Source: Aquisphaera giovannonii
GTDB taxonomy: Bacteria; Planctomycetota; Planctomycetia; Isosphaerales; Isosphaeraceae
NCBI RefSeq assembly: GCF_008087625.1
Contig: NZ_CP042997.1
Span: 1,798,001 to 1,862,000, forward strand
Length of the DNA stretch: 64,000 bases
Direction: 5' to 3'
In this document: piece by piece, positions 1 through 64,000 of the stretch
Layout: the number at the start of each line of letters is the position of its first letter
How positions within the stretch are numbered: position 1 is the stretch's first letter
The notes under the pieces: generated by a model
What the model was told of the DNA's origin: nothing
What the model saw: the letters and a program-made list of their open reading frames with translations, nothing else
Databases searched by the model: none
Translations under genes and position numbers: made by a program

Positions 1-341
1 AGGTCGATCCGGCCGCCTACCGGGAGTCCTTCGTCTCGAACCCCATCCCGACCGAGGAATGGGCCTACCGGATCGACGGCCGCCTGGTCGGCCTGGGCCT
101 GGTGGACGCCCTGCCGGTGGGGCTCTCGGCGATCTACTTCGTCCACGACCCGGACGAGTCCCGGCGGGCGCCCGGGACGTGGAACGTGCTGTCGCTCCTC
201 GAGGAGACCCGGCGGCGGGGCCTCCCGCACCTCTACCTCGGATACTGGGTCGCGGATTGCCTCTCGCTGGCCTACAAGGCGAATTTCCGCCCCCACGAGG
301 TCCTCGGGCCGGACGGGGCCTGGCGGCCCGCGGGCCCCTGA
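1..341 (+). CDS. ate: Arginyl/leucyl-tRNA-protein transferase, C-terminal part (partial)
   Basis: Only the last 112 residues are in the window; the start lies to the left. Enzymes of this family move an amino acid from a charged tRNA to the N-terminus of proteins with a destabilising first residue, which marks them for proteolysis (N-end rule). The C-terminal GNAT-like half is recognisable from GLGLVDALPVGLSAIYF, the FVHDPDE segment, HLYLGYWVADC and YKANFRP, all of which match the conserved blocks of this family. Whether the bacterial enzyme transfers Leu or Arg cannot be told from this part. The TGA stop lies one base from the stop of the convergent glnE gene, so there is no room for a separate terminator. 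Confidence 0.88.
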   Translation, partial: VDPAAYRESFVSNPIPTEEWAYRIDGRLVGLGLVDALPVGLSAIYFVHDPDESRRAPGTWNVLSLLEETRRRGLPHLYLGYWVADCLSLAYKANFRPHEVLGPDGAWRPAGP

Positions 342-342
342 C

Positions 343-3300
343 TCAATCGCCGGGCGGGACGGGGCCGATGATGGCCTCGAAGGCCGCGCGGATGCGGAGG
401 GTGTGCCGCGCCGCGTCGGCGAGCAGGGCGGACACGGAGGCCTGGGCGTCGGGCCGATCGTAGCCGAGCCGGCGGGCCAGGCCGTGGAGCTCCACGGGGT
501 CGTCCGGCAGGTCCGCGCCGGGCCGGTTGGTGATCAGCCTCAGTCGCCCCTCGACGGTGCGGAGGAAGTCGTACGCGTCGCGGAGGTCCGCGTGCCTTTC
601 GGCCGGCAGGATGCCGGCCCGCCGGAGGGCGTCCAGCGCCTCCCAGACGTTCGGCCGGACCAGGTCGGGCTGGTCCGCGGCGTGGACGAGCATCAGGAAC
701 TGGACGACGAATTCCACGTCCACGAGCCCGCCGATCCCCCGCTTCATGTCGCCACGGCCGCACGAGCGCTCGAGCTTCCGGCGCATGGCGATGACCTCGG
801 CGGCCAGGGCGGGCCGGTCGAAGCGGCGGGCGAAGAGGCCCCGGAGCGTGTCCCCCACCGCGCGGCCGAAGCCCCCCGTCGCGTGGATCACCCGGGCCCT
901 CGTGAGCGCCAGCCACTCCCAGGGCTGGGCGGCGTCCCGGAAGTAGTCGCCGAACCGCGCCAGGGTCACCACGAGCGGGCCGGAGGCGCCGTAGGGCCGC
1001 AGCCGGGCGTCCACCTTGTACAGGGGCCCGGTCGCGGCGTCGCCGGCGAGCGCCTTCAGGACCCGCTGGGCGACCTCGGCGACGAGCTGGTCGTTGGAGA
1101 TCACGCGGTCCGGGCCGGCGGTCCGGCCGTCCTCCTCGTGCAGGAAGACCAGGTCGAGGTCGCTGTGATAGTTCAGCTCGCGGCCGCCGAGCTTGCCCAG
1201 GCCGAGGATCGCCCACCGGTCGCGGCGGCCGTCGCCGGCCCGGGTCGGCAGGCCGTGCCTGGCGACCCGCCGCTGCCACTGGTCCCGCGCGACCTGGCCG
1301 ACGATCGCCTCGGCGGCCTCGGAGAGCTCGCGCGTGACCTGCCGGATGGGCTCGCGGCCCAGGATGTCCCGCGTGCCGATCCGGATCCATTCCTTGTTGC
1401 GGAAGCTCCAGAGGATCGGGGCCAGGTCGGTCGCGCCCGCGGTCAGCTCCGCCAGCTCCGCCTTCACCGCGGCCCCGGGGAGGGCCCGGTCGACGACCAG
1501 CGAATCCATCAGGTCGTCGATCATCCCGGGGTTGCTGATCAGGATCTGCGACAGGAACTGGCTGGTGGCGCAGAGGTCCACGTACAGCTTGAGGCTCGGC
1601 GGGTTGAAGTTGAACAGCTCCCAGAGGATGGCCTTGGCCCCCAGCGAGGCCGAGACCTTCTCCAGGTTGGTCAGCGTCATGTCGGGGTCCGCGGTTCGGC
1701 CCACCGCCTGGAGCAGCCGCGGGGCGATCGCCGCCAGGAAGTGGCGGCACCGCGCGTGCGAGAGGAACGGGAAGTCCTCGCGGGCCAGCGCCATGAGGTT
1801 CTGGTAGGCCGTCGCCCGGTCCCGGAAGGGGTAGCGGCCCAGGACCTCCGCGATGTGATCCTCGCCGGGGTCGGGGTCCAGGACGAGGTCCACGACCGGG
1901 TCCACCGCGGGGTCGTCGCCCTCGTCGAGGAACGCGTCGTGGAGGATGTGGTTGAGGATCCGCCGGTTCAGCTCGGTCTTGCTGCGGTAGTCGGCGAAGA
2001 AGCGGCGGGCCGGGTCGCCCCAGTCCTCGAAGGGGGCCGCGGGCGTGTACCCCATCCGGATCGCCAGCGTCCGCAGGGCGTCCAGCGAGCGCGGCATCTC
2101 GTGCGTCTGGCGGTCGAAGAGGATCTGGAGTCGGTGCTCGAGCCGGCGGAGGAAGCGGTAGGTGTCGTCCATGATGCTCCGCTCGTCGGCCGTGAGGCTG
2201 CCCACCTGCTCGAGCTTGTGGATGGCCGTCAGCGTGTTGGCGCCGCGAACCTCCGGGTACTCGCCGCCGTGGAGGAGCTGGAGGAACTGGACCACGAACT
2301 CGACGTCGCGGATCCCGCCGTGGCCGGTCTTCACCTCGAAGCGGTCCCGGCCCGCGCTGACGGTCCTCTGCTCGATCCGCCGCTTCAGGGCCTTGATCTC
2401 GGAGATCTCCGCGGCGCCCAGGTAGCGGCGGTAGATGAACGGGGTGATCGCCTCCAGGAAGTTCCCGCCCAGCACCAGGTCGCCGGCCACGGGGCGGCAC
2501 TTGATGAGAGCCTGCCGCTCCCAGGTGCGGCCGCGGGTGACGTAATATCCCATGGTGGCGTCGAACGAGCAGGCCAGGGCCCCCTGCTCGCCGTCGGGGC
2601 GTAGCCGCATGTCCACGCGATACGCGACGCCCAGCTCGGTGTGCTCCGCCAGGATGCGGACGACCTCGGTCCCCATCCGGGCGAAGAACTCGGCGTTGGA
2701 CACCACGCGCGGCCCGTCGGTCCGGCCGTCCTCGTCGTAGAGGAAGATCAGGTCGATGTCCGAGCTGTAGTTCAGCTCCTGCCCGCCGAGCTTCCCCAGC
2801 CCCAGGACGACGAACCGGGCCGGGGAGCCGTCCTTGCGCCGGGGCACCCCGTAGCGGTCCTCCGTCGAGGCCCGCGCCAGGCGGACCGCGGCCTCGGTGC
2901 AGGCGTCCGCGAGGCTGGACAGGTCGAGCGTGATCAGCTCCAGGGGGAACCCCCGGATGATGTCGTTGTAGCCGATCCTCAGGGACTCGCGGAGCCGGAA
3001 CCGCCGGATCGCCAGCGCGCGGTCGCGGTCGGTCGCGGCGTGGCCCAGTGCCTCCCAGAGGTCGTCGATCAGCGACCGGCGGTCGCGCCGGCCGGCCCCC
3101 TTCCGCAGCCAGTCGATGAGCGACGGGTCGCGGATGAACAGCTCGCTGAAGTGCTGGCTGGTGCTGAAGACCTGGAGCAGGACCTCCGTGGTCCTCGGGC
3201 TGTCGGCGAGCTTCCGGAGCATGGGCAGCGGGTCGGGCCGGGCCGCGACGAATCGCTCCAGGTTCGCCAGGGCCATGGCCGGCTCCGGGCTCCGCGGGAG

Positions 3301-3477
3301 GAACTCCAGGAGCTGCGCCGCGATCCGGTCGATCTGCTTCAGGCCCGCCGGCCCGGCGTGGGCGACCAGGTCGTCGAAATCCCGGCGGGCCCGCTCCGGG
3401 TCGCGGATCCCGAGCGCCCGGAGCCAGCCGCCGAGGAGCTCCGGATCGTCACGATAGGCGGGCGACCATGGGTTCAT
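343..3477 (-). CDS. glnE: Bifunctional glutamine synthetase adenylyltransferase/deadenylyltransferase
   Basis: This cytoplasmic enzyme adds and removes AMP on a tyrosine of glutamine synthetase and so couples ammonia assimilation to nitrogen status, normally under PII control. The 1044 residues show the expected duplicated architecture: an N-terminal nucleotidyltransferase domain with GLGKLGGQELNYSSDIDLIF near residues 226-245 (metal-binding DxD at D240/D242), helical linker, then a second domain with GLGKLGGRELNYHSDLDLVF near residue 770. Each domain is followed by the RDVEFVVQF / VDVEFVVQF block. Length is slightly above the usual 950 residues. It is the last gene of a tight leftward run: it starts 4 nt after the stop of the SMI1/KNR4 gene, with miaB upstream, so it is probably transcribed with them. 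Confidence 0.96.
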   Translation of the reverse strand: MNPWSPAYRDDPELLGGWLRALGIRDPERARRDFDDLVAHAGPAGLKQIDRIAAQLLEFLPRSPEPAMALANLERFVAARPDPLPMLRKLADSPRTTEVLLQVFSTSQHFSELFIRDPSLIDWLRKGAGRRDRRSLIDDLWEALGHAATDRDRALAIRRFRLRESLRIGYNDIIRGFPLELITLDLSSLADACTEAAVRLARASTEDRYGVPRRKDGSPARFVVLGLGKLGGQELNYSSDIDLIFLYDEDGRTDGPRVVSNAEFFARMGTEVVRILAEHTELGVAYRVDMRLRPDGEQGALACSFDATMGYYVTRGRTWERQALIKCRPVAGDLVLGGNFLEAITPFIYRRYLGAAEISEIKALKRRIEQRTVSAGRDRFEVKTGHGGIRDVEFVVQFLQLLHGGEYPEVRGANTLTAIHKLEQVGSLTADERSIMDDTYRFLRRLEHRLQILFDRQTHEMPRSLDALRTLAIRMGYTPAAPFEDWGDPARRFFADYRSKTELNRRILNHILHDAFLDEGDDPAVDPVVDLVLDPDPGEDHIAEVLGRYPFRDRATAYQNLMALAREDFPFLSHARCRHFLAAIAPRLLQAVGRTADPDMTLTNLEKVSASLGAKAILWELFNFNPPSLKLYVDLCATSQFLSQILISNPGMIDDLMDSLVVDRALPGAAVKAELAELTAGATDLAPILWSFRNKEWIRIGTRDILGREPIRQVTRELSEAAEAIVGQVARDQWQRRVARHGLPTRAGDGRRDRWAILGLGKLGGRELNYHSDLDLVFLHEEDGRTAGPDRVISNDQLVAEVAQRVLKALAGDAATGPLYKVDARLRPYGASGPLVVTLARFGDYFRDAAQPWEWLALTRARVIHATGGFGRAVGDTLRGLFARRFDRPALAAEVIAMRRKLERSCGRGDMKRGIGGLVDVEFVVQFLMLVHAADQPDLVRPNVWEALDALRRAGILPAERHADLRDAYDFLRTVEGRLRLITNRPGADLPDDPVELHGLARRLGYDRPDAQASVSALLADAARHTLRIRAAFEAIIGPVPPGD

Positions 3478-3481
3478 GGCT

Positions 3482-4213
3482 TCACTTCGGCAACATGTCC
3501 GGGATGACGTGCTGGAGGTGCCGGAAGAGGATCTCGACGTCGTCGGGGCTGAGGCCCAGGGACTCGGCGGCCTCGCGTTCGTCGGCGCGGGCCAGGACGA
3601 AGCTCGCGGCGCGGCCCGCGAACGGGGCGAGCCGGGCCGGGAGCTCGGGGGGCGGCGTGAACCGCCGATGCGACTGCCAGGGATCCCCCAGGCCGGCGAA
3701 GTCGGCGTCGAGCCAGTACTCCCTGCCGCCGCGGCGGAGCAGCTCCAGGAACCATTCTTCGAAGCTGCGGGCGACGACCCGCGGCGGCGACCCCGACGCC
3801 GGGTCGCCGGACGTGAAGATCGGGAACCCGCCCCCCGGCCATCGGTAGGCCAGGTCGATGCAGACGGTCTCCACGTTCGGGTTGCCGATCTCGAACCAGC
3901 TCTCCGGCTGGACCAGCAGGTCCTCCATCCGCGAGAAGACGACCATGGGACCGATCGCGGAGATCGGGTGCAGCAGGGGCCCCCCGCGGTACAGCCCGTT
4001 GGAGAGCATCAGCCAGGCCCGCAGGCCGGAGGGGAGCCGGTATCCGTGGCGATGCTCCCAGGCGGCGATCGCCCGCGGCTCGGCGCCGGGCCGGGTCGGC
4101 GACTCGACGCCGCCGAATCCCGCCTCGAGCGCCTCCGCGCCCGGTGCGAGCCCCTCGTCGATCCCGCCCCAGGCCATCCAGCAGAGCACCAGCTCTCGGA
4201 GCTGGCTCGTCAT
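3482..4213 (-). CDS. SMI1/KNR4 family protein
   Basis: A soluble protein of 243 residues with the SMI1/KNR4 (SUKH-like) fold. Residues about 30-170 carry the family pattern: an Ala/Trp-rich helix followed by YRLPSGLRAWLMLSNGL, the hydrophobic strand FSRMEDLL and FEIGNPNVETVCIDL near the middle. No signal peptide or membrane segment. In other bacteria such proteins are often immunity or scaffold proteins, but no toxin gene is nearby. The start at 4213 is fixed by a GGGGGAGG Shine-Dalgarno sequence just upstream; a much longer open frame runs through but would overlap miaB in another frame. It sits 11 nt after miaB and 4 nt before glnE, so it is a middle gene of that operon. The actual role is unknown. 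Confidence 0.85.
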   Translation of the reverse strand: MTSQLRELVLCWMAWGGIDEGLAPGAEALEAGFGGVESPTRPGAEPRAIAAWEHRHGYRLPSGLRAWLMLSNGLYRGGPLLHPISAIGPMVVFSRMEDLLVQPESWFEIGNPNVETVCIDLAYRWPGGGFPIFTSGDPASGSPPRVVARSFEEWFLELLRRGGREYWLDADFAGLGDPWQSHRRFTPPPELPARLAPFAGRAASFVLARADEREAAESLGLSPDDVEILFRHLQHVIPDMLPK

Positions 4214-4224
4214 CGCCTCCCCCT

Positions 4225-5679
4225 TCACGCCGGGACGCCCGCAAGGTCGGCGGCGGGCACCCGGCCGAACAGGGTCACCGCGCTGGCATCCTCGATCCGG
4301 ACGCGGATGAATCGGCCCACCAGTTCCTCCGGGCCCTCGAAGACCACGATCCGGTCGCAGGCCGTCCGGCCCGTCAACTGGTCCGTGCCGTCCCAGCCCT
4401 CCCGCCTCGTCGTCGAGCGGCTCCGACCCTCGACGAGCACCTCGGCCGTCTCCCCGATGAGACGCCGGTTGTCCTCCAGGCTGATCGCCGTCTGCACCGC
4501 CAGCAGGTCGTTGTTCCGCCGCTTCTTGACCGCCTCCGGGACGTCGTCCGGGAAGAGCGCGTCGGCCTTGGTCCCCTGGCGGCGGCTGTACTTGAAGATG
4601 AAGCTGTTCTTGAACCGCGCCCGCTCCACCAGCCCGACCGTCCGCTCGAAGGACTCCTCGGACTCGCCGCAGAAGCCGACGATGAAGTCGCTGGAGACCG
4701 CCACGCCGGGGATCGTCTCCCGCATCCTCGCGAGCATCTCCTCGTAGAACGAGGCGGAGTACATCCGCTTCATCCGCCGCAGGACCTCGTCGCAGCCGCT
4801 CTGGGCCGGGACGTGGATGTAGCGGGACGCCCTGGGCAGGTCGCGGACGGCCTGGAGGAGGTCGTCGGTCATGTCGTTGGGGAAGCTCGTGATGAACTTG
4901 ATCCGCTCGACGCCGGGGATGTCGTGGATCGCGTACAGCAGGTCGGAGAGCCGGGTCGTCCTGCCGTCCCCCTCCCGATGCTTGTAGCTGTTGACGGTCT
5001 GGCCCAGGAGGGTGATCTCCTTCACCCCCTGCGCGGCGAGCAGGCGGGCCTCGGCCAGGATCGCCCCGGGCGGCCGGCTCTGCTCCGGGCCGCGGACCGA
5101 GGGGACGATGCAGTACGTGCAGAACTTGTCGCAGCCCATCATGACCCGGACGAAGGCCTGGAAGGGGCTGGGCCGCATCGAGGGCTCGCGGTCGGGGTCG
5201 TATCCCTCGAAGCTCGCGGTGATGGTCTCCCGGGTCCCCGCGCGGCGGTCGAGGCTGACGGCGAGCTGGGGCTTGCCCTCCCGCTTCGCCTCCTCCAGGA
5301 GCTGCGGCACGCGCCCGAGCTGACCCGGCCCGATGACCACGTCGACGTGCGGGGCCCGCTTGAGGATGCTGCCCTGGTCCTTCTGGGCCATGCAGCCCAG
5401 GACGCCGATCGAGACCCCGGGCTTGCGCTTCTTGACGTTCTTGATCCGCCCGAGGGCGCTGTAGATCTTGTCCTCGGCGTGCTGACGGACGGAGCACGTG
5501 TTGTAGAGGATGGCGTCCGCCTGGTCGATGTCCGTCGTCAGCTCGTAGCCCTCGTCGCGGAGGCGGGCGATGACGAGTTCGCTGTCCAGCAGGTTCATCT
5601 GGCAGCCGACGGTCTCGATGTAGACCTTCTTGCGGCCCCTGGCGTCGCCGTCCGGAATCGTAGTCGCATCATCCGCCAT
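4225..5679 (-). CDS. miaB: tRNA-2-methylthio-N6-dimethylallyladenosine synthase
   Basis: Radical-SAM methylthiotransferase that converts i6A to ms2i6A at position 37 of tRNAs reading UNN codons. With the start at 5679 the protein has 484 residues. The N-terminal UPF0004 domain supplies the auxiliary cluster cysteines C26 (ETVGCQMN), C62 (NTCSVRQHAEDK) and C96 (GVLGCMAQ). The radical-SAM motif CxxxCxxC is C183/C187/C190 in MGCDKFCTYC. A TRAM RNA-binding domain follows from about residue 405. An open frame runs 43 residues further upstream to 5808, but those residues are low-complexity Pro/Arg/Gly and family alignments begin near MADD. First gene of the miaB-SMI1-glnE operon. Confidence 0.95.
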   Translation of the reverse strand: MADDATTIPDGDARGRKKVYIETVGCQMNLLDSELVIARLRDEGYELTTDIDQADAILYNTCSVRQHAEDKIYSALGRIKNVKKRKPGVSIGVLGCMAQKDQGSILKRAPHVDVVIGPGQLGRVPQLLEEAKREGKPQLAVSLDRRAGTRETITASFEGYDPDREPSMRPSPFQAFVRVMMGCDKFCTYCIVPSVRGPEQSRPPGAILAEARLLAAQGVKEITLLGQTVNSYKHREGDGRTTRLSDLLYAIHDIPGVERIKFITSFPNDMTDDLLQAVRDLPRASRYIHVPAQSGCDEVLRRMKRMYSASFYEEMLARMRETIPGVAVSSDFIVGFCGESEESFERTVGLVERARFKNSFIFKYSRRQGTKADALFPDDVPEAVKKRRNNDLLAVQTAISLEDNRRLIGETAEVLVEGRSRSTTRREGWDGTDQLTGRTACDRIVVFEGPEELVGRFIRVRIEDASAVTLFGRVPAADLAGVPA

Positions 5680-6015
5680 CGCGCGGCTCCCGGGTGCTCG
5701 CATCCGCCACCGCCCGGTGGCCCGCCTGGGTGCGACCTCGGTCCCTACGGAGGCCGGGGCCGGCGGAAACGCTGGCCCTTTTCCCACCGCGATTCTACCA
5801 ATCCGCAATCGTCAAGGGAACCGCGCTGGCGAGGCGAGGATGGGCCCACGCGGGCCGTCTCGCCGGCGAGGGGCCCCCCGCGATGCTCGGCTGGACCTGC
5901 CCGAGGAGGACGATCGGGATTTGGCCCGACGGCCGCCCGGAGGACGCCCCGCCTCCGGCAGGCGCCTCGGCCGTCCCCGGCTCGTCGTCGCGGCCCGGGG
6001 ATCCCCGGCGTCGGA
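5680..6015. other. 336-bp non-coding gap between the CDF gene and miaB
   Basis: No convincing gene is seen on either strand. The only lower-GC patch is at 5780-5815. On the minus strand it holds TAGAAT (5792-5797) and TTGACG (5810-5815), but they are 12 nt apart, too close for a standard pair. It may still contain the start of miaB transcription. Short open frames across the gap have shadow-like Arg/Pro/Gly composition. Confidence 0.5.
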
Positions 6016-6948
6016 TCACGTCTCACCGGAGTCTCGGTGCTCGGCCTCGTGCGGGTGGGGGTAGGGCTCCAGGTGGACGAGGACGTCGCGGAGGCTGCCG
6101 AACCCTTCCAGGAGCCGGTCCTTGACCAGGTGGCTGATGCGATGGCCTTCATGCACGGTCAGGGTGGCGTCGACCTGGATGTGGATGTCGACGAGGTACT
6201 CCAGCCCCGACTTGCGGGCCCGGAGCTTGTCCACGCGGCGGACCCCATCCACCCCCTCCGCGGCCGCCCGGACCTTCGCGACGAGGGAGGGGTCGGCCTG
6301 GGCGTCCATCAACTCCTGGGCGCTCGCCCACAGGAGCCGCGCCGCGGTCGTCACGATCACCGAGACGACGAAGAGCGCGGAGATCGTGTCCAGGATCAGG
6401 AAGCGGGGGCCGCCGATCCGGATGGCGGCCAGGCCGAGCAGGACGGCCAGGGCGCTGAGCGCGTCGGCGCGGTGGTCCCACGCGTTGGCGATGACCGCGC
6501 TGGAGCCGGACCGGCGGCCGACGCGGCTCTTGTACTGGTAGAGGCCCTCCTTGATGGCCACGTTGGCCGCGGCGATGGCCAGGGCCCAGAGCGGCGGCAG
6601 CTCGGCATGCCCGGGCCGCACCCGGAGGGCCTCCCAGCCGACGAGGAGGGCGGAGACCAGGACCAGGACCGCGACGTTCGAGCCGGCGATCGCCTCGGCT
6701 CGGGTATGGCCGTAGGGGTGCTCCGCGTCCGCGGGCTTCTGCGCCACGCGGAGGGCCAGCAGGACCGCGAGGGACGTGAACACGTCGCCCAGCGAGTTCA
6801 CGGCGTCCGAGATCAGGACGAACGACTGCGCGACCAGACCGCCGGCGAGCTTGGCGATCCCCAGGGCGACGTTCACGGCCAATCCCAGCCAGGTCGCCCG
6901 CACCGCCTCCCGGTACAGGTCGCGTTTCCTGAGGGCGAAGCGAGGCAT
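6016..6948 (-). CDS. Cation diffusion facilitator family transporter
   Basis: Inner-membrane divalent metal/proton antiporter of the CDF family, 310 residues, with the usual N-terminal bundle of six helices and a soluble C-terminal domain from about residue 205. Helix 2 carries the segment ISDAVNSLGDVFTS (NxxxD) and helix 5 carries NAWDHRADALS (DxxxD); this pair is closer to the Mn/Fe-type clades than to the Zn-type HxxxD pattern, though specificity is inferred. The C-terminal tail is His/Glu rich (PHPHEAEH). The start at 6948 has a GGGGAGG Shine-Dalgarno at the right distance. It begins 38 nt after the stop of the ABC ATPase gene and may share its transcript. Confidence 0.92.
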   Translation of the reverse strand: MPRFALRKRDLYREAVRATWLGLAVNVALGIAKLAGGLVAQSFVLISDAVNSLGDVFTSLAVLLALRVAQKPADAEHPYGHTRAEAIAGSNVAVLVLVSALLVGWEALRVRPGHAELPPLWALAIAAANVAIKEGLYQYKSRVGRRSGSSAVIANAWDHRADALSALAVLLGLAAIRIGGPRFLILDTISALFVVSVIVTTAARLLWASAQELMDAQADPSLVAKVRAAAEGVDGVRRVDKLRARKSGLEYLVDIHIQVDATLTVHEGHRISHLVKDRLLEGFGSLRDVLVHLEPYPHPHEAEHRDSGET

Positions 6949-6986
6949 GGGCGCCTCCCCGCGAGGGGACCGGGGCGGCTCGGCCG

Positions 6987-7913
6987 TCAGCTCGTGATCC
7001 CCTTCGTCAGGTGCATGAACGCCGTCTCCAGGTTGATCTCGTCCTCCTTGAAGAGCGTCAGCTCGAATCCCTCGTTCACCAGGCGATTGGCGAGGAAGCC
7101 GTACTGGTGGACCCCCTCGTGGAGCTTGACGACGAGGACGCCGTTCTTGTCCTCCACCGTCTCCACCTCCGGCTGGCCCTCCAGCAGGTTCGCCGCGTCG
7201 GTCAGGCGGTCGCTGACGGCGATGTTCAGGACGATGTCGCTGCGGACCTGCTTCATGACCTTGCTGACCTCGTCATTGATCAGCAGCTTGCCCTGCTCGA
7301 TGATGCCGATCTTGTTGCAGATGTCGGCGAGCTCCGGGAGGATGTGGCTGGAGACGAGGATCGTCTTGCCCATCGCCCGGAGCTCCTTCAGGAGGGCCCT
7401 CATCTCGATCCGGGCGCGGGGGTCGAGGCCCGAGGCCGGCTCGTCCAGCAGCAAAACTTGCGGGTCGTGAAGCAGCGTCCGGGCCAGCCCGAGCCTCTGC
7501 GTCATGCCGCGGGAGAGGCTGGTCACCAGGGCGTCGCGCTTGTAGGTCAGGTCCACCAGCTCCAGGACCTCCTCGCAGATCTTCCGACGGGCGGCGCCCT
7601 TGATCCGGTAGGCGGAGGCGAAGAACTCCAGGTACTCGATGACCTTCATGTCGTCGTAGACGCCGAAGAAGTCCGGCATGTAGCCGATGACGCGGCGGAT
7701 CTCCTTCGAGCCGGTGTAGATCGAATAGCCGCAGACCGTCGCCTCGCCCCAGCTCGGGTTGAGGAGGGTGGCGAGGATCCGCATCGTCGTGGTCTTCCCG
7801 GCACCGTTGGGGCCGATGAAGCCGTAGACGTCCCCCTGGTTGAGCGTCAGGTTGAGGCGATTCAGGGCGTACAGGTCGCCGTACATCTTCGTCAGGTCGT
7901 TGGTCTCGATCAT
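6987..7913 (-). CDS. ABC transporter ATP-binding protein
   Basis: Cytoplasmic ATPase of an ABC-2-type exporter, 308 residues. Walker A is GPNGAGKTTT near residue 37, the signature is SLSRGMTQRLGLAR, Walker B is VLLLDEPASGLDP and the H-loop is SSHILPE. The C-terminal 90 residues form the small extra domain found in NatA/GldA-like ATPases. The reading frame continues upstream through the preceding gene's territory, but the ATG at 7913 is the first position where family similarity begins. It lies 56 nt downstream of a large membrane protein that probably works with it. No separate ABC permease is seen, so the membrane partner is either that protein or encoded elsewhere. Confidence 0.93.
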   Translation of the reverse strand: MIETNDLTKMYGDLYALNRLNLTLNQGDVYGFIGPNGAGKTTTMRILATLLNPSWGEATVCGYSIYTGSKEIRRVIGYMPDFFGVYDDMKVIEYLEFFASAYRIKGAARRKICEEVLELVDLTYKRDALVTSLSRGMTQRLGLARTLLHDPQVLLLDEPASGLDPRARIEMRALLKELRAMGKTILVSSHILPELADICNKIGIIEQGKLLINDEVSKVMKQVRSDIVLNIAVSDRLTDAANLLEGQPEVETVEDKNGVLVVKLHEGVHQYGFLANRLVNEGFELTLFKEDEINLETAFMHLTKGITS

Positions 7914-7969
7914 CGCGGGACGCCTCGGTGTCTGTCGTGCGGGGAAGGGGGACTGGCTCGTTGCCGGGC

Positions 7970-10357
7970 TCAGCGTCGGTCCGCGACCGCCGCCCCGCCG
8001 TCCGCGGCCCCAACGTCCGCGGCGCCCGGGGCCGGCTTCTTGCCGCCGAGCGGGAGGATGATCCGGAGCAGCGTGGTCTGGTCGATCTTCGGCCGGCTGG
8101 GGACGTTCTCCAGGGCCAGCTGCGCCCCGGGGCGGCCGATCCTCGCGACCAGCATCGGCCGGTCGAGGGCGAGCTGGCCGGTCAGGTCCAGCTCGTTCAG
8201 CAGGACGTTGCTCAGACGATCGCCCCCGGCTCGCCCGGACTCGCTCTCGTGGAACATCGCCGCGAGCAGGAGGTTGCCGCGGTTGATCGACGTCCGGGCG
8301 TTCCGGTACTGGTCCGCCGAATAGCTCGGGGCCCGGGAGCGGAGCTCGCCGGCGAGGTTCCGGTCGCTGGAGAGCTCCACCTTGACCGTCGCCCCGGGGG
8401 CCAGCTCGTCCAGCAGGTAGACCTGCTTGCCGAAGGCGAGGAGGGCGTCGGTCAGGGGATAACCCAGGCGGTTGGTGATCGTCCCGGCGAGCCGATCGGT
8501 GCCCACGGGCCGGAGGTTGGCCTCCACCAGGGCACCCGTGCGGCCGAACCATCGGGCCGTGACCGACCTCGTGCTCCAGATCGGGATCCGCACGCCCTCC
8601 AGCCGCTCGAGCGAGCCGGCGGGCGCGTAGGCGTAGGTGCCGCCCACGAGGTTGAAATGCCGGTTGCCGCCCCCGATGCCGCCGAACTGCGCCTCTGGCA
8701 CGCTGAACCAGCTCGTCACCAGCTCCGTGCCCGACGGCGGGCGGAGCGGGCCCTCCGCCGGCGCCGGCCCGGCGTCCGCGGCGACGTCGCCCTCGCGATC
8801 CGGGGCGACCGGCACGAAGCCCACGCCGTAGTCGCGGTTCTGCGGGCTGAAGACGGTCGCGATCGTGCGGCCGCGGAGCAGGCCGGCCTCCTGGTCCGCG
8901 TCGATCACGTCCACCTTGTTGACGCGCAGGTCGTTGCCCTTGAGCCTGTACGCCGCGAAATAGGCCACCAAGCTGACGGTCAGGACGATGAGCGGGAACG
9001 TGATCCACGTCAGCTCCATCCTCCGGACCACCTTCCTCAGGAAGAGGTAATCCCCCGGCCCGATCAGGAGGATGTACAGGAAGATGAAGAACGCCACCCA
9101 GCCGAACGGGACCAGCTTCACGCCCGGGAACTGCTCCAGGCCGATGCGGAGCTGGCTCGACAGGTCGCTCACCCCGCTCTGGTAGATCCGCCCGCCGCCC
9201 ATGGCGGGGGAGGCCATCTCGCCGCCATCGTTGTCGCGGTGCAGGTCGAGCGCCCTCGCCCAGAAGAGCCCGCGGTCGGCCCAGTCGCCGAACAGCTTCT
9301 GATCCACGTCCAGGCCGATCAGCGTCACCCGGCCGAAGCCGTAGGCGCCGCGGACGATGAGGTGGAGGTTGCCGGCGAACGCGAGGACCTTGCCCCGGCG
9401 CCGATCGGCCCCCTCGAGCTTCGTCGCCATGACGGCGGTCGAAGGGTCGGCCGCGAGCGGCCGCGTCGAGGCCGCGAAGACCTCGATGGCGTCCAGCGAG
9501 GGGAGCCGCTGCTGCCCGTTCGGGACCGCGGGGAGGACCGGGCCCAGGACGCTGTCCCGGACGGCCTGCCAGTTGCTCCCTACCGAGACCACCAGGTGCC
9601 CCCCGTGCCGCACCCAGTCCACCAGGGCCTCGCCGCGGAGCCCGTCGAGGGCCTTCAGGCCCTCGCGGTCATTCGTGTCGACGACGATGGCCCGGGCCGA
9701 ATCGTAGCCGTACCATCGGCCGGGCAGCGAGACGTCCGGGGCCTCGATCCGCTGGATGACGACCTCCGGCGTGGCGCCCGCCGCCCCGCCCGAGCTCCCG
9801 ACGAAGCCGGGCAGGAGCGGCACCTGGTCCACGCCCATCGGCTGGCCGAGGGTCAGGATGGCCGATTCGAACGGCAGCAGGGCCTTGGGCGGCGAGGGCA
9901 GGACCTGCTCCTCGTTCACCTCGAGGAGGCGGGCGCCCTGGGCGTCCAGCAGCCGGATCTTGAGCTCGAACTCGCGGCTGCCGGGGCGGGCGTACGCCGC
10001 GACCGTGGCCGTCGAGCCGGCGGCGACCTCCGCCGGCGTCCGATACGAGGTGAGGATCCCGTCGTCGTCGGGCACCAGGAGCTCCACCTGGCCGGAGAAC
10101 CGCGACGCCCCCGCGTGGAGCTGGATCCGGATCGGCGTCCAGCAGCCGACCTTGAACGAGTTCTCCCCGCCCAGCCCCACCCGCACGCTCTGGATCTCGA
10201 CGGGCGGCGCGGCGGTCGCCGGTCGCGGCGAGCCGGCCGCCGCGAGCAGGGCGGCGAGGGCACCGAGGAGGATTCGCGAGGGCGAGTGGCGTCCGGGCCA
10301 TTCGGTCCGCACGGGGAGCCCGTCGCGGCCGGGGCTCGTCGAGGATGGCAGGCTCAT
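7970..10357 (-). CDS. Large exported membrane protein of unknown function, ABC-associated
   Basis: 795 residues. A signal peptide or anchor (about residues 25-50, ending near ATAAPP) is followed by a long extracytoplasmic region. Around residues 210-330 it contains a segment resembling a glutamine-amidotransferase-like fold (LVDWVRHGGHLVVSVG, then RGAYGFGRVTLIGLD), as seen in many planctomycete and Bacteroidota membrane proteins. Two transmembrane helices lie near residues 415-470 (VAFFIFLYILLIGPGDYLFL and ITFPLIVLTVSLVAYFAAY), followed by another beta-rich region. It precedes the ABC ATPase by 56 nt and is probably co-transcribed with it. A role in export or gliding-type complexes is possible but not shown; no enzyme motif is recognised. 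Confidence 0.8.
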   Translation of the reverse strand: MSLPSSTSPGRDGLPVRTEWPGRHSPSRILLGALAALLAAAGSPRPATAAPPVEIQSVRVGLGGENSFKVGCWTPIRIQLHAGASRFSGQVELLVPDDDGILTSYRTPAEVAAGSTATVAAYARPGSREFELKIRLLDAQGARLLEVNEEQVLPSPPKALLPFESAILTLGQPMGVDQVPLLPGFVGSSGGAAGATPEVVIQRIEAPDVSLPGRWYGYDSARAIVVDTNDREGLKALDGLRGEALVDWVRHGGHLVVSVGSNWQAVRDSVLGPVLPAVPNGQQRLPSLDAIEVFAASTRPLAADPSTAVMATKLEGADRRRGKVLAFAGNLHLIVRGAYGFGRVTLIGLDVDQKLFGDWADRGLFWARALDLHRDNDGGEMASPAMGGGRIYQSGVSDLSSQLRIGLEQFPGVKLVPFGWVAFFIFLYILLIGPGDYLFLRKVVRRMELTWITFPLIVLTVSLVAYFAAYRLKGNDLRVNKVDVIDADQEAGLLRGRTIATVFSPQNRDYGVGFVPVAPDREGDVAADAGPAPAEGPLRPPSGTELVTSWFSVPEAQFGGIGGGNRHFNLVGGTYAYAPAGSLERLEGVRIPIWSTRSVTARWFGRTGALVEANLRPVGTDRLAGTITNRLGYPLTDALLAFGKQVYLLDELAPGATVKVELSSDRNLAGELRSRAPSYSADQYRNARTSINRGNLLLAAMFHESESGRAGGDRLSNVLLNELDLTGQLALDRPMLVARIGRPGAQLALENVPSRPKIDQTTLLRIILPLGGKKPAPGAADVGAADGGAAVADRR

Positions 10358-10465
10358 GGTTTCGGGACTCGGGTCGAGCGGGTGAGGCGCATCGCGTCAC
10401 GGGTCGTCGCGGAGCGAGGTCGAGGGACCGATCGGCCGCCCCGGCGGGCGGGCGGGCGGGGAACG

Positions 10466-10789
10466 TCACGGCTTCTCGGCGGGGTCGCAGATGCACGGGA
10501 TGGAGGAGCAGTAGGAGCATCCCCGCCCGTACTTCGCGGCCACCGCGGCGTCGAGGTCGATCCCCCGGATGTTGGCGAGCGTCGCCAGCCAGGCGAGCAC
10601 GTCCGCCATCTCGGCGGCGAGCTCCTCCCGCGTCCCCGAACGGAGCGCCGTGGCCAGCTCGCCGAACTCCTCCGTCAGCCAGAGGAACGTGGCCGCGTCA
10701 CCCCGGGCCGCGTCCTTCGCGCCGTAGGTCTCGCGGATGATCTCCTGGAGGCCGGAAAGCGTGATCTCGCCTCGATGACCTTCGCTCAT
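10466..10789 (-). CDS. MazG-like nucleotide pyrophosphohydrolase
   Basis: A compact 107-residue all-alpha NTP pyrophosphohydrolase of the MazG/dUTPase superfamily, likely removing non-canonical or excess nucleotides. The metal-binding helices are visible as WLTEEFGELATAL (ExxE-type) and EMADVLAWLATLANIRGIDL (ExxD). The C-terminal 20 residues are Cys-rich (GCSYCSSIPCIC), as in some MazG-like proteins of high-GC bacteria, and could bind a metal. No clear Shine-Dalgarno precedes the ATG at 10789, but no alternative start fits. The next gene leftward begins 108 nt downstream. Confidence 0.9.
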   Translation of the reverse strand: MSEGHRGEITLSGLQEIIRETYGAKDAARGDAATFLWLTEEFGELATALRSGTREELAAEMADVLAWLATLANIRGIDLDAAVAAKYGRGCSYCSSIPCICDPAEKP

Positions 10790-11110
10790 CGGACCATCTT
10801 ACCGGTGGGCATCCGGCGGATGCGAGGTCAAACGCCGCCGCGGATTCGGCGGTTTAGGGAGCCCCGGCCCCCGGGATCGGGCCGACCCGCCCCCCGGAAT
10901 CCGGGGAGATCGAGGAGGATTCGGCCCGGGCTCCGGGAGACGCGGGCCGATGCCCCCTCGCCCGAGCCGGGCGGCCGGCGGCGAGGTTTCGGGGGAGAGG
11001 AGGGGGCGGGGACGGGAGGGCCCGGCCGGCGTTGTCTTCGGATCCCCGGGGGGCGGCGATCCGGCGGCCGGGTGCCGTCGCAGTTGCGGCACGGGGAGCG
11101 GCGTGACGGA
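10790..11110. other. 321-bp GC-rich gap, no gene recognised
   Basis: Between the MazG-like gene and the small protein that ends at 11111. Composition is very rich in CCGG and GGGG runs. Open frames on both strands have Pro/Arg/Gly shadow composition and lack ribosome-binding sites. No promoter, RNA gene or repeat is evident. Confidence 0.5.
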
Positions 11111-11380
11111 TCAGTCGTCCGCGCCTCGGCTGGCGAACACGGGGGCCGCCAGGATGGGCTCGAAGCCCTCGGCGACGCCCGCGGCCTGGCGGGCCTCGGC
11201 CTCGACGACCAGCGAGAGCTCCGCCTCGAACCGGAACGCCCGGCGGCGGTCGGCGGCCTCGACCAGGTAGATGGTCGGCTGCCGCTTCTCGACGATCTTG
11301 TGGACGATGATTCCGTCGGCGAATTGACCGGTGGTCAGCTTGAAACGCACCAGGTCGCCCAGCGCATAGGGCCGGTCCAT
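11111..11380 (-). CDS. Small conserved-looking protein of unknown function
   Basis: 89 residues, soluble, no recognised domain. The N-terminal half (DLVRFKLTTGQFADGIIVHK) looks like a short beta-barrel of the kind found in SH3-like or CarD/KOW-type modules, and the C-terminal half is helical and acidic. An ATG 15 nt further upstream (11395) is in frame, but GGAGG lies 8 nt before the ATG at 11380 and would be inside the longer version, so 11380 is preferred. The gene points away from the LarA-like operon; the 275 bp between them should hold promoters for both. Confidence 0.72.
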   Translation of the reverse strand: MDRPYALGDLVRFKLTTGQFADGIIVHKIVEKRQPTIYLVEAADRRRAFRFEAELSLVVEAEARQAAGVAEGFEPILAAPVFASRGADD

Positions 11381-11655
11381 GGTTCCATCCTCCATGTTGA
11401 TGCGGTCGGCGGGGAGCCGATCTCGGGATTCCTTTCCAATACCGATGGTACCAGAAGCCCCGTTCCTGTCAGGGCCAGTTTGGCGGCTCTCGACTCCCGG
11501 GCTCCCGGGCGTGCCGATCTCGGTCGGCCGCCGAGGGCGAACGCCGCGGAGCGAATTGACCCCGGCGGCGGGCTGGGCTTACAGTGATTGGAGGCCAACG
11601 CCGTCCCGGATCCCGCCGGGCCTGGGCCCGGAACGCTTGGGAGAATCGGACGCTC

Positions 11656-12978
11656 ATGAACCTGCCTGAAGTGGCCTGCGTGCGGCAGACCGTCCCCCAG
11701 CCGGAGCTGGCCGACCCGCCGGGGACCGTCCGGGAATGCATCCTCGAGAGCCGGATCCGCGACCGAATCCCGGCCGGCGGCTCCGTGGCGGTGGGCGTGG
11801 GCAGCCGGGGCATCGCCGGGATCGCCGCGATGGCCAGGGCCGCCGTGGATGCGCTGAAGGAGATGGGCTTCCGCCCGTTCATCGTGGCGGCCATGGGCTC
11901 GCACGGCGGCGCGACCGCCGACGGCCAGCGTGCCCTGCTGGCCGGCTACGGCGTCACGGAGGAGGCCATGGGCGTGCCGGTGAAGACCGACATGGACTCG
12001 GTCATCCTCGGGACCAACCCGGTCGGGCTGCCGATCCACTTCGACCGCAATGCACACCAGGCCGACGGCATCGTCCTCCTCAACCGGGTCAAGCCGCACA
12101 CCGACTTCCGCGCGACCTACGAGTCGGGCGTGCTCAAGATGATGGTGATCGGCCTGGGCAAGCGGGAGGGGGCCACCCAGGTCCACCGCCTGGGCCTCCG
12201 GGGCATGCAGCAGGTGCTCCCCGCCGTCGGCAAGTTCCTCGTCGAGAACACGAAGTTCGCGCTGGGCCTGGCGATCCTGGAGAACGCCCGGGACCGGACG
12301 GCCGAGGTCGTCGCCGTGGAGCCCGAGGCGCTCCTGGAGACCGAGCCCGGGCTGCTCGAGCGGGCTCGCGGGCTGATGGGCCGGCTGCCGTTCGACCAGA
12401 TCGACGTCCTGATCGTCGGCGAGCTCGGCAAGAACTACTCCGGCGCGGGGATGGACCCGAACGTCATCGGCCGCCTGATGGTGGAGACCCAGCCCGACTT
12501 CGACCGGCCGGCCGTCACGCGGCTGTGCGTCCTGGACGTCTCCGACGAGAGCCACGGCAACATCGTCGGGATCGGGTTCGCGGACCTGGCCACCGAGCGG
12601 CTGCTGGCGAAGACGGATGCCGACCCGTTCCGGATCAACGTGCTGACCTCCTGCTTCCTGGAGAGGGCCCGCATCCCGATCGCCCTCCCCACCGACCGCC
12701 AGGTGATCGAGGCCGCCGTGGAGACCTGCTGGCGGCTGGATCCCCAGGCCGCCCGCCTGGTCGTCATCCCGAACACGCTGGAGCTGGAGACGCTCTGGGC
12801 CTCCCGGGCGTTCGAGGACGAGATCCGGGCAAACCCGCACCTGGAGCGGCTGGGCGAATACCGGCCGCTGCCGCTGGGCCCCGAGGGGAACCTGGACCAG
12901 GAGCTCATGTTCCCCCACAGCACCCGGTCCCGCCGCGCGGCGACCGGCGAGCGGGCCGAGGCGGCGTCGCGAGCATGA
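11656..12978 (+). CDS. LarA-like (lactate racemase domain, DUF2088) protein
   Basis: 440 residues related to nickel-pincer lactate racemase LarA. The two catalytic-type histidines are in recognisable contexts: MGSHGGAT near residue 84 and NRVKPHTDF near residue 148, followed by a lysine-containing ESGVLKMMVIGLGKREG block where LarA attaches its cofactor. The N-terminal part carries VGSRGI rather than LarA's SDHTR, so it is a divergent branch and the substrate is unlikely to be lactate by default. No larB/C/E cofactor genes are in the window. The start at 11656 follows GGGAGA. Its stop overlaps the next ATG (ATGA at 12975-12978), so the HAD hydrolase is translationally coupled. Confidence 0.85.
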   Translation: MNLPEVACVRQTVPQPELADPPGTVRECILESRIRDRIPAGGSVAVGVGSRGIAGIAAMARAAVDALKEMGFRPFIVAAMGSHGGATADGQRALLAGYGVTEEAMGVPVKTDMDSVILGTNPVGLPIHFDRNAHQADGIVLLNRVKPHTDFRATYESGVLKMMVIGLGKREGATQVHRLGLRGMQQVLPAVGKFLVENTKFALGLAILENARDRTAEVVAVEPEALLETEPGLLERARGLMGRLPFDQIDVLIVGELGKNYSGAGMDPNVIGRLMVETQPDFDRPAVTRLCVLDVSDESHGNIVGIGFADLATERLLAKTDADPFRINVLTSCFLERARIPIALPTDRQVIEAAVETCWRLDPQAARLVVIPNTLELETLWASRAFEDEIRANPHLERLGEYRPLPLGPEGNLDQELMFPHSTRSRRAATGERAEAASRA

Positions 12979-13838
12979 CGACCAGGGGCCGCGGGAAGTA
13001 CCGGATCCTGGCGCTGGACGTGGACGGCACCCTCCTCGACGCCGACGGCCGCCTGCGCCCGACCACCGCGGAGGCCGTGGCGAGGGCCTCGGCCGCGGGG
13101 ATCCGGCCCGTCCTCTGCACGGGCCGCCGCTACCGCCGCGCCCGGGAGATCGCCGACGCGCTCGGGCTGGACACGCCGATCGTCTGCAACTCCGGGGCGG
13201 TCGTCAAGGACCCGCGGGACCACGCCACGCTCTGGCGCGCCGACATGGACGGCCCGCTCGTGGAGGCCGTGATCGGCCTCTTCCGCGAGCATGGGCTGGA
13301 CACCGTCGCCTTCACCGATCGTCGGCCGGACCGGGCGGACTTCGTGATCCCGAGATACCCGACCGGCCTGCCCCACTTCGACGAGTACGTGGCGCGGAAC
13401 CACGCCCACGCGGAGGTCGACGCAGCCTGGCGGTCCGGGGCCGGCGAACCGGAGCCCGTCTTCCACCTCTGCGCGGTGGGGACCCGCGCGGAGATGAGCC
13501 GCCTCGAGCGGGCCGTCCACGCCCGCGTCCCGGAGCAGGTCCAGACGTTCGTCCAGCGCAGCCCGCGGTACGTCGGGACGATGTGCGAGGTCCTCCGGCG
13601 GGACGCGAACAAGTGGACGGCGGTCCTGCACCTGGCGAACCTCTGGGGCGTCGATCGCCTCGAGATCTGCGCGGTGGGCGACGACGTCAACGACGTGCCC
13701 ATGATCCGCCACGCGGGCCTGGGCGTCGCGATGGGCCACGCGCCGGAAGCCGTCCGCGCCGCGGCGGCCTTCGTCACGGGGGACCACCACCAGGACGGCG
13801 TCGCCATGCTCGTGAATGACGTCCTGCTCGCCTCGTGA
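12975..13838 (+). CDS. HAD-superfamily hydrolase, Cof type
   Basis: 287 residues; a cytoplasmic phosphatase of the HAD IIB (Cof/YbiV) class, acting on sugar phosphates or similar small molecules. Motif I is LALDVDGTLLDADG near residue 10 (nucleophile Asp and acid/base Asp), motif II is VLCTGRR, and motifs III/IV appear as NKWTAVLHL and AVGDDVNDVPMI. The large cap domain lies between about residues 85 and 205. The ATG overlaps the LarA-like stop by one base pattern ATGA, so translation is coupled, and the Nudix gene starts 35 nt downstream. The shared operon suggests a common metabolic route, which is unknown. Confidence 0.93.
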   Translation: MTTRGRGKYRILALDVDGTLLDADGRLRPTTAEAVARASAAGIRPVLCTGRRYRRAREIADALGLDTPIVCNSGAVVKDPRDHATLWRADMDGPLVEAVIGLFREHGLDTVAFTDRRPDRADFVIPRYPTGLPHFDEYVARNHAHAEVDAAWRSGAGEPEPVFHLCAVGTRAEMSRLERAVHARVPEQVQTFVQRSPRYVGTMCEVLRRDANKWTAVLHLANLWGVDRLEICAVGDDVNDVPMIRHAGLGVAMGHAPEAVRAAAAFVTGDHHQDGVAMLVNDVLLAS

Positions 13839-13873
13839 GGCGACGGACCGCAAGGGAAAGGAGCGGCCCCGAC

Positions 13874-14494
13874 GTGTCAGGCGATCCATCCAAGGCCGAG
13901 GCCAAGACGGGCTCGTGGGTCCGGGCGGGCGACGGCACCGGCGACCGGACGATCGAGGAGAACTGGCTGTTCCGGCTCCGCAAGGAACGCTTCCGCTCCC
14001 GCCAGTCCGGCAAGGAGCACGACTTCTACGTCATCCACCTCGCGGACGCGGTCCACGTGGTGGCGATCACGCCGGAGGACGAGGTCCTCGTCGTCCGCCA
14101 GTTCCGGGCCGGATCCGGCAGGGACAGCCTGGAGATCCCCGGCGGCCTGGTCGATCCCGGCGAGGATCCGCGCGAGGCGGGCGCCCGCGAGCTGGCCGAG
14201 GAGACGGGCTACACCGGCGATCCGCCCGAGCTGCTGAGCACCGTCTGGTCCAACCCCTCGCTCGTGACGTCCCGGATCCACACCGTCGTCATCCGGAACG
14301 CACGACGGACGGTCGATCCGGACCCGGACGAGAACGAGGAGCTCGTCGTCGATCGCGTCCCGGCGGCCGAGCTCCCCGCGATGATCGTCGGGGGGAAGAT
14401 CGACCACGCCTTGGTCGTCGCGGGCCTGCTCTGGTGGCTCGGCACGCGGACGCCGGGGATACTACCGGGGCCCTCGGGGGCTCGAACCTCCTGA
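13874..14494 (+). CDS. Nudix hydrolase (ADP-ribose/ADP-sugar pyrophosphatase-like)
   Basis: 206 residues with a complete Nudix box, GLVDPGEDPREAGARELAEE followed by TGY, giving Gx5Ex7REUxEExGU at about residues 96-118. The protein is similar in layout to NudF-like ADP-ribose pyrophosphatases: N-terminal beta strands, FYVIHLADAVHVVAI, then the box and a C-terminal helix. The start is a GTG at 13874, chosen because AAAGGAG lies about 10 nt upstream; another GTG in frame at 13835 overlaps the HAD stop and has no such site. It is the third gene of the LarA-HAD-Nudix operon. Its last 33 bp overlap the 3' end of the convergent HAF-repeat gene. Confidence 0.92.
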   Translation: MSGDPSKAEAKTGSWVRAGDGTGDRTIEENWLFRLRKERFRSRQSGKEHDFYVIHLADAVHVVAITPEDEVLVVRQFRAGSGRDSLEIPGGLVDPGEDPREAGARELAEETGYTGDPPELLSTVWSNPSLVTSRIHTVVIRNARRTVDPDPDENEELVVDRVPAAELPAMIVGGKIDHALVVAGLLWWLGTRTPGILPGPSGARTS

Positions 14495-15616
14495 GTCCTC
14501 CGCCTTCTTATCGGGACTCTCGGCTTTCCCGGCCGGAGGTCGGGCGGGCTTCGCCGAGCCCGGCTTCGCCTCGAAGCCGGGCTTCTCCTCGTCCTCCTCG
14601 ACGTCGAGGACGCCGGTGACCTGGTCGCGGTCGTTGATGTCGGTGGCGCTGGAGAAGTCCGGCCCGCCTTCCTCGATGATGCGGAGGTTGCCCGCCTCGT
14701 AGGCGAACGCCCGGGGCGCGACCTTCGAGCCGTGGGGGCCGTCGATCATGCCGACGACGACTCCGCGGTTGTTCACGGCGTTGGCCTCGGCCCGCACGTA
14801 GCCCTCGGGCAGGTCGAGCACCTTCGCCCCTCCGTCGCGGGTCCATACGACGGCGTGCGTCAGCCCGTCCGGAGTGAACCTCACGCCGACGACCGTCCCC
14901 TCGTTATTCACCCCGCGCGGGATGAGCGAGACCGCGGGCGTGATCAGCTCCTCTTTCCACTCGTTCTCGGATCGCTGGGTCCATCGGCAGGCCGTCTGCC
15001 CGTCCACGGCGGCGACGACTTTGCCGTCGTCGCTCATGACGACCACGTTGGAACCCAGGTTCGCACGCTGGGCCAGCCTCATCACCTTCCAGCCGTCGTC
15101 CCGGCGGTCCCAGTAGCAGGCGCGGACGCGATTGTCGCCGATGGAGAACCCGGCGATGCGGCGGCCGTCGCGGCTGATGTCCGTCGCCAGCGAGGCCGAG
15201 TCGCCCTCCAGCGTGCCCAGTCCGCGGATCCCGCCGGCGGCGTCCCAGACGAAGGCCTGATTCCGGAGCGGGGTGACCTGACCGGGCAGCGAAGGCTTGC
15301 TGACACGGCCGACGACCGTGCCCCCGTCGCTCACCGCGTACGGGAAGACCGCGGTGTATCCCTGCAGCGGGGGGATCGCGGTCACCGTCTTGCCAGTGCA
15401 GTAGAAGGGCGACTGGTCGAGGACCCCCTGATGCTCCTTGCTCTCCACCCAGAGGAAGCCGACGGTGTCCCCCTTGCCGTTGATGCCGGTCGCCATCACC
15501 CCGTCCGGCCGGGCGAGGACGACCTGGAATCGGCGGGCCGGGGGCGGCCCGTCGGCGAGCGACGTCGCACACGAGAGGGCGACCGCCATCGCGGCCAGGC
15601 AGGAGCGACTGCGCAT
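14462..15616 (-). CDS. Exported HAF-repeat protein with acidic/Lys tail
   Basis: 384 residues. A short signal peptide (CLAAMAVALSCATSLADG) is followed by a beta-propeller-like series of repeats of the extracellular HAF/proteobacterial type, recognisable by blocks such as GINGKGDTVGFLW, VSDGGTVVGRV, GVNNEGTVVGVRF, AVNNRGVVVGMI and DINDRDQVTGVL. Function in this family is unknown; it is probably periplasmic or surface-exposed. The C-terminal 45 residues are low-complexity Glu/Lys/Pro/Ser. The start at 15616 has an excellent GGAGGAAACC Shine-Dalgarno, whereas an open frame reaching 15757 lacks one. The gene converges on the Nudix gene with a 33-bp tail overlap. Confidence 0.85.
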   Translation of the reverse strand: MRSRSCLAAMAVALSCATSLADGPPPARRFQVVLARPDGVMATGINGKGDTVGFLWVESKEHQGVLDQSPFYCTGKTVTAIPPLQGYTAVFPYAVSDGGTVVGRVSKPSLPGQVTPLRNQAFVWDAAGGIRGLGTLEGDSASLATDISRDGRRIAGFSIGDNRVRACYWDRRDDGWKVMRLAQRANLGSNVVVMSDDGKVVAAVDGQTACRWTQRSENEWKEELITPAVSLIPRGVNNEGTVVGVRFTPDGLTHAVVWTRDGGAKVLDLPEGYVRAEANAVNNRGVVVGMIDGPHGSKVAPRAFAYEAGNLRIIEEGGPDFSSATDINDRDQVTGVLDVEEDEEKPGFEAKPGSAKPARPPAGKAESPDKKAEDSGGSSPRGPR

Positions 15617-15688
15617 GGTTTCCTCCGTCCCGGGGCAAGGGTGTGACAGCCGCCCATCATCGCAGGTGGCCCCGCCCGACTGAAGGCC

Positions 15689-15718
15689 TTGCTCCCGTTG
15701 CATTCCGGTCGATGCTAT
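15689..15718 (+). promoter_or_regulatory. Candidate sigma70-type promoter for the cytochrome gene
   Basis: TTGCTC at 15689-15694 and TGCTAT at 15713-15718 are separated by 18 nt, giving a leader of about 60 nt before the ATG at 15784. The patch is locally less GC-rich than its surroundings. Match is partial and no start site is known. Confidence 0.28.
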
Positions 15719-15783
15719 GTTCCCATGTTGGCACCGGGCCTCCCGGATATATCCCACCGAACCTCACTGGAGAGGAAGACTTG

Positions 15784-16203
15784 ATGAAGCGCCTGATCTG
15801 CACGTTGACCGCGATGGGCCTCCTGGTATTCGCCGGCGCCCTCATCCCGACGTCCGGCGCCGCCGACGGGCCGGAGCCGATCGGCAAGATCATGTCGAAG
15901 CTGCACAAGGGCAAGAAGGCCCCGATGGCCGTCCTGAAGACGCAGCTCAAGAGCGCCTCCCCCGAGTGGCCCGTCGTCCAGAAGGAGGCCGAGACCTACG
16001 CCAAGTACTCGGCCGACATGCCCAAGAACGATCCCCCCAAGGGCGAGGCCTCGAGCTGGGCCAAGCTGGCCAAGGCCTACGCCGGCAATGCCAAGGCCCT
16101 CGAGGAGGCGGCCAAGAAGGAAGACCTCGCCGCCAGCAAGGCCGCCTTCGGCAAGATCGGCTCCTCCTGCAAGGAGTGCCACGACAAGCACAAGGAGGAC
16201 TGA
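15784..16203 (+). CDS. Cytochrome c'-like monohaem protein
   Basis: 139 residues, exported. The signal peptide covers about residues 1-26 (LTAMGLLVFAGALIP, cleavage near SGAADG). The mature part is helical with many Lys/Ala residues and a single haem site CKECH at the extreme C-terminus, the arrangement of class II cytochromes c (cytochrome c' and c-556). The axial ligand on the other side is not obvious. Such proteins carry electrons or bind gases in the periplasm. AGAGGAAG lies before the ATG. Downstream, at 16219-16256, is a possible hairpin. Confidence 0.85.
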   Translation: MKRLICTLTAMGLLVFAGALIPTSGAADGPEPIGKIMSKLHKGKKAPMAVLKTQLKSASPEWPVVQKEAETYAKYSADMPKNDPPKGEASSWAKLAKAYAGNAKALEEAAKKEDLAASKAAFGKIGSSCKECHDKHKED

Positions 16204-16218
16204 GCGACTCCCTCGCCC

Positions 16219-16256
16219 GGCCGGCCCGAGCGGGCGACTCATCCCGTCGGCCGGCC
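16219..16256 (+). terminator. Possible hairpin after the cytochrome gene
   Basis: GGCCGGCC at 16219-16226 pairs with the same palindromic octamer at 16249-16256; the intervening bases can form an inner CGGG/CCCG stem. There is no T-run. It may end the cytochrome transcript. Confidence 0.35.
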
Positions 16257-16419
16257 CCCGCCGCCTCCATCCGAGGGCGAGGACGCGCGGGCGGGGCAGG
16301 GGGGGGGCGAGGCGACCACGAAGCGGCATTGCGGCCCGCCGGGCCGGCCACCGATGATGGGGCGATACGATCGGAGCGACGAGTCCCCCCGGGCCGACGA
16401 CAGGCGAGGCGCCGACACG

Positions 16420-17589
16420 ATGCAGTTCCCCAGGATCAGCGAGAGGGCGTCGCGGTTCACCGAGAGCGTGATCCGCGGGATGTCGATCGAGGCGGCGAAG
16501 TACGACGCGGTCAACCTGGCCCAGGGGATGCCGGACTTCCCGGCGCCCCGGGAGATCAAGGACGCCGCCTGCCGGGCCATCCAGGACGACATCAACCAGT
16601 ACGCGATCACCTGGGGGGCCCGCGAGCTGCGTCAGGCCATCGCCGAGCACGCGGCCTGGCACCTCGGCCTGCAGGTCGACCCCGAGGCCGAGATCACGGT
16701 CACCTGCGGCAGCACGGAGGCGATGCTCGTCGCGCTCCTGTCCCTGATCAACCCGGGCGACGAGGTCATCCTCTCGCAGCCCTTCTACGAGAACTACTGG
16801 CCCGACTGCGTCCTCGCCGGCGCGACGCCGCGGTTCGTGCCGGTCCGCCCGCCGCACTGGAAGTTCGACCCGGACGAGCTGGCCGCCGCCTTCAACGACC
16901 GCACGAAGGCGATCGTCCTCTGCAACCCGAACAACCCCACCGGCGCCGTCTTCACGCGCGAGGACCTCGAGACGATCGCCGCCCTCTGCCGCAAATGGGA
17001 CGTGCTGGCGATCACCGACGAGATCTACGAGCACATCCTCTACGACGGCCGGACCCACACCGCGATCGCCGCCCTGGACGGGATGCGGGAGCGATCGGTG
17101 ACGATCAGCGGCATGTCCAAGACCTACGGCGTGACCGGCTGGCGGATCGGCACGATCACGGCCAGCCCGGACCTGACCCGGTCGTTCCGCCAGATCCACG
17201 ACTTCGTCTCGATCGGCGCCGCGGCCCCGCTCCAGCAGGCCGGGGCGGTCGCCTACCGGATGCCGAGATCCTATTACGAGGGGCTGGCGGCCGACTACCA
17301 GGCCCGGCGCGACCGGCTCGCCAAGGTCCTCTGGGAAGTGGGCTTCGCCTTCGACCCGCCCGAGGGGGCCTACTACATCATGGCGGGCATCGACGCCTTC
17401 GGCGTCGAGGACGACGTCGCCTTCGCCCGGCACCTGGTCCGCGACCTCGGCGTGGCCACCGTCCCCGGCTCCAGCTTCTTCCGGGAACGGTCCCTCGGCC
17501 GTCGTTACGTCCGATTCTGCTTCTGCAAGAAGGACGAGACCCTGGACCTCGCGGCGGAGCGGCTGCGGGCACTCCGGGTCATCGCCTGA
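16420..17589 (+). CDS. Class I/II aminotransferase (PLP-dependent)
   Basis: 389 residues, cytoplasmic, fold type I. The Schiff-base lysine is in SGMSKTYGVTGWRIG; other markers are NLAQGMPDFPAP near the N-terminus, CNPNNPTGAVF (the Asn that contacts PLP) and ITDEIYEHILYDG (Asp binding the pyridine nitrogen). The C-terminal arginine region RYVRFCFCKK binds the substrate carboxylate. The pattern resembles kynurenine/methionine aminotransferases and aspartate aminotransferase-like enzymes; the substrate cannot be fixed. An open frame extends to 16354, but its first 22 residues are not family-like. The next gene begins 19 nt downstream. Confidence 0.93.
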   Translation: MQFPRISERASRFTESVIRGMSIEAAKYDAVNLAQGMPDFPAPREIKDAACRAIQDDINQYAITWGARELRQAIAEHAAWHLGLQVDPEAEITVTCGSTEAMLVALLSLINPGDEVILSQPFYENYWPDCVLAGATPRFVPVRPPHWKFDPDELAAAFNDRTKAIVLCNPNNPTGAVFTREDLETIAALCRKWDVLAITDEIYEHILYDGRTHTAIAALDGMRERSVTISGMSKTYGVTGWRIGTITASPDLTRSFRQIHDFVSIGAAAPLQQAGAVAYRMPRSYYEGLAADYQARRDRLAKVLWEVGFAFDPPEGAYYIMAGIDAFGVEDDVAFARHLVRDLGVATVPGSSFFRERSLGRRYVRFCFCKKDETLDLAAERLRALRVIA

Positions 17590-17608
17590 TCGGCGGGGGC
17601 GAGGGGAC

Positions 17609-19252
17609 ATGCCGGCATCGCCTCGGGAGCCAGCGGACGCCTTCCTGGCTCGCCACGGAGCGTGGAGGCCGGGCCATCCGCTGCCGCGGATCGCCCTCGC
17701 CGTGACGGCCCTCGCCGGGCTGGGCACCTGGGGGATCGGCATTCGCAGCATGGCTTACGACCACGACGAGGTCACCAAGGCGCATTCGATCTGGATGGCC
17801 GGGCGGGGCTTGATGCCCTACGTCGATTTCCTCGACTCGCACCCGCCCTATTTCCGCCTCCTGACTCCGCTCCTCGGGGACGCGACCATCGATCCGGTCG
17901 CGTTCCTTGAGCGTTTGCGCGTCTTCAGCCTCGCGGGCAACCTGTTGTTCCTGTGCGGAATCGCGTCAGTCGGACTCATTTCCACACGCCCGGGCCGTGA
18001 GGCGGACGGCAACGGCAACGGGGACCAGGGCGGGATTTCGCGAAGCCGGGGCATCGACCGGAGATCCTGGGGACTGCTCGGCCTGTTGGCGATCGTCCTG
18101 CACCCCACGATCCTCACCGATCTGGTCGAGTTCCGCACCGACGGCTGGGCCTACGCCCTGATCGCATGGAGCCTCTTCCGGTTCCTGCGCCGGCCCGACT
18201 GCGCGGCTCGATACGTCGAATTCGGCCTGGTCAGCACCGCGGCCGGACTGCTCCTGTGCCCGAAACTGGCGATCCTGCCGCCGATGGTCGTCGGGCGTTA
18301 CCTGGTGGCCTCGAGAGGGGCCTTCCGTTCGCGGCTGGCCCATGCGGCCGGATACGCCGCGGGAATCGCGGCCGCATTCGGACTCTCCGCCGCGTATCTC
18401 CTGTCGCAGGGAATCCCCCTCAGGCGTGCCTACGACATGGTCTTCGCCTTCAATGCGATCCACAACGCACACGCCGGGTACCCGTCGCGACTGCGGAATA
18501 GCATCTTCGAGGACACCCTGCCGTTCGCGATCTTCGCGGCGGGGATTGTGGCCTGGGCCTGGTGCGCGGCCGCGCGCCGAGGCAAGGATGGCGGCGCCGC
18601 CGTCTACCCGTCCGTGCTGGCCTGGCTGATCCTCCAGGCGGCCCTCGTGGCCTACCCGTTCAAGCAGTATTATGCGCCGTGGTTCCTCGTCGGCTCCATG
18701 TTCGCGTTCCCGCTCGGCGGCGTGGCCCGCGCGATTCCGCGGCGGGCGGCGACGCCGATCTTCCTCGTGGCGTCCGCGGCCCTCCTTTTCCAGACGATCG
18801 GGCTGGCACGCTCCTGGACGGCCGCGGACGAGGCCGGGGCCCAGGGGCGGCTGATCCGCTGGATGGGGCGCGTCTCGATCGCAGGGGACCGGGTGGCCGC
18901 CGCCGCGCCCCTGCATCCGATCGATCGACCGGACGCCTTCACGCTCTGGTTCAGCACGTTCGATCCGTCGGGCTTCGACGCGGAGCAGGTCTTACGACGC
19001 ATCCCCGCCCTGCGTGAGCTGGCCGAGCCGGCCCGATACCGCGAGGAGCTCGAGCGCAATCCGCCCGCGCTGGTCGTCATCTCCGGCGACTGGCGAGTGG
19101 CCCCCCGCGCGGCGGGGCAGCAGGCCGCGATCACGGATTTCTTCCGCCGGCACCCGTACCACGCGGTCCGCGTCGGGAACGCCCGGTTCGCGCTACGGCC
19201 GGATCGTTATGAACGCGCCCGTGCTGGCGGCTTGCTGTCGGAGACTCACTGA
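17609..19252 (+). CDS. GT39-like multi-spanning membrane protein
   Basis: 547 residues with roughly ten hydrophobic segments and a soluble C-terminal tail. The first periplasmic loop contains YDHDEVTKAHSIWMAGRG then MPYVDFLDSHPP, the pattern (acidic pair, then PYxDFxxxHPP) seen in GT39/PMT-type polyprenyl-phosphate glycosyltransferases. Such enzymes transfer a sugar from a lipid carrier to proteins or glycans at the outer face of the membrane; donor and acceptor are unknown. Starts 19 nt after the aminotransferase and has GAGGGG close to its ATG. Its last 7 bp overlap the convergent gene at 19246. Confidence 0.78.
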   Translation: MPASPREPADAFLARHGAWRPGHPLPRIALAVTALAGLGTWGIGIRSMAYDHDEVTKAHSIWMAGRGLMPYVDFLDSHPPYFRLLTPLLGDATIDPVAFLERLRVFSLAGNLLFLCGIASVGLISTRPGREADGNGNGDQGGISRSRGIDRRSWGLLGLLAIVLHPTILTDLVEFRTDGWAYALIAWSLFRFLRRPDCAARYVEFGLVSTAAGLLLCPKLAILPPMVVGRYLVASRGAFRSRLAHAAGYAAGIAAAFGLSAAYLLSQGIPLRRAYDMVFAFNAIHNAHAGYPSRLRNSIFEDTLPFAIFAAGIVAWAWCAAARRGKDGGAAVYPSVLAWLILQAALVAYPFKQYYAPWFLVGSMFAFPLGGVARAIPRRAATPIFLVASAALLFQTIGLARSWTAADEAGAQGRLIRWMGRVSIAGDRVAAAAPLHPIDRPDAFTLWFSTFDPSGFDAEQVLRRIPALRELAEPARYREELERNPPALVVISGDWRVAPRAAGQQAAITDFFRRHPYHAVRVGNARFALRPDRYERARAGGLLSETH

Positions 19253-20799
19253 TCCGCCGGGCCGGGGAAGCACAGGCCGTCTCCGTCGTCCGGGAGACCG
19301 GGCACGGGCGTCTTCGTGAGCCGATCGAGCCCCGGATATCCCTTCCGCACGAAGACCACGCAACAACGGTCCCGATAGAGCGCGGTCCACCCGTCGGTCC
19401 GGGCCAGCAGGTTCATGGTCGGCGAGCCCAGGGGCGTCAGCACGATGTCCGTCGGCGGCCCCGTCCGAAGGAGTGCATCCCAGGCACCCGTCCCGCGCTC
19501 GAAGTCGCGAGACTGGCGATACGCCTCGTCGGAGTAGAGCGTCTCGCGACGTCCGTCCATGGAGACCTTCACCTTCGGGCCAAGCTGCCAGAGGACATAC
19601 TCCCCCCAGTCGAAGGGGACCGCCATGTTCCCGTCCGCTCCCCCCAGCCGCAGATACTCGACGGCCCTCGCGGGAAAGCTGAAGAAGTAAGGGTCCAGTC
19701 GGACGCATCGCAGCCGGCCCGGCACCAACGCGGCGAGGATCAGGGCGGCCGCCAGGCCGGCCGCGGCGACCGGACCTCCCCCGCCACGCCCCGGCGAGAG
19801 GCTCGACGTCGCGCGGTCCCACATTTTCGCGATCGAGCCGCCGCCGAGCACGATCATCGCCAGTGCGAACAGGGGATAATGTCGATTCGAGACCATCGGC
19901 AGGACGGCGGAGACGGCGAGCACCAGGAGCGACTCCGGCAACGGCCGGCGGCGGCTCTCCGCCACGCTCACGAGCACCGTCGCCAGCAACCCCAGGACGA
20001 TCACCCCCGGCAGGCTCGTCAGGACCAGGGGAGACCACTCGGTGATCTCGGGGCGGGGGACGGTCGCCGTCCGGAGCAGGAAGCGGACGAGGCCGAACCC
20101 CCAGGGATTCAATGCCGGCGCGACCCCGCACGCGAGGGCGAGGGCGGCCAGCGGCCAGGCGGCGCGGAGCCTCGCCGCGCGGGTCGGCTGCTGCCGGACG
20201 ACGCGGACCAGCCGCACGCCGATCCAGAGGGTGACCGCGGCGACGCCCGCGAGGACGCCCCCGTGCAGGTTGGCCCACGCCGCCAGGAGCGGGGGTAATA
20301 GCCACCCCCTCCACGAGGTCGGCCGTCCGCCCTCGCCCTCCAGGATCAGGAGCAGGGCCAGGTAGCCCAGATACGTGAAGGCCTGGGGCCGGACGGTCCC
20401 CAGCCCCATCCGGAACGGGATGCTCGCCGCGATCAGCAGGGCTGCGCGAGGGAACGCCCCGAGCCCCTTGCGGCGAAGGTGGACGTCGCAGGCGGCGACG
20501 ATGGCCAGGGCGATCGCGAGCTTCCCGACGATCAGGCCGCGGGCTCCCAGGTGGTCGTACGCCGAGGCGAAGGCCGCCTCGGCCAGCCATTCGTGATTGA
20601 CCCAGGGCTGGCCCTCGGACCGATACGAATAGATATCTTGCTGGAGGATCGAGCCCGTCCGGAGCAGGTCCTGGCCGAACCGGACGTGCCCCCAGAGGTC
20701 CGGGTCGGCCACGGTGTCGGCGAACCAGAAGGCGCACCAGGCCGCCAGCAGGGCCGACGCGGCTGCCGCATGCCATCGTCGCGAGCCCGATCGATTCAT
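19246..20799 (-). CDS. Multi-spanning membrane protein, possibly glycosyltransferase-like
   Basis: 517 residues, about nine predicted helices. The N-terminal loop VADPDLWGHVRFGQDLL followed by SEGQPWVNHEWLAEAAF is typical of a conserved bacterial membrane family often found near glycosyltransferases; no catalytic activity is established for it. The C-terminal 120 residues form a soluble domain with VPFDWGEYVLWQLGPKVKVS and DGRRETLY. Start at 20799 overlaps the TGA of the upstream gene as ATGA, so the two are translationally coupled; a start at 20859 would lie deep inside the upstream gene. Converges with the neighbouring GT39-like gene. Confidence 0.8.
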   Translation of the reverse strand: MNRSGSRRWHAAAASALLAAWCAFWFADTVADPDLWGHVRFGQDLLRTGSILQQDIYSYRSEGQPWVNHEWLAEAAFASAYDHLGARGLIVGKLAIALAIVAACDVHLRRKGLGAFPRAALLIAASIPFRMGLGTVRPQAFTYLGYLALLLILEGEGGRPTSWRGWLLPPLLAAWANLHGGVLAGVAAVTLWIGVRLVRVVRQQPTRAARLRAAWPLAALALACGVAPALNPWGFGLVRFLLRTATVPRPEITEWSPLVLTSLPGVIVLGLLATVLVSVAESRRRPLPESLLVLAVSAVLPMVSNRHYPLFALAMIVLGGGSIAKMWDRATSSLSPGRGGGGPVAAAGLAAALILAALVPGRLRCVRLDPYFFSFPARAVEYLRLGGADGNMAVPFDWGEYVLWQLGPKVKVSMDGRRETLYSDEAYRQSRDFERGTGAWDALLRTGPPTDIVLTPLGSPTMNLLARTDGWTALYRDRCCVVFVRKGYPGLDRLTKTPVPGLPDDGDGLCFPGPADQ

Positions 20800-22544
20800 C
20801 CTCCCCCGCTCCCCGCCCCGCCCTCGGCCGTCGCCCGCCCCTCCCCGATCGCCTGCCATTTCAGGACCTCATCGTACGGGAAGACCCAGATCAGGGGGAC
20901 GCCGAACCGGCCGTAGACCTTCGCCGGGGCGGCGTGGGCGATGAGGTGCCGGTCCAGCGGGCTGAGGTCCCCCGGGCGATTCTGGACCACGTACCAGGCG
21001 AAATCACCCGGGTCGCTCGGCAGGATGCCCGGCCGGAGCCCGCCGGTCCGCCTCAGATAGAGCCACGAGGTGGGATAGCGGGCGAACCGCACCTTCCGGC
21101 CCGGCGGGGAATGTTCATTCAACCAGTCGAGGACTTCGGGCTGGAGCGCGTCCCAGTAATACGTCGGCTCCATCCCCATCCGAACGGCGCCGGGAAGTCC
21201 TCCGAACACCGGATTGAAATAGGAAAGGGGCACCGGTATCATCACGCCGACGGTCACGCCTCCCTCGACGACCGCGACGACGATGAGCAGGCCGCCCACC
21301 CAACCAAGGCGGCCCACGACCCATCCCGCACCGAGCCCGACAAGTACCGCCAGGATGCCGAACGCCGGCAGGAACTGGCGCACGCCGTCGTGTCCCGGGG
21401 TGTGCGGGAGGGCCCTCAACGCCAAGAGGAAGGCCCAGTGGATGACGAAGAGCGTCCCGACCGCATCTCTCCTCTCCCTCGCAAGCGTCCAGGCAACCCC
21501 CGCGACGGCCAGGATCAGGAAGCCGGCGGGTGTCGCCAGCACCGTCCAGACGATCGTGTTGTACCAGGGGAGCGACTCTCCGGGCGTGTCGTAGATCCGC
21601 CCCAGGAAGAGCGTCTTCAGGGGCGTCGTCTGCGCCCTCGTCAGGTTCGATCGCAGGAACCGATCGACGCCCAGGATCGGGTCATGCCACCACGGCGGGA
21701 CCAGCAGGACCAGCAGGGGGATCGCCAGGACGCAGCCCGCCAGGAGCGTGAGCGCACCGCCGCGGCTCCGGGCGACGGCCGACCACGCCAGGAAGGGGAC
21801 CGGCAGCAGCCAGCCGGTGAATTTGGTCCCCATCGCCAGCGCGATCAGCGCGGCGAAGGCGAGGATCCACCCCGGCCGAGGCCGCTCCCCCGGGCGGCCC
21901 GGCTCGACCTCGATGGCCTTGACGAAGGACAGGCAGGCGAGGGTCCAGAAGCTCGTCAACAGCCCGTCGTAAGTCGCGTAGTGCGCCAGGGCGAAGAGGT
22001 GCGGCTGGGCCATCCAGGCGCCGGCCGCGGCTGCGGCCGCCCAGGATCCGAAACGCCTGCGAAGGAACGCGAAGATCGCCCCGCACGTCAGGCTGAACAC
22101 GAGCATCGGCCCCAGGCGAGCCTTCGGCAACGGCTCGCGCCAGGGGGTCAAGATGTCGCCCGCCAGGCCCACCAGGGCATACACCGGCGGATGCCCGTCC
22201 GGCTCCTCGCGGGCGAAGGGCCAGAACCAGTCGATCGCCGGCGGGCGGAGCAGCTTCGCGCGGCTGTCCATCTCCTCGGGCCGCGGCGCGATGAGGCGGT
22301 TCGGGGGGACGAGTTCTTCGTAGGGCGGCCTCCATCCGCTCGCGTACGAGGCCGGCCGACCCATTGCGGCGAACCACTGCCGGATCCGTTCCTCGCGGCC
22401 CAGGGTGTAGCCCTCGTCCCAGACGATGACCAGGTAGGGCTCGGTGGTGAGCATGAGCGCCAGGCAAAACGACGCCACCCCGACGCCCCATGTCCGAGAC
22501 CCAGGGCTGACGTCATCAAGCCGGGCGCGACGTGATGGCATCAT
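20796..22544 (-). CDS. GT39/ArnT-like glycosyltransferase
   Basis: 582 residues, polytopic. First helix ends with [16 protein letters not shown], matching the (D/E)-E-x-Y motif of ArnT/PMT enzymes that take sugars from polyprenyl phosphate. The second loop holds [10 protein letters not shown] and [17 protein letters not shown] soluble C-terminal part follows from about residue 445 with [18 protein letters not shown]. The acceptor may be lipid or surface glycan. GAGGAG lies 4-5 nt before the first of two adjacent ATGs at 22544. It is co-oriented and coupled to the downstream membrane protein. Divergent from the DUF1559 gene with a 202-bp AT-richer gap. Confidence 0.82.
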
Positions 22545-22573
22545 GAATCTCCTCGCCCTTTTCGTATACTATT

Positions 22574-22603
22574 TTGTTCGTTCATGGTTCGAGCGGGTAT
22601 ATC
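22574..22603 (+). promoter_or_regulatory. Candidate promoter for the DUF1559 gene
   Basis: In the least GC-rich part of the divergent gap, TTGTTC (22574-22579) and TATATC (22598-22603) are 18 nt apart, which would give a 5' leader of about 135 nt before the ATG at 22747. Partial consensus only. Confidence 0.27.
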
Positions 22604-22746
22604 GTCCTGAGAGGCCATCCTCTCGGCGCCGAATTCCGCGCTTCCCCGGCCTCTCACCGATCCTCGTTGAGGATCGTCGTTCGCTGCCCCTCTCCTCGCG
22701 TCATCGCCCTCTCAATCAGTCCATTCACTTCGATGGAGGCAAGACT

Positions 22747-23862
22747 ATGCCGAGGCGCAGGACTGGTTTCACGCTCATCGAGTTGCTCGTGGTCATCGCG
22801 ATCATCGCGGTGCTCATCGCGCTGCTGCTCCCCGCGGTGCAGAGCGCCCGCGAGGCGGCTCGCCGCGCCCAGTGCATCAACAACCTGAAGCAGCTCGGCC
22901 TCGCGGCCCACAACTACCTCTCGCAGAACAACGTCCTGCCCCAGCACACGACCTTCCCCGCGGGGCAGATCCAGAGCTGGGGCTGGAGCTACTCCTGGGC
23001 CATGGCGGTCGCCCCCTTCCTGGAGCAGGGGACGATGTTCAACAACTTCAATTTCTCTGCCGGGATGTTCGGGAATTCGGCCACGCAATCCGCACCGGGC
23101 GGCATGACCCTGCAGCACGGTAATGACACCATCGTGTCCATGCAGCTCGCCGCATTGATCTGCCCGTCCGACTCCGTGAGCGAAGGCCCCCAGCCGGGAT
23201 ACGGTCGATCCAACTACGTCGGAAACATGGGCGGTCCGGGTCAGATGGGGATGTTCACGGGCACGATCGTCTCGGGGTCGATCGGATGGGGCCCGGACAC
23301 CGGCAACGCCGGCGTCGTCGGCCTCCAGAAGATCACCGACGGGACGTCCAATACGGCCCTATTCAGCGAACGGCTCGTGGGTTTGAGGAACGCCGCCCCA
23401 GCCCAGGTGACCCGCGCGAGCAACAATTTCAAGCGTGCGACCTTCGACGCGCCGACGCCGTCGGTGAACGCGGGGCAAGGGACAGGGTTGGCGGGTGCTC
23501 AAGCCTTCGTCCAGGCTTGCCAGGGCCTGCCCGGCACGACCGCGGCCAGGAACACCTGGGGGAGCGGCTCGTACTGGTTCGCCGGCTATCCCCTGCACGT
23601 CGTCGTCAACGACTACCTGCATGCCGGCCCGCCCAATGGCCCCGCCTGCAACAACACGCAGGGTTCGTTCGTCTCCCTATCCTGGCTCTCGTTCGTCCAG
23701 CCTCACGGCTCGGCGCCCCCGACGAGCAACCACCCCGGCGGCGTCAACATCTGCTTCTCCGACGGATCCGTCAAGTTCATCAAGGACACGGTGGGCCTCC
23801 AGCCGTGGTGGGCATTGGGGACCCGCTCCGGCGGTGAGGTCATCAGCGCCGATAGCTACTGA
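22747..23862 (+). CDS. DUF1559 (SBP_bac_10) prepilin-like protein with H-X9-DG motif
   Basis: 371 residues. The N-terminus has a type IV prepilin/pseudopilin signal: short basic leader, cleavage after Gly in [20 protein letters not shown], then a hydrophobic helix. The body is the DUF1559 domain, greatly expanded in planctomycetes, and the C-terminus has the H-X9-DG signature [15 protein letters not shown]. These proteins are thought to be assembled on, or anchored at, the cell surface by a type II/IV-type machinery; their exact role is not known. GGAGG lies 7 nt before the ATG. A small lipoprotein gene follows after a 195-bp gap holding a large hairpin, an arrangement common in planctomycetes. 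Confidence 0.95.
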
Positions 23863-23903
23863 GATTCCTTGGGTTTCTTCCCGGCCCGGGCTATCTCCCA
23901 TCG

Positions 23904-23949
23904 TGACCAGCCGGCGATCGCATGGCCTGCACGCGATCGCCGCTGGTCA
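23904..23949 (+). terminator. Strong hairpin between the DUF1559 gene and the lipoprotein gene
   Basis: The arms 23904-23921 and 23933-23949 pair over 17 bp with a single bulged base and an 11-nt loop. No T-run follows directly (the nearest is CTTTT about 20 nt later). It is 42 nt after the DUF1559 stop, so it could terminate most transcripts, or stabilise the upstream mRNA while letting some reading continue into the lipoprotein gene. Confidence 0.6.
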
Positions 23950-24057
23950 GACCTCGCGAAATCGACTTTTCTCCCGCGCATCACGCCCAGCCGACCTCGG
24001 CGGTCGACACCGTCCTGCGGGGCGGACTGGGCGCGATGCCCACGAGAGGTGGCGGAA

Positions 24058-24270
24058 ATGAAGAGATATCGCTTGCCCCTGTGTACCGTGTTCGTCGCTT
24101 CTTTGATGGCGGGTTGCGGGGACAGTGGCCCGACTTCGACGGCCAACCCGGGCGGTGGGCTCGTCCAGCAGACGCCCGAATTCAAGGAGTACATGAAGAC
24201 GGCCGGGGCCAAGATGGCGGGGAGGGGGAACCCCAACAAGGCCGCGGCTGCCCCCGCAAAGAAGAAGTGA
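24058..24270 (+). CDS. Small lipoprotein
   Basis: 70 residues. A basic N-terminus and a hydrophobic stretch end in the lipobox LMAGC, so C20 would be acylated. The mature part is short, with a Gly/Pro-rich linker and a Lys/Ala-rich end (AAAAPAKKK). It follows the DUF1559 gene in the same orientation; such small lipoproteins often accompany DUF1559 genes in this phylum and could help anchor or assemble them, but this is unproven. AGAGGTGG precedes the ATG. The convergent sulfatase-fold gene is separated by a bidirectional hairpin. Confidence 0.85.
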   Translation: MKRYRLPLCTVFVASLMAGCGDSGPTSTANPGGGLVQQTPEFKEYMKTAGAKMAGRGNPNKAAAAPAKKK

Positions 24271-24289
24271 TCGACCGCTGCGGCATCCC

Positions 24290-24331
24290 GCCCCGGGCGG
24301 GCGCGAGAACGCTCGTGCGCCCGCCCCGGGC
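24290..24331. terminator. Bidirectional hairpin between convergent genes
   Basis: Arms 24290-24304 and 24317-24331 pair with 14 of 15 matches; the 12-nt loop can add a small GAG/CTC stem. It lies between the lipoprotein stop (24270) and the sulfatase-fold stop (24343) and would serve both strands, without a T-run, as usual in high-GC genomes. Confidence 0.65.
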
Positions 24332-24342
24332 CTCGACCCCAA

Positions 24343-26262
24343 TCAGGGCCCGGGGCGGCCCGGCATCGCGGCCGATCGGAGGGAGTCCCGGAACCGCCGA
24401 AGATAGGCGTCCTCGATAATCCCGGCGCCTCGCTCGGCGTCGAGCTGTTTCAGCAGCAGCCCGCGACATGCAGCCAGCGACGGCTGCGAATCGGCCTCGG
24501 CCGCACGGTCGAACGTCTCCTGCGGATCCCGCCCCACTTCGAAGAGCTGTTCGCCGCCGAGGCCGTCCCTCACATAATGATGGCCGCCCGCCATCATCGA
24601 GAACTTGAGGCGACGAGACTTCCGAGCGTCGTCGAGCTCGACTGCCTTCGGGTCGTACACCAGCTCGGAGAAGGCGTAGGAAACCGGCCCCCCAGGCACG
24701 CTCCGTTCGCCGCCCCAGCAGGTGGCGAGCGAATGTCCGGGGAAGCGCAATTCCTCGCGCAGCCCCGCGAGGTCCACCGCGGTCGCCGGGAGGTCGCGCA
24801 GGCTGACCGGCTCGGCGATCGTTCGACCCGCCGGTGCATCGGGGGAGACGATGACCAGCGGGACCCACACCTCCTCCATATAAACGCTGCCACCGTGCCC
24901 GAAACGGCCATGCTCGCCGAACGCCTCGCCGTGATCCGACGTGACAATCACGGTGGTGTTGGCGAGCGTGCCCAGCCGGTCCAGCTCCCCCAGCAACCGA
25001 CCGAGTTGGTCGTCGAGCGACGCGATGCAGTCGTCGTAGCAGTCGCGTGCCAGGACGGCCTCCCTCAGGCCGAAGTTCCGAGTGGGACGGGCGAACTGCA
25101 TCAGGAATTCCTCGTCGGCGGGCCCCTGCGGCCGGGTGCCGAACCGACCCGCGAACGCCCTCGGCGGAATGTACGGGTCGTGGGCATCGTAATAGTTCAG
25201 GAATGCGAAGAAGGGGCGATCAACCCTCCGGCCGGCCAGCCAGCGCAGGAATGCCTCGTTGAGTCTCGCCCCATCGCGTGACTGCCGCTCGATCCATTTC
25301 TGCTCGAAGTAATCATCCCGGTAGGCGACCTGCCGGAGTAGCCAGTTCCCCGCCGCCGTCCGGCCGAGCGCCGAGGTCGGAGTCAGGGGGTAGTCCTCGT
25401 AGTGGAGGAATCCGCGATTTAGCCCGTTCTCGTAGCTGCAGAAACTGGTGTTGGCCGCGAATCCGGCCGTCTCGTAGCCCCGGCTCGCGAGAGCCGCGGA
25501 CAGCGTGGGCACCGACGGGTCGAGGTGATGTTCCCACTGCGAATTGATTCGGAAGGGCCATTCGCCGGTGAGGAAGCTGGCGTGAGATGGAAACGTCCAT
25601 GGCGCGGTGACGGCCGCGCGGTCGAACCGAACTCCCCGGCGAGCCCAGCGTTGAAGGTTCGGCGTCGTCTCGCGGGGATAGCCGTAGGCCGAGAGGCTCG
25701 AGGCCCGGACCGTGTCCCAGACGATCAGGAGGACGTTTCGCGCCGAGGAAGGGGCGAGGGGCAGGGCCGCCCTCGTCGTCCGCTCCCGGAAGGCCCAGCG
25801 CACGGAGGTGATCGCCGCGAGCGAGACCAGCAGGCCCATGAGCACCGAGAGCGCGAGCACCGTCCTCCTTGGAGATCGGAAGACCATCCGGGCCAGCCAA
25901 AGGCCCGATGGGCGGGCCAGCCCCGCGGCCAGGAGGAAGGTGGCCGCGCCGTAGAGCGGCAGTCGCAGCAACGCCAGCCAGAGGGCGAGCGTCACGACGA
26001 GCCACGATGCGGCCCTGGGAGAGATCCGCCCCGGCAGGATGCGCCCCGCGATGGCGATCGCCAGGCCGACGAGCGACAGGGTGCCCATGTGGACGAGCGG
26101 CACCGTCCAGGCGAAATCAGAGCCGGCCTCGAACGAGCTCGATTCGTTCCAGGAGTACTTCCTGAGGACGATGAGGCCCACCTCGAGGAACCCGCCGCAG
26201 AGCCCCAGGGCCATCGACGGCAGGATCATGCGGGGGGCGGGTGATGACGGCGTCGCGGGCAA
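24343..26262 (-). CDS. Membrane-anchored sulfatase-fold (alkaline phosphatase superfamily) protein 1
   Basis: 639 residues. Four or five N-terminal helices (residues about 12-170) anchor an external domain of the sulfatase/phosphotransferase fold. The start of that domain is NVLLIVWDTVRASSLSAYGY (one metal Asp), and the late metal site is VTSDHGEAFGEHGRFGHG. At the catalytic position, where sulfatases have C/S-x-P-x-R, it has APWTFPSHASFLTG: the Cys/Ser is Thr and the Arg is His, so formylglycine cannot form. A Thr nucleophile is what LtaS- and EptA-type phosphotransferases use. The start is TTG at 26262, with GAGG 5 nt upstream; the next ATG, at 26229, has no site. It follows the tiny membrane protein by 12 nt. 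Confidence 0.85.
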   Translation of the reverse strand: MPATPSSPAPRMILPSMALGLCGGFLEVGLIVLRKYSWNESSSFEAGSDFAWTVPLVHMGTLSLVGLAIAIAGRILPGRISPRAASWLVVTLALWLALLRLPLYGAATFLLAAGLARPSGLWLARMVFRSPRRTVLALSVLMGLLVSLAAITSVRWAFRERTTRAALPLAPSSARNVLLIVWDTVRASSLSAYGYPRETTPNLQRWARRGVRFDRAAVTAPWTFPSHASFLTGEWPFRINSQWEHHLDPSVPTLSAALASRGYETAGFAANTSFCSYENGLNRGFLHYEDYPLTPTSALGRTAAGNWLLRQVAYRDDYFEQKWIERQSRDGARLNEAFLRWLAGRRVDRPFFAFLNYYDAHDPYIPPRAFAGRFGTRPQGPADEEFLMQFARPTRNFGLREAVLARDCYDDCIASLDDQLGRLLGELDRLGTLANTTVIVTSDHGEAFGEHGRFGHGGSVYMEEVWVPLVIVSPDAPAGRTIAEPVSLRDLPATAVDLAGLREELRFPGHSLATCWGGERSVPGGPVSYAFSELVYDPKAVELDDARKSRRLKFSMMAGGHHYVRDGLGGEQLFEVGRDPQETFDRAAEADSQPSLAACRGLLLKQLDAERGAGIIEDAYLRRFRDSLRSAAMPGRPGP

Positions 26263-26274
26263 GGGATCCTCAAC

Positions 26275-26445
26275 TCATCCCGCCGGCGTGCCGGGTTTGC
26301 GACCGGCCCGGGGCCAGAACTTCGAGGCCGCCTTGCGCCCGAATGCGAGCGCGTTGCGGCCGAACATCAGGACGACCCCGATGGCCCCCGCGAGAACCGA
26401 GGCCACGGGTAGCATCGTCTCCGGGCCGGCGTAGGCTAGCAGCAT
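26275..26445 (-). CDS. Tiny YAGP-type membrane protein
   Basis: 56 residues: a short N-terminus with LAYAGPET, one hydrophobic helix (PVASVLAGAIGVVLMFG) and a basic tail ending KFWPRAGRKP. Similar tiny proteins with a YxGPG motif and one helix are remembered as neighbours of alkaline-phosphatase-fold membrane proteins in several phyla; that link is from memory. GAGGG is 6 nt before the ATG at 26445. A longer in-frame version from a TTG at 26469 would have no better site. Only 12 nt separate its stop from the TTG of the sulfatase-fold gene, so the two are surely co-expressed. Confidence 0.78.
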   Translation of the reverse strand: MLLAYAGPETMLPVASVLAGAIGVVLMFGRNALAFGRKAASKFWPRAGRKPGTPAG

Positions 26446-26573
26446 GGAAGGCCCTCGTTCGGATACCAACGACAGGTGCAGGATCGCGGCGGGTCATGAC
26501 TTCCGCCGCGACGCCGGGAGCGCCGGTGATTCTACACGATCCGGCTCCCTCATGTCGCTCCCTCCACCGACGT

Positions 26574-28571
26574 TCACGGGCGGAATCGGGAAGGGGACAG
26601 GGGCCCCTCGGTGAGCCGGTCCGCATCGCGATGCATCTCTTCCAGCCTGGGCCGCAGCGACGGATCCGCCGCGAGGTCGTCCCGCTGGCGAGGATCCTTC
26701 GCGAGGTCGTGCAGCGCCTCGGTCCCCTCCTTCTCCCGGCGGATGTAGGACCAGCCGGCCTCCGTCAGGCCGACGATCGGCCACCTCGGCGCGTGGACCC
26801 ACTCGCTCGGATCTGCCCCGAACGCGTCCAGCGGGACGACCTCCGACAGCGCCCGGCTGACCGCCGGCGTCGGGTCGCCGCGCCGAGTCCCCTCCGGCCC
26901 CCAGAGTCTCGCGAGCGACTCCCCGGGGAGCGTATCGCCTCCCGGGGCCCGCCCCAGGACGTCCAGGATGGTCGCCGGCAGGTCGCGAAGGCTGACCGCC
27001 GCGGGGACCGTCAGCGGCTCCGAGAGGCCGCCCGGGGGCACGATGATGAGTGGGACGTGGACCTGGGCCTGGTAGAGGCTCGTCCCGTGCCAGAAGACCC
27101 CCGGCTGCTCGCCGAAGCTCTCGCCGTGGTCGGCCGTGACGATCAGCCACGTGCGGTCGAGGACCGATCGCCGGGCGAGGTCGTCGAGCAGCCGGCCGAG
27201 CCGCTCATCCAGGTCGGCGACGCAGTCGTCGTAGAAGTCGCGGCCGAGCTCGACCTGCTCCGCCGTGGGCGCCCTCTTCACCAGCGAGATCCAGTCCCTC
27301 AGAAGGTTCGCGTCCCTCTCCGCCCGGGCGCGAGACCGGAATCGATGGATGCCCGGCTCGGGGATCTCGTAGGGATAGTGGGCGTCGTAGAGGTTCAGGA
27401 AGGCGAAGAAGGGCCGGTCCGGCTGGGGTCGGGACTCGAGCCAGGCGACGAGCTCGCGGTGGATGTCCGCGGCCTGCCTGCGGTTGACGATCAGGAGCCG
27501 CGCAAGGGCGTCGACGGCGGGGGAGAGCGCACTCACCCCCAGCCAGTCCTCCAGGAGCCGGCTCGCCGCCTGCAGGCCCTGCATGGGACGACCGACCAGC
27601 TCCGACCGGCCGAGCGCGGTGAGCCTCGGGAACGAGTCGTCGTGGTACACCGCGAAGCCTCGGGCCAGCCCCGAGTCCCTGGAACAGTACCAGCGATTGC
27701 CGACGAATCCCGCGGTGGCGAATCCGCGGCGGCCGAGGGCCTCCGCGAGGGTCGGATGCGTCCCGTCCAGCGGCGTGTTCCACCCGGCCGACAGCTCATG
27801 CGGCCATCTCCCCGTGAACAGGCTCGCATGCGAAGGCAGCGTCCACGAGGCCGTGGCCACGGCGCGATCGAACCGGATCCCGCGGGCCGCCAGCTCCTCG
27901 AGCGTCGGGCTCGTGCGTCGCGGATAGCCGTAGACGCTGAGGTGCTCCGCCGCCACGGTATCCAGGACGATCAACAGGACGTTGGGCGTCCCCGGCGGCG
28001 GGGAGGGGCTCGCGGACGCCTGCAACCCGCCGCGGGCGTCCCGTTGCCAGATGGTCGTGCCGACCGCGACGGGGATCAGGATCAGGACCGGAAAGGTCAT
28101 CCCGACGACGCGGCGGAAACGGGCCTCCCGACGTTCCGCCATCGGCACGAGCCTCGCGGCGCAGCCGGCCGCCAGGAGGACGCCGGCGACCCCGTAGATG
28201 CGCGGCGACGCCGCCCAGAAGGCCGGCAGCAGGGTCGCCGTGCCCAGGATGCGGGCCGCCCACCACCGGATACGCCCCCCGAGGAGGAGCACGGCCGCCG
28301 CCAGCATCAGCCCCAGGCCCAGGAAGACGACCAGGTTCGCGACCGGGAGGAGCCAGCCGTAATGGCGCGTCGTCCAGAGGAACTGGTTGACGTCGAAGAA
28401 CCGCTTCCGCACGGCGAAGGCCAGCGCCTCGAGAGAGCCGGCCAGCAGCCCGCACCAGGCGGCGAGCGCGACGAGTCCGAGCGGGCCCGGCGCAACGGGG
28501 GCGTCGGGCCTCGTGGGCGGGGTCTTCGCCACGGCGTCCGGTTCGGCGACGGGGGTGCAACTCTCGATCAT
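26574..28571 (-). CDS. Membrane-anchored sulfatase-fold protein 2
   Basis: 665 residues, a paralogue of the sulfatase-fold protein at 24343. N-terminal helices lie between about residues 30 and 175. The catalytic region reads ASWTLPSHASLFTG, again with Thr at the nucleophile site and His in place of the usual Arg. The first metal segment is VLLIVLDTVAAEHLSVYGY, in which the Arg seen in protein 1 is Ala; the second is VTADHGESFGEQPGVFWHG. The C-terminal part ends in a short Asp/Glu/Arg tail. The reading frame stays open far upstream, but the ATG at 28571 is where the anchor starts and it faces the divergent TPR gene across 150 bp. Confidence 0.84.
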   Translation of the reverse strand: MIESCTPVAEPDAVAKTPPTRPDAPVAPGPLGLVALAAWCGLLAGSLEALAFAVRKRFFDVNQFLWTTRHYGWLLPVANLVVFLGLGLMLAAAVLLLGGRIRWWAARILGTATLLPAFWAASPRIYGVAGVLLAAGCAARLVPMAERREARFRRVVGMTFPVLILIPVAVGTTIWQRDARGGLQASASPSPPPGTPNVLLIVLDTVAAEHLSVYGYPRRTSPTLEELAARGIRFDRAVATASWTLPSHASLFTGRWPHELSAGWNTPLDGTHPTLAEALGRRGFATAGFVGNRWYCSRDSGLARGFAVYHDDSFPRLTALGRSELVGRPMQGLQAASRLLEDWLGVSALSPAVDALARLLIVNRRQAADIHRELVAWLESRPQPDRPFFAFLNLYDAHYPYEIPEPGIHRFRSRARAERDANLLRDWISLVKRAPTAEQVELGRDFYDDCVADLDERLGRLLDDLARRSVLDRTWLIVTADHGESFGEQPGVFWHGTSLYQAQVHVPLIIVPPGGLSEPLTVPAAVSLRDLPATILDVLGRAPGGDTLPGESLARLWGPEGTRRGDPTPAVSRALSEVVPLDAFGADPSEWVHAPRWPIVGLTEAGWSYIRREKEGTEALHDLAKDPRQRDDLAADPSLRPRLEEMHRDADRLTEGPLSPSRFRP

Positions 28572-28721
28572 CGGTCCCAGGATAGCAACCGCCCGGACGC
28601 TCCGGACATCCCGATCGCCCGCGACGCGATTTGAAGGATCGGGTCCCGGGATGTAGGCTCGGTGGGACGCTCGCCGACGCCGGATCGGTCGGCGGGCGTG
28701 GTCCCAGTCCGGAGGGGCGGA

Positions 28722-30017
28722 ATGGAAGGACGGCGAGTCCGTCGCTGGCAACTCATCCCGGTCGCGATCGCGCTCGCGATCGGCCTGTGCGGCTGGCGGG
28801 CCGTCGACGTCCGGCGATATCGGTCCGGCCTGGCGGAGGCGCAGGCAGACCTGGACGGGGGGAGATTCGCGCTGGCCGCGAACAAGCTCACGGCGCTCGT
28901 CACCTGGAAGCCAGGGTCGGACGAGGCGTGGTATCTGCTCGGGACCTGCGAGGCGGCCCGCGGCCGGGATGAGGCGGCGGAGGCGGCCTGGTCGCACATC
29001 GCGCCCGGCTCGCCGTTCGCACCTCGGGCGATCCAGGGCCGCTTGCAGATCGAGGCGGGCGCCGGCCGGCTGGCCCGCGCCGAGGACCTGGTCCTCCGGG
29101 CGCTCGCCGATCCGCGGATCGACGGGGCGAGCCTCCCCATCCTGTTGAGCCCGATCTACTGCCAGGAGGGCCGGCTGGAAGAAACGCTCGGGCTCCTCGA
29201 AGCACGCTGGAAGGCCCTCGACGCCAAGGGGGAGGGTGCCTCGGAAGCCGCGGTCAACCTGGTCCGCGCCCACGCGGGCCTGCGACTGAACCCGGTCCCG
29301 CGCCAGGCCATACGCGACGCGATGGACCAGGCGGCCGCCCTCGCCCCCGGGGACGATCGCATCTGGCTCGGCAGGGCCAACCTGGCGATCGACGAACGGG
29401 CCCTCGACGAGGCCCGGCGTCGGCTGGAGGACTGCCTGCGACGCCGGCCCGACGACGTCCCCGTCTGGCGTTCCTGGCTGCGATGGGCCATGGCTTCTGG
29501 CCGGTCGGACGAGGTGGACAGGGCCCTGGGGCGACTGCCGGCCGCGGGAGTCCCGCCCGCCGAGCTGCGCCGGATCGTGGCATGGCGCGTCGGACGGCTT
29601 GCCGACCCCACGCGGGAGCGGAGGGCGATCGATCGCCTGCTCGAGGTCGATCCCGCCGACACGGCCGCGATGGAACGATTGGCGGCATTGACCGCGACGA
29701 TGGGTGACGCCGCCGTCGCGGCGGAGATCCGGGATCGAAGGGCCGAGGTTGAGCGCCGTCAACGACGCTATCGGTCCCTGGAAGCCAGGGGGCAGCCGCT
29801 GCGAGACGCCGCCGAGATGGCGCGGCTGGCGGTCGAACTCGGCGAGTGGTTCGAGGCCCGCGGCTTCCTCACGCTCGCCGAGGCCGTCGGAGACGGGCGG
29901 AACGAGACTTTGGCCGTCGCGGCATCCCTCCGCTCCGCCCCGCGGCCGATGAGGGCCGCCGGCTCGCTGGCCGCGGCCGTCGCGGCCGAGGAGGCGGCGG
30001 GCCACGGCGTCCGCTAG
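28722..30017 (+). CDS. Membrane-anchored TPR protein
   Basis: 431 residues: a basic N-terminus, one membrane helix (LIPVAIALAIGLCGWRAV, about residues 12-30), then helical TPR-like repeats through the rest (for example AEAQADLDGGRFALAANKL and AWYLLGTCEAARGRDEAAEA). No enzyme motif. It probably sits outside the inner membrane as a scaffold. GGAGGGG lies 4 nt before the ATG at 28722. It is divergent from sulfatase-fold protein 2 and converges with a second TPR gene, 13 bp apart. Confidence 0.82.
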   Translation: MEGRRVRRWQLIPVAIALAIGLCGWRAVDVRRYRSGLAEAQADLDGGRFALAANKLTALVTWKPGSDEAWYLLGTCEAARGRDEAAEAAWSHIAPGSPFAPRAIQGRLQIEAGAGRLARAEDLVLRALADPRIDGASLPILLSPIYCQEGRLEETLGLLEARWKALDAKGEGASEAAVNLVRAHAGLRLNPVPRQAIRDAMDQAAALAPGDDRIWLGRANLAIDERALDEARRRLEDCLRRRPDDVPVWRSWLRWAMASGRSDEVDRALGRLPAAGVPPAELRRIVAWRVGRLADPTRERRAIDRLLEVDPADTAAMERLAALTATMGDAAVAAEIRDRRAEVERRQRRYRSLEARGQPLRDAAEMARLAVELGEWFEARGFLTLAEAVGDGRNETLAVAASLRSAPRPMRAAGSLAAAVAAEEAAGHGVR

Positions 30018-30018
30018 C

Positions 30019-30032
30019 GAGCCGGCCGGCTC
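30019..30032. terminator. Palindrome between convergent TPR genes
   Basis: GAGCCGGCCGGCTC is a perfect 14-bp palindrome covering the 13-bp space between the two stop codons and the first bases of the minus-strand gene's stop. It is short for a terminator, but it is the only structure available for either gene. Confidence 0.35.
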
Positions 30033-31284
30033 AGGGCTCGCCGGCGAGGCGCTCGACGGCCCGGCGTGCCTCGGCATTCGCGGGTTCCTTGCCGAGGACG
30101 AGCCGGTACCAGGCCCGGGCCTGGCCCGCCAGGCCGAGCGACTCGCAGAGCGTCCCGAGCCTGACGTAGAGCCGCGGATCGGTGACGTCTCCGTGAATCG
30201 CCTCGTGGATCGTCCGCCTCAGCTCGTCCCGCAGGGCCGCGGCCTTGAGATACGCCTCCCCCTCGGGATCTCCGAGGCGATGGAGCAGCAGTCCCAGGCA
30301 TCGGGTCGCCTCGCGGTTGGACGGTTCCGCCTCGAGGACCCGCCGGAAGGCGTCCGCCGAGGCGCGAGGGTCGGCCCGCCCTAGGGAGAGTTTCGCCCTC
30401 GCGAGTTCCAGGCGTGGGCTGCCCGACGGGGGACCGCCCGCCAGCCTCTCCGCCTCCTCGACTTCCCCCCGATCCATCGCGGACTCCACGCGGATCGCTC
30501 GGGCGTCCGGATCGTCGGCCGGCAAGGGGGCGAGCGTGTCCTTCAGCTCGTCATGGGCGTGGGTCCAGAGGTACGTCGTCGCCAGCGCAAGCCGACTCCA
30601 TCGATCCTCAGGGTCGGCGGCGACGCACTCGCGGAGGATGCCGACGGCCTCGTTCGGATCGAGCAGGCCGCATTCATTCTGGCTCCAGGCGTAAGACAGG
30701 ATGTGGTCGAGCTCCGCGAACCCGACCAGGTCGCGGAACAGCGCGTCGCAGTCCTTCCTCCGCTGCTGCATCGTGTAAATCGAGATGAGTTCCCGATACG
30801 GCTGGACCTGCCTCGGCTCCAGCTCCAGCGATCTCAGGAAGGCCCGCTCCGCGAGGCGTGCCCGATGCAGTCCCATCTCGATCTGGCCTTCGAACAGCCT
30901 GGCCTTCGCGCCGACCGCGGACGAGTCGGGTATCCGGCCGAGTTCCGCGATCGCCTCCTCCGGCCTGCCCCGCTCGCGGGCGATCCGGGCGCGGAGCATC
31001 CGATCCAGGGCGTCGGGCTTCACCAGCCCGCCTCGGCGATCGAGGGTCGCGATGGCCCCGTCATAATCCCTCGCATGGAATTGATCGAGGGCGGCCCGCA
31101 GGAGGTCCAGGTGCGCCGCGCCTCCCGACGCGGCCGGTCGCGAGCGTCGGCCCGGGAGGAGGCCAGCCGCGATCGCCGCCGCGACGCAGAGTAGGCCGAA
31201 GAGGGCGAGCACCCGGCGGCCTCGGCCCCTCGCCCGCCTCGGCCCGTGCGGCGGCGTCCGGGATGTCGTCGATTCGCGGGTCAT
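30031..31284 (-). CDS. Membrane-anchored TPR protein
   Basis: 417 residues. After a basic stretch, one helix (VLALFGLLCVAAAIAAGLL, about residues 24-42) is followed by TPR-like helices: LRAALDQFHARDYDGAIATL, AFLRSLELEPRQVQPYRELI, AFRRVLEAEPSNREATRCLG and, at the end, YRLVLGKEPANAEARRAVE. The likely role is a scaffold at the envelope. Start at 31284 has GAGGAG 8 nt upstream; the 24 residues before it in the open frame have no such site. It is related in plan, not clearly in sequence, to the TPR gene it faces. Confidence 0.85.
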   Translation of the reverse strand: MTRESTTSRTPPHGPRRARGRGRRVLALFGLLCVAAAIAAGLLPGRRSRPAASGGAAHLDLLRAALDQFHARDYDGAIATLDRRGGLVKPDALDRMLRARIARERGRPEEAIAELGRIPDSSAVGAKARLFEGQIEMGLHRARLAERAFLRSLELEPRQVQPYRELISIYTMQQRRKDCDALFRDLVGFAELDHILSYAWSQNECGLLDPNEAVGILRECVAADPEDRWSRLALATTYLWTHAHDELKDTLAPLPADDPDARAIRVESAMDRGEVEEAERLAGGPPSGSPRLELARAKLSLGRADPRASADAFRRVLEAEPSNREATRCLGLLLHRLGDPEGEAYLKAAALRDELRRTIHEAIHGDVTDPRLYVRLGTLCESLGLAGQARAWYRLVLGKEPANAEARRAVERLAGEP

Positions 31285-31380
31285 CCGGTCGGCTCCTCGA
31301 TCGACGACCCTCGCCGTCGAGGCCTCCAGGATAGCCGGGATCGGGCCGCGGGACACGGCCGACTCTTCCCGGCGAGTCCT

Positions 31381-32118
31381 TCACCCGGCGGACGTCGCGG
31401 GGGCCGGCTGTGGCGCGTGCCCGCGCTTCGGCGACGCGTGGCGGGCCTGCATCCGCTGGAGGCCCTCGATGACCATCTCCGCGCACTCCTCGACGGAGAA
31501 GCGGGACGCATTGAGGATCAGGTCGTACCCCAGGGCATCGGCCAGGTCCTTGCGGAAGTGCGACCTGAGGAAGCGGGCCCGCTCCTGGTCCGTCGCATCG
31601 ACGTAGCGGGCCGCCCCGGCGTCGTCGAGCCCGCGCTCCCGGCGGATCAGCGCGATCCGGTCCGCGCGCGAGGCCACGACGCGCACGCGCAGCGTCGACT
31701 CCGGGGGCAGAACCACCGTGGCGCCGCGACCGACGATGATGCACTCCCCGCGGGCCCCCAGGGTCAGGAGCATGCGGACCAGGACGCGGAAGTAGTTGGC
31801 CTCGGTGACGTTCGCCCCGGCCGCGAAGGCCTCGAGGCATTCCACGAGCCAGTTCTGCGGGCGCTCGTCCACGGCCTCCAGCGAATCGACGTGGACGTTG
31901 AGCTCGCGGGCGAGCTCGGCGAGCAGCTCGTGGTCATACACCGGCCAGTTCAGCCGCCGGCCGACCTCGCGGGCGATCAGGAGGCCGCCGGAGCCGGCCT
32001 CCCGGCTGAGCGCCACCGAGAAGGACGGGGGCGGCATCTCGGGCTGGACGGCGCGGGGATGCTCGCCGGATCGCATCAGCGCCGAGGCGATCCGGAAGGC
32101 CTGCTCTCTCGTGTACAT
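31381..32118 (-). CDS. Cytidylate kinase-like family protein
   Basis: 245 residues. The core resembles the stand-alone cytidylate-kinase-like family (PF13189): SREAGSGGLLIAREVGRRLN near residue 38 replaces a classical P-loop, YDHELLAELARELNV follows, and IIVGRGATVVLP with LRVRVVASRADRIALIRRE gives the lid/CoA-like part. The activity of this family is not known; nucleotide or small-molecule phosphorylation is inferred from fold. The C-terminal tail is Pro/Ala rich. GGGGAGG precedes the ATG at 32118. The N-terminal ext in the same frame to 32274 has non-family composition. Confidence 0.85.
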   Translation of the reverse strand: MYTREQAFRIASALMRSGEHPRAVQPEMPPPSFSVALSREAGSGGLLIAREVGRRLNWPVYDHELLAELARELNVHVDSLEAVDERPQNWLVECLEAFAAGANVTEANYFRVLVRMLLTLGARGECIIVGRGATVVLPPESTLRVRVVASRADRIALIRRERGLDDAGAARYVDATDQERARFLRSHFRKDLADALGYDLILNASRFSVEECAEMVIEGLQRMQARHASPKRGHAPQPAPATSAG

Positions 32119-32534
32119 GGCATCCTCCCCATTCGAGCCGGCGGGGAGGGCCGAGGGGAGCGGGGTCCCCGATCCGGCGATCGGACGGTCGGGAGGGGCA
32201 CGAGAAGGGTCCGCCGTGCACCGACCGCACGGCCCGGGCTCCCTCGCACGGCTCGGCATGCCCGTCCCGAGCATCCGACAACTCCATTGTCCGCCTTGCG
32301 GCAGGCGGAATCAAAGGGGCTCTCGCGAATCCGGCGACCGACCGGGTCCGCCTCTCGGGGTCGCCACGGCGAGCTGGGCGGGATATAGCGGCGATCGCTG
32401 GCCCCATGCCCCGGAATCCCGCCGGCCGGCGACGAACTTGCTAGGACTGCGGTGGCGAGGGGCCGGGCTTCCTGTTAGAAGTCTTTCTCCCCCTTGATTC
32501 ACATTCCGATCTCAGCGGCGGCGTGCCCTCGACG
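32119..32534. other. 416-bp gap between the kinase-like gene and hpnR
   Basis: Holds the start regions of two divergent genes. No ORF with a ribosome-binding site is seen. A clear hairpin lies at 32290-32309. The 60 bp before hpnR are AT-richer (TTGATTCACATT near 32495-32510) and are the likeliest place for its promoter. No cobalamin riboswitch was recognised despite the B12-binding domain of the product. Confidence 0.5.
32290..32309. repeat. Perfect 7-bp inverted repeat in the divergent gap
   Basis: TCCGCCT (32290-32296) and AGGCGGA (32303-32309) flank a TGCGGC loop. It is too far from either gene's stop to be a terminator and could be a protein-binding site or a genome-wide palindrome. Confidence 0.4.
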
Positions 32535-34088
32535 ATGAAAATCCTGGCGGTCCATCCAAGTTCGTTGATGTACACCAAGATCTTCCTCAGGCTCGAGCCC
32601 CTCGGGATCGAGCTGATCGCCGCCGAGCTCCGGCGGGCCGGCCACGACGTCCGGCTGATCGACCTCCAGGTCGAGGATCACGGGGCCTACTTCCGGCTGA
32701 TCCGGGAATGGCGCCCGCACGCCGTCTCCTTCTCGTGCAATTACCTGGCGAACGTGCCCGAGGTGATCGACCTGGCCCGCGAGACGCGTGCCCTCCTGCC
32801 CGACGCCACCATCTTCGTCGGCGGCCACAGCGCGTCATTCATCGCCGCGGACCTGATCGAGCACGCGGGCGGGGCGATCGACTGCGTCCTGAAGGGGGAG
32901 GCCGAGGCCAGCGTGGCCGCGCTGGTGGAGGCGGCGGCCGACCGCGATCCGCGCGGCCTGCTGGAGGTCCCCGGGGCGGTCACGGCCGCCGGGTCCGGGC
33001 CGCGCCCCGGATTCTCCGGGGACCTGGATTCGCTCCGCCCCGCCCGGGACCTGCTCCGGCACCGTCGGAAGTACTTCATCGGCGTGCTCGACCCGTGCGC
33101 CTCGATCGAGTTCAGCCGCGGCTGCCCCTGGGATTGCTCCTTCTGCAGCGCCTGGACCTTCTACGGGCGTAGCTATCGCGTGAAGTCGGCGGAGGCCGCG
33201 GCCGATGAGCTGGCGAGCATCCGAGAGCCCGGCCTCTTCATCGTCGACGACGTGGCCTTCATCCAGGCCGAGCACGGCATGGCCATCGGCGAGGAGGTCG
33301 CCCGCCGGGGCATCCGCAAGAGCTACTACCTGGAGACGCGGGGCGACGTCCTGCTCCGCAACAAGGACGTCTTCCGGTTCTGGAAGACCCTGGGGCTCCA
33401 GTACATGTTCCTCGGCGTCGAGGCCATCGACGAGGAGGGATTGAAGCGCTTCCGCAAGCGCATGACCCTCTCGAAGAACTTCGAGGCCCTGGAGTTCGCC
33501 CGTTCGCTCGGCATCATGGTGGCGATCAACATCATCGCCGACCCGGCCTGGGACCGACGCCAGTTCGAGGTGATCCGGCAGTGGTGCCTGGAGATCCCGG
33601 AGATCGTCAACATCAGCGTGAACACGCCCTATCCGGGGACCGAGAGCTGGCTCACCGAATCGCGGCGGATCACCTCGCGGGACTATCGCCTCTACGACAT
33701 CCAGCACGCCGTCCTCCCGACGCAGCTGCCCCTGGATGAATTCTACGGGGAGCTGGTCCGGACGCAGCAGGTGCTGAACCGGAAGCACCTCGGCTGGTCG
33801 GCGGCGAAGGCGCTCGCCGGCATCCTCGCGCGCAACCTCGCGAGGGGGCAGACGAACACGCTGAAGATGCTCTGGAAGTTCAACAGCGTCTACGACCCGG
33901 CCCTCCAGATCGCCGACCACTCCGCGCCGGTCCGGTACGAGATGACACTCCCTCCGCCTCACCGCGAGGTCATCGACCCGCACAGCCTGTACGTGCACCC
34001 GCCGCGGGGTCGGAACGGGAGGTCGATCGACGACGCGACGGAGCGGTTCGTCGACCGGACGCGGGCCGGGGGCAACCCCGTGGCGTGA
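32535..34088 (+). CDS. hpnR: Hopanoid C-3 methylase (B12-binding radical SAM)
   Basis: 517 residues. The N-terminal cobalamin-binding domain starts MKILAVHPSSLMYTKIFLRL and continues with SFSCNYLANVPEVIDLARET and FVGGHSASF, which match HpnR closely from memory. The radical-SAM cluster motif is GCPWDCSFCSAW (CxxxCxxC). HpnR adds a methyl group at C-3 of hopanoids, membrane lipids that stiffen membranes in low oxygen or stationary phase. No hopanoid synthesis genes (shc, hpnH) are in the window, so it is an orphan here. The ATG at 32535 has no strong Shine-Dalgarno; a GTG 12 nt before is an alternative. Confidence 0.85.
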   Translation: MKILAVHPSSLMYTKIFLRLEPLGIELIAAELRRAGHDVRLIDLQVEDHGAYFRLIREWRPHAVSFSCNYLANVPEVIDLARETRALLPDATIFVGGHSASFIAADLIEHAGGAIDCVLKGEAEASVAALVEAAADRDPRGLLEVPGAVTAAGSGPRPGFSGDLDSLRPARDLLRHRRKYFIGVLDPCASIEFSRGCPWDCSFCSAWTFYGRSYRVKSAEAAADELASIREPGLFIVDDVAFIQAEHGMAIGEEVARRGIRKSYYLETRGDVLLRNKDVFRFWKTLGLQYMFLGVEAIDEEGLKRFRKRMTLSKNFEALEFARSLGIMVAINIIADPAWDRRQFEVIRQWCLEIPEIVNISVNTPYPGTESWLTESRRITSRDYRLYDIQHAVLPTQLPLDEFYGELVRTQQVLNRKHLGWSAAKALAGILARNLARGQTNTLKMLWKFNSVYDPALQIADHSAPVRYEMTLPPPHREVIDPHSLYVHPPRGRNGRSIDDATERFVDRTRAGGNPVA

Positions 34089-34106
34089 TCGTTGCCGTGC
34101 CGGACC

Positions 34107-34895
34107 TCACGACGAGGCGCCGAGGCAGAGGGATCGGCCCACGCCGGCGAAACCGAGGAGCCCGGCGGCCCCCAGGATCGCGAGCACCGCCGAGGCCGGC
34201 TCGGGGATGGCCGACGAAGTCGCCATCATCCCGGTGATCTTCGCCGAGCCGACATAGATCGGGGCGCCGAGGGCATCCGTGCTGTCGTCTGCCCGGGTCA
34301 CCGTGAACGACACATGGATCGGCCGGGTGGGATCGAAGACCAGGCCGAAGATCGCGGCCTGATTGGGCTGGCAGGTCGAGCAGAGCACGGCGGAGGCGTC
34401 GCCGGCGATCGTCGTGGAATCGGAGCGGAGCGCCCACTGGTCCTCCGTCAGTGCGAGCCCCCATCCCGGGATCGCGTTGACCAGGAGGAGATCAAAAACG
34501 AACCTTCCCGGGAGATTGGAAGTGGTCGTGGTGCCATCGAAGGGGAGGGGCGGGGTGGGAATCCATACATCGGCGCGGGCGAAATCGCCCTGATTCGTGT
34601 CGACCTTGCCGACCATCACGCCATTCGAGTAGAAGGCGAACGATCCCACGTTGGTTGCCTGATCAGGCTTACCCGTACCGCCGTCGCGGTTGTGGGAGTC
34701 ATAGAGGAGCTTCGGCAAGGACCCCGAGGAGGACGTACTTTGGTTATCTCCATACGCTAGAGACAAGCCCGTGATGTCGATTTCGATGGGCACCACCCCC
34801 GCGGCGGCCTCCGCGGCGAGTGCGATCCCGGCGACGACGGCGAGAACGCCCACGCGACATATATGACGTACCAAGAGGGCAGCTCCGGGCCCCAT
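34107..34895 (-). CDS. PEP-CTERM sorting domain protein
   Basis: 262 residues, exported. An N-terminal signal segment (VGVLAVVAGIALAAEAAAG) is followed by a beta-rich mature part of unknown fold. The C-terminus has the PEP-CTERM signal: IPEPASAVLAILGAAGLLGF then an Arg-containing tail, which is recognised by an exosortase and exchanged for another anchor. No exosortase or EpsH gene is in the window. The ATG at 34895 has no Shine-Dalgarno; a TTG at 34874 has GGAG 8 nt before it and may be the true start. Ends 18 nt after hpnR's stop on the opposite strand. Confidence 0.85.
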   Translation of the reverse strand: MGPGAALLVRHICRVGVLAVVAGIALAAEAAAGVVPIEIDITGLSLAYGDNQSTSSSGSLPKLLYDSHNRDGGTGKPDQATNVGSFAFYSNGVMVGKVDTNQGDFARADVWIPTPPLPFDGTTTTSNLPGRFVFDLLLVNAIPGWGLALTEDQWALRSDSTTIAGDASAVLCSTCQPNQAAIFGLVFDPTRPIHVSFTVTRADDSTDALGAPIYVGSAKITGMMATSSAIPEPASAVLAILGAAGLLGFAGVGRSLCLGASS

Positions 34896-34932
34896 TCAAT
34901 TGGGGCGTTCCAGTGATCAAACCATGTGCTGC

Positions 34933-34962
34933 ATGTAACCATTTCTCTGCCGATGCCGTCAA
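34933..34962 (-). promoter_or_regulatory. Candidate sigma70-type promoter for the PEP-CTERM gene
   Basis: On the minus strand TTGACG (34957-34962) and TTACAT (34933-34938) are 18 nt apart, in an AT-richer patch 38 nt before the annotated start. This is the best sigma70-like pair seen in the window. Confidence 0.4.
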
Positions 34963-35139
34963 GGAGATAGATCGCCGAAAATGTCTTATAAGTGCGTTTC
35001 TTTCCTCAGGGAGTGGCAAATACACAACATGCCGGCCGGCTCGTTTTCCTCCGGTTCGGCGCATGGGCGAGGCGGGGGTCGGTGAGCGGCGGGACGACCG
35101 ATGCCCCGGAAACATACGTTTCGAGCGGGATCCGGCGAG

Positions 35140-36120
35140 TCAGCCCAGGAGATCCCCGGGGTGCAGGCGGTTCCCTCTCAGGAAGTCCGCCGCGGGCATC
35201 GCCCTCTTGCCCGGGATCTGGATTTCCAGTATCCGCAGGGCATCCCGGCCGGCGGCGACGACGAGTCGGTCCCCGCTCGCCTCGACCACGGTACCCGGCG
35301 GGGTCGAGGCCTCGACCGGGCCTTCGACGGGCGAGGTCCGGTGGAGGATCAGCCGGATCGGTGCCTTGCCCGGCCCGTCCGGGGTCCACTGCGTGGAGGC
35401 CAGGGGCCAGGGCTGCATGGCGCGGACGAGGTTGTGGATGGAGAGGGCCGGCCGCGTCCAGTCGATCTGCCCGTCTTCCTTGCGAAGCTTCGGGGCCTTC
35501 GTGACCTTCGCGGGGTCCTGGGCGTGGATGCGGGCCCGGCCGGCGACGAGGTCGTCGATCGTCCGGAGCACGAGCGGGGCGCCGAGGGCGGCCAGCCGGC
35601 CCTCGAGCTCGCCGGCGGTCTCGTCCGGCCCGATGGGCGTGGAGGCGAAGGCGATCATCCCGCCGGCGTCGATCTTCGGGCTCATCCGGATCACCGTGAC
35701 GCCCGTCTCCCGCTCCCCGTTCTGGATCGCCCGCGCCACCGGCGCCGCGCCCCGGTAGGCGGGCAGGATCGAGCCGTGGAGATTGATCCCGCCCATGGGA
35801 GGGATCGTCAGCAGCTCCGCCGAGAGGATCTGGCCGTAGGCCGCCGTCACAAGGAGATCGGGGCCGAGCCCGCGGATCATCTCCAGTCCCTCGGGCGCGT
35901 TCACGTCCTCGGGCTGGAGGACCGCGATGCCCCGAGCCGCGGCGGATCGCTTGATCCGGCTGGGGACGACTTCCTGCTTCCTCCCCTGGGGCCGGTCCGG
36001 CTGCGTCACCAGCGCGATCACCGGGTGCGACGACCCCGCCAGCAGGTCGAACGTGGGCAGCGCGAAGTCGCCCGTACCGAGGACGATGAGTCGGACGGGC
36101 CTGGTCTGCTCGGTCGCCAA
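35140..36120 (-). CDS. fmt: Methionyl-tRNA formyltransferase
   Basis: 326 residues, the cytoplasmic enzyme that formylates initiator Met-tRNA using 10-formyl-THF. The formyltransferase domain shows VLGTGDFALPTFDLL, the catalytic region AAYGQILSAELL and HGSILPAYRGAAPVARAI (with the SLLPxYRGAAP-type motif), and DAGGMI. A C-terminal OB-like tRNA-binding domain follows from about residue 210. The start is TTG at 36120, with AGGAGAGG 7 nt upstream; no ATG fits the family N-terminus. It starts 43 nt after the stop of def, as in many bacteria, so the pair is co-transcribed. Confidence 0.96.
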   Translation of the reverse strand: MATEQTRPVRLIVLGTGDFALPTFDLLAGSSHPVIALVTQPDRPQGRKQEVVPSRIKRSAAARGIAVLQPEDVNAPEGLEMIRGLGPDLLVTAAYGQILSAELLTIPPMGGINLHGSILPAYRGAAPVARAIQNGERETGVTVIRMSPKIDAGGMIAFASTPIGPDETAGELEGRLAALGAPLVLRTIDDLVAGRARIHAQDPAKVTKAPKLRKEDGQIDWTRPALSIHNLVRAMQPWPLASTQWTPDGPGKAPIRLILHRTSPVEGPVEASTPPGTVVEASGDRLVVAAGRDALRILEIQIPGKRAMPAADFLRGNRLHPGDLLG

Positions 36121-36163
36121 GTCGATGCCTCTCCTGCTGGGGCCGCCGGCCTCCTGCGACGAC

Positions 36164-36781
36164 TCAGGCGGACGCCGCGTCCGCGGCCGCGAACGGGTCC
36201 GGCGTGGGCCTCGTCATGGCGTCGAGCAGCTTCATGAGCTCTTCGTCGGCTGGCAATTCGCCGCTCGCCTGGGCCTGCCGGTGGCGGGCCTCGAACTCGC
36301 GGAGCTTCTCCTTGATGCCGTGCTTCGCGAGCAGGCCCATGTAATCGATGAAGAGCTTGCCGTCGAGGTGGTCGATCTCGTGCTGCACGGCGCGGCTGAA
36401 GAGGTCCTCGGCGTCGTGGGTCGCGAGCTCGCCCTGGAGGTTGTACGCCTGCACCTTGATCTTCTTCGCCCGCTTCACGTCCCCGTGGACGCCGGGGATG
36501 CTCAGGCACCCCTCCTCGTCCTCGATCGAGGAATGCCGCTTGATGATCTCCGGGTTGATGAAGACCAGCTCCTGGTCCTTCTGCTCCGGGTCGGCCGTCA
36601 GGTTGAGCACGAAGAAGCGGAACGGCAGGCCGACCTGGTTGGCGGCCAGGCCGATCCCGCGGGCGTCGTACATCTGTTCGAACATCTCCCGGACGATGCC
36701 GCGCAGGGTGTCATCGATCTCGGTCACCGCTCTCGAGGGATAGCGGAGGACGGGGTGCGGATAATGGAGGATGCGCAGCAC
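36164..36781 (-). CDS. def: Peptide deformylase
   Basis: 205 residues; removes the formyl group from new proteins using Fe2+ or Zn2+. All three motifs are present: GIGLAANQVG (motif 1), EGCLSIPG (motif 2, metal Cys) and QHEIDHLDG (motif 3, HExxH). The start is GTG at 36781, because AGGAG lies 8 nt upstream and family proteins begin with LRILHYPHPVLR; the open frame reaches 36835 but those 18 residues are not conserved. The C-terminus is a little longer than usual (Ala/Asp rich). First gene of the def-fmt pair. Confidence 0.96.
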   Translation of the reverse strand: MLRILHYPHPVLRYPSRAVTEIDDTLRGIVREMFEQMYDARGIGLAANQVGLPFRFFVLNLTADPEQKDQELVFINPEIIKRHSSIEDEEGCLSIPGVHGDVKRAKKIKVQAYNLQGELATHDAEDLFSRAVQHEIDHLDGKLFIDYMGLLAKHGIKEKLREFEARHRQAQASGELPADEELMKLLDAMTRPTPDPFAAADAASA

Positions 36782-36889
36782 GACTCGGGCTCCTGGCCTT
36801 GCGACTCCGAATTCCCCTATTCTACGCACGCCCATCCCGCGCGTGCCAGGTTCCCGTCGCCCCGGGGCGCCGTGTCCGTGACGGGTCGG

Positions 36890-39223
36890 TCAGGGCGCGA
36901 AGGGGGACCTGGGCAGCTCTGTGCGAGACGACAGGGACTCGATGAGCGCATCCCAGGCGGCCGCCGGAAGCGCGAAGACCGCCCCCGAGGCGGATCGCCC
37001 CGCCGCGGCCGCGAGGACGCCCCCCTCGCTGCGGCCGAGGCGGAGGACCTCCGGCGGCCGTGCGGGGTCGCCCCGGAGCTCGATCTCCAGGCGGGGCCTG
37101 GCCAGGCCGGCGGCGTCCGGGATCGGCCCGTCGTACTGGAGGAACCTCTGGGCGTGCAGCCGGGACACCTGGGCGACCAGGTCGTTGAACCGCGACAGGT
37201 CGATCCCCGCCATGTCCGTGCCCGCCTCGGGGCTCCAGTCCGACGGGTCGCCCTTGGGGGGCGTCCGCCGGGAGAAGGCGAGGGTGCGGCCGGGGAGGCG
37301 GAAGACCAGCCGCCGGACGTCGGCCGCCGTGGTGGAGAAGATCGCGGTGTCGCGGAGCTCGGCCCCGAGCGGCTCGATCGCCGCCGCCGGCAGGACGAAG
37401 ACGAAGGGCCGGCCTTCCAGGGAGGCGTAGAAGGCGCCCGGCTTGCCCGCCGCCGGCTTGCCCACGTCGAGCCGCCCCTTGCGCCCGGCGTCCGCCCCGG
37501 CCCCCTCGGGCGCGGCGGCCGCGGCCGCCTGCGGGTCGAGCTCCCAGGCCAGGGACACGCCCGGCTTGTCGAGCCCGAAGCTCGGGACGGCCTCGACGTC
37601 CCCGGCGAAGTCCTCCGCCCGGAGGTCCGAGAGGATGCCCAGGATCTGGGTCACCGCCCGGACGTCGGCCGGGGCCTTCACCGGCGAGACCATCTTCCAC
37701 TGGTTCGGGCTGCTCGAGGTACGGTCCGGCTCGACGACGGCCGTGAGCCCCGGCCGGGAGACCGTGAGCCTGCTCACCGTCGCCGGGCTGATCGCCAGCA
37801 CGCCCCGGTCGCGGAAGGCGTACTTGCTACGGGGCAGCTTGTCGAGCATCGCGTCGGGGAGCGCGAGGATCACGTCGTCCCCGTCCAGTCGCCCGTACAT
37901 CGTCTTCCTCAGCACGTCGTGGCGGCCGAGCCGCAGCGAGAAGGACGGGGGGCCTTGCGGGACCGCCGGGGTCGTGCCCTCCTCCGCGGGGCCTCCCTCC
38001 CAGAGCCGGATCGCCAGGGCCGGCGGGTCCAGGCCGGGCTGGGCGACCCGGTCGGCCGCGAGGAACTCGCTCGCCTTGAGGCCGGCGAGCTGGTTGAGGA
38101 ACGACTGCACGAGGAACGTGTCCGCCTTCTCGTCGCGGGGCGCGAGCATCCGCCAGCCGTCCCGCCGACGCTCGATGCGGAACGTGGTGCCCATCGCATC
38201 CACCCGGATCTCGCGCACGGCCCCGGGGTTGAAGTCGGCGACCGACTGGCTGCGGAGGGCCGTGCCCTCCCTCGGGATCTCCCTGACGAAGCGGTCGGAC
38301 ACCTCGACCACGTCGTCCTGGTCCCCGCGACGGACGTAGACGCGATCGTCATGGCCGGGCACCTTCTTGCCGACCGCGAGCACGAGCGGCCCCCCCGCCT
38401 GGGCGGGGGAATCGACCTCGAGGGTGGCCTCGGGGCGGTCCAGCCCGTAAGGGGCGAAGTCCTTCACGTCGTCGGCCGCGAACCCGCCCTCGCCGAGGAC
38501 GCGGACCGCGGACAGGGCGGCGAGCAGGGACTCGATCCTGGGGCCGTCGGCCGGCAGCTTCAGGGGGGTCGTCAGATTCCAGCGACCGGCGGCCGAGCGT
38601 TCCGCCTTGACCGTCATCCCGCCCCGCGTGACCGTCAGGCCGGTCGCCTGGAATGAGGGCGTCGGGACGAGGTTCACCTCCCGCCACGACGTGGGCGACC
38701 GGTCGAGCGAGGCCGCGAGCTTGCCGTCGACGACGTCGACGTCCGATGAGCCGGCGGCGCGGACATAGGTGACCCCGCGGAGCGTCTTGCCGACCTCCAG
38801 CGCGGCGATCTCCCGATCTCCAGACTCGGACCCGCCGAAGAGCCGGATCACCGCCGCCGGGTGATCCAGCCCGAAGGACTCAGCCGGGCCGGATACGGCG
38901 CCGGCGTCGGGCGAGCGTCGGAGTTCCTTCAGGTTGCGGATCAGGGCGTCCACGCCGGCCGGGTCGGCCGCGACGTCCATCGGCCGGACCATCTGCCAGC
39001 GCGCGGGCCCGCGTCGCTCGAAGACGAGCTGCTTCCCATCCCGGTCGATCTCGACGCGACGGACCCCGAGCTCGCCCAGGTCCGCCATCGCCGGCAGCAC
39101 GCGCTGCTGACCGGCCCTTCGCTGGGCCCCCGTGGGCATGCCCCACCGGTCGAGCCCCCAGAGGCCCAGAAGCCCGGCGAAGAAGAGCACCATCAGCACG
39201 ATCGTCGAGCGGACCTGTTTCAT
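36890..39223 (-). CDS. DUF4340 domain-containing membrane protein
   Basis: 777 residues. One N-terminal helix (STIVLMVLFFAGLLGLWGL) anchors a long outer part built of repeated beta-rich DUF4340 modules (for example IDRDGKQLVFERRGPARWQM and VTRGGMTVKAERSAAGRWNL, LTVSRPGLTAVVEPD). DUF4340 proteins regularly follow GldG-like genes and ABC exporters. The function is unknown; it is presumably a periplasmic subunit of that exporter. It is the last gene of the four-gene run and starts 78 nt after the GldG-like stop. Confidence 0.9.
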   Translation of the reverse strand: MKQVRSTIVLMVLFFAGLLGLWGLDRWGMPTGAQRRAGQQRVLPAMADLGELGVRRVEIDRDGKQLVFERRGPARWQMVRPMDVAADPAGVDALIRNLKELRRSPDAGAVSGPAESFGLDHPAAVIRLFGGSESGDREIAALEVGKTLRGVTYVRAAGSSDVDVVDGKLAASLDRSPTSWREVNLVPTPSFQATGLTVTRGGMTVKAERSAAGRWNLTTPLKLPADGPRIESLLAALSAVRVLGEGGFAADDVKDFAPYGLDRPEATLEVDSPAQAGGPLVLAVGKKVPGHDDRVYVRRGDQDDVVEVSDRFVREIPREGTALRSQSVADFNPGAVREIRVDAMGTTFRIERRRDGWRMLAPRDEKADTFLVQSFLNQLAGLKASEFLAADRVAQPGLDPPALAIRLWEGGPAEEGTTPAVPQGPPSFSLRLGRHDVLRKTMYGRLDGDDVILALPDAMLDKLPRSKYAFRDRGVLAISPATVSRLTVSRPGLTAVVEPDRTSSSPNQWKMVSPVKAPADVRAVTQILGILSDLRAEDFAGDVEAVPSFGLDKPGVSLAWELDPQAAAAAAPEGAGADAGRKGRLDVGKPAAGKPGAFYASLEGRPFVFVLPAAAIEPLGAELRDTAIFSTTAADVRRLVFRLPGRTLAFSRRTPPKGDPSDWSPEAGTDMAGIDLSRFNDLVAQVSRLHAQRFLQYDGPIPDAAGLARPRLEIELRGDPARPPEVLRLGRSEGGVLAAAAGRSASGAVFALPAAAWDALIESLSSRTELPRSPFAP

Positions 39224-39301
39224 GGCGGACCCGGTGGAGGACGTTCGCTGGTTCCCTGTGTCACCTGCACCTGCCGGGGCGAGCGGCCATCGGGCGAGGG
39301 C

Positions 39302-41149
39302 TCACTCGCGGCGGGCCACGTAGACGACCGTGCCGACGGCGAGCACGGCCATGATGGACATCACGGTGGGGACCAGGATCAGGCGGCTCCGCAGCGCCGG
39401 GTCGGCCGTCAGGGTCAGCGCCACGTGCGTGCTCGGGGTGATGCCGACGGCGTCGGGCCGGCCCCTCAGCCAGCTCGCCGCGTTCATGACGAGGTCCAGG
39501 TTCGCCGGCTCAATCCCCTGGACCACGTTCTCGGCGAGCCGGCCGCTGGAGAAGAGGACCAGCCGCGGCCTCGGCGACGCGGCCGCCTGCTCGCCGGGGC
39601 GGGCCGTCGCCGCCCGCTCCTGGACGGCGACGCCGACGATATTCGGCCCGGCCTCGTCCGCGTTCCGGTCGAGCTCGGGTTGGGGGTTCGCCAGGTCCGT
39701 CTCGGCCCACGACTGGGGGCCCGTGCGGAGGATGGCCGTCGGAACCAGGTTGGGATCCACCGCCTGGGTGGCGGGGCGGCCCTGGCCGCCCATCCCCAGG
39801 ACGTGGATCGGCGCGCCGTTGGGGACCAGGATCGCCCGGTCCGACTGGAGGGCGTCGACGATCGGATGGCCCTGCGCGCCGCGGAGCGGGGCGAAGACGA
39901 GCTGCAGGTTCCGGTTGAAGTTGAGGCGGGGGTCGATCACCAGGCCGCGGCCGATCTCCAGGTTGTACGCCCGCAGGAACTCGTCCAGCCCGGAGGGCTC
40001 GGTGTTGCCCGCGAGGACGAGGACCGGGCCCCCGCGATCGGCGAAGGCCTTCAGCCGCGCCACCTCCTCGGGCTTGAACGGCGCCTTGGGCCCGGCGACG
40101 ATGAGGAGGGCCAGGTCTTCCGGAGGCGCCTCGCGCTGGAGGTTCAGCTCGATCACCTCGCAGCCGACCGAGGCGAGACGGGCCCGCCACAGCCCGATCC
40201 CCGGCCCGCGCGGGTCCGCGTCGGAGGTGGACGGCTCCCCGTGCCCGACCGCGAAGGCGACCTTCGCCTTCTTCCCCTCGCCCAGCCGGATCAGGGCCGA
40301 GGTGATCGCGTCCTCGCCCCGGAAGGTCGTCGCGAACCGGTCCGCGTCGGGCCTCGCCGCCTCGGGCGAGGCCGCCGCGAAGAGCTCCGGGGCGGCGACG
40401 ACCGAGTATTCCGCGTCCTTGCCCTCGCCGTACTCGATGAGCACGCCGCCGCCGCGGAGGACGGCCAGGTCGGGTGCCCGCCGGGCGAGGTCCTCCGCCC
40501 GGGCGAGCTCGGTGTAGGGATTCAGGCTCTCGATCCGGATCTTCCCCTCGCCCGCCGCGCGGTAGAGGTCCAGGAGCTGGTAGACCCGGTCGAGCTGGCG
40601 GACGGCCCTCGCGCCGCCGCCGTACACCAGGTAGAACGTCAGGGGCCGGTCGAGCCGGCGGACCTGGTTCAGCGACAGCGACGAGAGGGAGAACGTGCGC
40701 TCCCTCGTCATGTCGATCGCCTGGCCGCCGTACCGGAAGGCGGCGACGTTGAGGATCGCCAGCACGCCGCCCAGCAGGCCGGCGTTCAGCGCGGCCGAGG
40801 AGAGGTCCGCCGCCCGCCTCAGCACGGGGCTCGCGTGCCGGTACCGCCTCGCCGCGACGCTCAGCCAGAGCGTCAGGGCGGCCCCCGCCGCGAAGAACGG
40901 CAGCGAAGGCAGGATCCCCGCGACGGACGCGACGCCGGCCCCGAGGAGCAGCGACGTCAGGCCCGCGGCCAGGCCCGCGATGAGCAGGTCGCGCCGGCGA
41001 GGGGGCATCGCCCCGGGGTCGTCCTCGGCCGCCGCCCGGCCGGGGGGCGCCCCGCGCAGGGCCCAGTACGCCGCGAGGAACGCCGCAAGGGCCAGCCCTC
41101 CGAGGAGGAATTCCGGCCGCCCGGAGAGGGAGGAGAGACTCTGGAGCAT
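39302..41149 (-). CDS. GldG-family (ABC_transp_aux) membrane protein
   Basis: 615 residues. Several N-terminal helices (from about residue 12, and again at residues 55-160) and a final C-terminal helix (LVPTVMSIMAVLAVGTVVYV) flank a large extracytoplasmic domain. Blocks such as TRERTFSLSSLSLNQVRRL and KKAKVAFAVGHGEPSTSD match the ABC_transp_aux/GldG family (PF09822), which accompanies exporters linked to gliding in Bacteroidota and of unknown role elsewhere. Located 34 nt after the permease gene and before the DUF4340 gene in the same operon. Confidence 0.9.
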   Translation of the reverse strand: MLQSLSSLSGRPEFLLGGLALAAFLAAYWALRGAPPGRAAAEDDPGAMPPRRRDLLIAGLAAGLTSLLLGAGVASVAGILPSLPFFAAGAALTLWLSVAARRYRHASPVLRRAADLSSAALNAGLLGGVLAILNVAAFRYGGQAIDMTRERTFSLSSLSLNQVRRLDRPLTFYLVYGGGARAVRQLDRVYQLLDLYRAAGEGKIRIESLNPYTELARAEDLARRAPDLAVLRGGGVLIEYGEGKDAEYSVVAAPELFAAASPEAARPDADRFATTFRGEDAITSALIRLGEGKKAKVAFAVGHGEPSTSDADPRGPGIGLWRARLASVGCEVIELNLQREAPPEDLALLIVAGPKAPFKPEEVARLKAFADRGGPVLVLAGNTEPSGLDEFLRAYNLEIGRGLVIDPRLNFNRNLQLVFAPLRGAQGHPIVDALQSDRAILVPNGAPIHVLGMGGQGRPATQAVDPNLVPTAILRTGPQSWAETDLANPQPELDRNADEAGPNIVGVAVQERAATARPGEQAAASPRPRLVLFSSGRLAENVVQGIEPANLDLVMNAASWLRGRPDAVGITPSTHVALTLTADPALRSRLILVPTVMSIMAVLAVGTVVYVARRE

Positions 41150-41183
41150 CGGCTCAAGGACCCCAAAACGCCCCGCGCCCGGC

Positions 41184-41951
41184 TCATCGCCGGCGCCGGG
41201 ACTCGAGCACCTTCACGGCCAGGAAGAGGGCCAGCACGCAGACCGAGGCGTGCACCGCGATCACCCTCAGGTCGAGCTGACCGCGGCCGAAGGACACGAC
41301 CTGCATGTAGACCGAGAGGAAACGCGCCGCCTCGGCCCACCCCGCCTGGACCCTCGCCCCGTACGACGAGAGCAGGAGCGTCAGCACGACCGAGAGGAAG
41401 AGCGTGACGAACGTCCAGATGGCCGCGACGATCTGGTTCCGCGTCGTCGCGCTGAAGAGCAGCCCGATCGCCACGAACATCATCCCCATCGTGGTCAGGC
41501 CGATCCCCAGGCTGACCAGGGGCCCGAGGTCGAACTCGTAGCGGCCCTGGTAGTACAGGAACGGCAGGTAGAGGGCGAACGGCGCCAGCAGGGCGAGGTA
41601 CATGATGACGCCGGCCAGCCACTTCGCGACGGCGACCTCGGCCTCGGTGACCGGGAGCGTCAGGAGGGTCTCGATCGTCCCCGTGCGCCGCTCCTCCGCG
41701 ATCAGCCGCATCGTCAGCAGCGGCACGGCCACCAGCACGGCGAACCAGAAGAGCGGGCTCGACGACACGTAGGCCGTCATCGGGTCCCGGAGGATCGAAT
41801 ACTCGCGCTGCGGCTGGCTGAGGGAGTCCACGAGCTCCCAGAAATTGAGGAAGGCGATCACCTGGAAGGCCAGGATCACGAGATACGCCATCGGGCCCAG
41901 GAAGAAGGCCCCGATCTCGCGGCCGAGCAGCGTCGGTACGTGTCGCATCAT
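41184..41951 (-). CDS. ABC-2-type transporter permease
   Basis: 255 residues with six membrane helices of the ABC-2/GldF type: LGPMAYLVILAFQVIAFLNF, PLFWFAVLVAVPLLTMRLIA, then EERRTGTIETLLTLPVTEAE (the conserved EERRxGTIExLLxxP loop), and VCVLALFLAVKV at the end. Pairs with the upstream ATPase and the downstream GldG-like protein. The ATG at 41951 overlaps the ATPase stop (ATGA), so the two subunits are made in a coupled way; a second ATG follows at 41948. Confidence 0.93.
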   Translation of the reverse strand: MMRHVPTLLGREIGAFFLGPMAYLVILAFQVIAFLNFWELVDSLSQPQREYSILRDPMTAYVSSSPLFWFAVLVAVPLLTMRLIAEERRTGTIETLLTLPVTEAEVAVAKWLAGVIMYLALLAPFALYLPFLYYQGRYEFDLGPLVSLGIGLTTMGMMFVAIGLLFSATTRNQIVAAIWTFVTLFLSVVLTLLLSSYGARVQAGWAEAARFLSVYMQVVSFGRGQLDLRVIAVHASVCVLALFLAVKVLESRRRR

Positions 41952-42901
41952 CGGAGGGCCTCCGCGTCCTCGGGCCCGATCCCGTCCCGGGTCACCGCCT
42001 CGACGAACCGCTCCTCGAGGCTGCTCCGCCGCAATTCGAGGGCGCGGAGCGGCCAGCCCCCCTCCGCGACCCGCCTCGCCACGGCCTCGCGCACGTCCGC
42101 CCCGTCCATCCCCTGGACCTCCAGGCCGGCGACCTCCCCCTCGACGCGGGAGACCCGGACGCGGCGGACGCCCTCGACCGACTGGATCGCGGCGCGGATC
42201 CGATCGGACGGGCCGCGGGCCTCCACGAGGATGGCCTGCCCCTGCCGGAGATGCTCCAGCCGGTCGTCCACGGCGATCCGGCCCCCCGCGATGATGATGA
42301 CCCGGGAGCAGACGGCCTCCACCTCGGACATGATGTGCGTCGAGAGGAGCACCGTGTGCCGCTCCCCGAGCTCCCGGATCAGGTCCCGGACCTCGCGGAT
42401 CTGGATCGGGTCCAGGCCGGACGTCGGCTCGTCCAGGATCAGGACATCCGGGTCGTGGAGGAGGGCCTCGGCCAGCCCGACCCGCTGGCGATAGCCCCGG
42501 GAGAGATGGCCGATGATCCGGTCCTCGACGTCCCCCAGCCGGCATCGCGCGACCGCGTCCCCGATCGCCGCCCGGCGTCGGGGGCGGGGCACGTCCTTGA
42601 GCCTGGCCCGGTAGCCCAGGTACTCGCGGACCCTCATCTCGCCGTAGAGCGGCACGCTCTCCGGCAGGTAGCCGACGTGCTTGCGGACCTCGAGGGGCTC
42701 GTCGAGGACGTCATGCCCGGCGAGGGTCGCCCGGCCGCTCGTGGGGGCCAGGTACGTGGTCAGGATCCGCATCGTGGTCGTCTTGCCGGCGCCGTTGGGC
42801 CCCAGCAGTCCGACCACCTCGCCGCGGCCGATGCCGAAGGAAATGCTCTCGATCGCCCGGACCGATCCGTACAGCTTGGTCAGTTGCTCGACTGCGATCA
42901 T
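41948..42901 (-). CDS. ABC transporter ATP-binding protein (GldA-like)
   Basis: 317 residues. Walker A GPNGAGKTTTMRIL, signature LSRGYRQRVGLAEAL, Walker B VLILDEPTSGLDP, H-loop LSTHIMSE. The C-terminal 90 residues form the extra domain common in GldA/CcmA-type ATPases. It opens the exporter operon ATPase-permease-GldG-DUF4340. The ATG at 42901 fits the family N-terminus (MIAVEQLTKLYG); a GTG 12 nt further up is possible. No strong Shine-Dalgarno is visible. The next gene upstream, the anti-sigma gene, stops 193 bp away. Confidence 0.94.
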   Translation of the reverse strand: MIAVEQLTKLYGSVRAIESISFGIGRGEVVGLLGPNGAGKTTTMRILTTYLAPTSGRATLAGHDVLDEPLEVRKHVGYLPESVPLYGEMRVREYLGYRARLKDVPRPRRRAAIGDAVARCRLGDVEDRIIGHLSRGYRQRVGLAEALLHDPDVLILDEPTSGLDPIQIREVRDLIRELGERHTVLLSTHIMSEVEAVCSRVIIIAGGRIAVDDRLEHLRQGQAILVEARGPSDRIRAAIQSVEGVRRVRVSRVEGEVAGLEVQGMDGADVREAVARRVAEGGWPLRALELRRSSLEERFVEAVTRDGIGPEDAEALR

Positions 42902-43094
42902 GGATTCGCGCACAACGAAGACGACGGAAACTCAACTGGCCACCCCTGGCGGGCGGGCCCGGGCCGGGTGCATGCTTCGCGAGGCCCTGCACCCATCTTA
43001 CCGCAATTCGGGGAGACGTGACCGGGGCCGTCCGGGAAAGTCCGCGGCGAGGCGGTGAGGGGCGGGCAGGGCGGCCCATCCCCGGCGCCGGCCG

Positions 43095-44183
43095 TCATCC
43101 CGCGTCGGGGCGGCGGACCCAGAGCAGGACCACGAGCCGCCGTTCCCTGTCAGGCGGGATGGCGGGGCCTCCGGCGGCACGGGCGTGCCTCGCGTCCCGG
43201 TCCGACGGCGCCGGGCCCGGGACGATCAGGTCGGCCGCGGGCGAGCTCCGTTCCTGCTCGGGCGTGGGCCGACGGCCCGCCGGCCCGCGCAGGGCCATGG
43301 GCTCCGTGGGGAAGGCGACGTCCCCGGCGCCCCGGGCGGGCAGGGAGACCACCTGGCCGATGTCGGCCAATTGCATCGCCACGGCCGGATCGAGGTCGAT
43401 GTCCTCCAGGGTGGGGCCGAATTCCCCCTCGAGCCCGCGGCGGAGCGGGTCGAGCTCCGCCTCGTCCACGACGACCGCGAAGACGGTGGCCTGCCCCGGA
43501 TGCTCGGGGTCGAAGACGATCCCCTGCGACACCGTCACCTTGTAGAAGTCGCGGTGCGCGGCCTTCTCGACGAGCGACGCGACCCGCGACTCCGCCTGGC
43601 CCCCAATCCGATCCGTGATGAGGAAGGCCCGCCGGAGGCTCGGGTCATCCATCAGTTCCCTCAGCCGCTCGCGATCGGCCGGGAACTCCGCGATCGCGGC
43701 GACGTCACGCACCCCGGTCGCGGGCTCGGGGGCCGGAGCGGCCGTCGGCGCCCCGACGCGGGGCGGGCCCGCGGCCGGGGAGGCCCCGGCGGGCGACGAC
43801 GAGGCCACGGCCGGGGCCGGAGGCGAGGTCGGGAGCACGGGGCCGGGCGCCGGCATCCGCGGCGACGGCCCGGGGCGGAGGGCCCACGCGACCGCGAGGG
43901 CGGCCGCAGAGGCCGCGATCCCGCCGGCGATCCACGCCGCGACCCTCGCCGGACGGCGTCGCGCGGCGCGGCCGCGGACGGCGTGGAGGATGCCGGCGGA
44001 GAGGTCCGGCGCCGGCGGGCGGGGCAGCTCGGCGACGAGCTCGGCGACGGCCCGCAGGCCCCGGGCCGCCTCGGCCAGGCCGCGGTCGCCGGCGATCGCC
44101 GACCGGACGCGGCCGGCTTCCTCGTCCCCCAGCTCGCCATCCAGATAGGCACTCAGCAGGGGTTCCTCGTCTCGACTCAGCAT
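43095..44183 (-). CDS. Membrane anti-sigma factor
   Basis: 362 residues. The N-terminal 75 residues (EEPLLSAYLDGELGDEEAGR, then ALRE/VAELPRP-type helices) have the anti-sigma layout but lack the zinc H-x3-C-x2-C of zf-HC2. One membrane helix follows (WIAGGIAASAAALAVAWAL, about residues 84-102), then a Pro/Ala-rich linker and an outer domain rich in beta structure (FYKVTVSQGIVFDPEHPG). It should hold the ECF sigma factor, encoded 123 bp upstream in the same direction, at the membrane until an envelope signal arrives. No Shine-Dalgarno is seen before its ATG. Confidence 0.82.
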   Translation of the reverse strand: MLSRDEEPLLSAYLDGELGDEEAGRVRSAIAGDRGLAEAARGLRAVAELVAELPRPPAPDLSAGILHAVRGRAARRRPARVAAWIAGGIAASAAALAVAWALRPGPSPRMPAPGPVLPTSPPAPAVASSSPAGASPAAGPPRVGAPTAAPAPEPATGVRDVAAIAEFPADRERLRELMDDPSLRRAFLITDRIGGQAESRVASLVEKAAHRDFYKVTVSQGIVFDPEHPGQATVFAVVVDEAELDPLRRGLEGEFGPTLEDIDLDPAVAMQLADIGQVVSLPARGAGDVAFPTEPMALRGPAGRRPTPEQERSSPAADLIVPGPAPSDRDARHARAAGGPAIPPDRERRLVVLLWVRRPDAG

Positions 44184-44306
44184 AATAAGGCCATTGCGTT
44201 AGGGTTTCAAATCCGGCGGGCGCGGCGGGCGGGCCACCGGTCTCCGGCCGGTCAGGTCGCGGTCTGGGCGTCTTCGCGAGCGTCCGGCGGGCGGATCGCC
44301 GGGGCG

Positions 44307-44969
44307 TCAACTCCCCCCGCCCCCGGCCGCGGCCGGATCGCCGGGCCAGGCCCGGATGCCCCTCTCGCCCTCGCCGGCGCGGGACGCGGCGGGGGAGGAG
44401 TCCTCGATGAGCGGTCGGAGCCGTTCCCGGAGCTCGCAGCGGGCGCGGTGGAGCCGGCTCCGGACCGTCCCGACCGGGATCCCCAGGACCTCGGCGATCT
44501 CCTCGTAGCGGCGTCCGTCGAAGTCCTTGAGGACCACGACGGCGCGGTGGTCCGGCGCCAGCGCGTTCAAGGCCTCCTCCACGAGCGCCTCGCGCTCCAC
44601 GCATTCGAGGGCGAACGAGGGGTCGTTCTCCCGCGACCGATCGGCCGGCTCGGCCGCGGCGGCGGCGGCCGGCGGCACCTCGGCCCCGCCCCGCCGTCGC
44701 TTGCGGCGGTCGCTGAGCGCGAGGTTGACGGCGATCCGGTAGATCCACGTGTAGAACGAGCTCTCGCCGTGGAACTGGTCCAGCTTCTCGAAGGCGCGGA
44801 TGAAGGTGTCTTGGAGGACATCCTGGGCATTCTCCGCCGAGCCCGTCAGGCGCACGAGCGTCGGGTAGAGGCGGTCCTGGTGCCGGCGGACGAGGATCCC
44901 GAAGGCCTCGGTGTCCCCCCCGCGGCACGCTCGCACCAGGCCCTGATCGTCGTCACGCCCGGTCATCAT
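44307..44969 (-). CDS. ECF-type RNA polymerase sigma factor
   Basis: 220 residues. Region 2 is FGILVRRHQDRLYPTLVRL, then NAQDVLQDTFIRAFEKLDQF and YTWIYRIAVNLALSDRRKRR; region 4 is ALNALAPDHRAVVVLKDFDG then EIAEVLGIPVGTVRSRLHRA. A 30-residue Ala-rich linker separates them. It presumably transcribes genes for envelope stress and its own operon together with the anti-sigma gene. Two ATGs, at 44969 and 44966, are the only sensible starts. There is no Shine-Dalgarno, but a sigma-E-like promoter lies just before them (44974-45002), so the mRNA may be leaderless. Confidence 0.94.
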   Translation of the reverse strand: MMTGRDDDQGLVRACRGGDTEAFGILVRRHQDRLYPTLVRLTGSAENAQDVLQDTFIRAFEKLDQFHGESSFYTWIYRIAVNLALSDRRKRRRGGAEVPPAAAAAAEPADRSRENDPSFALECVEREALVEEALNALAPDHRAVVVLKDFDGRRYEEIAEVLGIPVGTVRSRLHRARCELRERLRPLIEDSSPAASRAGEGERGIRAWPGDPAAAGGGGS

Positions 44970-44973
44970 GACG

Positions 44974-45002
44974 TTGGACGCATCCACGAGGTGAAAAGTT
45001 CC
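44974..45002 (-). promoter_or_regulatory. Candidate ECF (sigma-E-like) promoter of the sigma factor gene
   Basis: On the minus strand GGAACTT (44996-45002) and TCCAA (44974-44978) are 17 nt apart, close to the E. coli sigma-E pattern GGAACTT-N15-16-TCAAA. Only 4 nt separate TCCAA from the ATG at 44969, so transcription would begin at or next to the start codon. This fits autoregulation of the sigma/anti-sigma pair. Confidence 0.45.
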
Positions 45003-45510
45003 CGGGCGCCCGACGGGGCCCCGCCCGGGGATGCATGCGGCCCTCCGCGCCCCGGCCGGCCGGGCGGCACCCGTCCGGCCCGGGGGCCGTCCCTCCCATT
45101 GTAGGCCCCCGCGGCGTCGGTTCCGAGGGGCCACCCCGGCCGGCGCTGCCCTGGGGGCAATCACGCGCCCACCACCGGCGCATGGCATCACGGGCGGTAG
45201 TCATGAATGGTTTCACATTCTGGACAACGACCGATGCAAACGCTTGATAAGCAGAGTAAGCTTTACTAGGATACGTCGAACGAATCGAGGCCGGCCACAA
45301 GTCAGCCACCCACGGATGCCACGCCATCGTCGGCGTGGCGACGAAGCGTCCGACGGGGGAGGGGGCCGGCATCGGGGCGACGTCGGAGGTCGCCGGGGAG
45401 GGGCAGCGACGGCGAGGCGTGCGGGGGGGCAGGCCCCGGCACGCGCGAAGGGCGGGGCCGCCCGCGAGCATCCCCGATCACCCTGCTCTCTTCTAAATCT
45501 GTTCATGCAG

Positions 45511-45533
45511 TCGCCGCATCACGTTTGCGGCGA
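45511..45533. repeat. Hairpin in the leader of the 45820 gene
   Basis: TCGCCGCA (45511-45518) pairs perfectly with TGCGGCGA (45526-45533) around a 7-nt loop. A second weaker hairpin follows at 45545-45578 (CGTCGTG with CACGACG). Roles are unknown; they could end upstream reading or structure the leader. Confidence 0.4.
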
Positions 45534-45819
45534 TCGCGGCGTGGCGTCGTGCCCGGGGCCGTGAGGCCGGCCACGACGGCGCCGCGCGACATAGTCATGA
45601 ATGAATCGATAATCCCCAGAGAATCCGTCCTCGCCCCTTGATGCGGCCCGATGCGGACCATTACAATCTCGCCGAGAGTCATATTCGATTATGTTCTTCT
45701 GAGTACCTGAACTCACGTTTGCAGCCAATGCTGCGTGGCCCCCGCGGCGCGGCATCACGGGGCGCAGAGCCTTGCGCCAGGACACGATGGTGTAGTGCAA
45801 CCCTGATGGAGACACCTCG

Positions 45820-48800
45820 ATGCGGAGAAGCAGACGAGCGCCCGCGGTGCGCCCCTCGCTGGAGTCCATGGAAGGCCGGCTGCTCCTGAGCCAGACCGGC
45901 GTCAACCTGAAGCAGCAGACCAACTACGTCAACGGCCCGGTCTGGGTGGACGTCCGCGACTCCCTCAGGGGCTGGACGAAGCTCGACGACAGCGGGTACA
46001 TCACCAGCCTCACCCCCCGTGGCTACCCGCTGGAGACCTCGCACACCTGGACGCGGATGAACGGGTACCCGGCCGGCACCTACTCGGTCAGCTACTCCGG
46101 GGCCGCGACGCTGACGATCACCGGCGTCTCCTCCGCGACGCCCTTCACCCTCGGGGCCGACGGGCTCTACCACGGCTCGGTCACGTTCAACTCCGCACCC
46201 GTCTACATCGACATCCGCGCCTCCGGCCTGGACCCCGCCCGCCCCTTCGGCGACCTCCACATCATCACGCCCGGCTACGGAACCGCGCCGAACCAGACGC
46301 AGATCTACACCGACACGTTCCTCCAGTCCATCCAGCCGTTCTCGTACCTGCGGTTCTACGAGTGGGACGGCTACGGCGGCCCCAACGAGGTCAACTGGTC
46401 CGACCGGTTCGAGCCGGGGGACTTCCAGACCTTCACCATGAATGGCGTCCCGTACGAGGACATGATCAGCCTCTGCAACACCGCGCACAAGGACATGTGG
46501 ATCAACATCCCGGTCCGGGCCAGCGACGACTACGTGAAGCAGCTCGCGGACCTCATCAGCAGCCGGCTCGACCCCTCGCTCAAGGTCTACGTCGAGTACA
46601 GCAACGAGACCTGGAACACCGGGTTCAAGGCGTACCCCCTGGTGCTGGCGGCGTCCAAGTCCAACCCGCTGGTGACCGCCACCGGCGACATCTACCGCGT
46701 CGCCCAGCAGACCGCGTACATGACCAAGCACGACGGGGACATCTTCAAGCAGGAGTTCGGCGCCGCGTCGTCGCGGGTCCTGCCGGTCCTCCCCGGCTGG
46801 GCGGCGTCGAGCGACTACAACAACGCGATGCTCAGCTTCCTGGACGCCAATTACGGGGCCGCCTCCGGGTCGGTGTATGCCCTGGCCATCGCCCCCTACC
46901 TCGACTTCAAGCTGCCGGCCAAGCTGACCGCCGACCAGCTCATCTCGATGATGTACACGTTCCTGGAGACGAAGTACGCCTCCCGGATCAGCGCGGACAG
47001 CGCCGTCGCGACCGCCTACGGCCTGCCGCTCATCTCGTACGAGGGCGGCTTCGGCTTCTACACCTCCTCCACCAACGCGGCCGTGGTCAACAGCACGATC
47101 GTGAACGACCCGCGGATCGCCCAGGTCTACAAGGTGATGCGGGACCTCTGGGACGAGCGGGGCGGCTCGCAGTTCACCTACTACGCGCTCAACGACAGCT
47201 ACTGGGGCCTCGTGACCCAGCTCGGCAACGCCGGCGACTACAAGTGGGATGCCGTCATGACCAGCATCCTGCCGACCGGCGACGCCAACGGGGACGGCGT
47301 GGTCGACTCCAAGGACCTCGCCATCGTGCAGGCGAACATGGGGAGGACCGGGGCCTGGATGAGCCAGGGCGACTCCAACGGGGACGGCGTGGTCAACTCC
47401 AAGGACCTGGCCCTCGTCCAGGGGATCCTGAACGGCACGGTCGGCGGGACGTTCGTGTCCAGGGACTCGGCCACCGGCGGGGGCTGGCAGACGCTCTACG
47501 GGGGCGACGGCTACATGATGGCCGGCGTCGGCTCGTCCCTCCCATCCTACGCCGCCGTCACGGTCACCGGCGCGTCCACGACCGTCTCGGCGTCCTCGAC
47601 CACCGACCCCCGCGCGCTGTCGTCGCCCATCTCCGTGAACGGGCAGGCGACCGCCGCCTCGTGGAGGAGCAGCCAGCCCTTCACGATCGACGTCAACCTC
47701 ACCGACGGCCAGGCCCATAGCCTCACGGTCTACGGCCTGGACTGGGCCCGCGCCGGCGTGATGGAGCGCGTCGACCTCGTCGACGCCGCCTCCGGCGCCG
47801 TCCTGGATTCGCAGACGCTCTCCCAGATGTCCAACGGCACGTACCTCACCTGGACGGCGAAGGGCCACGTCCAGATCCGCGTCACCCCGCTCACCGGGGG
47901 GGCCGTCATCAGCGGGCTCTTCTTCGGGGGCAAGACGGCCTCGGCGACCCCGTTCGTCGGCAGCGACGCGGCGGCGCAGGGGAACTGGCAGGGCACCTAC
48001 GGGGCCGACGGCTACTCGATCCCGAAGGGCGCCTCCGCCTACCCCTCCTACGCCTCCGTCTCGACCTCCGGCGCCAGCCTCTACTCCTGGTCCGCGACCA
48101 CGACCGACGCCCGCGCCCTCTCCGTGCCCGGCTCCGCCTCCGCCCGGCTCGCCTCCTGCTGGTACAGCCCGACCTCCTTCACCATCGACGTCAACCTCAC
48201 CGACGGCCAGGCGCACAAGGTCTCGCTCTACCTGCTGGACTGGGACAGCACCTCCCGCTCCGAGCGGATCCAGCTCGTCGACGCCTCCACCGGCGCCGTC
48301 CTCGACACCCGCTCGGCGTCGTCGTTCAACGGCGGCACCTACCTGACGTGGAACGTCTCCGGCCACGTCAAGTTCGTCGTATCCCGCACCGGCGGCGCCA
48401 ACGCCGCCGTCAGCGGCCTCTTCTTCGGCTCCCCCGCACCGGGGGCCACCTCCTTCGTCGGCAGCAGCGCGGCGGTGCAGGGGAACTGGCAGGGCACCTA
48501 CGGGGCCGACGGCTACTCGATCCCGAAGGGCGCCTCCGCCTACCCCTCCTACGCCTCCGTCTCGACCTCCGGCGCCAGCCTCTACTCCTGGTCCGCGACC
48601 ACGACCGACGCCCGCGCCCTCTCCGTGCCCGGCTCCGCCTCCGCCCGGCTCGCCTCCTGCTGGTACAGCCCGACCTCCTTCACCATCGACGTCAACCTCA
48701 CCGACGGCCAGGCGCACAAGGTCTCGCTCTACCTGCTGGACTGGGACAGCACCTCCCGCTCCGAGCGGATCCAGCTCGTCGACGCCTCCACCGGCGCCGT

Positions 48801-48933
48801 CCTCGACACCCGCTCGGCGTCGTCGTTCAACGGCGGCACCTACCTGACGTGGAACGTCTCCGGCCACGTCAAGTTCGTCGTATCCCGCACCGGCGGCGCC
48901 AACGCCGCCGTCAGCGGCCTCTTCTTCGACTGA
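45820..48933 (+). CDS. Large exported glycosidase-like protein with dockerin repeats and tandem C-terminal modules
   Basis: 1037 residues. It begins with an Arg-rich stretch and SLESMEGRLLLS instead of a classical signal peptide, a start shared by many large planctomycete exported proteins. Residues about 30-485 resemble a TIM-barrel glycoside hydrolase: VYVEYSNETWN carries an Asn-Glu pair and ISYEGGFGFY a second Glu, as expected of clan GH-A. Two dockerin-type calcium repeats follow (GDANGDGVVDSKDLAIVQ and GDSNGDGVVNSKDLALVQ, residues 487-545). Then come three beta-rich modules of about 160 residues; the last two are identical over 452 bp. GGAG lies 8 nt before the ATG. A secreted polysaccharide-binding enzyme is inferred; substrate unknown. 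Confidence 0.85.
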   Translation: MRRSRRAPAVRPSLESMEGRLLLSQTGVNLKQQTNYVNGPVWVDVRDSLRGWTKLDDSGYITSLTPRGYPLETSHTWTRMNGYPAGTYSVSYSGAATLTITGVSSATPFTLGADGLYHGSVTFNSAPVYIDIRASGLDPARPFGDLHIITPGYGTAPNQTQIYTDTFLQSIQPFSYLRFYEWDGYGGPNEVNWSDRFEPGDFQTFTMNGVPYEDMISLCNTAHKDMWINIPVRASDDYVKQLADLISSRLDPSLKVYVEYSNETWNTGFKAYPLVLAASKSNPLVTATGDIYRVAQQTAYMTKHDGDIFKQEFGAASSRVLPVLPGWAASSDYNNAMLSFLDANYGAASGSVYALAIAPYLDFKLPAKLTADQLISMMYTFLETKYASRISADSAVATAYGLPLISYEGGFGFYTSSTNAAVVNSTIVNDPRIAQVYKVMRDLWDERGGSQFTYYALNDSYWGLVTQLGNAGDYKWDAVMTSILPTGDANGDGVVDSKDLAIVQANMGRTGAWMSQGDSNGDGVVNSKDLALVQGILNGTVGGTFVSRDSATGGGWQTLYGGDGYMMAGVGSSLPSYAAVTVTGASTTVSASSTTDPRALSSPISVNGQATAASWRSSQPFTIDVNLTDGQAHSLTVYGLDWARAGVMERVDLVDAASGAVLDSQTLSQMSNGTYLTWTAKGHVQIRVTPLTGGAVISGLFFGGKTASATPFVGSDAAAQGNWQGTYGADGYSIPKGASAYPSYASVSTSGASLYSWSATTTDARALSVPGSASARLASCWYSPTSFTIDVNLTDGQAHKVSLYLLDWDSTSRSERIQLVDASTGAVLDTRSASSFNGGTYLTWNVSGHVKFVVSRTGGANAAVSGLFFGSPAPGATSFVGSSAAVQGNWQGTYGADGYSIPKGASAYPSYASVSTSGASLYSWSATTTDARALSVPGSASARLASCWYSPTSFTIDVNLTDGQAHKVSLYLLDWDSTSRSERIQLVDASTGAVLDTRSASSFNGGTYLTWNVSGHVKFVVSRTGGANAAVSGLFFD
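47976..48427 (+). repeat. Exact 452-bp tandem repeat, copy 1
   Basis: Identical base for base to 48477-48928 (offset 501 bp, 167 codons). It lies within the coding sequence of the 45820 gene and encodes most of its second module. The 49 bp between the copies are the diverged linker. The first module of the same protein (47458-47940) is a diverged relative. Confidence 0.95.
48477..48928 (+). repeat. Exact 452-bp tandem repeat, copy 2
   Basis: Second copy of the unit at 47976-48427, ending 3 codons before the stop. Lack of even silent changes means recent duplication or gene conversion. Confidence 0.95.
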
Positions 48934-48950
48934 CCCGCATCCCCCTCGCG

Positions 48951-48995
48951 GGAGGCGGCCCCGGGATCCGTCGCGAGATCCCGGGGACCGCCTCC
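48951..48995 (+). terminator. Hairpin after the 45820 gene
   Basis: GGAGGCGG-CCCCGGGATC (48951-48968) pairs with 48977-48995 over 18 bp with one bulge and an 8-nt loop, 18 bp after the stop. No T-run. Confidence 0.65.
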
Positions 48996-49174
48996 CCGCC
49001 TCTCCCATCCGCCCCTCGATGGCACTCCTCCGCGCCGGTTCGACATGGAAGTCTTGATGCGGTTCCGGTCTTGCCCAGTCCGCCACGGCAGCGCATGCTA
49101 CGGGCCGGGCCGGCCCTCCCCGGATCGTCGCAATTGTCCGGCCCCATCGTGTCCGCAGGCGGAGTGCCGTTTCC

Positions 49175-52100
49175 ATGATCGCCGAGGCCCACCCCGGCGG
49201 CCCCCGTAAACAGGGCCGTCCCCTCCTGCCGCTGCTAATTGCCCAGTCGCTCGGCGCGTTCAACGACAACGCCTGGAAGCTCATCGTGACGCTCCTCGCC
49301 GTCGGCACCGCGGCCAGCGAGGCGGCCGGCCAGGCGCAGGCGGCCTGGGTGCAGGCGATGTTCCTCATCCCCCTCATCCTTTTCAATCTCCCGGGCGGAG
49401 CACTCGCGGACCGCCTCAGCAAGCGCACGGTCATCGTCGGCACGAAGGTCCTCGAGATCGGGATCATGCTCCTGGGGACGGCGGCGCTGTGGATGAACCC
49501 CTCGGGGGGCACCCTGGCGACCGGGGTGCTCGTGCTCCTGGGGATCCAGGCGGCGCTGTTCGGGCCTTCCAAGTACGGGATCCTGCCCGAGCTGCTGCCG
49601 CATGAGGGGCTCGCCGCGGGCAACGGCGTGCTGGAGATGTGGTCCAACCTGGCGATCATCGCCGGGACCGCGGCCGGAGGGTCCATCCTCTACCTGGACG
49701 AGAGGAGGCCCTGGCTCGGGGGCCTGGTGCTCACCGCCCTGGCGGCCGCGGGGATGTTCGCCTCCCTGGGAATCCCGCGGGTGCCCGCGGCCCGGCCCGG
49801 GTCGAGCGGGCTCGAGTCGCTCCGCCGGGGCTGGCGGGCCGTCCGGGGGGATCGGATCCTCCGCCTGGCCGTCGCCGGGCAGGTGATCGTCTGGTCCGTC
49901 GCCTGCATGGTCCCGGCCCCGGTGCTCTCCTACGCGAAGCGGTCGCTGGGGCTCAACGACAGGATGACGCCCCTGCCGCTGGCGGCCCTGGGCATCGGCG
50001 TGGGGCTGGGCTCGCTCGCCGTCGGCCGGATGTCGAGGGCCAAGGTGGAGTACGGCTTCGTGCCCTTCGGCGCCATCGGCCTGACGGCCTGCGCCCTGGC
50101 GTTCGGCCTCGCGCAGCCGGGCTTCGCCGGGACGATCCTGATCATGGCGCTGCTCGGCGTCTCCGCGGGCCTCGTCTTCGTCCCGCTCAACGCCCTGATC
50201 CAGTGGCGGGCCCCGGCGGAGGCCCGGGGCGCGGTCATCGCCGTGTCGAACATGCTCTCGAGCATCGGCATGCTGGGCGGCACGTTCCTGGCCCTGGCGC
50301 TGGCCCGGGCGGGATTCTCCGCCCAGGGGACGTTCCTGGGGGCCGCGGTCGGCCTCGCCGCCGGCACGGCCTGGTCGCTCTGGCTGGTCCCGGATGCCTT
50401 CCTGCGATTCCTGCTCCTCCTCCTGGCCGGGACGCTCTACCGCCTGCGTGTCGTGGGCGCCTCGAACGTGCCGGAGGAGGGCGCCGCGCTGCTGACCCCG
50501 AACCACGTCTCGTTCGCCGACGGCCTGTTCCTGATAGGGGCGACCGACCGGCCGATCCGCTTCGTCGTCTACGCGGACTACTTCGAGCGGCCGCTCATCG
50601 GCCGGTTCCTGCGGGTCATGAAGGCGATCCCGATCAAGTCGTCGGGCGGCCCGCGGATGATCCTCGAGGCCTTCCGCACGGCCGGGCGCGCCCTCGACGA
50701 CGGGGAGCTCGTGTGCATCTTCCCCGAGGGCCAGATCACCAGGACCGGGATGACGCTCCCCTTCGAGCGGGGCATGGAGCGGATCGTGAAGGGGCGCGAC
50801 GTCCCGATCATCCCGGTGCACCTCGACCGGGTCAACTCCAGCATCTTCAGCCCCCTCCACGCCCGCCGGATGCCCGAGCGAATCCCCCTGCCGATCACCG
50901 TCTCGTTCGGCGAGCCCCTGCGGTCGCCCGCGGGCCCCGCGGCCATCCGCCGCTCCATGGCCGAGATGGCGGAGCGGGCCTGGGAGCTGCGGCGGGAGAG
51001 CCGCCGCCCGCTCCACCACGAGTTCATCCGCCGGGCCCGTCGGCACCCGTCCCGCCTCGCCGTCGCGGACGCGATGACCCCCGGGCTCTCCTACATCAAG
51101 GCGCTGGCGGCGGCCGTCGCCCTCGCGAGGGCGTTGCGGCCGTCGTGGAAGGACCAGCGGACCGTGGGCATCATGCTGCCGACGAGCGTCGCGGGCGTCC
51201 TCGCCAACCTCGCCGCCGCGATCTCGGGCCGGGTCGTCGTCAACCTGAATTTCACGGCCGGGAATGCGGCCATGACCTCGGCCGCCGGGCAGGCCGGCCT
51301 CAGGACCCTGCTCACGAGCCGGGCCTTCGCGGAGCAGGCGAAGCTGGAGATCCCCGACGGCGTGGAGGTCCTCTGGATCGAGGACGTCAAGCAGACCATG
51401 ACCCGGACGGACCGCGCCGTCGCGATGGCGCTCGCCTGCCTCGCGCCGACGAGGCTGCTGGAGGCGGCCGCCGGGGCCGTGAGTCACCCGTCGGTGGATG
51501 ACACCGCCGCGATCATCTTCAGCAGCGGCAGCGAGGGCGATCCCAAGGGGGTCGTGCTCTCCCACTTCAACATCGACTCGAACATCGAGGCCATCGGCCA
51601 GGCCTTCCAGATCCACGCGACGGACCGGATCATGGACGTCCTGCCGCTCTTCCATTCCTTCGGCTACCTCCTGCTCTGGCTCGGGCCCTGCCGGGGCATG
51701 GGGCTGGCCTGCCACGTCAAGCCCCAGGAAGCCGACGTCGTCGGCCTGCTCGTCGAGAAGTACCGGGCCACGGTCCTCTTCGCGACGCCCGCCTTCCTCC
51801 ACATCTACACGAGGCGTTGCGCCCCCGGCCGGTTCGGCTCGCTCCGGATCGTGGTCGCCGGCGCGGACAAGCTCCCGGAGGCGATCGGCCGGGCCTTCGA
51901 AGACAAGTTCGGCCTCCGCCCGCTGGAGGGCTATGGCGCCACCGAGTGCTCCCCGGTGATCGCCGTGAACACCCTGGACTTCCGCGAGCCCGGGTTCTAC
52001 CAGGCGGGCTCCAGGCGGGGGAGCGTCGGCCAGCCGCTCCCCGGCGTGTCGGTCCGCATCGTCCGGCCGGAGCAGGTCGTCGATCGCGACGACCTGGCGG

Positions 52101-52624
52101 GCATCGGCTCGCTCGAGCCGCTCCCGCCCGACACCGAGGGCATGGTCCTCGTCCGCGGGCCGAACGTGATGGGGGGCTATCTCAACCGGGACGACCTGAC
52201 GCGCCGGGCGCTCGGGGACGGCTGGTACGTCTCCGGCGACCTCGGCAAGCTCGACGAGGACGGATTCCTGACCATCACCGGCCGCCTCTCCCGCTTCTCC
52301 AAGATCGGCGGCGAGATGGTGCCGCACGGACGCGTCGAGGACGCCCTGAACGAGGCCATCGGCGCCGAGGAGATGGTCTTCGCGGTCACGGCCGTCGCCG
52401 ACGGCCGCGAGGGGGACCGCCTGGCGGTGCTCCACACGACCACCGACGACAAGGTGGACAGGGCCATCGAGGGCCTGAAGTCGCGCGGCCTCCCCAACCT
52501 CTTCATCCCGCGTCGGGACCAGTTCGTGAAGGTCCCCGCGCTGCCGATGCTAGGCACCGGCAAGCTCGACCTCCGCGCCCTCAAGCGGGAGGCCGCCCAG
52601 CTCTGCCGCCAGCCCGTGGGGTAG
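49175..52624 (+). CDS. MFS / PlsC acyltransferase / acyl-ACP ligase fusion (Aas type)
   Basis: 1149 residues with three parts. Residues 1-410: a 12-helix MFS-type lysophospholipid flippase like LplT (QSLGAFNDNAWKLIVTLLA, SLGIPRVPAARPG). Residues about 420-620: PlsC-type acyltransferase with NHVSFADG (HxxxxD) and FPEGQITRTG. Residues about 640-1149: AMP-forming ligase with IIFSSGSEGDPKGVVLSH, GYGATECSP and VSGDLGKLDEDGFL. The fusion imports lyso-phosphatidylethanolamine and re-acylates it with fatty acids it activates itself, repairing membrane lipids. GGAG lies before the ATG at 49175. Similar fusions are common in Gram-negative bacteria. Confidence 0.94.
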   Translation: MIAEAHPGGPRKQGRPLLPLLIAQSLGAFNDNAWKLIVTLLAVGTAASEAAGQAQAAWVQAMFLIPLILFNLPGGALADRLSKRTVIVGTKVLEIGIMLLGTAALWMNPSGGTLATGVLVLLGIQAALFGPSKYGILPELLPHEGLAAGNGVLEMWSNLAIIAGTAAGGSILYLDERRPWLGGLVLTALAAAGMFASLGIPRVPAARPGSSGLESLRRGWRAVRGDRILRLAVAGQVIVWSVACMVPAPVLSYAKRSLGLNDRMTPLPLAALGIGVGLGSLAVGRMSRAKVEYGFVPFGAIGLTACALAFGLAQPGFAGTILIMALLGVSAGLVFVPLNALIQWRAPAEARGAVIAVSNMLSSIGMLGGTFLALALARAGFSAQGTFLGAAVGLAAGTAWSLWLVPDAFLRFLLLLLAGTLYRLRVVGASNVPEEGAALLTPNHVSFADGLFLIGATDRPIRFVVYADYFERPLIGRFLRVMKAIPIKSSGGPRMILEAFRTAGRALDDGELVCIFPEGQITRTGMTLPFERGMERIVKGRDVPIIPVHLDRVNSSIFSPLHARRMPERIPLPITVSFGEPLRSPAGPAAIRRSMAEMAERAWELRRESRRPLHHEFIRRARRHPSRLAVADAMTPGLSYIKALAAAVALARALRPSWKDQRTVGIMLPTSVAGVLANLAAAISGRVVVNLNFTAGNAAMTSAAGQAGLRTLLTSRAFAEQAKLEIPDGVEVLWIEDVKQTMTRTDRAVAMALACLAPTRLLEAAAGAVSHPSVDDTAAIIFSSGSEGDPKGVVLSHFNIDSNIEAIGQAFQIHATDRIMDVLPLFHSFGYLLLWLGPCRGMGLACHVKPQEADVVGLLVEKYRATVLFATPAFLHIYTRRCAPGRFGSLRIVVAGADKLPEAIGRAFEDKFGLRPLEGYGATECSPVIAVNTLDFREPGFYQAGSRRGSVGQPLPGVSVRIVRPEQVVDRDDLAGIGSLEPLPPDTEGMVLVRGPNVMGGYLNRDDLTRRALGDGWYVSGDLGKLDEDGFLTITGRLSRFSKIGGEMVPHGRVEDALNEAIGAEEMVFAVTAVADGREGDRLAVLHTTTDDKVDRAIEGLKSRGLPNLFIPRRDQFVKVPALPMLGTGKLDLRALKREAAQLCRQPVG

Positions 52625-52636
52625 GCCCCGGCGACG

Positions 52637-52661
52637 GGCGGACCGCGATCGGAGGTCCGCC
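52637..52661. terminator. Hairpin between convergent genes
   Basis: GGCGGACC (52637-52644) pairs perfectly with GGTCCGCC (52654-52661) around a 9-nt loop, between the stop codons at 52624 and 52679. Confidence 0.55.
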
Positions 52662-52678
52662 TGCGTCCCCGGCACCGC

Positions 52679-53068
52679 TCAACGCCCCGCCGTGTCCCAG
52701 CGGGACATCAGGCGCGAGAGCGCCGCCTCGGCGTTCTTCAGCCGCTCCTGGTCCTCGTGATAGAGGTCGCCCGCCTCCAGGGGCATCCGCCGGATGGCGT
52801 CGGCCATCTGGTCGCGGGCGCCGAGCATCTGGTAGTAGGCCCGCTCGAAGGACGCCCGGTTCGGCTGGTCCGTCCTGAGGGTCGCGAGCTTCCGCGCCAC
52901 GCCGGCGATCTTCTCGTCCCAGGACTTCAGCGTCGCCGCGAGCTGGGCCTTCTCGCCGTAGTGCGTCCGCGGCGGGTACGAGGGGTTCTTGGGGGGCAGG
53001 GCCGGCGGGGGTGCGGCGTCATCGCGGTGGGCCAGGGGCGGGGCGGTCGGGTCAGCGGGGGACGACAC
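52679..53068 (-). CDS. Small helical protein of unknown function
   Basis: 129 residues: a Pro/Ala-rich N-terminus (PPPALPPKNPSYPPR) followed by a mostly helical, charged C-terminal 85 residues (AQLAATLKSWDEKIAGVARK, RERLKNAEAALSRLMSRWD-type) that may form a coiled coil. No membrane segment or known domain. The start is a GTG at 53068, chosen because AAGGAG lies 8 nt upstream; an upstream ATG at 53293 would read through the divergent gene's promoter region with non-coding composition. Divergent from the HEAT/haem gene. Confidence 0.72.
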   Translation of the reverse strand: MSSPADPTAPPLAHRDDAAPPPALPPKNPSYPPRTHYGEKAQLAATLKSWDEKIAGVARKLATLRTDQPNRASFERAYYQMLGARDQMADAIRRMPLEAGDLYHEDQERLKNAEAALSRLMSRWDTAGR

Positions 53069-53274
53069 GTCGTCGGCTCCTTCGTGCTCTTCGCGTTGAG
53101 GGAATGCGGCCCGGCCGATAAGATGCCGGCCCTCGGCATGGCGAGGGCGGCCGAGGCCCGGCGGGCTCGCCACGATCGCCCTCATTATGGATCGAGGACC
53201 ATCCCGATGGCCAGTGCAGGCGGGACCCGCGAACCCCGGGCCCGGCGGCGAGTGCTCCACGGAGGGAAGCGCCC

Positions 53275-56244
53275 ATGCGGTACGTCCTGCCACTCGTCCT
53301 GATCGCCGCGATCCCGACCTCCGCCGCGTCCAGGGGCGACGACCTCCCCGAGGCCGCCGCCGGATGGTCCATCTCCAGGGTCATCCCGGCACCCGAGGCC
53401 GGGCCCGGGGGGCGGACGGTCCCGTCGGTGTTGGCGACGATCGCGACCGCCCCCGACGGATCCCTCACCCTCGGGCGGACCTCCGGCGACGTCGGCTCGG
53501 TCGCCCTCGTCCGCGACGGCCGACTGCATCCGTTCGCGGACGGCCTCGGGGCTGTGCATGGCCTGGAATGGGTGGAGGATTCGCTCCTCGTCGTCCACGG
53601 CGGGAGCCTTTCCCGCCTCCGGGACGCCGACGGCGACGGCCGCGCGGAGGTTCGCGAGGACCTGGTGGCGGGCCTGGACCCCGGCGCCGAGGCCGGGCAT
53701 GGCCCGTCCGCCGTCCGCCTCTCGCTCGACGGCTTCCTCTATCTGGCCGTCGGCGACCGCGGCCTGGTCCATGCCGTCGGCAAGGACGGCCGCGCCGTCC
53801 GCCTCCGCGGCGGCGGGGTGATCCGCGTCCGGCCCGACGGCTCCGGGTTGGAGGTCGTCTCCACGGGCGAGTATCGCCCGCGATCCCTGGTCGTCACGCC
53901 GTCCGGCGACGTCTTCACGTACGGCCCGGCCGACGCTCGCCGCTGGCCGGCCTCGCTGACCCACCACATCCCCGGCGCCCACTTCGGCTATCCCTACCAG
54001 TACCTCACCGCGAGCTTCCGCTGCCTGCCGACGGTCTCCGGCGAGCCCGGCGGCGAGGGGAACCAGGCGGCCTGCTATGCCGAGGATGGCCTGCCGGAGC
54101 CTTACCGGGGCAATTTTTTCCACGCCGATCCGATCCGCCAATGCGTCGTCCGGGACGAGCTCCGCAAGGCGGGCGGCACGTTCGCCCTGGCCCGCCGCAC
54201 CTCGGTGGTCGCGAAGGGGGCGCTCGCGGATTTCCGCCCCGTCGCCGTCGCCATCACCGCCGAGGCCGACGGGTTCTGGATCGCCGAGGAATCCGGCCGG
54301 CTCCACCGCCTCTCGTATCGAGGGGCCGACGCCGTGCGCCCCGCCCGAGAGCCCCAGGGCACGAGCGTCGCATCGCAGGTCCTCGCGCTGGATCATCCCG
54401 CGGAATCCGTCCGGCAATCCGCCGCCAGGGCGCTCGCGAGGGCCGGCGAAGGCGCGGTCGATCCGCTGGCGCAACGGCTCCGGGCAGGCGGGGCCGAGAC
54501 GGGACGGCTCCGGGCCGTCTGGGCCCTCGACGCGATCGACACCGCCCCGGCCCGGGCCGCGATCGCCGCCGCCCTGGCGGATCCTTCGCCCGCCGTCCGG
54601 ATCCAGGCCGTCCGGAGCTGCGGACTCCGGGGCCGCCGGGATGCCACGCCCGCCCTGGCCCGGCAGCTCGAGCAGCGGGATCCCGCCCTCCGCCGGGAGG
54701 CCGCCGTGGCGCTGGGCCGGATCGGCGACCCCTCGGCCATGACCGCCCTCGTCGGAGCCCTCGGCGACCCCGACCGGTCCGCGGCCTGGTGCGTGCGCAC
54801 GGCCATCCGCCAGCTCGGATACCCGGACACGCCGACGATGACGGCGGCCCTCCTGGACCCCAGGCGCCGCGAGGACGCCCTGACCCTGGCCGACGAGTCG
54901 TGGTCCGTCCCGGTCGTCCGTGCCCTCGCGGACGCCCTCGAGAAGACCGCCGAGCCGGCGGTCCGCGGCCAGATCATCGCCGACCTCGCGGCCCAGTATC
55001 GCAGGCCCGCGCCCTGGGACGGCTCCTGGCGGGGCCCGGACCCGCTCGCCGGCAAGTTCCCGAAGAAGACCGAGCTTTGGGACGAGCAGGGCATGGCCGC
55101 GATCGTCTCCGGGCTGCGGCGCGGGCTCACCGACGCCGACGCCTCGGTCCGCCTGTCCTCGATCCTCGCCCTCGGCGACGTGGGCCCGGCGGGCGTCGCC
55201 AGCCTCCGCCAGGCCCTCGTGATCGAGAAGGAATCGAACAACCGCGCCGCCATCGTCGAGTCGATCGCCGCCACCGACCGGACTCCCGAGGTCGCCAGGC
55301 TGTTCGCCAGGATGGCCGCGGACCCGAAGGAGGCCGAGCCCGTGCGGGCCGCCGCGCTGGACGGCACGGCCGGCGTCCGCAACCCCGACGCCTACCGCGC
55401 CCGGCTCGCCCTCGTCTACAGCCCGAGCACGCCCCCGGCCCTGGTCGCCCGGGCGCTCCCCGCGCTGGCGAGGGACGGCGCCCTCCCCCCGAATGAGCTC
55501 CCCGCCTTCCTGGAGAACCCGTCGCCCGCCGTCCGGGCCGCCGCCCTCCTGAGCCTGAACGTGAAGGAGGCCGTCGCGCCGGAGCTCGCCCCGGCCGTCA
55601 TCGCCCGCCTCGACGACCCCTCGACCGACGTCCGCGAGGCGGCGATGCTCGCGGCCGGGACGCTCCGCCTCCGCGATGCGGTCCCCTCCCTCTTGAAGAC
55701 GGCCGGCGATCCCTCCGCGGAGCTCCGCCCCCAGGCCGTCGCGTCCCTCTGCCGGATGGCCGATCCCCGGGCCGAGTCCATCTACCGCGAGGCCGCCGCC
55801 TCGCCGGACCCGGCCCTCCGTCGCGCCGGGGCGAAGGCGCTCGAGGCCCTGGCCGCCCCCCGCGACCCCGAGGTCGCCCGCGCATCCGCCCCCGACGACG
55901 ACCGGGCCGCACGCATCGGCTTCCTGACGCGGATCGCCCTCCGCCAGCCTGGAGATCCTCGCAAGGGGGCGAGCCTGTTCTTCGAGAGCCGACCCCTCGC
56001 CTGCGCGAGCTGCCATTCCCTCGACGGCAAGGGGGCCGGGCCCGGGCCGGGCCATTCCGACCTGACCGCCAGCCCCGCCCGCGCCGACCGGGCCCGCCTG
56101 ATCGCGGCGATCCTCCAGCCGACCGGCGCCGCCGCCGGGCCCCACGCCGCCTCCTCCCGCCATGCCGCCGCCCTCCGCCCGGCCGACTTCAGCAGCCTGG
56201 TGCGGTTCCTCCACAGGCCTCCCTCCGCCCAGGCGGGCCACTGA
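53275..56244 (+). CDS. Exported HEAT-repeat protein with PVC-type haem site
   Basis: 989 residues. A signal peptide (YVLPLVLIAAIPTSAAS) leads to a beta-propeller-like N-terminal part (residues about 30-340, for example VRLSLDGFLYLAVGDRG and GEYRPRSLVVTPSGDVF), then HEAT repeats to about residue 880 (RQSAARALARAGEGAVDPLA, VRSCGLRGRRDATPALARQL), and a C-terminal cytochrome c site CASCHSLDGKG. This is the planctomycete membrane-bound-dehydrogenase/PVC-haem architecture of unknown substrate. The stretch after the haem site is shorter than usual and lacks the long beta domain. GGAGGGAAG lies before the ATG. Confidence 0.88.
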   Translation: MRYVLPLVLIAAIPTSAASRGDDLPEAAAGWSISRVIPAPEAGPGGRTVPSVLATIATAPDGSLTLGRTSGDVGSVALVRDGRLHPFADGLGAVHGLEWVEDSLLVVHGGSLSRLRDADGDGRAEVREDLVAGLDPGAEAGHGPSAVRLSLDGFLYLAVGDRGLVHAVGKDGRAVRLRGGGVIRVRPDGSGLEVVSTGEYRPRSLVVTPSGDVFTYGPADARRWPASLTHHIPGAHFGYPYQYLTASFRCLPTVSGEPGGEGNQAACYAEDGLPEPYRGNFFHADPIRQCVVRDELRKAGGTFALARRTSVVAKGALADFRPVAVAITAEADGFWIAEESGRLHRLSYRGADAVRPAREPQGTSVASQVLALDHPAESVRQSAARALARAGEGAVDPLAQRLRAGGAETGRLRAVWALDAIDTAPARAAIAAALADPSPAVRIQAVRSCGLRGRRDATPALARQLEQRDPALRREAAVALGRIGDPSAMTALVGALGDPDRSAAWCVRTAIRQLGYPDTPTMTAALLDPRRREDALTLADESWSVPVVRALADALEKTAEPAVRGQIIADLAAQYRRPAPWDGSWRGPDPLAGKFPKKTELWDEQGMAAIVSGLRRGLTDADASVRLSSILALGDVGPAGVASLRQALVIEKESNNRAAIVESIAATDRTPEVARLFARMAADPKEAEPVRAAALDGTAGVRNPDAYRARLALVYSPSTPPALVARALPALARDGALPPNELPAFLENPSPAVRAAALLSLNVKEAVAPELAPAVIARLDDPSTDVREAAMLAAGTLRLRDAVPSLLKTAGDPSAELRPQAVASLCRMADPRAESIYREAAASPDPALRRAGAKALEALAAPRDPEVARASAPDDDRAARIGFLTRIALRQPGDPRKGASLFFESRPLACASCHSLDGKGAGPGPGHSDLTASPARADRARLIAAILQPTGAAAGPHAASSRHAAALRPADFSSLVRFLHRPPSAQAGH

Positions 56245-56266
56245 GCGCAAGGACCTTGGGGCCTCG

Positions 56267-56285
56267 CGAGGCGTTCTCCGCCTCG
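56267..56285. terminator. Hairpin between convergent genes
   Basis: CGAGGCG (56267-56273) pairs with CGCCTCG (56279-56285) around a 5-nt loop, between stops at 56244 and 56301. Confidence 0.5.
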
Positions 56286-56300
56286 CCGCCCGGCCAACTT

Positions 56301-58166
56301 CTAATCCTGACGGCTGCGGATGTGGTGATCGGTGTACTTGACGTGGGGCACGGCCACGTCGACGGCCGGCATGTGGCAACGGATGCAGTCCGAGGTCGGA
56401 TTGACGGGACACGAGACGGGCTTCTTCCCGGCCGGCAGGGCCGCGGGGCGGGTGCGGCTGGCGGAGGCGGGGGCAGGCGAGGGGGGCGGCTGGGTCGAAT
56501 GGCAGGCGAGGCAGCGGGCCTCATAGAAGGCGGCCGAGTGCTCGGCGTCGCGGTGCGGGTCGTGGCAGGTCAGGCAGGAGAGGTGCCCGGCGCTCTCGGT
56601 GTAGCAGCGGCTCCAGGACATCGAGGTCACCTGGAACCGGGCGGCGGTTGCGGAGTCGGGCGAGGCGGCCTGGCCGCGGGGGCTGTGGCAGGTGCCGCAG
56701 AGGCGCGTGACCTCCTCGTCGGAGGCCAGCCGCGGCCGGCCGATGGACGGGTCCGGGAAGGCGTCCGCGACGGCCCGCAGGTGGTTGCCGCCGGGGCCGT
56801 GGCAGCGCTCGCAGCCGATCGCCGGATCGGCGGCGGTGGGCCCCTCGCGGTCGCGGGCGGCGCGGAAGTCCGTGGTGTGGCAGAAGAGGCAGTGGCGCAG
56901 CCCGTCGGCGGAGAGCGGCTTGCCCAGGAAGTTGTGGGCATCGGCCGGGCGAGGCTGCGGATCGATGCCGGTGGTCACGTCCCAGATCCCGCCCCGATAA
57001 CGGGTGAGCCGCAGTTCCCGGTACAGGCCGGCGTCGTCCTGGCCGATCCACGTCCGGGCGCGGGCGCCGGAGCCCAGCGCATAGGCGATGACCGCCCGGG
57101 CAACGTCGTCGTCGCCCCGTCGCGTCTCGGCCGCGGCCTCGCCGCCGGCCCTCGGGAAGGCATGGCTCACGGTCGGGTCGTGGGGGTCGGTCGTGGGGCG
57201 ATCGGGGAGGGGGAGGCGGCGGGCCGCCGCGGGCGGGCTGAACGTCCGGGCGTGGTGGCTGGCCATCTGGAGCGAGGCGATGTCGCGATGGCACTCCACG
57301 CAACGCCCCGCGCCGACGAAGGGAGCCGGCTCCGGGGCCGTCACCTCGCCCCGGGCACCCGGCCCCGCCCGCTTCAGCGCCTCGACCGCCTCGGAGGTGC
57401 GCCCTTCCTGGAGGAGGACCCGGCTGAGCAGCCAGGACGCCGTACGGTCCTCCTCGGGCAGGCCGCCCAGGGCCGCGCGAGCCAGGTCGGGCCGGCCCGA
57501 GATGAGGTGATCCCGCGCGAGAGCCCGGCGTGCCTCCGCGGGCGAGAAGGTCGCCCCCTTCAAGGACGGATCGAGCCGGAGCGCCCTCTCCAGCGCGCCG
57601 GCGGCGCCGGCCGGGTCGGAGAGATCCGCGAGGACGGTGCCCAGGAGCGCCTCGCCGCGGGCCTCCCAGCCTGGGACGCCGGCGAGCCGGCCGGCGAGTT
57701 CGGCCGCCGCATACGGGTTGTCCTCCCTGGCGTCGAGGCGGGCGAGGACGAACAGGGTGTCGGGATGATGCGGGTCCCGCTCGATGGCCTTCCGGAGCGC
57801 GTCGTAGGCCGGGTCCTTCTCGCCGCGGCTCTCGTGACCGGCCGCGGCGAGGAAGAGATCCTCCGCCTCCCAGTTGCCGACCCCGAGCCGATCGAAGAGC
57901 CCCGTGGCCACGTCGTGCCGCCCCTGACGGGCGGAGGAACGGGCGAGCAGACGCACCGCTTCGGGATTGCCCGGCTCGGCCTTCAACCGGTCCCTGGCCA
58001 GGGCGGCGGCCCGGCGGAAGTCGCCGCGGTCATAGGCGGACCTCCCCTCGGCCAGCGGATCGAACGCGGGCCTCGCCGTGGCCCTCGACATCACCCACCA
58101 CGCGGCGCCCCCGACCAGTCCCAGCAGTGCCGCGACCGCCAGGGCCCGCACGATCCTTCCTCCCAT
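56301..58166 (-). CDS. TPR multihaem cytochrome c
   Basis: 621 residues. One N-terminal helix (ALAVAALLGLVGGAAWWVM) is followed by TPR repeats (residues about 35-280: GRSAYDRGDFRRAAALARDR, ALERALRLDPSLKGATFSP) and a C-terminal domain with seven CxxCH haem sites: CVECH, CLFCH, CERCH, CGTCH, CLTCH, CLACH and CIRCH. The first is followed by ASLQMASHHARTF, the usual distal His segment of this multihaem family. It is likely a periplasmic electron-transfer protein or oxidoreductase; substrate unknown. GAGGGG is 5 nt before the ATG. Converges with the HEAT/haem gene. Confidence 0.9.
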   Translation of the reverse strand: MGGRIVRALAVAALLGLVGGAAWWVMSRATARPAFDPLAEGRSAYDRGDFRRAAALARDRLKAEPGNPEAVRLLARSSARQGRHDVATGLFDRLGVGNWEAEDLFLAAAGHESRGEKDPAYDALRKAIERDPHHPDTLFVLARLDAREDNPYAAAELAGRLAGVPGWEARGEALLGTVLADLSDPAGAAGALERALRLDPSLKGATFSPAEARRALARDHLISGRPDLARAALGGLPEEDRTASWLLSRVLLQEGRTSEAVEALKRAGPGARGEVTAPEPAPFVGAGRCVECHRDIASLQMASHHARTFSPPAAARRLPLPDRPTTDPHDPTVSHAFPRAGGEAAAETRRGDDDVARAVIAYALGSGARARTWIGQDDAGLYRELRLTRYRGGIWDVTTGIDPQPRPADAHNFLGKPLSADGLRHCLFCHTTDFRAARDREGPTAADPAIGCERCHGPGGNHLRAVADAFPDPSIGRPRLASDEEVTRLCGTCHSPRGQAASPDSATAARFQVTSMSWSRCYTESAGHLSCLTCHDPHRDAEHSAAFYEARCLACHSTQPPPSPAPASASRTRPAALPAGKKPVSCPVNPTSDCIRCHMPAVDVAVPHVKYTDHHIRSRQD

Positions 58167-58538
58167 GAGCCCCCCTCATCCCGTCGCGCCCGGCGGCCGA
58201 GATCGCGATGAACCGCCGAAAGGAACCCCTTCCGGCCCCGCGTACGGCCCTCGGCAGAGGGAACTCCCGATCCGCCCCGCCGTTCATTCTAGGTCGATCC
58301 GGCCTACCACGCCAAGCGAGACGGAATCCGCCCTCGACGGCCCGATGCACCAATCGGCCCGCCCCGACTTCGATCCCGCTCGCCTCAACAGGGTCGCCGA
58401 CGTGCCGCACCCCATAGACCCCTGCCAAATTGAGCTATACCGGCCGCCTGAAAGGGTGTATGAGAAGCGTGGAAGGAACCAGCCAGAACAGCCATGACGG
58501 CCTTGGATTGCCGCGGGGCATGGATGCCGGAGCGACGC
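58167..58538. other. 372-bp divergent gap
   Basis: Between the multihaem gene (minus) and a PEP-CTERM gene (plus). Contains a tRNA-like fragment at 58419-58444 and no supported gene. Promoters for both genes should be here; no clear pair is seen. Confidence 0.55.
58419..58444 (-). pseudogene. tRNA 5'-half-like remnant
   Basis: On the minus strand the segment reads GCCGGTATAGCTCAATTTGG then CAGGGG, matching the acceptor and D-arm part of a standard bacterial tRNA. The second half of the D stem is altered (GGGG where GAGC is expected), and no anticodon loop, TpsiC arm or matching acceptor strand follows in the next 80 bases. It looks like a decayed tRNA piece, not a gene. Confidence 0.55.
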
Positions 58539-59204
58539 ATGAAGAATGCACGACGACGCGGAGTGTTACGGGCCTGCATCGCCGTCGCTGGCATGCTCGC
58601 CCACGGCGGGATGACCTCGGCCAGTGCGTTGAAGGCCAACGTGACGTACACGACGGCCGGGACGGTCGACGGGTCGGCCCCCGCACTTGCGCTCTTCCAC
58701 GGCGTACAGGGCGGGACGTTCACCCCGTCCGCCCCGTTTTCGCTCGGCCAGTTCGAGGTCGTCCCCCAGGCGGCCGGGGGAGGGGATCGCACGATCACGG
58801 AGCCTTTCGCCATTACATACCGAACCGACGCGATCGACGGCGTCGCCCCGACCATCAATGAATCCCCGGTGACGATCCACGGGTGGCTGGCCGGCACGAT
58901 CAAGAACGACGGAAGCCTGTCGCTCTCGGCGGTCGTCGACCAGGGGGTCCAGTTGGCGGACCCGAACTACTTCTACCCCAATCCCGCCCCGCCGTTCCAG
59001 ACGAACGGCTGGGTCAACAAGATCCACGTCAACGGAGACAAGTACTTCCTGGCCCTCTCAGGCGCACCAGGCACCATGACCTCGATCGAGGCCCGGGTCG
59101 ATATGGTGCCCGTGCCCGAGCCGGGTTCCCTGGCCGTCTTCGGGACCATCATCGTCGTCGGGGCAATACGGGCCGGTCGCCGCCTCCGCCGTCACGCCCG
59201 CTGA
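58539..59204 (+). CDS. PEP-CTERM sorting domain protein
   Basis: 221 residues. N-terminal signal (RACIAVAGMLAHGGMTSASA), a beta-rich mature domain of unknown fold, and the PEP-CTERM end VPVPEPGSLAVFGTIIVVG followed by an Arg-rich tail. It is probably delivered to the surface by an exosortase system located elsewhere. The start at 58539 has GGAG 6 nt upstream; the ATG at 58494 has none. A perfect hairpin closes the transcript at 59241-59266. Confidence 0.85.
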   Translation: MKNARRRGVLRACIAVAGMLAHGGMTSASALKANVTYTTAGTVDGSAPALALFHGVQGGTFTPSAPFSLGQFEVVPQAAGGGDRTITEPFAITYRTDAIDGVAPTINESPVTIHGWLAGTIKNDGSLSLSAVVDQGVQLADPNYFYPNPAPPFQTNGWVNKIHVNGDKYFLALSGAPGTMTSIEARVDMVPVPEPGSLAVFGTIIVVGAIRAGRRLRRHAR

Positions 59205-59240
59205 CCCGACTACCCTCCCCATCTCCTTCAGCCGGTTCAT

Positions 59241-59266
59241 GAAAGGCTCCCGCCCGGGAGCCTTTC
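59241..59266 (+). terminator. Perfect hairpin after the PEP-CTERM gene
   Basis: GAAAGGCTCCCG (59241-59252) and CGGGAGCCTTTC (59255-59266) are perfectly complementary around CC (in RNA the loop will open to 4-6 nt). No T-run follows. Confidence 0.7.
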
Positions 59267-59450
59267 GCTTGCGCCCGGACGGTTCGCCCCGCCGTCATGA
59301 CCCGCCCCAGATGGACCCCGCCTCGTCTCGCGTGGGGGAAATTCGCGGACGGTCCCGGATCCGGGTGCCATATTTCCCGTGTACGGCCAGGAACTCCATC
59401 GTGGAGGCACGCAGGAGCGCGTCTTCGACTGCATCCAAGAGGCCGAGCCC

Positions 59451-61604
59451 GTGAGACGCCGAGCCCGCCGCCGCCCCTTCCTGAGCTGGGATCGCCTCGA
59501 AGACCGAGCCGTCCCCTCCACCCTGATCGCCCTGATCGACTCCGGCGTGGACCTTACATCCGCGAACGACGCCCCCTACTACGACTTCACGAACGCCTAC
59601 GACGCCTACGACAAGAAGTCCGCGGCCGCGGACCACGGGCTGGTCCAGGACACGAGCCTCCAGCACGGTCACGGCGCGACGGTCGCCGACTCGATCGTCC
59701 GCGGCATCCAGGACATGCTGGCCCAGCCCGGCATGTCCGGGGCGGACGTGAAGATCCTGCCCATCCGGGACACATCGACCGACCTGAACATCGACCCCAA
59801 CGCGTTGGTGCGCGGCGTCTATTACGCCGCGGATCACGGGGCCGCCGTGATCAACCTGAGTCTCCGGGTCTACAACAGGGACTTCGTCCTGAACGACCCG
59901 TCGGACCCGCACAACGGCTCGACTCTCTCGCAGGCCATCCAGTATGCCCAGGCGCACGGTGCCGTCGTCGTCACGGCGGCGGGGAATGAGGGGCAGAGCA
60001 TCGAGGTCGACCCCTTCTACATGATGCCGGCCGACGCCGACGACCCGGCCTACAACGGGCTGGGCGTCGCGCTGGGCAACGTGCTCGTGGCCGCGGCCGT
60101 GGACTCGTCCGGGAACCTTTCGTCGCTCACGAACTGGGGGGCGGTGCATGTGGACGTCGGGGCGCCGACGGACGGGAGCGGCGCGACGTCCTATTCGGCC
60201 GGCTATGCCTCCGGCGTGGCCGGCGTGGTCGCCGCGATGACCCCGTCGATGAGCCCCCAGCGGCGTGTGGAGCTCATCAAGCAGACCGTGCAGCCGCATG
60301 CGCAATCGGTCGGGGCCTGGAGCACCAGCGGCGGCAACATCAGCCCCGTCAACCTGGCGAGGCAGATCGTGCAGATCACCTCCACCGCGACCGCGACGTC
60401 GCTGGGCCAGGACGGGCAGGACTTCGTGGGCACGGGGAGGGACGCGGGCGGCCCCGACGGGCGTCAAGACATCCACATCGCCCTGGCCGGGCTGCCCGCC
60501 TCGAAGTCGATCTCCTGGATCGACGTGACGGGCTACGGGGGCGGGGAGTGGAGGTACGACGGCGCCTACGGCACGGACCTGGCGGCGCTCGTGCGGTCCC
60601 CGGGCGCCACCACGGCCGACCTCTACGTGCAGCCGTACCAGGACGAGACGGGGCGGGAGTTCGCGGCCACGATCCACTACGGCGACGGCACGTCGGTGGT
60701 CCTCTACATCCCCCGCGTGTACGCGAGCGCCAACCTGCCCGACCGGGCCGGCCTCGTGGACCGGACGGCCGGGGCGGGCGGGATCGTCACCGCGAGGGGC
60801 CAGAACGGCACGGCCGAGGGCATGGCGAAGGCCTTCGACGGCGACTCCGGGACCAAGTGGCTGGACTTCTCGCCAACGAGCTGGCTCCAGTATCAATTCG
60901 CCGGCGGCGCCTCGTACGTCATCGATCAGTACACGATCACCAGCGCCAACGACACGGCCACGTATCCCGGCCGCGCGCCCTCGAGCTGGGCCCTGGAGGG
61001 CTCGGACGACGGCGTCAACTGGACGACCCTCGACGTCCGCGCCGGCCAGGCCGACACGGCCAATTTCGACACGCGGACGTACTCGTTCAGCAACGCGACC
61101 GCGTACCGGATGTACCGGCTGGACGACATCCGGAGCAACGGCGACCCGATCATCCAGCTCGCCGAATTCCGCCTCCTCGGCCCCGGCGCCGCGCCCGTGG
61201 ACCTCGCCCTCGGGAAGGCGGCGACCTCCTCGTCCGTCGAGGGCGCGGGCTATGACCCGGGCAAGGCCGTGGACGGCGACCCGGCGACGCGATGGTCGAG
61301 CGGCCAGTGGATGCAGCCCGGCCAGGTCGGCTGGCTGAGCATCGACCTCGGAGCGTCCTATCATGTGAACGAGGTGAAGCTGGATTGGGAAACGGCCTTC
61401 GCGGTCGACTACCAGGTCCAGGTCAGCCGGGACGGGACGAGCTGGACCACGATCCGGTCCGTCGCGGGGAACGATCGGCGCGGGCCCGCGGACCTGGGCG
61501 GGCTCTCGGGCTCGGGCCGCTACGTGCGGATCTATGGCACGAAGACGAACGGCTACGACAATTATTCGCTCTACGGCGTGAGCGTCTACGGCACGCCGGC
61601 CTGA
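59451..61604 (+). CDS. Exported subtilisin-like protease with two discoidin domains
   Basis: 717 residues. It begins RRRARRRPFLSWDRLEDRAV, the planctomycete Arg-rich/LEDR start. The S8 peptidase domain has D30 (ALIDSGVD), H74 (HGHGATVAD), the oxyanion Asn in TAAGNEG and S247 (GATSYSAGYASG), so the triad is complete. C-terminal: two F5/8-type (discoidin) carbohydrate/lipid-binding domains, near residues 430-575 and 585-717 (DGDSGTKWLDFSPTSWLQY, DGDPATRWSSGQW). The start is a GTG at 59451, with AGAGG 8 nt upstream; a GTG at 59379 is in frame but less good. Probably a secreted, surface-bound protease. Confidence 0.88.
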   Translation: MRRRARRRPFLSWDRLEDRAVPSTLIALIDSGVDLTSANDAPYYDFTNAYDAYDKKSAAADHGLVQDTSLQHGHGATVADSIVRGIQDMLAQPGMSGADVKILPIRDTSTDLNIDPNALVRGVYYAADHGAAVINLSLRVYNRDFVLNDPSDPHNGSTLSQAIQYAQAHGAVVVTAAGNEGQSIEVDPFYMMPADADDPAYNGLGVALGNVLVAAAVDSSGNLSSLTNWGAVHVDVGAPTDGSGATSYSAGYASGVAGVVAAMTPSMSPQRRVELIKQTVQPHAQSVGAWSTSGGNISPVNLARQIVQITSTATATSLGQDGQDFVGTGRDAGGPDGRQDIHIALAGLPASKSISWIDVTGYGGGEWRYDGAYGTDLAALVRSPGATTADLYVQPYQDETGREFAATIHYGDGTSVVLYIPRVYASANLPDRAGLVDRTAGAGGIVTARGQNGTAEGMAKAFDGDSGTKWLDFSPTSWLQYQFAGGASYVIDQYTITSANDTATYPGRAPSSWALEGSDDGVNWTTLDVRAGQADTANFDTRTYSFSNATAYRMYRLDDIRSNGDPIIQLAEFRLLGPGAAPVDLALGKAATSSSVEGAGYDPGKAVDGDPATRWSSGQWMQPGQVGWLSIDLGASYHVNEVKLDWETAFAVDYQVQVSRDGTSWTTIRSVAGNDRRGPADLGGLSGSGRYVRIYGTKTNGYDNYSLYGVSVYGTPA

Positions 61605-61641
61605 GCCGACGGGGGCCGGCCGCGCCCCGGCCCGGAACGCG

Positions 61642-61692
61642 GCGAGGCGGGCCGGGCCCGTCCCCGCCGGGGGAGGGCCCGGCCCGCCTCGC
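61642..61692. terminator. Perfect 18-bp hairpin between convergent genes
   Basis: The arms 61642-61659 and 61675-61692 are fully complementary with a 15-nt loop, between the protease stop (61604) and the DUF1328 stop (61732). It would act on both strands. Confidence 0.75.
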
Positions 61693-61731
61693 GATGGGCC
61701 GGCCGGGGATCGGGACTCGCCCGATCCCTGG

Positions 61732-61902
61732 TCATACGGCTGGCACGCCGCCCCGCCCGAAGATCAGGGAGATCACGAAGAGCACCAGGAAGATGAACAC
61801 GAAGATCTTGGCGATGTACGCCATGTCGCCGGCGAAGCCGCCGAAGCCGAGGAGGCCTGCGACCAGGGCCAGGATGAAGAAAGCGAGTGCCCACCTGAGC
61901 AT
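61732..61902 (-). CDS. DUF1328 (YtjA-like) small membrane protein
   Basis: 56 residues, two helices: [19 protein letters not shown] and [20 protein letters not shown], joined by GFAGD, matching the DUF1328/UPF0391 family, common in bacteria and of unknown role (often stress-induced). AAAGGA lies 7 nt before the ATG at 61902; an in-frame TTG at 61923 has none. First of three tiny membrane-protein genes in the same direction. Confidence 0.92.
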
Positions 61903-61990
61903 CTGAATGTCCTTTCGCGGCAAGAATCGTGGATGGTTTCGCGTACGCTCTCGGGCCCGCCGCGGCGGCGGGGCCTCGTCCGAACTCGAC

Positions 61991-62281
61991 TCAACGGGCG
62001 CGGGGGGGGAGGTCGGCGTCCGCGCCGAGGCGGCGGTAACCGAACTCCTCGTGCTCGTAGGCGAGGCCTACGAAGGCCGTGGCGAGGCCGACGATCAGCG
62101 CCGCCAGCAGCACGACGATGATCAGCATCATCGGCGTGTCGAGCTGGATGAAGCGGAGGTAGTTCACCTCCGCCGGCTGGCTCGTCGCCAGGTTCTGATA
62201 GCGGGTGCCGAGGCCCAGGGCGGCCAGGCCGAGCCCGACCAGGGCCCCCGCGGTGATGATCGCCCCGGTCAACGCTCGCAT
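61991..62281 (-). CDS. Small two-helix membrane protein
   Basis: 96 residues: N-terminal helix ([20 protein letters not shown]), an outer loop [20 protein letters not shown], a second helix ([20 protein letters not shown]) and an acidic tail ([11 protein letters not shown]). Not recognised. GAGG lies 8 nt before the ATG at 62281; the frame continues upstream as shadow. Between two other tiny membrane proteins in the same direction. Confidence 0.78.
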
Positions 62282-62313
62282 GGCAGGGACCTCGTGGGGA
62301 ATGGGTGCCTCGG

Positions 62314-62472
62314 TCACATGTTGCAGCCGCGGAGCAGGCCGGCCATCACCAGGAGGATGCCCGCCATGATCATCAGGATCCCGCTGCAGCCGCAGCCGGG
62401 ATAGGCGCCGTAGGGACCGCGGGGCTGATACCAGCCGCCGCCGCCCAGCAAACCACCCGGTCCCAAGCTCAT
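62314..62472 (-). CDS. Small Gly-rich single-helix protein
   Basis: 52 residues: MSLGPGGLLGGGGWYQPRGP, a short Cys-containing turn (CGCSGILMI) and a helix (MAGILLVMAGLLRGCNM). Not recognised; such Gly/Tyr-rich one-helix proteins occur widely as small membrane proteins. The ATG at 62472 has AGGGG 7 nt upstream; an ATG further up has no site. Confidence 0.65.
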   Translation of the reverse strand: MSLGPGGLLGGGGWYQPRGPYGAYPGCGCSGILMIMAGILLVMAGLLRGCNM

Positions 62473-62646
62473 GTCCGCACCCCTGTCGGATTCGCGTCGC
62501 CCCGCCGCGGCCGCCACGGCCTTGGCTAATCTTCACGACCCAGCACATAGGCAAACGTAATGCCAAAGAGATTATTGCCCCGTCGATTCCGCGGGCCGGG
62601 GGCGGCGAGGTCGGCGCCGTGGGCGCGGGCGACGGGGCGCGGCCGG

Positions 62647-64000
62647 TCACGAGGCCCGGGGGGCGGAGGACTTCCGGCGGGCGCGGATGTTGGCCCAGGC
62701 GCTGCGCCCCTGCTCGCCGATCTGGCTCATCACGCGGCCGACGGCCGACCGCTCGGAGAGCGACTGGAGCTGGCGGACGAGGCCGGACCGCTCGGCGCGG
62801 TGGAGCTGGGCGGCCAGCGCGGGCAGGACCGACTCGGAGACGCCGAACGCCGCCCCCTCGGGCAGGCCGGCCGCGGCGAGCGTGCCGAAGGCCGGCGGGA
62901 GGGTCGATCGGATCGCGTCGAAGAGGGAGCGGACGGCCGCCTCGCGCGGGCCCTTGCCGCCCGCCCAGTCGTACGGGGGCGCCCACGGGGCGCCGACCTC
63001 CGCGCGGTCCACGTTCGTGACCACCACCAGGGCCGGCGGCGCCTCGCGGAGGGGGCGCTCCACGAAGTGCCGATCCCAGTCCTGCGCGAAGGCGACGTCG
63101 GCGGGCTGGAGCCCCTTGACCTCGTCCACCACGAGGATGACCAGGTCGGCCTCGAGCGCGGCCTCGAGCGCCTCCTTCCGATGCCGGCGATCGCGGCGGG
63201 ATTCGCGCTCCAGCGACCCGGGATAGGCCGGGGCCTCCGACCACCTCAGCTCCCGGAGCCGGTCGACGAGGCCCGGCTCCAGCCCCTGGCCTTCGAACCA
63301 GGCCCGCATGATGGCCGCGTCCCCGCCGACCGCCTGCTTGAGGGCGTCGATCAGGCGCGACTTCCCCACGCCCCGGGCGCCGACCACCGCGGCGACCAGC
63401 GGCTCCTCCGCGGCATCCGCGCGGCGACGCGAGCCGGCCTTCCGCGTCAGCCGGCGATAGCGATCGGCGCCGATCGCCAGCCGTCCGCTCATCAGCTCGA
63501 CGAGGTGCACCCCGATCCGGTTGACGTAGGCCTGGTAGAACCACCGCAGCACGTTCAGCTGCATGTCGCGCCAGGCCGGCTTGACGAGCATCTCCCGGGA
63601 GCCCAGGCGGGCCAGGCCGCCGAGGGGATTGAGCAGCGGCGAGAACATGGCGTAGATGTCGTTCGCCTTGGAGATGTAGTTGGAAATCTGGACGGCGCGC
63701 TGCCAGTGCGACAGCGTGATCACGTCGCCGCCCGGGACCTGGCGGGAGAGGTGCGTGAGGTCCTCGGCGGCCAGCTCGATCGCCGTGAGCAGCTCGACCA
63801 GGGGGACGCGCGCGAGCGGGTCGCTCGAGCCGGGGTGGTAGAAGGCGGCGAGCCGGGAGAGGAGTCGCCGGCCGGTCTCGATGTAGAGGTCGGCGTTCGT
63901 CAGGTCCTCCATGGAGAGCTCCTCGCCGGCCCTCGCCTCCTCCTCGACGAGGCCCCAGGCGTCGCGGTCCCGCGGCGAGAAGGTCTCCGGCGATTCCCAG
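62647..64000 (-). CDS. Membrane-associated GTPase-like protein (partial, start beyond window)
   Basis: At least 451 residues; the frame is open to the last base, so the start is outside. An ATG at 63912 begins MEDLTNADLYIETG but the residues before it (SPRDRDAWGLVEEEARAGEE) look coding too. The G-domain has GARGVGKS (G1), DLVILVVDEVKG (G3-like) and VVTNVDRA at G4, where the usual NKxD Lys is changed to Val. The N-terminal half is helical and amphipathic, with a possible membrane-associated segment near LNPLGGLARLG. Probably one of the HSR1/DUF697-type GTPases; role unknown. The C-terminal end is Arg/Ser rich. Confidence 0.72.
   Translation of the reverse strand, partial: WESPETFSPRDRDAWGLVEEEARAGEELSMEDLTNADLYIETGRRLLSRLAAFYHPGSSDPLARVPLVELLTAIELAAEDLTHLSRQVPGGDVITLSHWQRAVQISNYISKANDIYAMFSPLLNPLGGLARLGSREMLVKPAWRDMQLNVLRWFYQAYVNRIGVHLVELMSGRLAIGADRYRRLTRKAGSRRRADAAEEPLVAAVVGARGVGKSRLIDALKQAVGGDAAIMRAWFEGQGLEPGLVDRLRELRWSEAPAYPGSLERESRRDRRHRKEALEAALEADLVILVVDEVKGLQPADVAFAQDWDRHFVERPLREAPPALVVVTNVDRAEVGAPWAPPYDWAGGKGPREAAVRSLFDAIRSTLPPAFGTLAAAGLPEGAAFGVSESVLPALAAQLHRAERSGLVRQLQSLSERSAVGRVMSQIGEQGRSAWANIRARRKSSAPRAS

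Follow-up and report, generated by a model that had tools for sequence, protein, structure and literature searches.

Gene content of the locus

The window, a 64,000-nucleotide stretch of the Aquisphaera giovannonii genome, carries on its reverse strand two paralogous genes, P1 and P2, with the gene of a tiny membrane protein, Y, between them. P1, P2 and their relatives are referred to here as S enzymes.

24343..26262, reverse strand: P1 (S gene), 639 residues, membrane-anchored, Thr-type member of the alkaline phosphatase superfamily, TTG start
25768..26238, reverse strand: residues 9-165 of P1, five predicted transmembrane helices (AlphaFold2 models)
25594..25596, reverse strand: codon of T223, predicted nucleophile of P1 (W-T-F-P-S-H), aligned with the Cys/formylglycine position and invariant in 42 of 42 rows
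24931..24936, reverse strand: codons of D443 and H444 (D-H-G-E), predicted metal ligands of P1, invariant in 42 alignment rows and 104 tree rows
26275..26445, reverse strand: Y, 56-residue single-helix membrane protein (M-L-L-A-Y-A-G-P-E-T...), predicted N-terminus outside and C-terminus inside
26574..28571, reverse strand: P2 (second S gene), 665 residues, P1 paralogue, Thr type
27840..27842, reverse strand: codon of T244, predicted nucleophile of P2 (W-T-L-P-S-H), from the alignment with P1

Both long reading frames and the 56-residue frame between them lie where the initial annotation had placed them, as do the motifs T-F-P-S-H in P1 and T-L-P-S-H in P2, and the sequence bears out the proposed TTG start of P1, 12 nucleotides past the stop of the tiny gene. 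This start is credible because an identical TTG, at an identical 12-nucleotide spacing, stands in the locus most closely homologous to this one (L089; genome G002, same genus), which lacks the alternative downstream ATG. The invariance of T223 in the 42-row alignment, together with conservation of the tiny frame as a protein, indicates that the locus is more than a chance arrangement. P1 and P2 are 38% identical over 635 residues, the membrane part included. The multi-helix anchors ascribed to both proteins are borne out for P1 by a structural model made of P1 alone (pLDDT 91.0, pTM 0.92), in which the five helices are followed by the catalytic domain.

A threonine at the sulfatase nucleophile position

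Databases would call P1 and P2 sulfatases, and judged by their residues they look like phosphate-handling enzymes. Both match PF00884 (P1 161.8 bits, 3e-47; P2 140.4 bits, 1e-40; cut-off 25), a match that does not decide sulfatase identity because the model also covers Thr-type proteins. The position occupied by Cys or Ser in sulfatases is Thr in each (T223 and T244), as had been claimed. Across 42 aligned homologues, T223, H227, D183, H361, D443, H444, E446 and H456 are invariant, as are W52 and P55 in the membrane part of P1, and in none of these rows is the formylglycine-sulfatase signature C/S-x-P-x-R found, its Arg being replaced by an invariant His. The 104 rows of the tree show no variation at D183, D443, H444 and H456; at position 223, 99 rows have Thr and 5 have Ser. 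Some variation counts against the reading that we prefer, an extracytoplasmic phospho-enzyme: among the 22 tree rows labelled gem or acidY, 4 have Ser at position 223, and in each of the two groups one row has Asn at 361 and Gln occurs once at 227.

Within the same genome there are 28 full-length PF00884 places, comprising 19 with Cys or Ser, 8 P1-like with Thr, and one with T-L-P-T-R. All eight P1-like proteins therefore carry Thr (P1, P2 and the six others share T-x-P-[SA]-H), and Cys or Ser is found in 19 of the 20 remaining places. Most P1-like proteins of the genome also have Thr where sulfatases have their second N-terminal Asp.

The residues around the threonine resemble those of EptA/MCR enzymes. 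Common to both are the Thr nucleophile, an acid 40 residues earlier, D-H-G-E followed by a His 12 residues on, and a His in the H-x-P-Y region; the first ligand is Asp in P1 and Glu in EptA. The spacings D183-T223 (40) and H444-H456 (12) equal those of E240-T280 and H453-H465 as given for EptA in PMC7576196, so that by residues and spacing the EptA/MCR-type set (Thr nucleophile, acid, D-H and two His ligands) appears to be present. LtaS shares the Thr nucleophile, one acid and the D-H ligands, a likeness that refers to the residues published in PMC7576196.

With Thr as the predicted nucleophile, and ligands that match those of Thr-type phospho-enzymes, formylglycine-dependent hydrolysis of sulfate esters is very unlikely, in agreement with the initial annotation. 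If P1 and P2 were genuine sulfatases whose nucleophile is unusual and unmodified, this would account for the PF00884 match, for best PDB matches that are mostly sulfatases, and for an hhalign alignment with E. coli AslA (1.3e-16 over 311 columns) that is stronger than those with EptA, LapC or OpgB, the one with E. coli EptA spanning 100 columns only. We nevertheless hold this explanation to be highly improbable, given the missing signature with its invariant His for Arg, the loss of the second Asp in most P1-like proteins of the genome, and the statement in the SulfAtlas paper that there is no demonstrated case of formylglycine formed from threonine (PMC5066984). The same paper had already pointed out Thr-bearing PF00884 sequences, and such proteins are as such already known.

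Relationship to characterized families

In EptA and LtaS, a five-helix anchor precedes the enzymatic domain. P1 has this layout as well as the threonine, and to that extent its description as LtaS/EptA-like stands; membership of the EptA family does not, as P1 and P2 stay below every NCBIfam equivalog cut-off for sulfatases, EptA and YejM. The two proteins score 35.2 and 27.1 bits against the EptA/MCR equivalog (cut-off 561) and 32.3 and 29.1 bits against the EptA/MCR domain model (cut-off 500), so that overall they reach 35 bits or less where EptA/MCR cut-offs are at least 493. The YejM/PbgA/LapC model NF038282 gives 26.2 and 29.0 bits against 825. At E<=1 neither protein matches an LtaS model in NCBIfam, which may not include one.

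The nearest relatives of P1 and P2 by sequence lie on the S1 sulfatase/phosphonate monoester hydrolase side, and phosphonate monoester hydrolases (4uph, 2w8s, 2vqr) and choline sulfatase are among the closest when sequence and fold are compared. These proteins share PF00884 with P1 and P2 but are soluble or secreted rather than membrane-anchored, and have C/S-x-P-x-R in place of Thr and His. That the nearest solved structures are sulfatases and phosphonate monoester hydrolases, with no transferases, counts against the preferred reading. The PF01663 (type I phosphodiesterase) cut-off of 23 bits is also passed, by P1 with 53 and by P2 with 38, far below their PF00884 scores. Their T-x-P-x-H motif is also that of the PF01663 family.

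Such neighbours are what would be expected if P1 and P2 were Thr-type extracytoplasmic phosphodiesterases or phosphonate-ester hydrolases, in which water resolves the phospho-enzyme, phosphodiesters are scavenged or trimmed, and Y is a small stability factor; YejM, a Thr-bearing relative with five transmembrane helices, shows phosphatase activity according to PMC7576196. However, five helices with invariant W52 and P55 are much for a scavenging hydrolase, and the expansion of P1-like genes, to as many as 17 matches in one relative genome, fits a diversity of acceptors at least equally well. We consider this alternative possible but rather unlikely.

The domain similarity to YejM/PbgA/LapC is high. 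The P1 model aligns with the periplasmic domain of PbgA (6vc7) over 327 residues at rmsd 3.1 and Z 31.3, and with whole-length PbgA (6xlp) over 466 residues at Z 31.1, but with an rmsd of 18.8. YejM also has a 5TM domain (PMC7576196), and both proteins combine five helices with a periplasmic-type domain and have equivalents of Thr302 and Asp268. A sensor or regulator of this kind, binding lipid or lipopolysaccharide through the domain and signalling via a small partner and retaining little or no catalytic activity, would suit a dedicated small membrane protein such as Y. We judge it improbable, since the catalytic set is better kept in P1 than in YejM, where R451 replaces D-H (PMC7576196), since D183, D443, H444 and H456 are invariant throughout the tree, and in view of the YejM model score; E. 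coli LapC differs further in its annotation, which is that of an LPS signal transducer. The membrane part of P1 alone has no clear match among solved structures (best Z 6.3), which counts against our reading; EptA, LtaS and PbgA are not among the matches listed for it, and MCR-1 (9nww, Z 3.7) is uninformative. An anti-phage defence system was dropped, as P1, P2, Y and one each of the a and b proteins described below match no PADLOC profile at E<=0.001.

Y and its coupling to the S enzymes

Members of the Y family have a single helix and the motif Y-x-G-P-[ED]; Y5, P8, P13 and S16 are invariant in a 40-row alignment, and net charge runs from 0 to -2 in the head and from 0 to +7 in the tail. The family is unmatched in the copies of Pfam and NCBIfam searched, to which it is new as an accessory-protein family. 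A single-sequence search of genome contigs returned no Y, and Y in other phyla was found by profile searches. A protein with Y-I-D-P-G-T-G occupies the equivalent place in one other planctomycete (L176).

The proposed coupling of the tiny partner to the enzymes is well supported. Y and P1-like genes occur together in 29 of 37 genomes of the window's family and are both missing from 7; 1 genome has P1-like genes only and none has Y only (Fisher 7.8e-7). In a sample of 298 Gemmatimonadota, the 21 genomes with full-length P1-like genes (counted at E<=1e-100) are the same 21 that have a strong Y. Matches to Y at E of about 4e-4 to 1e-2 were weak and were treated as chance, and their genomes were set aside (G040, G080, G108, G164, G253, G277, G281, G444, G601 and G840); the loci in G444 and G601 (L298 and L299) hold no S, a or b. 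In the window's family, 42 of 59 Y places have a P1-like place no more than 6 kb away, on the same strand in 39 cases. Three observations count against a strict pairing, and so against our reading: 92 of the 140 places with a P1-like gene in the window's family lack a Y within 6 kb, Y was not detected in three genomes of family f73 with near-full-length S relatives, and 4 of 43 Y regions examined hold neither enzyme family.

P1 homologues also occur in Gemmatimonadota, Acidobacteriota, Myxococcota and haloarchaea, and Thr-bearing PF00884 proteins are already published (PMC5066984), so the enzymes are not the planctomycete matter that the initial annotation took them for. The new element here is the tiny Y family and its pairing with S enzymes.

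Gene neighbourhoods

P1-like genes are present in 33 and PF01663 genes in 19 of the 43 Y regions, and clustering of these neighbourhoods yielded no other cluster consistently beside Y; cluster 2, which includes the DUF1559-type gene of the window, occurs in 9 Y regions, at varying distances and in both orientations. Some loci hold two extra PF01663 enzymes, a and b, in the order Y-a-b-S. Unlike P1 and P2, neither has a predicted membrane anchor, and one a protein has no PDB match at E<=0.001. The window's own locus lacks a and b genes, which counts against our reading. No account of Y or of the Y-a-b-S order was found in the open-licence papers searched.

Three nearby GT39-like proteins had been taken as a sign of envelope decoration. 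One (20796-22544) matches PMT_2 (2.8e-13), the other two have no Pfam match, and the three show no mutual BLASTP similarity at E 1e-3. Among the regions scanned their homologues are found only in L089, of the same genus, and with recurrence so limited this neighbourhood does not show envelope decoration.

A proposed phospho-transfer system

Drawing on fold class, residue conservation, the five helices of the model and genomic coupling, we think it probable that P1 and P2 are extracytoplasmic Thr-dependent phosphodiester transferases or hydrolases with Y as their dedicated membrane partner. The S enzymes would sit in the inner membrane by their five N-terminal helices, with the alkaline-phosphatase-superfamily domain on the extracytoplasmic side. 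D183, D443 and H444 would hold a metal that activates T223 for attack on a phosphodiester, giving a phospho-threonine intermediate, and the phospho group would pass, assisted by H361 and H456, to an envelope acceptor hydroxyl or to water; of the two we infer transfer. The paralogues, from one to many per genome, would perhaps differ in substrate or acceptor. The conserved Y-x-G-P-[ED] end of Y would lie outside beside the S domain and its basic tail inside. Y would hold, gate or present substrate to the enzymes; in what may be the full operon form, Y-a-b-S, it would also accompany the two PF01663 enzymes.

More tentatively, and with the balance of our judgement against it, Y, a, b and S could form an undescribed trans-envelope phospho-transfer system that modifies a lipid or glycan of the envelope in Isosphaeraceae, Gemmatimonadota and some Acidobacteriota. 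All three enzymes would be Thr-type members of the alkaline phosphatase superfamily, a and b on the cytoplasmic side and five-helix S outside, joined by Y, whose Y-x-G-P-[ED] end would be an essential outside contact and which would be the first member of a broader class of small membrane peptides with Y-x-[GD]-P. That Thr-type enzymes travel with Y in three bacterial phyla points to a little-studied cell-envelope system, and the near-perfect pairing gives a concrete, testable way into the envelope chemistry of bacteria for which genetic leads are few.

Planctomycetes are often credited with a diet of sulfated polysaccharides on the strength of their PF00884 sulfatase counts. Of the 28 full-length "sulfatase" matches in this genome, 9 lack the formylglycine precursor, and counts based on PF00884 are inflated accordingly.

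The P2-Y-P1 locus

Two membrane-anchored PF00884 paralogues, P1 and P2, flank the gene for Y, a member of a family of tiny single-helix membrane proteins with the motif Y-x-G-P-[ED]:

26574-28571, minus strand: P2, matching PF00884 and PF01663; transcribed first of the three
26275-26445, minus strand: Y, a 56-codon gene; middle of the transcription order P2, Y, P1
24343-26262, minus strand: P1, matching PF00884 and PF01663; last of the three, with a TTG start

Both enzymes far exceed the PF00884 cut-off, also exceed that of PF01663, and are 38% identical over 635 residues; Y matches no family in Pfam or NCBIfam. The initial annotation had placed the P1 TTG start 12 nt from the tiny gene, and the spacing between the Y stop and this codon is indeed 12 nt. 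In the closest homologous locus (L089, in the same-genus genome G002), a TTG lies at identical spacing from the Y stop, with no ATG at the site of the window's alternative P1 start. In a quick IQ-TREE analysis (104 rows, midpoint root), the Isosphaeraceae proteins form one group of 46 rows, 3 of them named MAG rows (SH-aLRT 99), adjoining a group of 29 mostly Gemmatimonadota rows that includes the Acidobacteria locus L140 (SH-aLRT 95). P1 and P2 occupy separate parts of the Isosphaeraceae group, each beside its own G002 counterpart, so the two are old paralogues and did not arise by a recent tandem duplication.

The large membrane-protein-type genes at 17609-22544, three in number, had been called GT39-like; one matches PMT_2, and the other two gave no Pfam match at E≤0.1. 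Each of the three has a counterpart in L089. A lipoprotein-like frame of 70 codons (24058-24270, plus strand), directly preceded by a DUF1559/SBP_bac_10 pilin-like gene (22444-23862), is convergent to P1, and hopanoid C-3 methylase HpnR is encoded at 32523-34088 on the plus strand (887 bits; cut-off 650).

Active site and structural model

The formylglycine position is threonine in P1 and P2 alike, as originally read from the sequence. Among 42 aligned P1-like proteins of this genome and its family, D183, T223, H227, D359, H361, D417, D443, H444, E446 and H456 (P1 numbering) are invariant, and D183, D443, H444 and H456 are without any variation in 104 rows from several phyla. Position 223 in those 104 rows is T in 99 and S in 5 (3/20 'gem', 1/2 'acidY' and 1/35 'other' rows). 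In a first look at 212 segments from genome-contig loci, 77 are gapped at this position, and of the other 135 segments 129 have T, 4 have S and 2 have C; the set is biased to the Thr type because it was found by patterns and profiles built from the same motifs, and both C-bearing segments carry the classical C-x-P-[ST]-R. The E240-T280 and H453-H465 spacings of EptA, as numbered in PMC7576196, match D183-T223 (40) and H444-H456 (12) of P1.

The AlphaFold2 model of P1 from the 42-row alignment (pLDDT 91.0, pTM 0.92) places helices at 9-38, 50-75, 82-98, 105-126 and 131-165, followed by the catalytic domain. Foldseek ranks phosphonate monoester hydrolase 4uph, SpAS2 and choline sulfatase highest, and VIA-align gives Z 30-35 for S1 sulfatases and 31.3 for the YejM periplasmic domain, rows no more than 1 Z unit apart counting as tied. 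The whole model aligns with full-length PbgA (6xlp) over 466 residues, but at an rmsd of 18.8, and the membrane part alone (pLDDT 91.1) has no clear match among solved structures. In hhalign comparisons of the P1-like family with E. coli proteins, AslA gave 1.3e-16 (311 columns), LapC 1.8e-10 (294), EptA 2.8e-9 (100) and OpgB 2.1e-4 (140).

Coupling of Y to P1-like genes

The tiny protein Y is real and is coupled to P1-like genes. Searches with the query P0003 gave a Y match at E≤0.01 in 30 of 59 related genomes, the sole match beyond Isosphaeraceae being a weak one in G040; P1-like genes at E≤1e-40 likewise occur in 30 of the 59, every one in Isosphaeraceae. Co-occurrence across the 37 Isosphaeraceae genomes bears out the coupling first proposed from the locus: 29 have both, none Y only, 7 neither, and one, the 68% complete G023, a P1-like gene only (Fisher 7.8e-7, kinship ignored). 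Because genera g1 and g19 each include genomes of either state, the pairing does not go back to a single event. A P1-like place lies within 6 kb of 42 of the 59 Y places in the family (within 1 kb for 31 of the 42), on the same strand in 39, and downstream in 34 of those 39; conversely, 48 of 140 P1-like places have Y within 6 kb. A start codon stands 3-8 residues ahead of the conserved Tyr in 40 of 43 Y frames from chosen regions. Hydropathy and charge (40 rows) indicate one helix, with a head of net charge 0 to -2 and a tail of 0 to +7, which by the positive-inside rule suggests an N-out/C-in orientation.

The coupling extends to other phyla. Among 298 Gemmatimonadota genomes (the phylum of G347), Y was found at E≤0.001 in 22, and the 21 at E≤1.2e-9 are the same 21 that match the P1-like profile at E≤1e-100; identical sets would arise by chance at 1/C(298,21) = 1.2e-32 (kinship ignored). 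The 22nd, G840 (E 7e-4), has no P1-like match at E≤1e-100. At the 22 strong Gemmatimonadota Y places (L274-L295), a P1-like gene (S) or one of two PF01663 enzyme genes, a and b, lies downstream on the same strand in 16, S is on the opposite strand in 2 (L288, L293), and Y is alone in 4 (L291, L295, and L284 and L289 on short contigs). Strong Y occurs in 2 of 297 Acidobacteriota genomes and in 2 of 294 Planctomycetota genomes, the window's own and G305, where Y is again upstream of S. Three genomes of family f73 (G273, G172, G215) run counter to the pairing: each has a near-full-length S match (E 1e-125 or better) but no Y match.

Gene orders with the PF01663 enzymes

Neighbour clustering of 43 Y regions placed PF01663-type proteins, identified by Pfam scans of three members, in 19 of them, with 30 copies that always share the strand of Y; P1-like genes are in 33 regions, and one or both in 39. 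Four regions have neither (L107, L118, L125, L128); L107, L118 and L128 belong to genus g14 and share a common local gene order. Two subgroups, a and b, make up the PF01663-type neighbours. Loci with the complete order Y-a-b-S occur in Isosphaeraceae (L108, L120, L122, L126, L127), an Acidobacteria MAG (L140) and Gemmatimonadota (L276, L281, L290), and in L296, from the phylum of L140, Y-a-b stands 3.2 kb ahead of S; Y-a-b, Y-a-S, Y-b-S, Y-S and S-Y-S, the last being the window's, are commoner. A simple hydropathy scan of stop-to-stop frames detected no clear membrane helix in a or b (best 19-residue mean 1.77); both are presumably cytoplasmic. In L176, from another planctomycete, the place held elsewhere by Y is occupied by a small ORF just before position 7764, ending about 11 bp ahead of an a gene, with a signal-peptide-like start, then Y-I-D-P-G-T-G, one helix and a basic tail; it has no Pfam or NCBIfam match. 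Small proteins of this type are probably widespread.

Proposed mechanism

The P1-type fold, its conserved residues, its helices (from the model) and the coupling to Y are established, and the catalytic type is already known. Phosphate esters are the substrates of the Thr-type superfamily members EptA, LtaS and YejM and of the nucleotide pyrophosphatases, and from these we infer a phospho mechanism for the P1 type. Metal-assisted T223 would attack a phosphodiester and form a covalent intermediate, which would then be transferred or hydrolysed on the outer side of the cytoplasmic membrane, with Y as a putative dedicated partner inside the membrane. Phospho rather than sulfo chemistry is our firm prediction and is highly probable, and transfer and hydrolysis appear about equally probable. 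We found no description in the open-licence literature of the clade of five-helix enzymes that is paired with a tiny protein, or of the Y-a-b-S order.

Other PF00884 proteins of the genome

Thr is present in 30 of 59 PF00884 seed sequences according to PMC5066984, which cautions against false annotation from this mixture of Thr types and sulfatases. PF00884 matches 33 places in the A. giovannonii genome, which totals 10.5 Mb in 3 contigs. With 5 partial ones excluded, 28 span the domain: 18 of these have Cys, 1 has Ser, 8 read T-x-P-[SA]-H and are without exception P1-like, and 1 reads T-L-P-T-R. The T-L-P-T-R protein (G000:C1:8194511-8195638, L086) is of a Thr type unlike P1, with the Arg retained and the N-terminal Asp substituted. 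A single 987-codon frame (G000:C1:4397243-4399507; L003, L005) holds two tandem classical Cys-type PF00884 domains.
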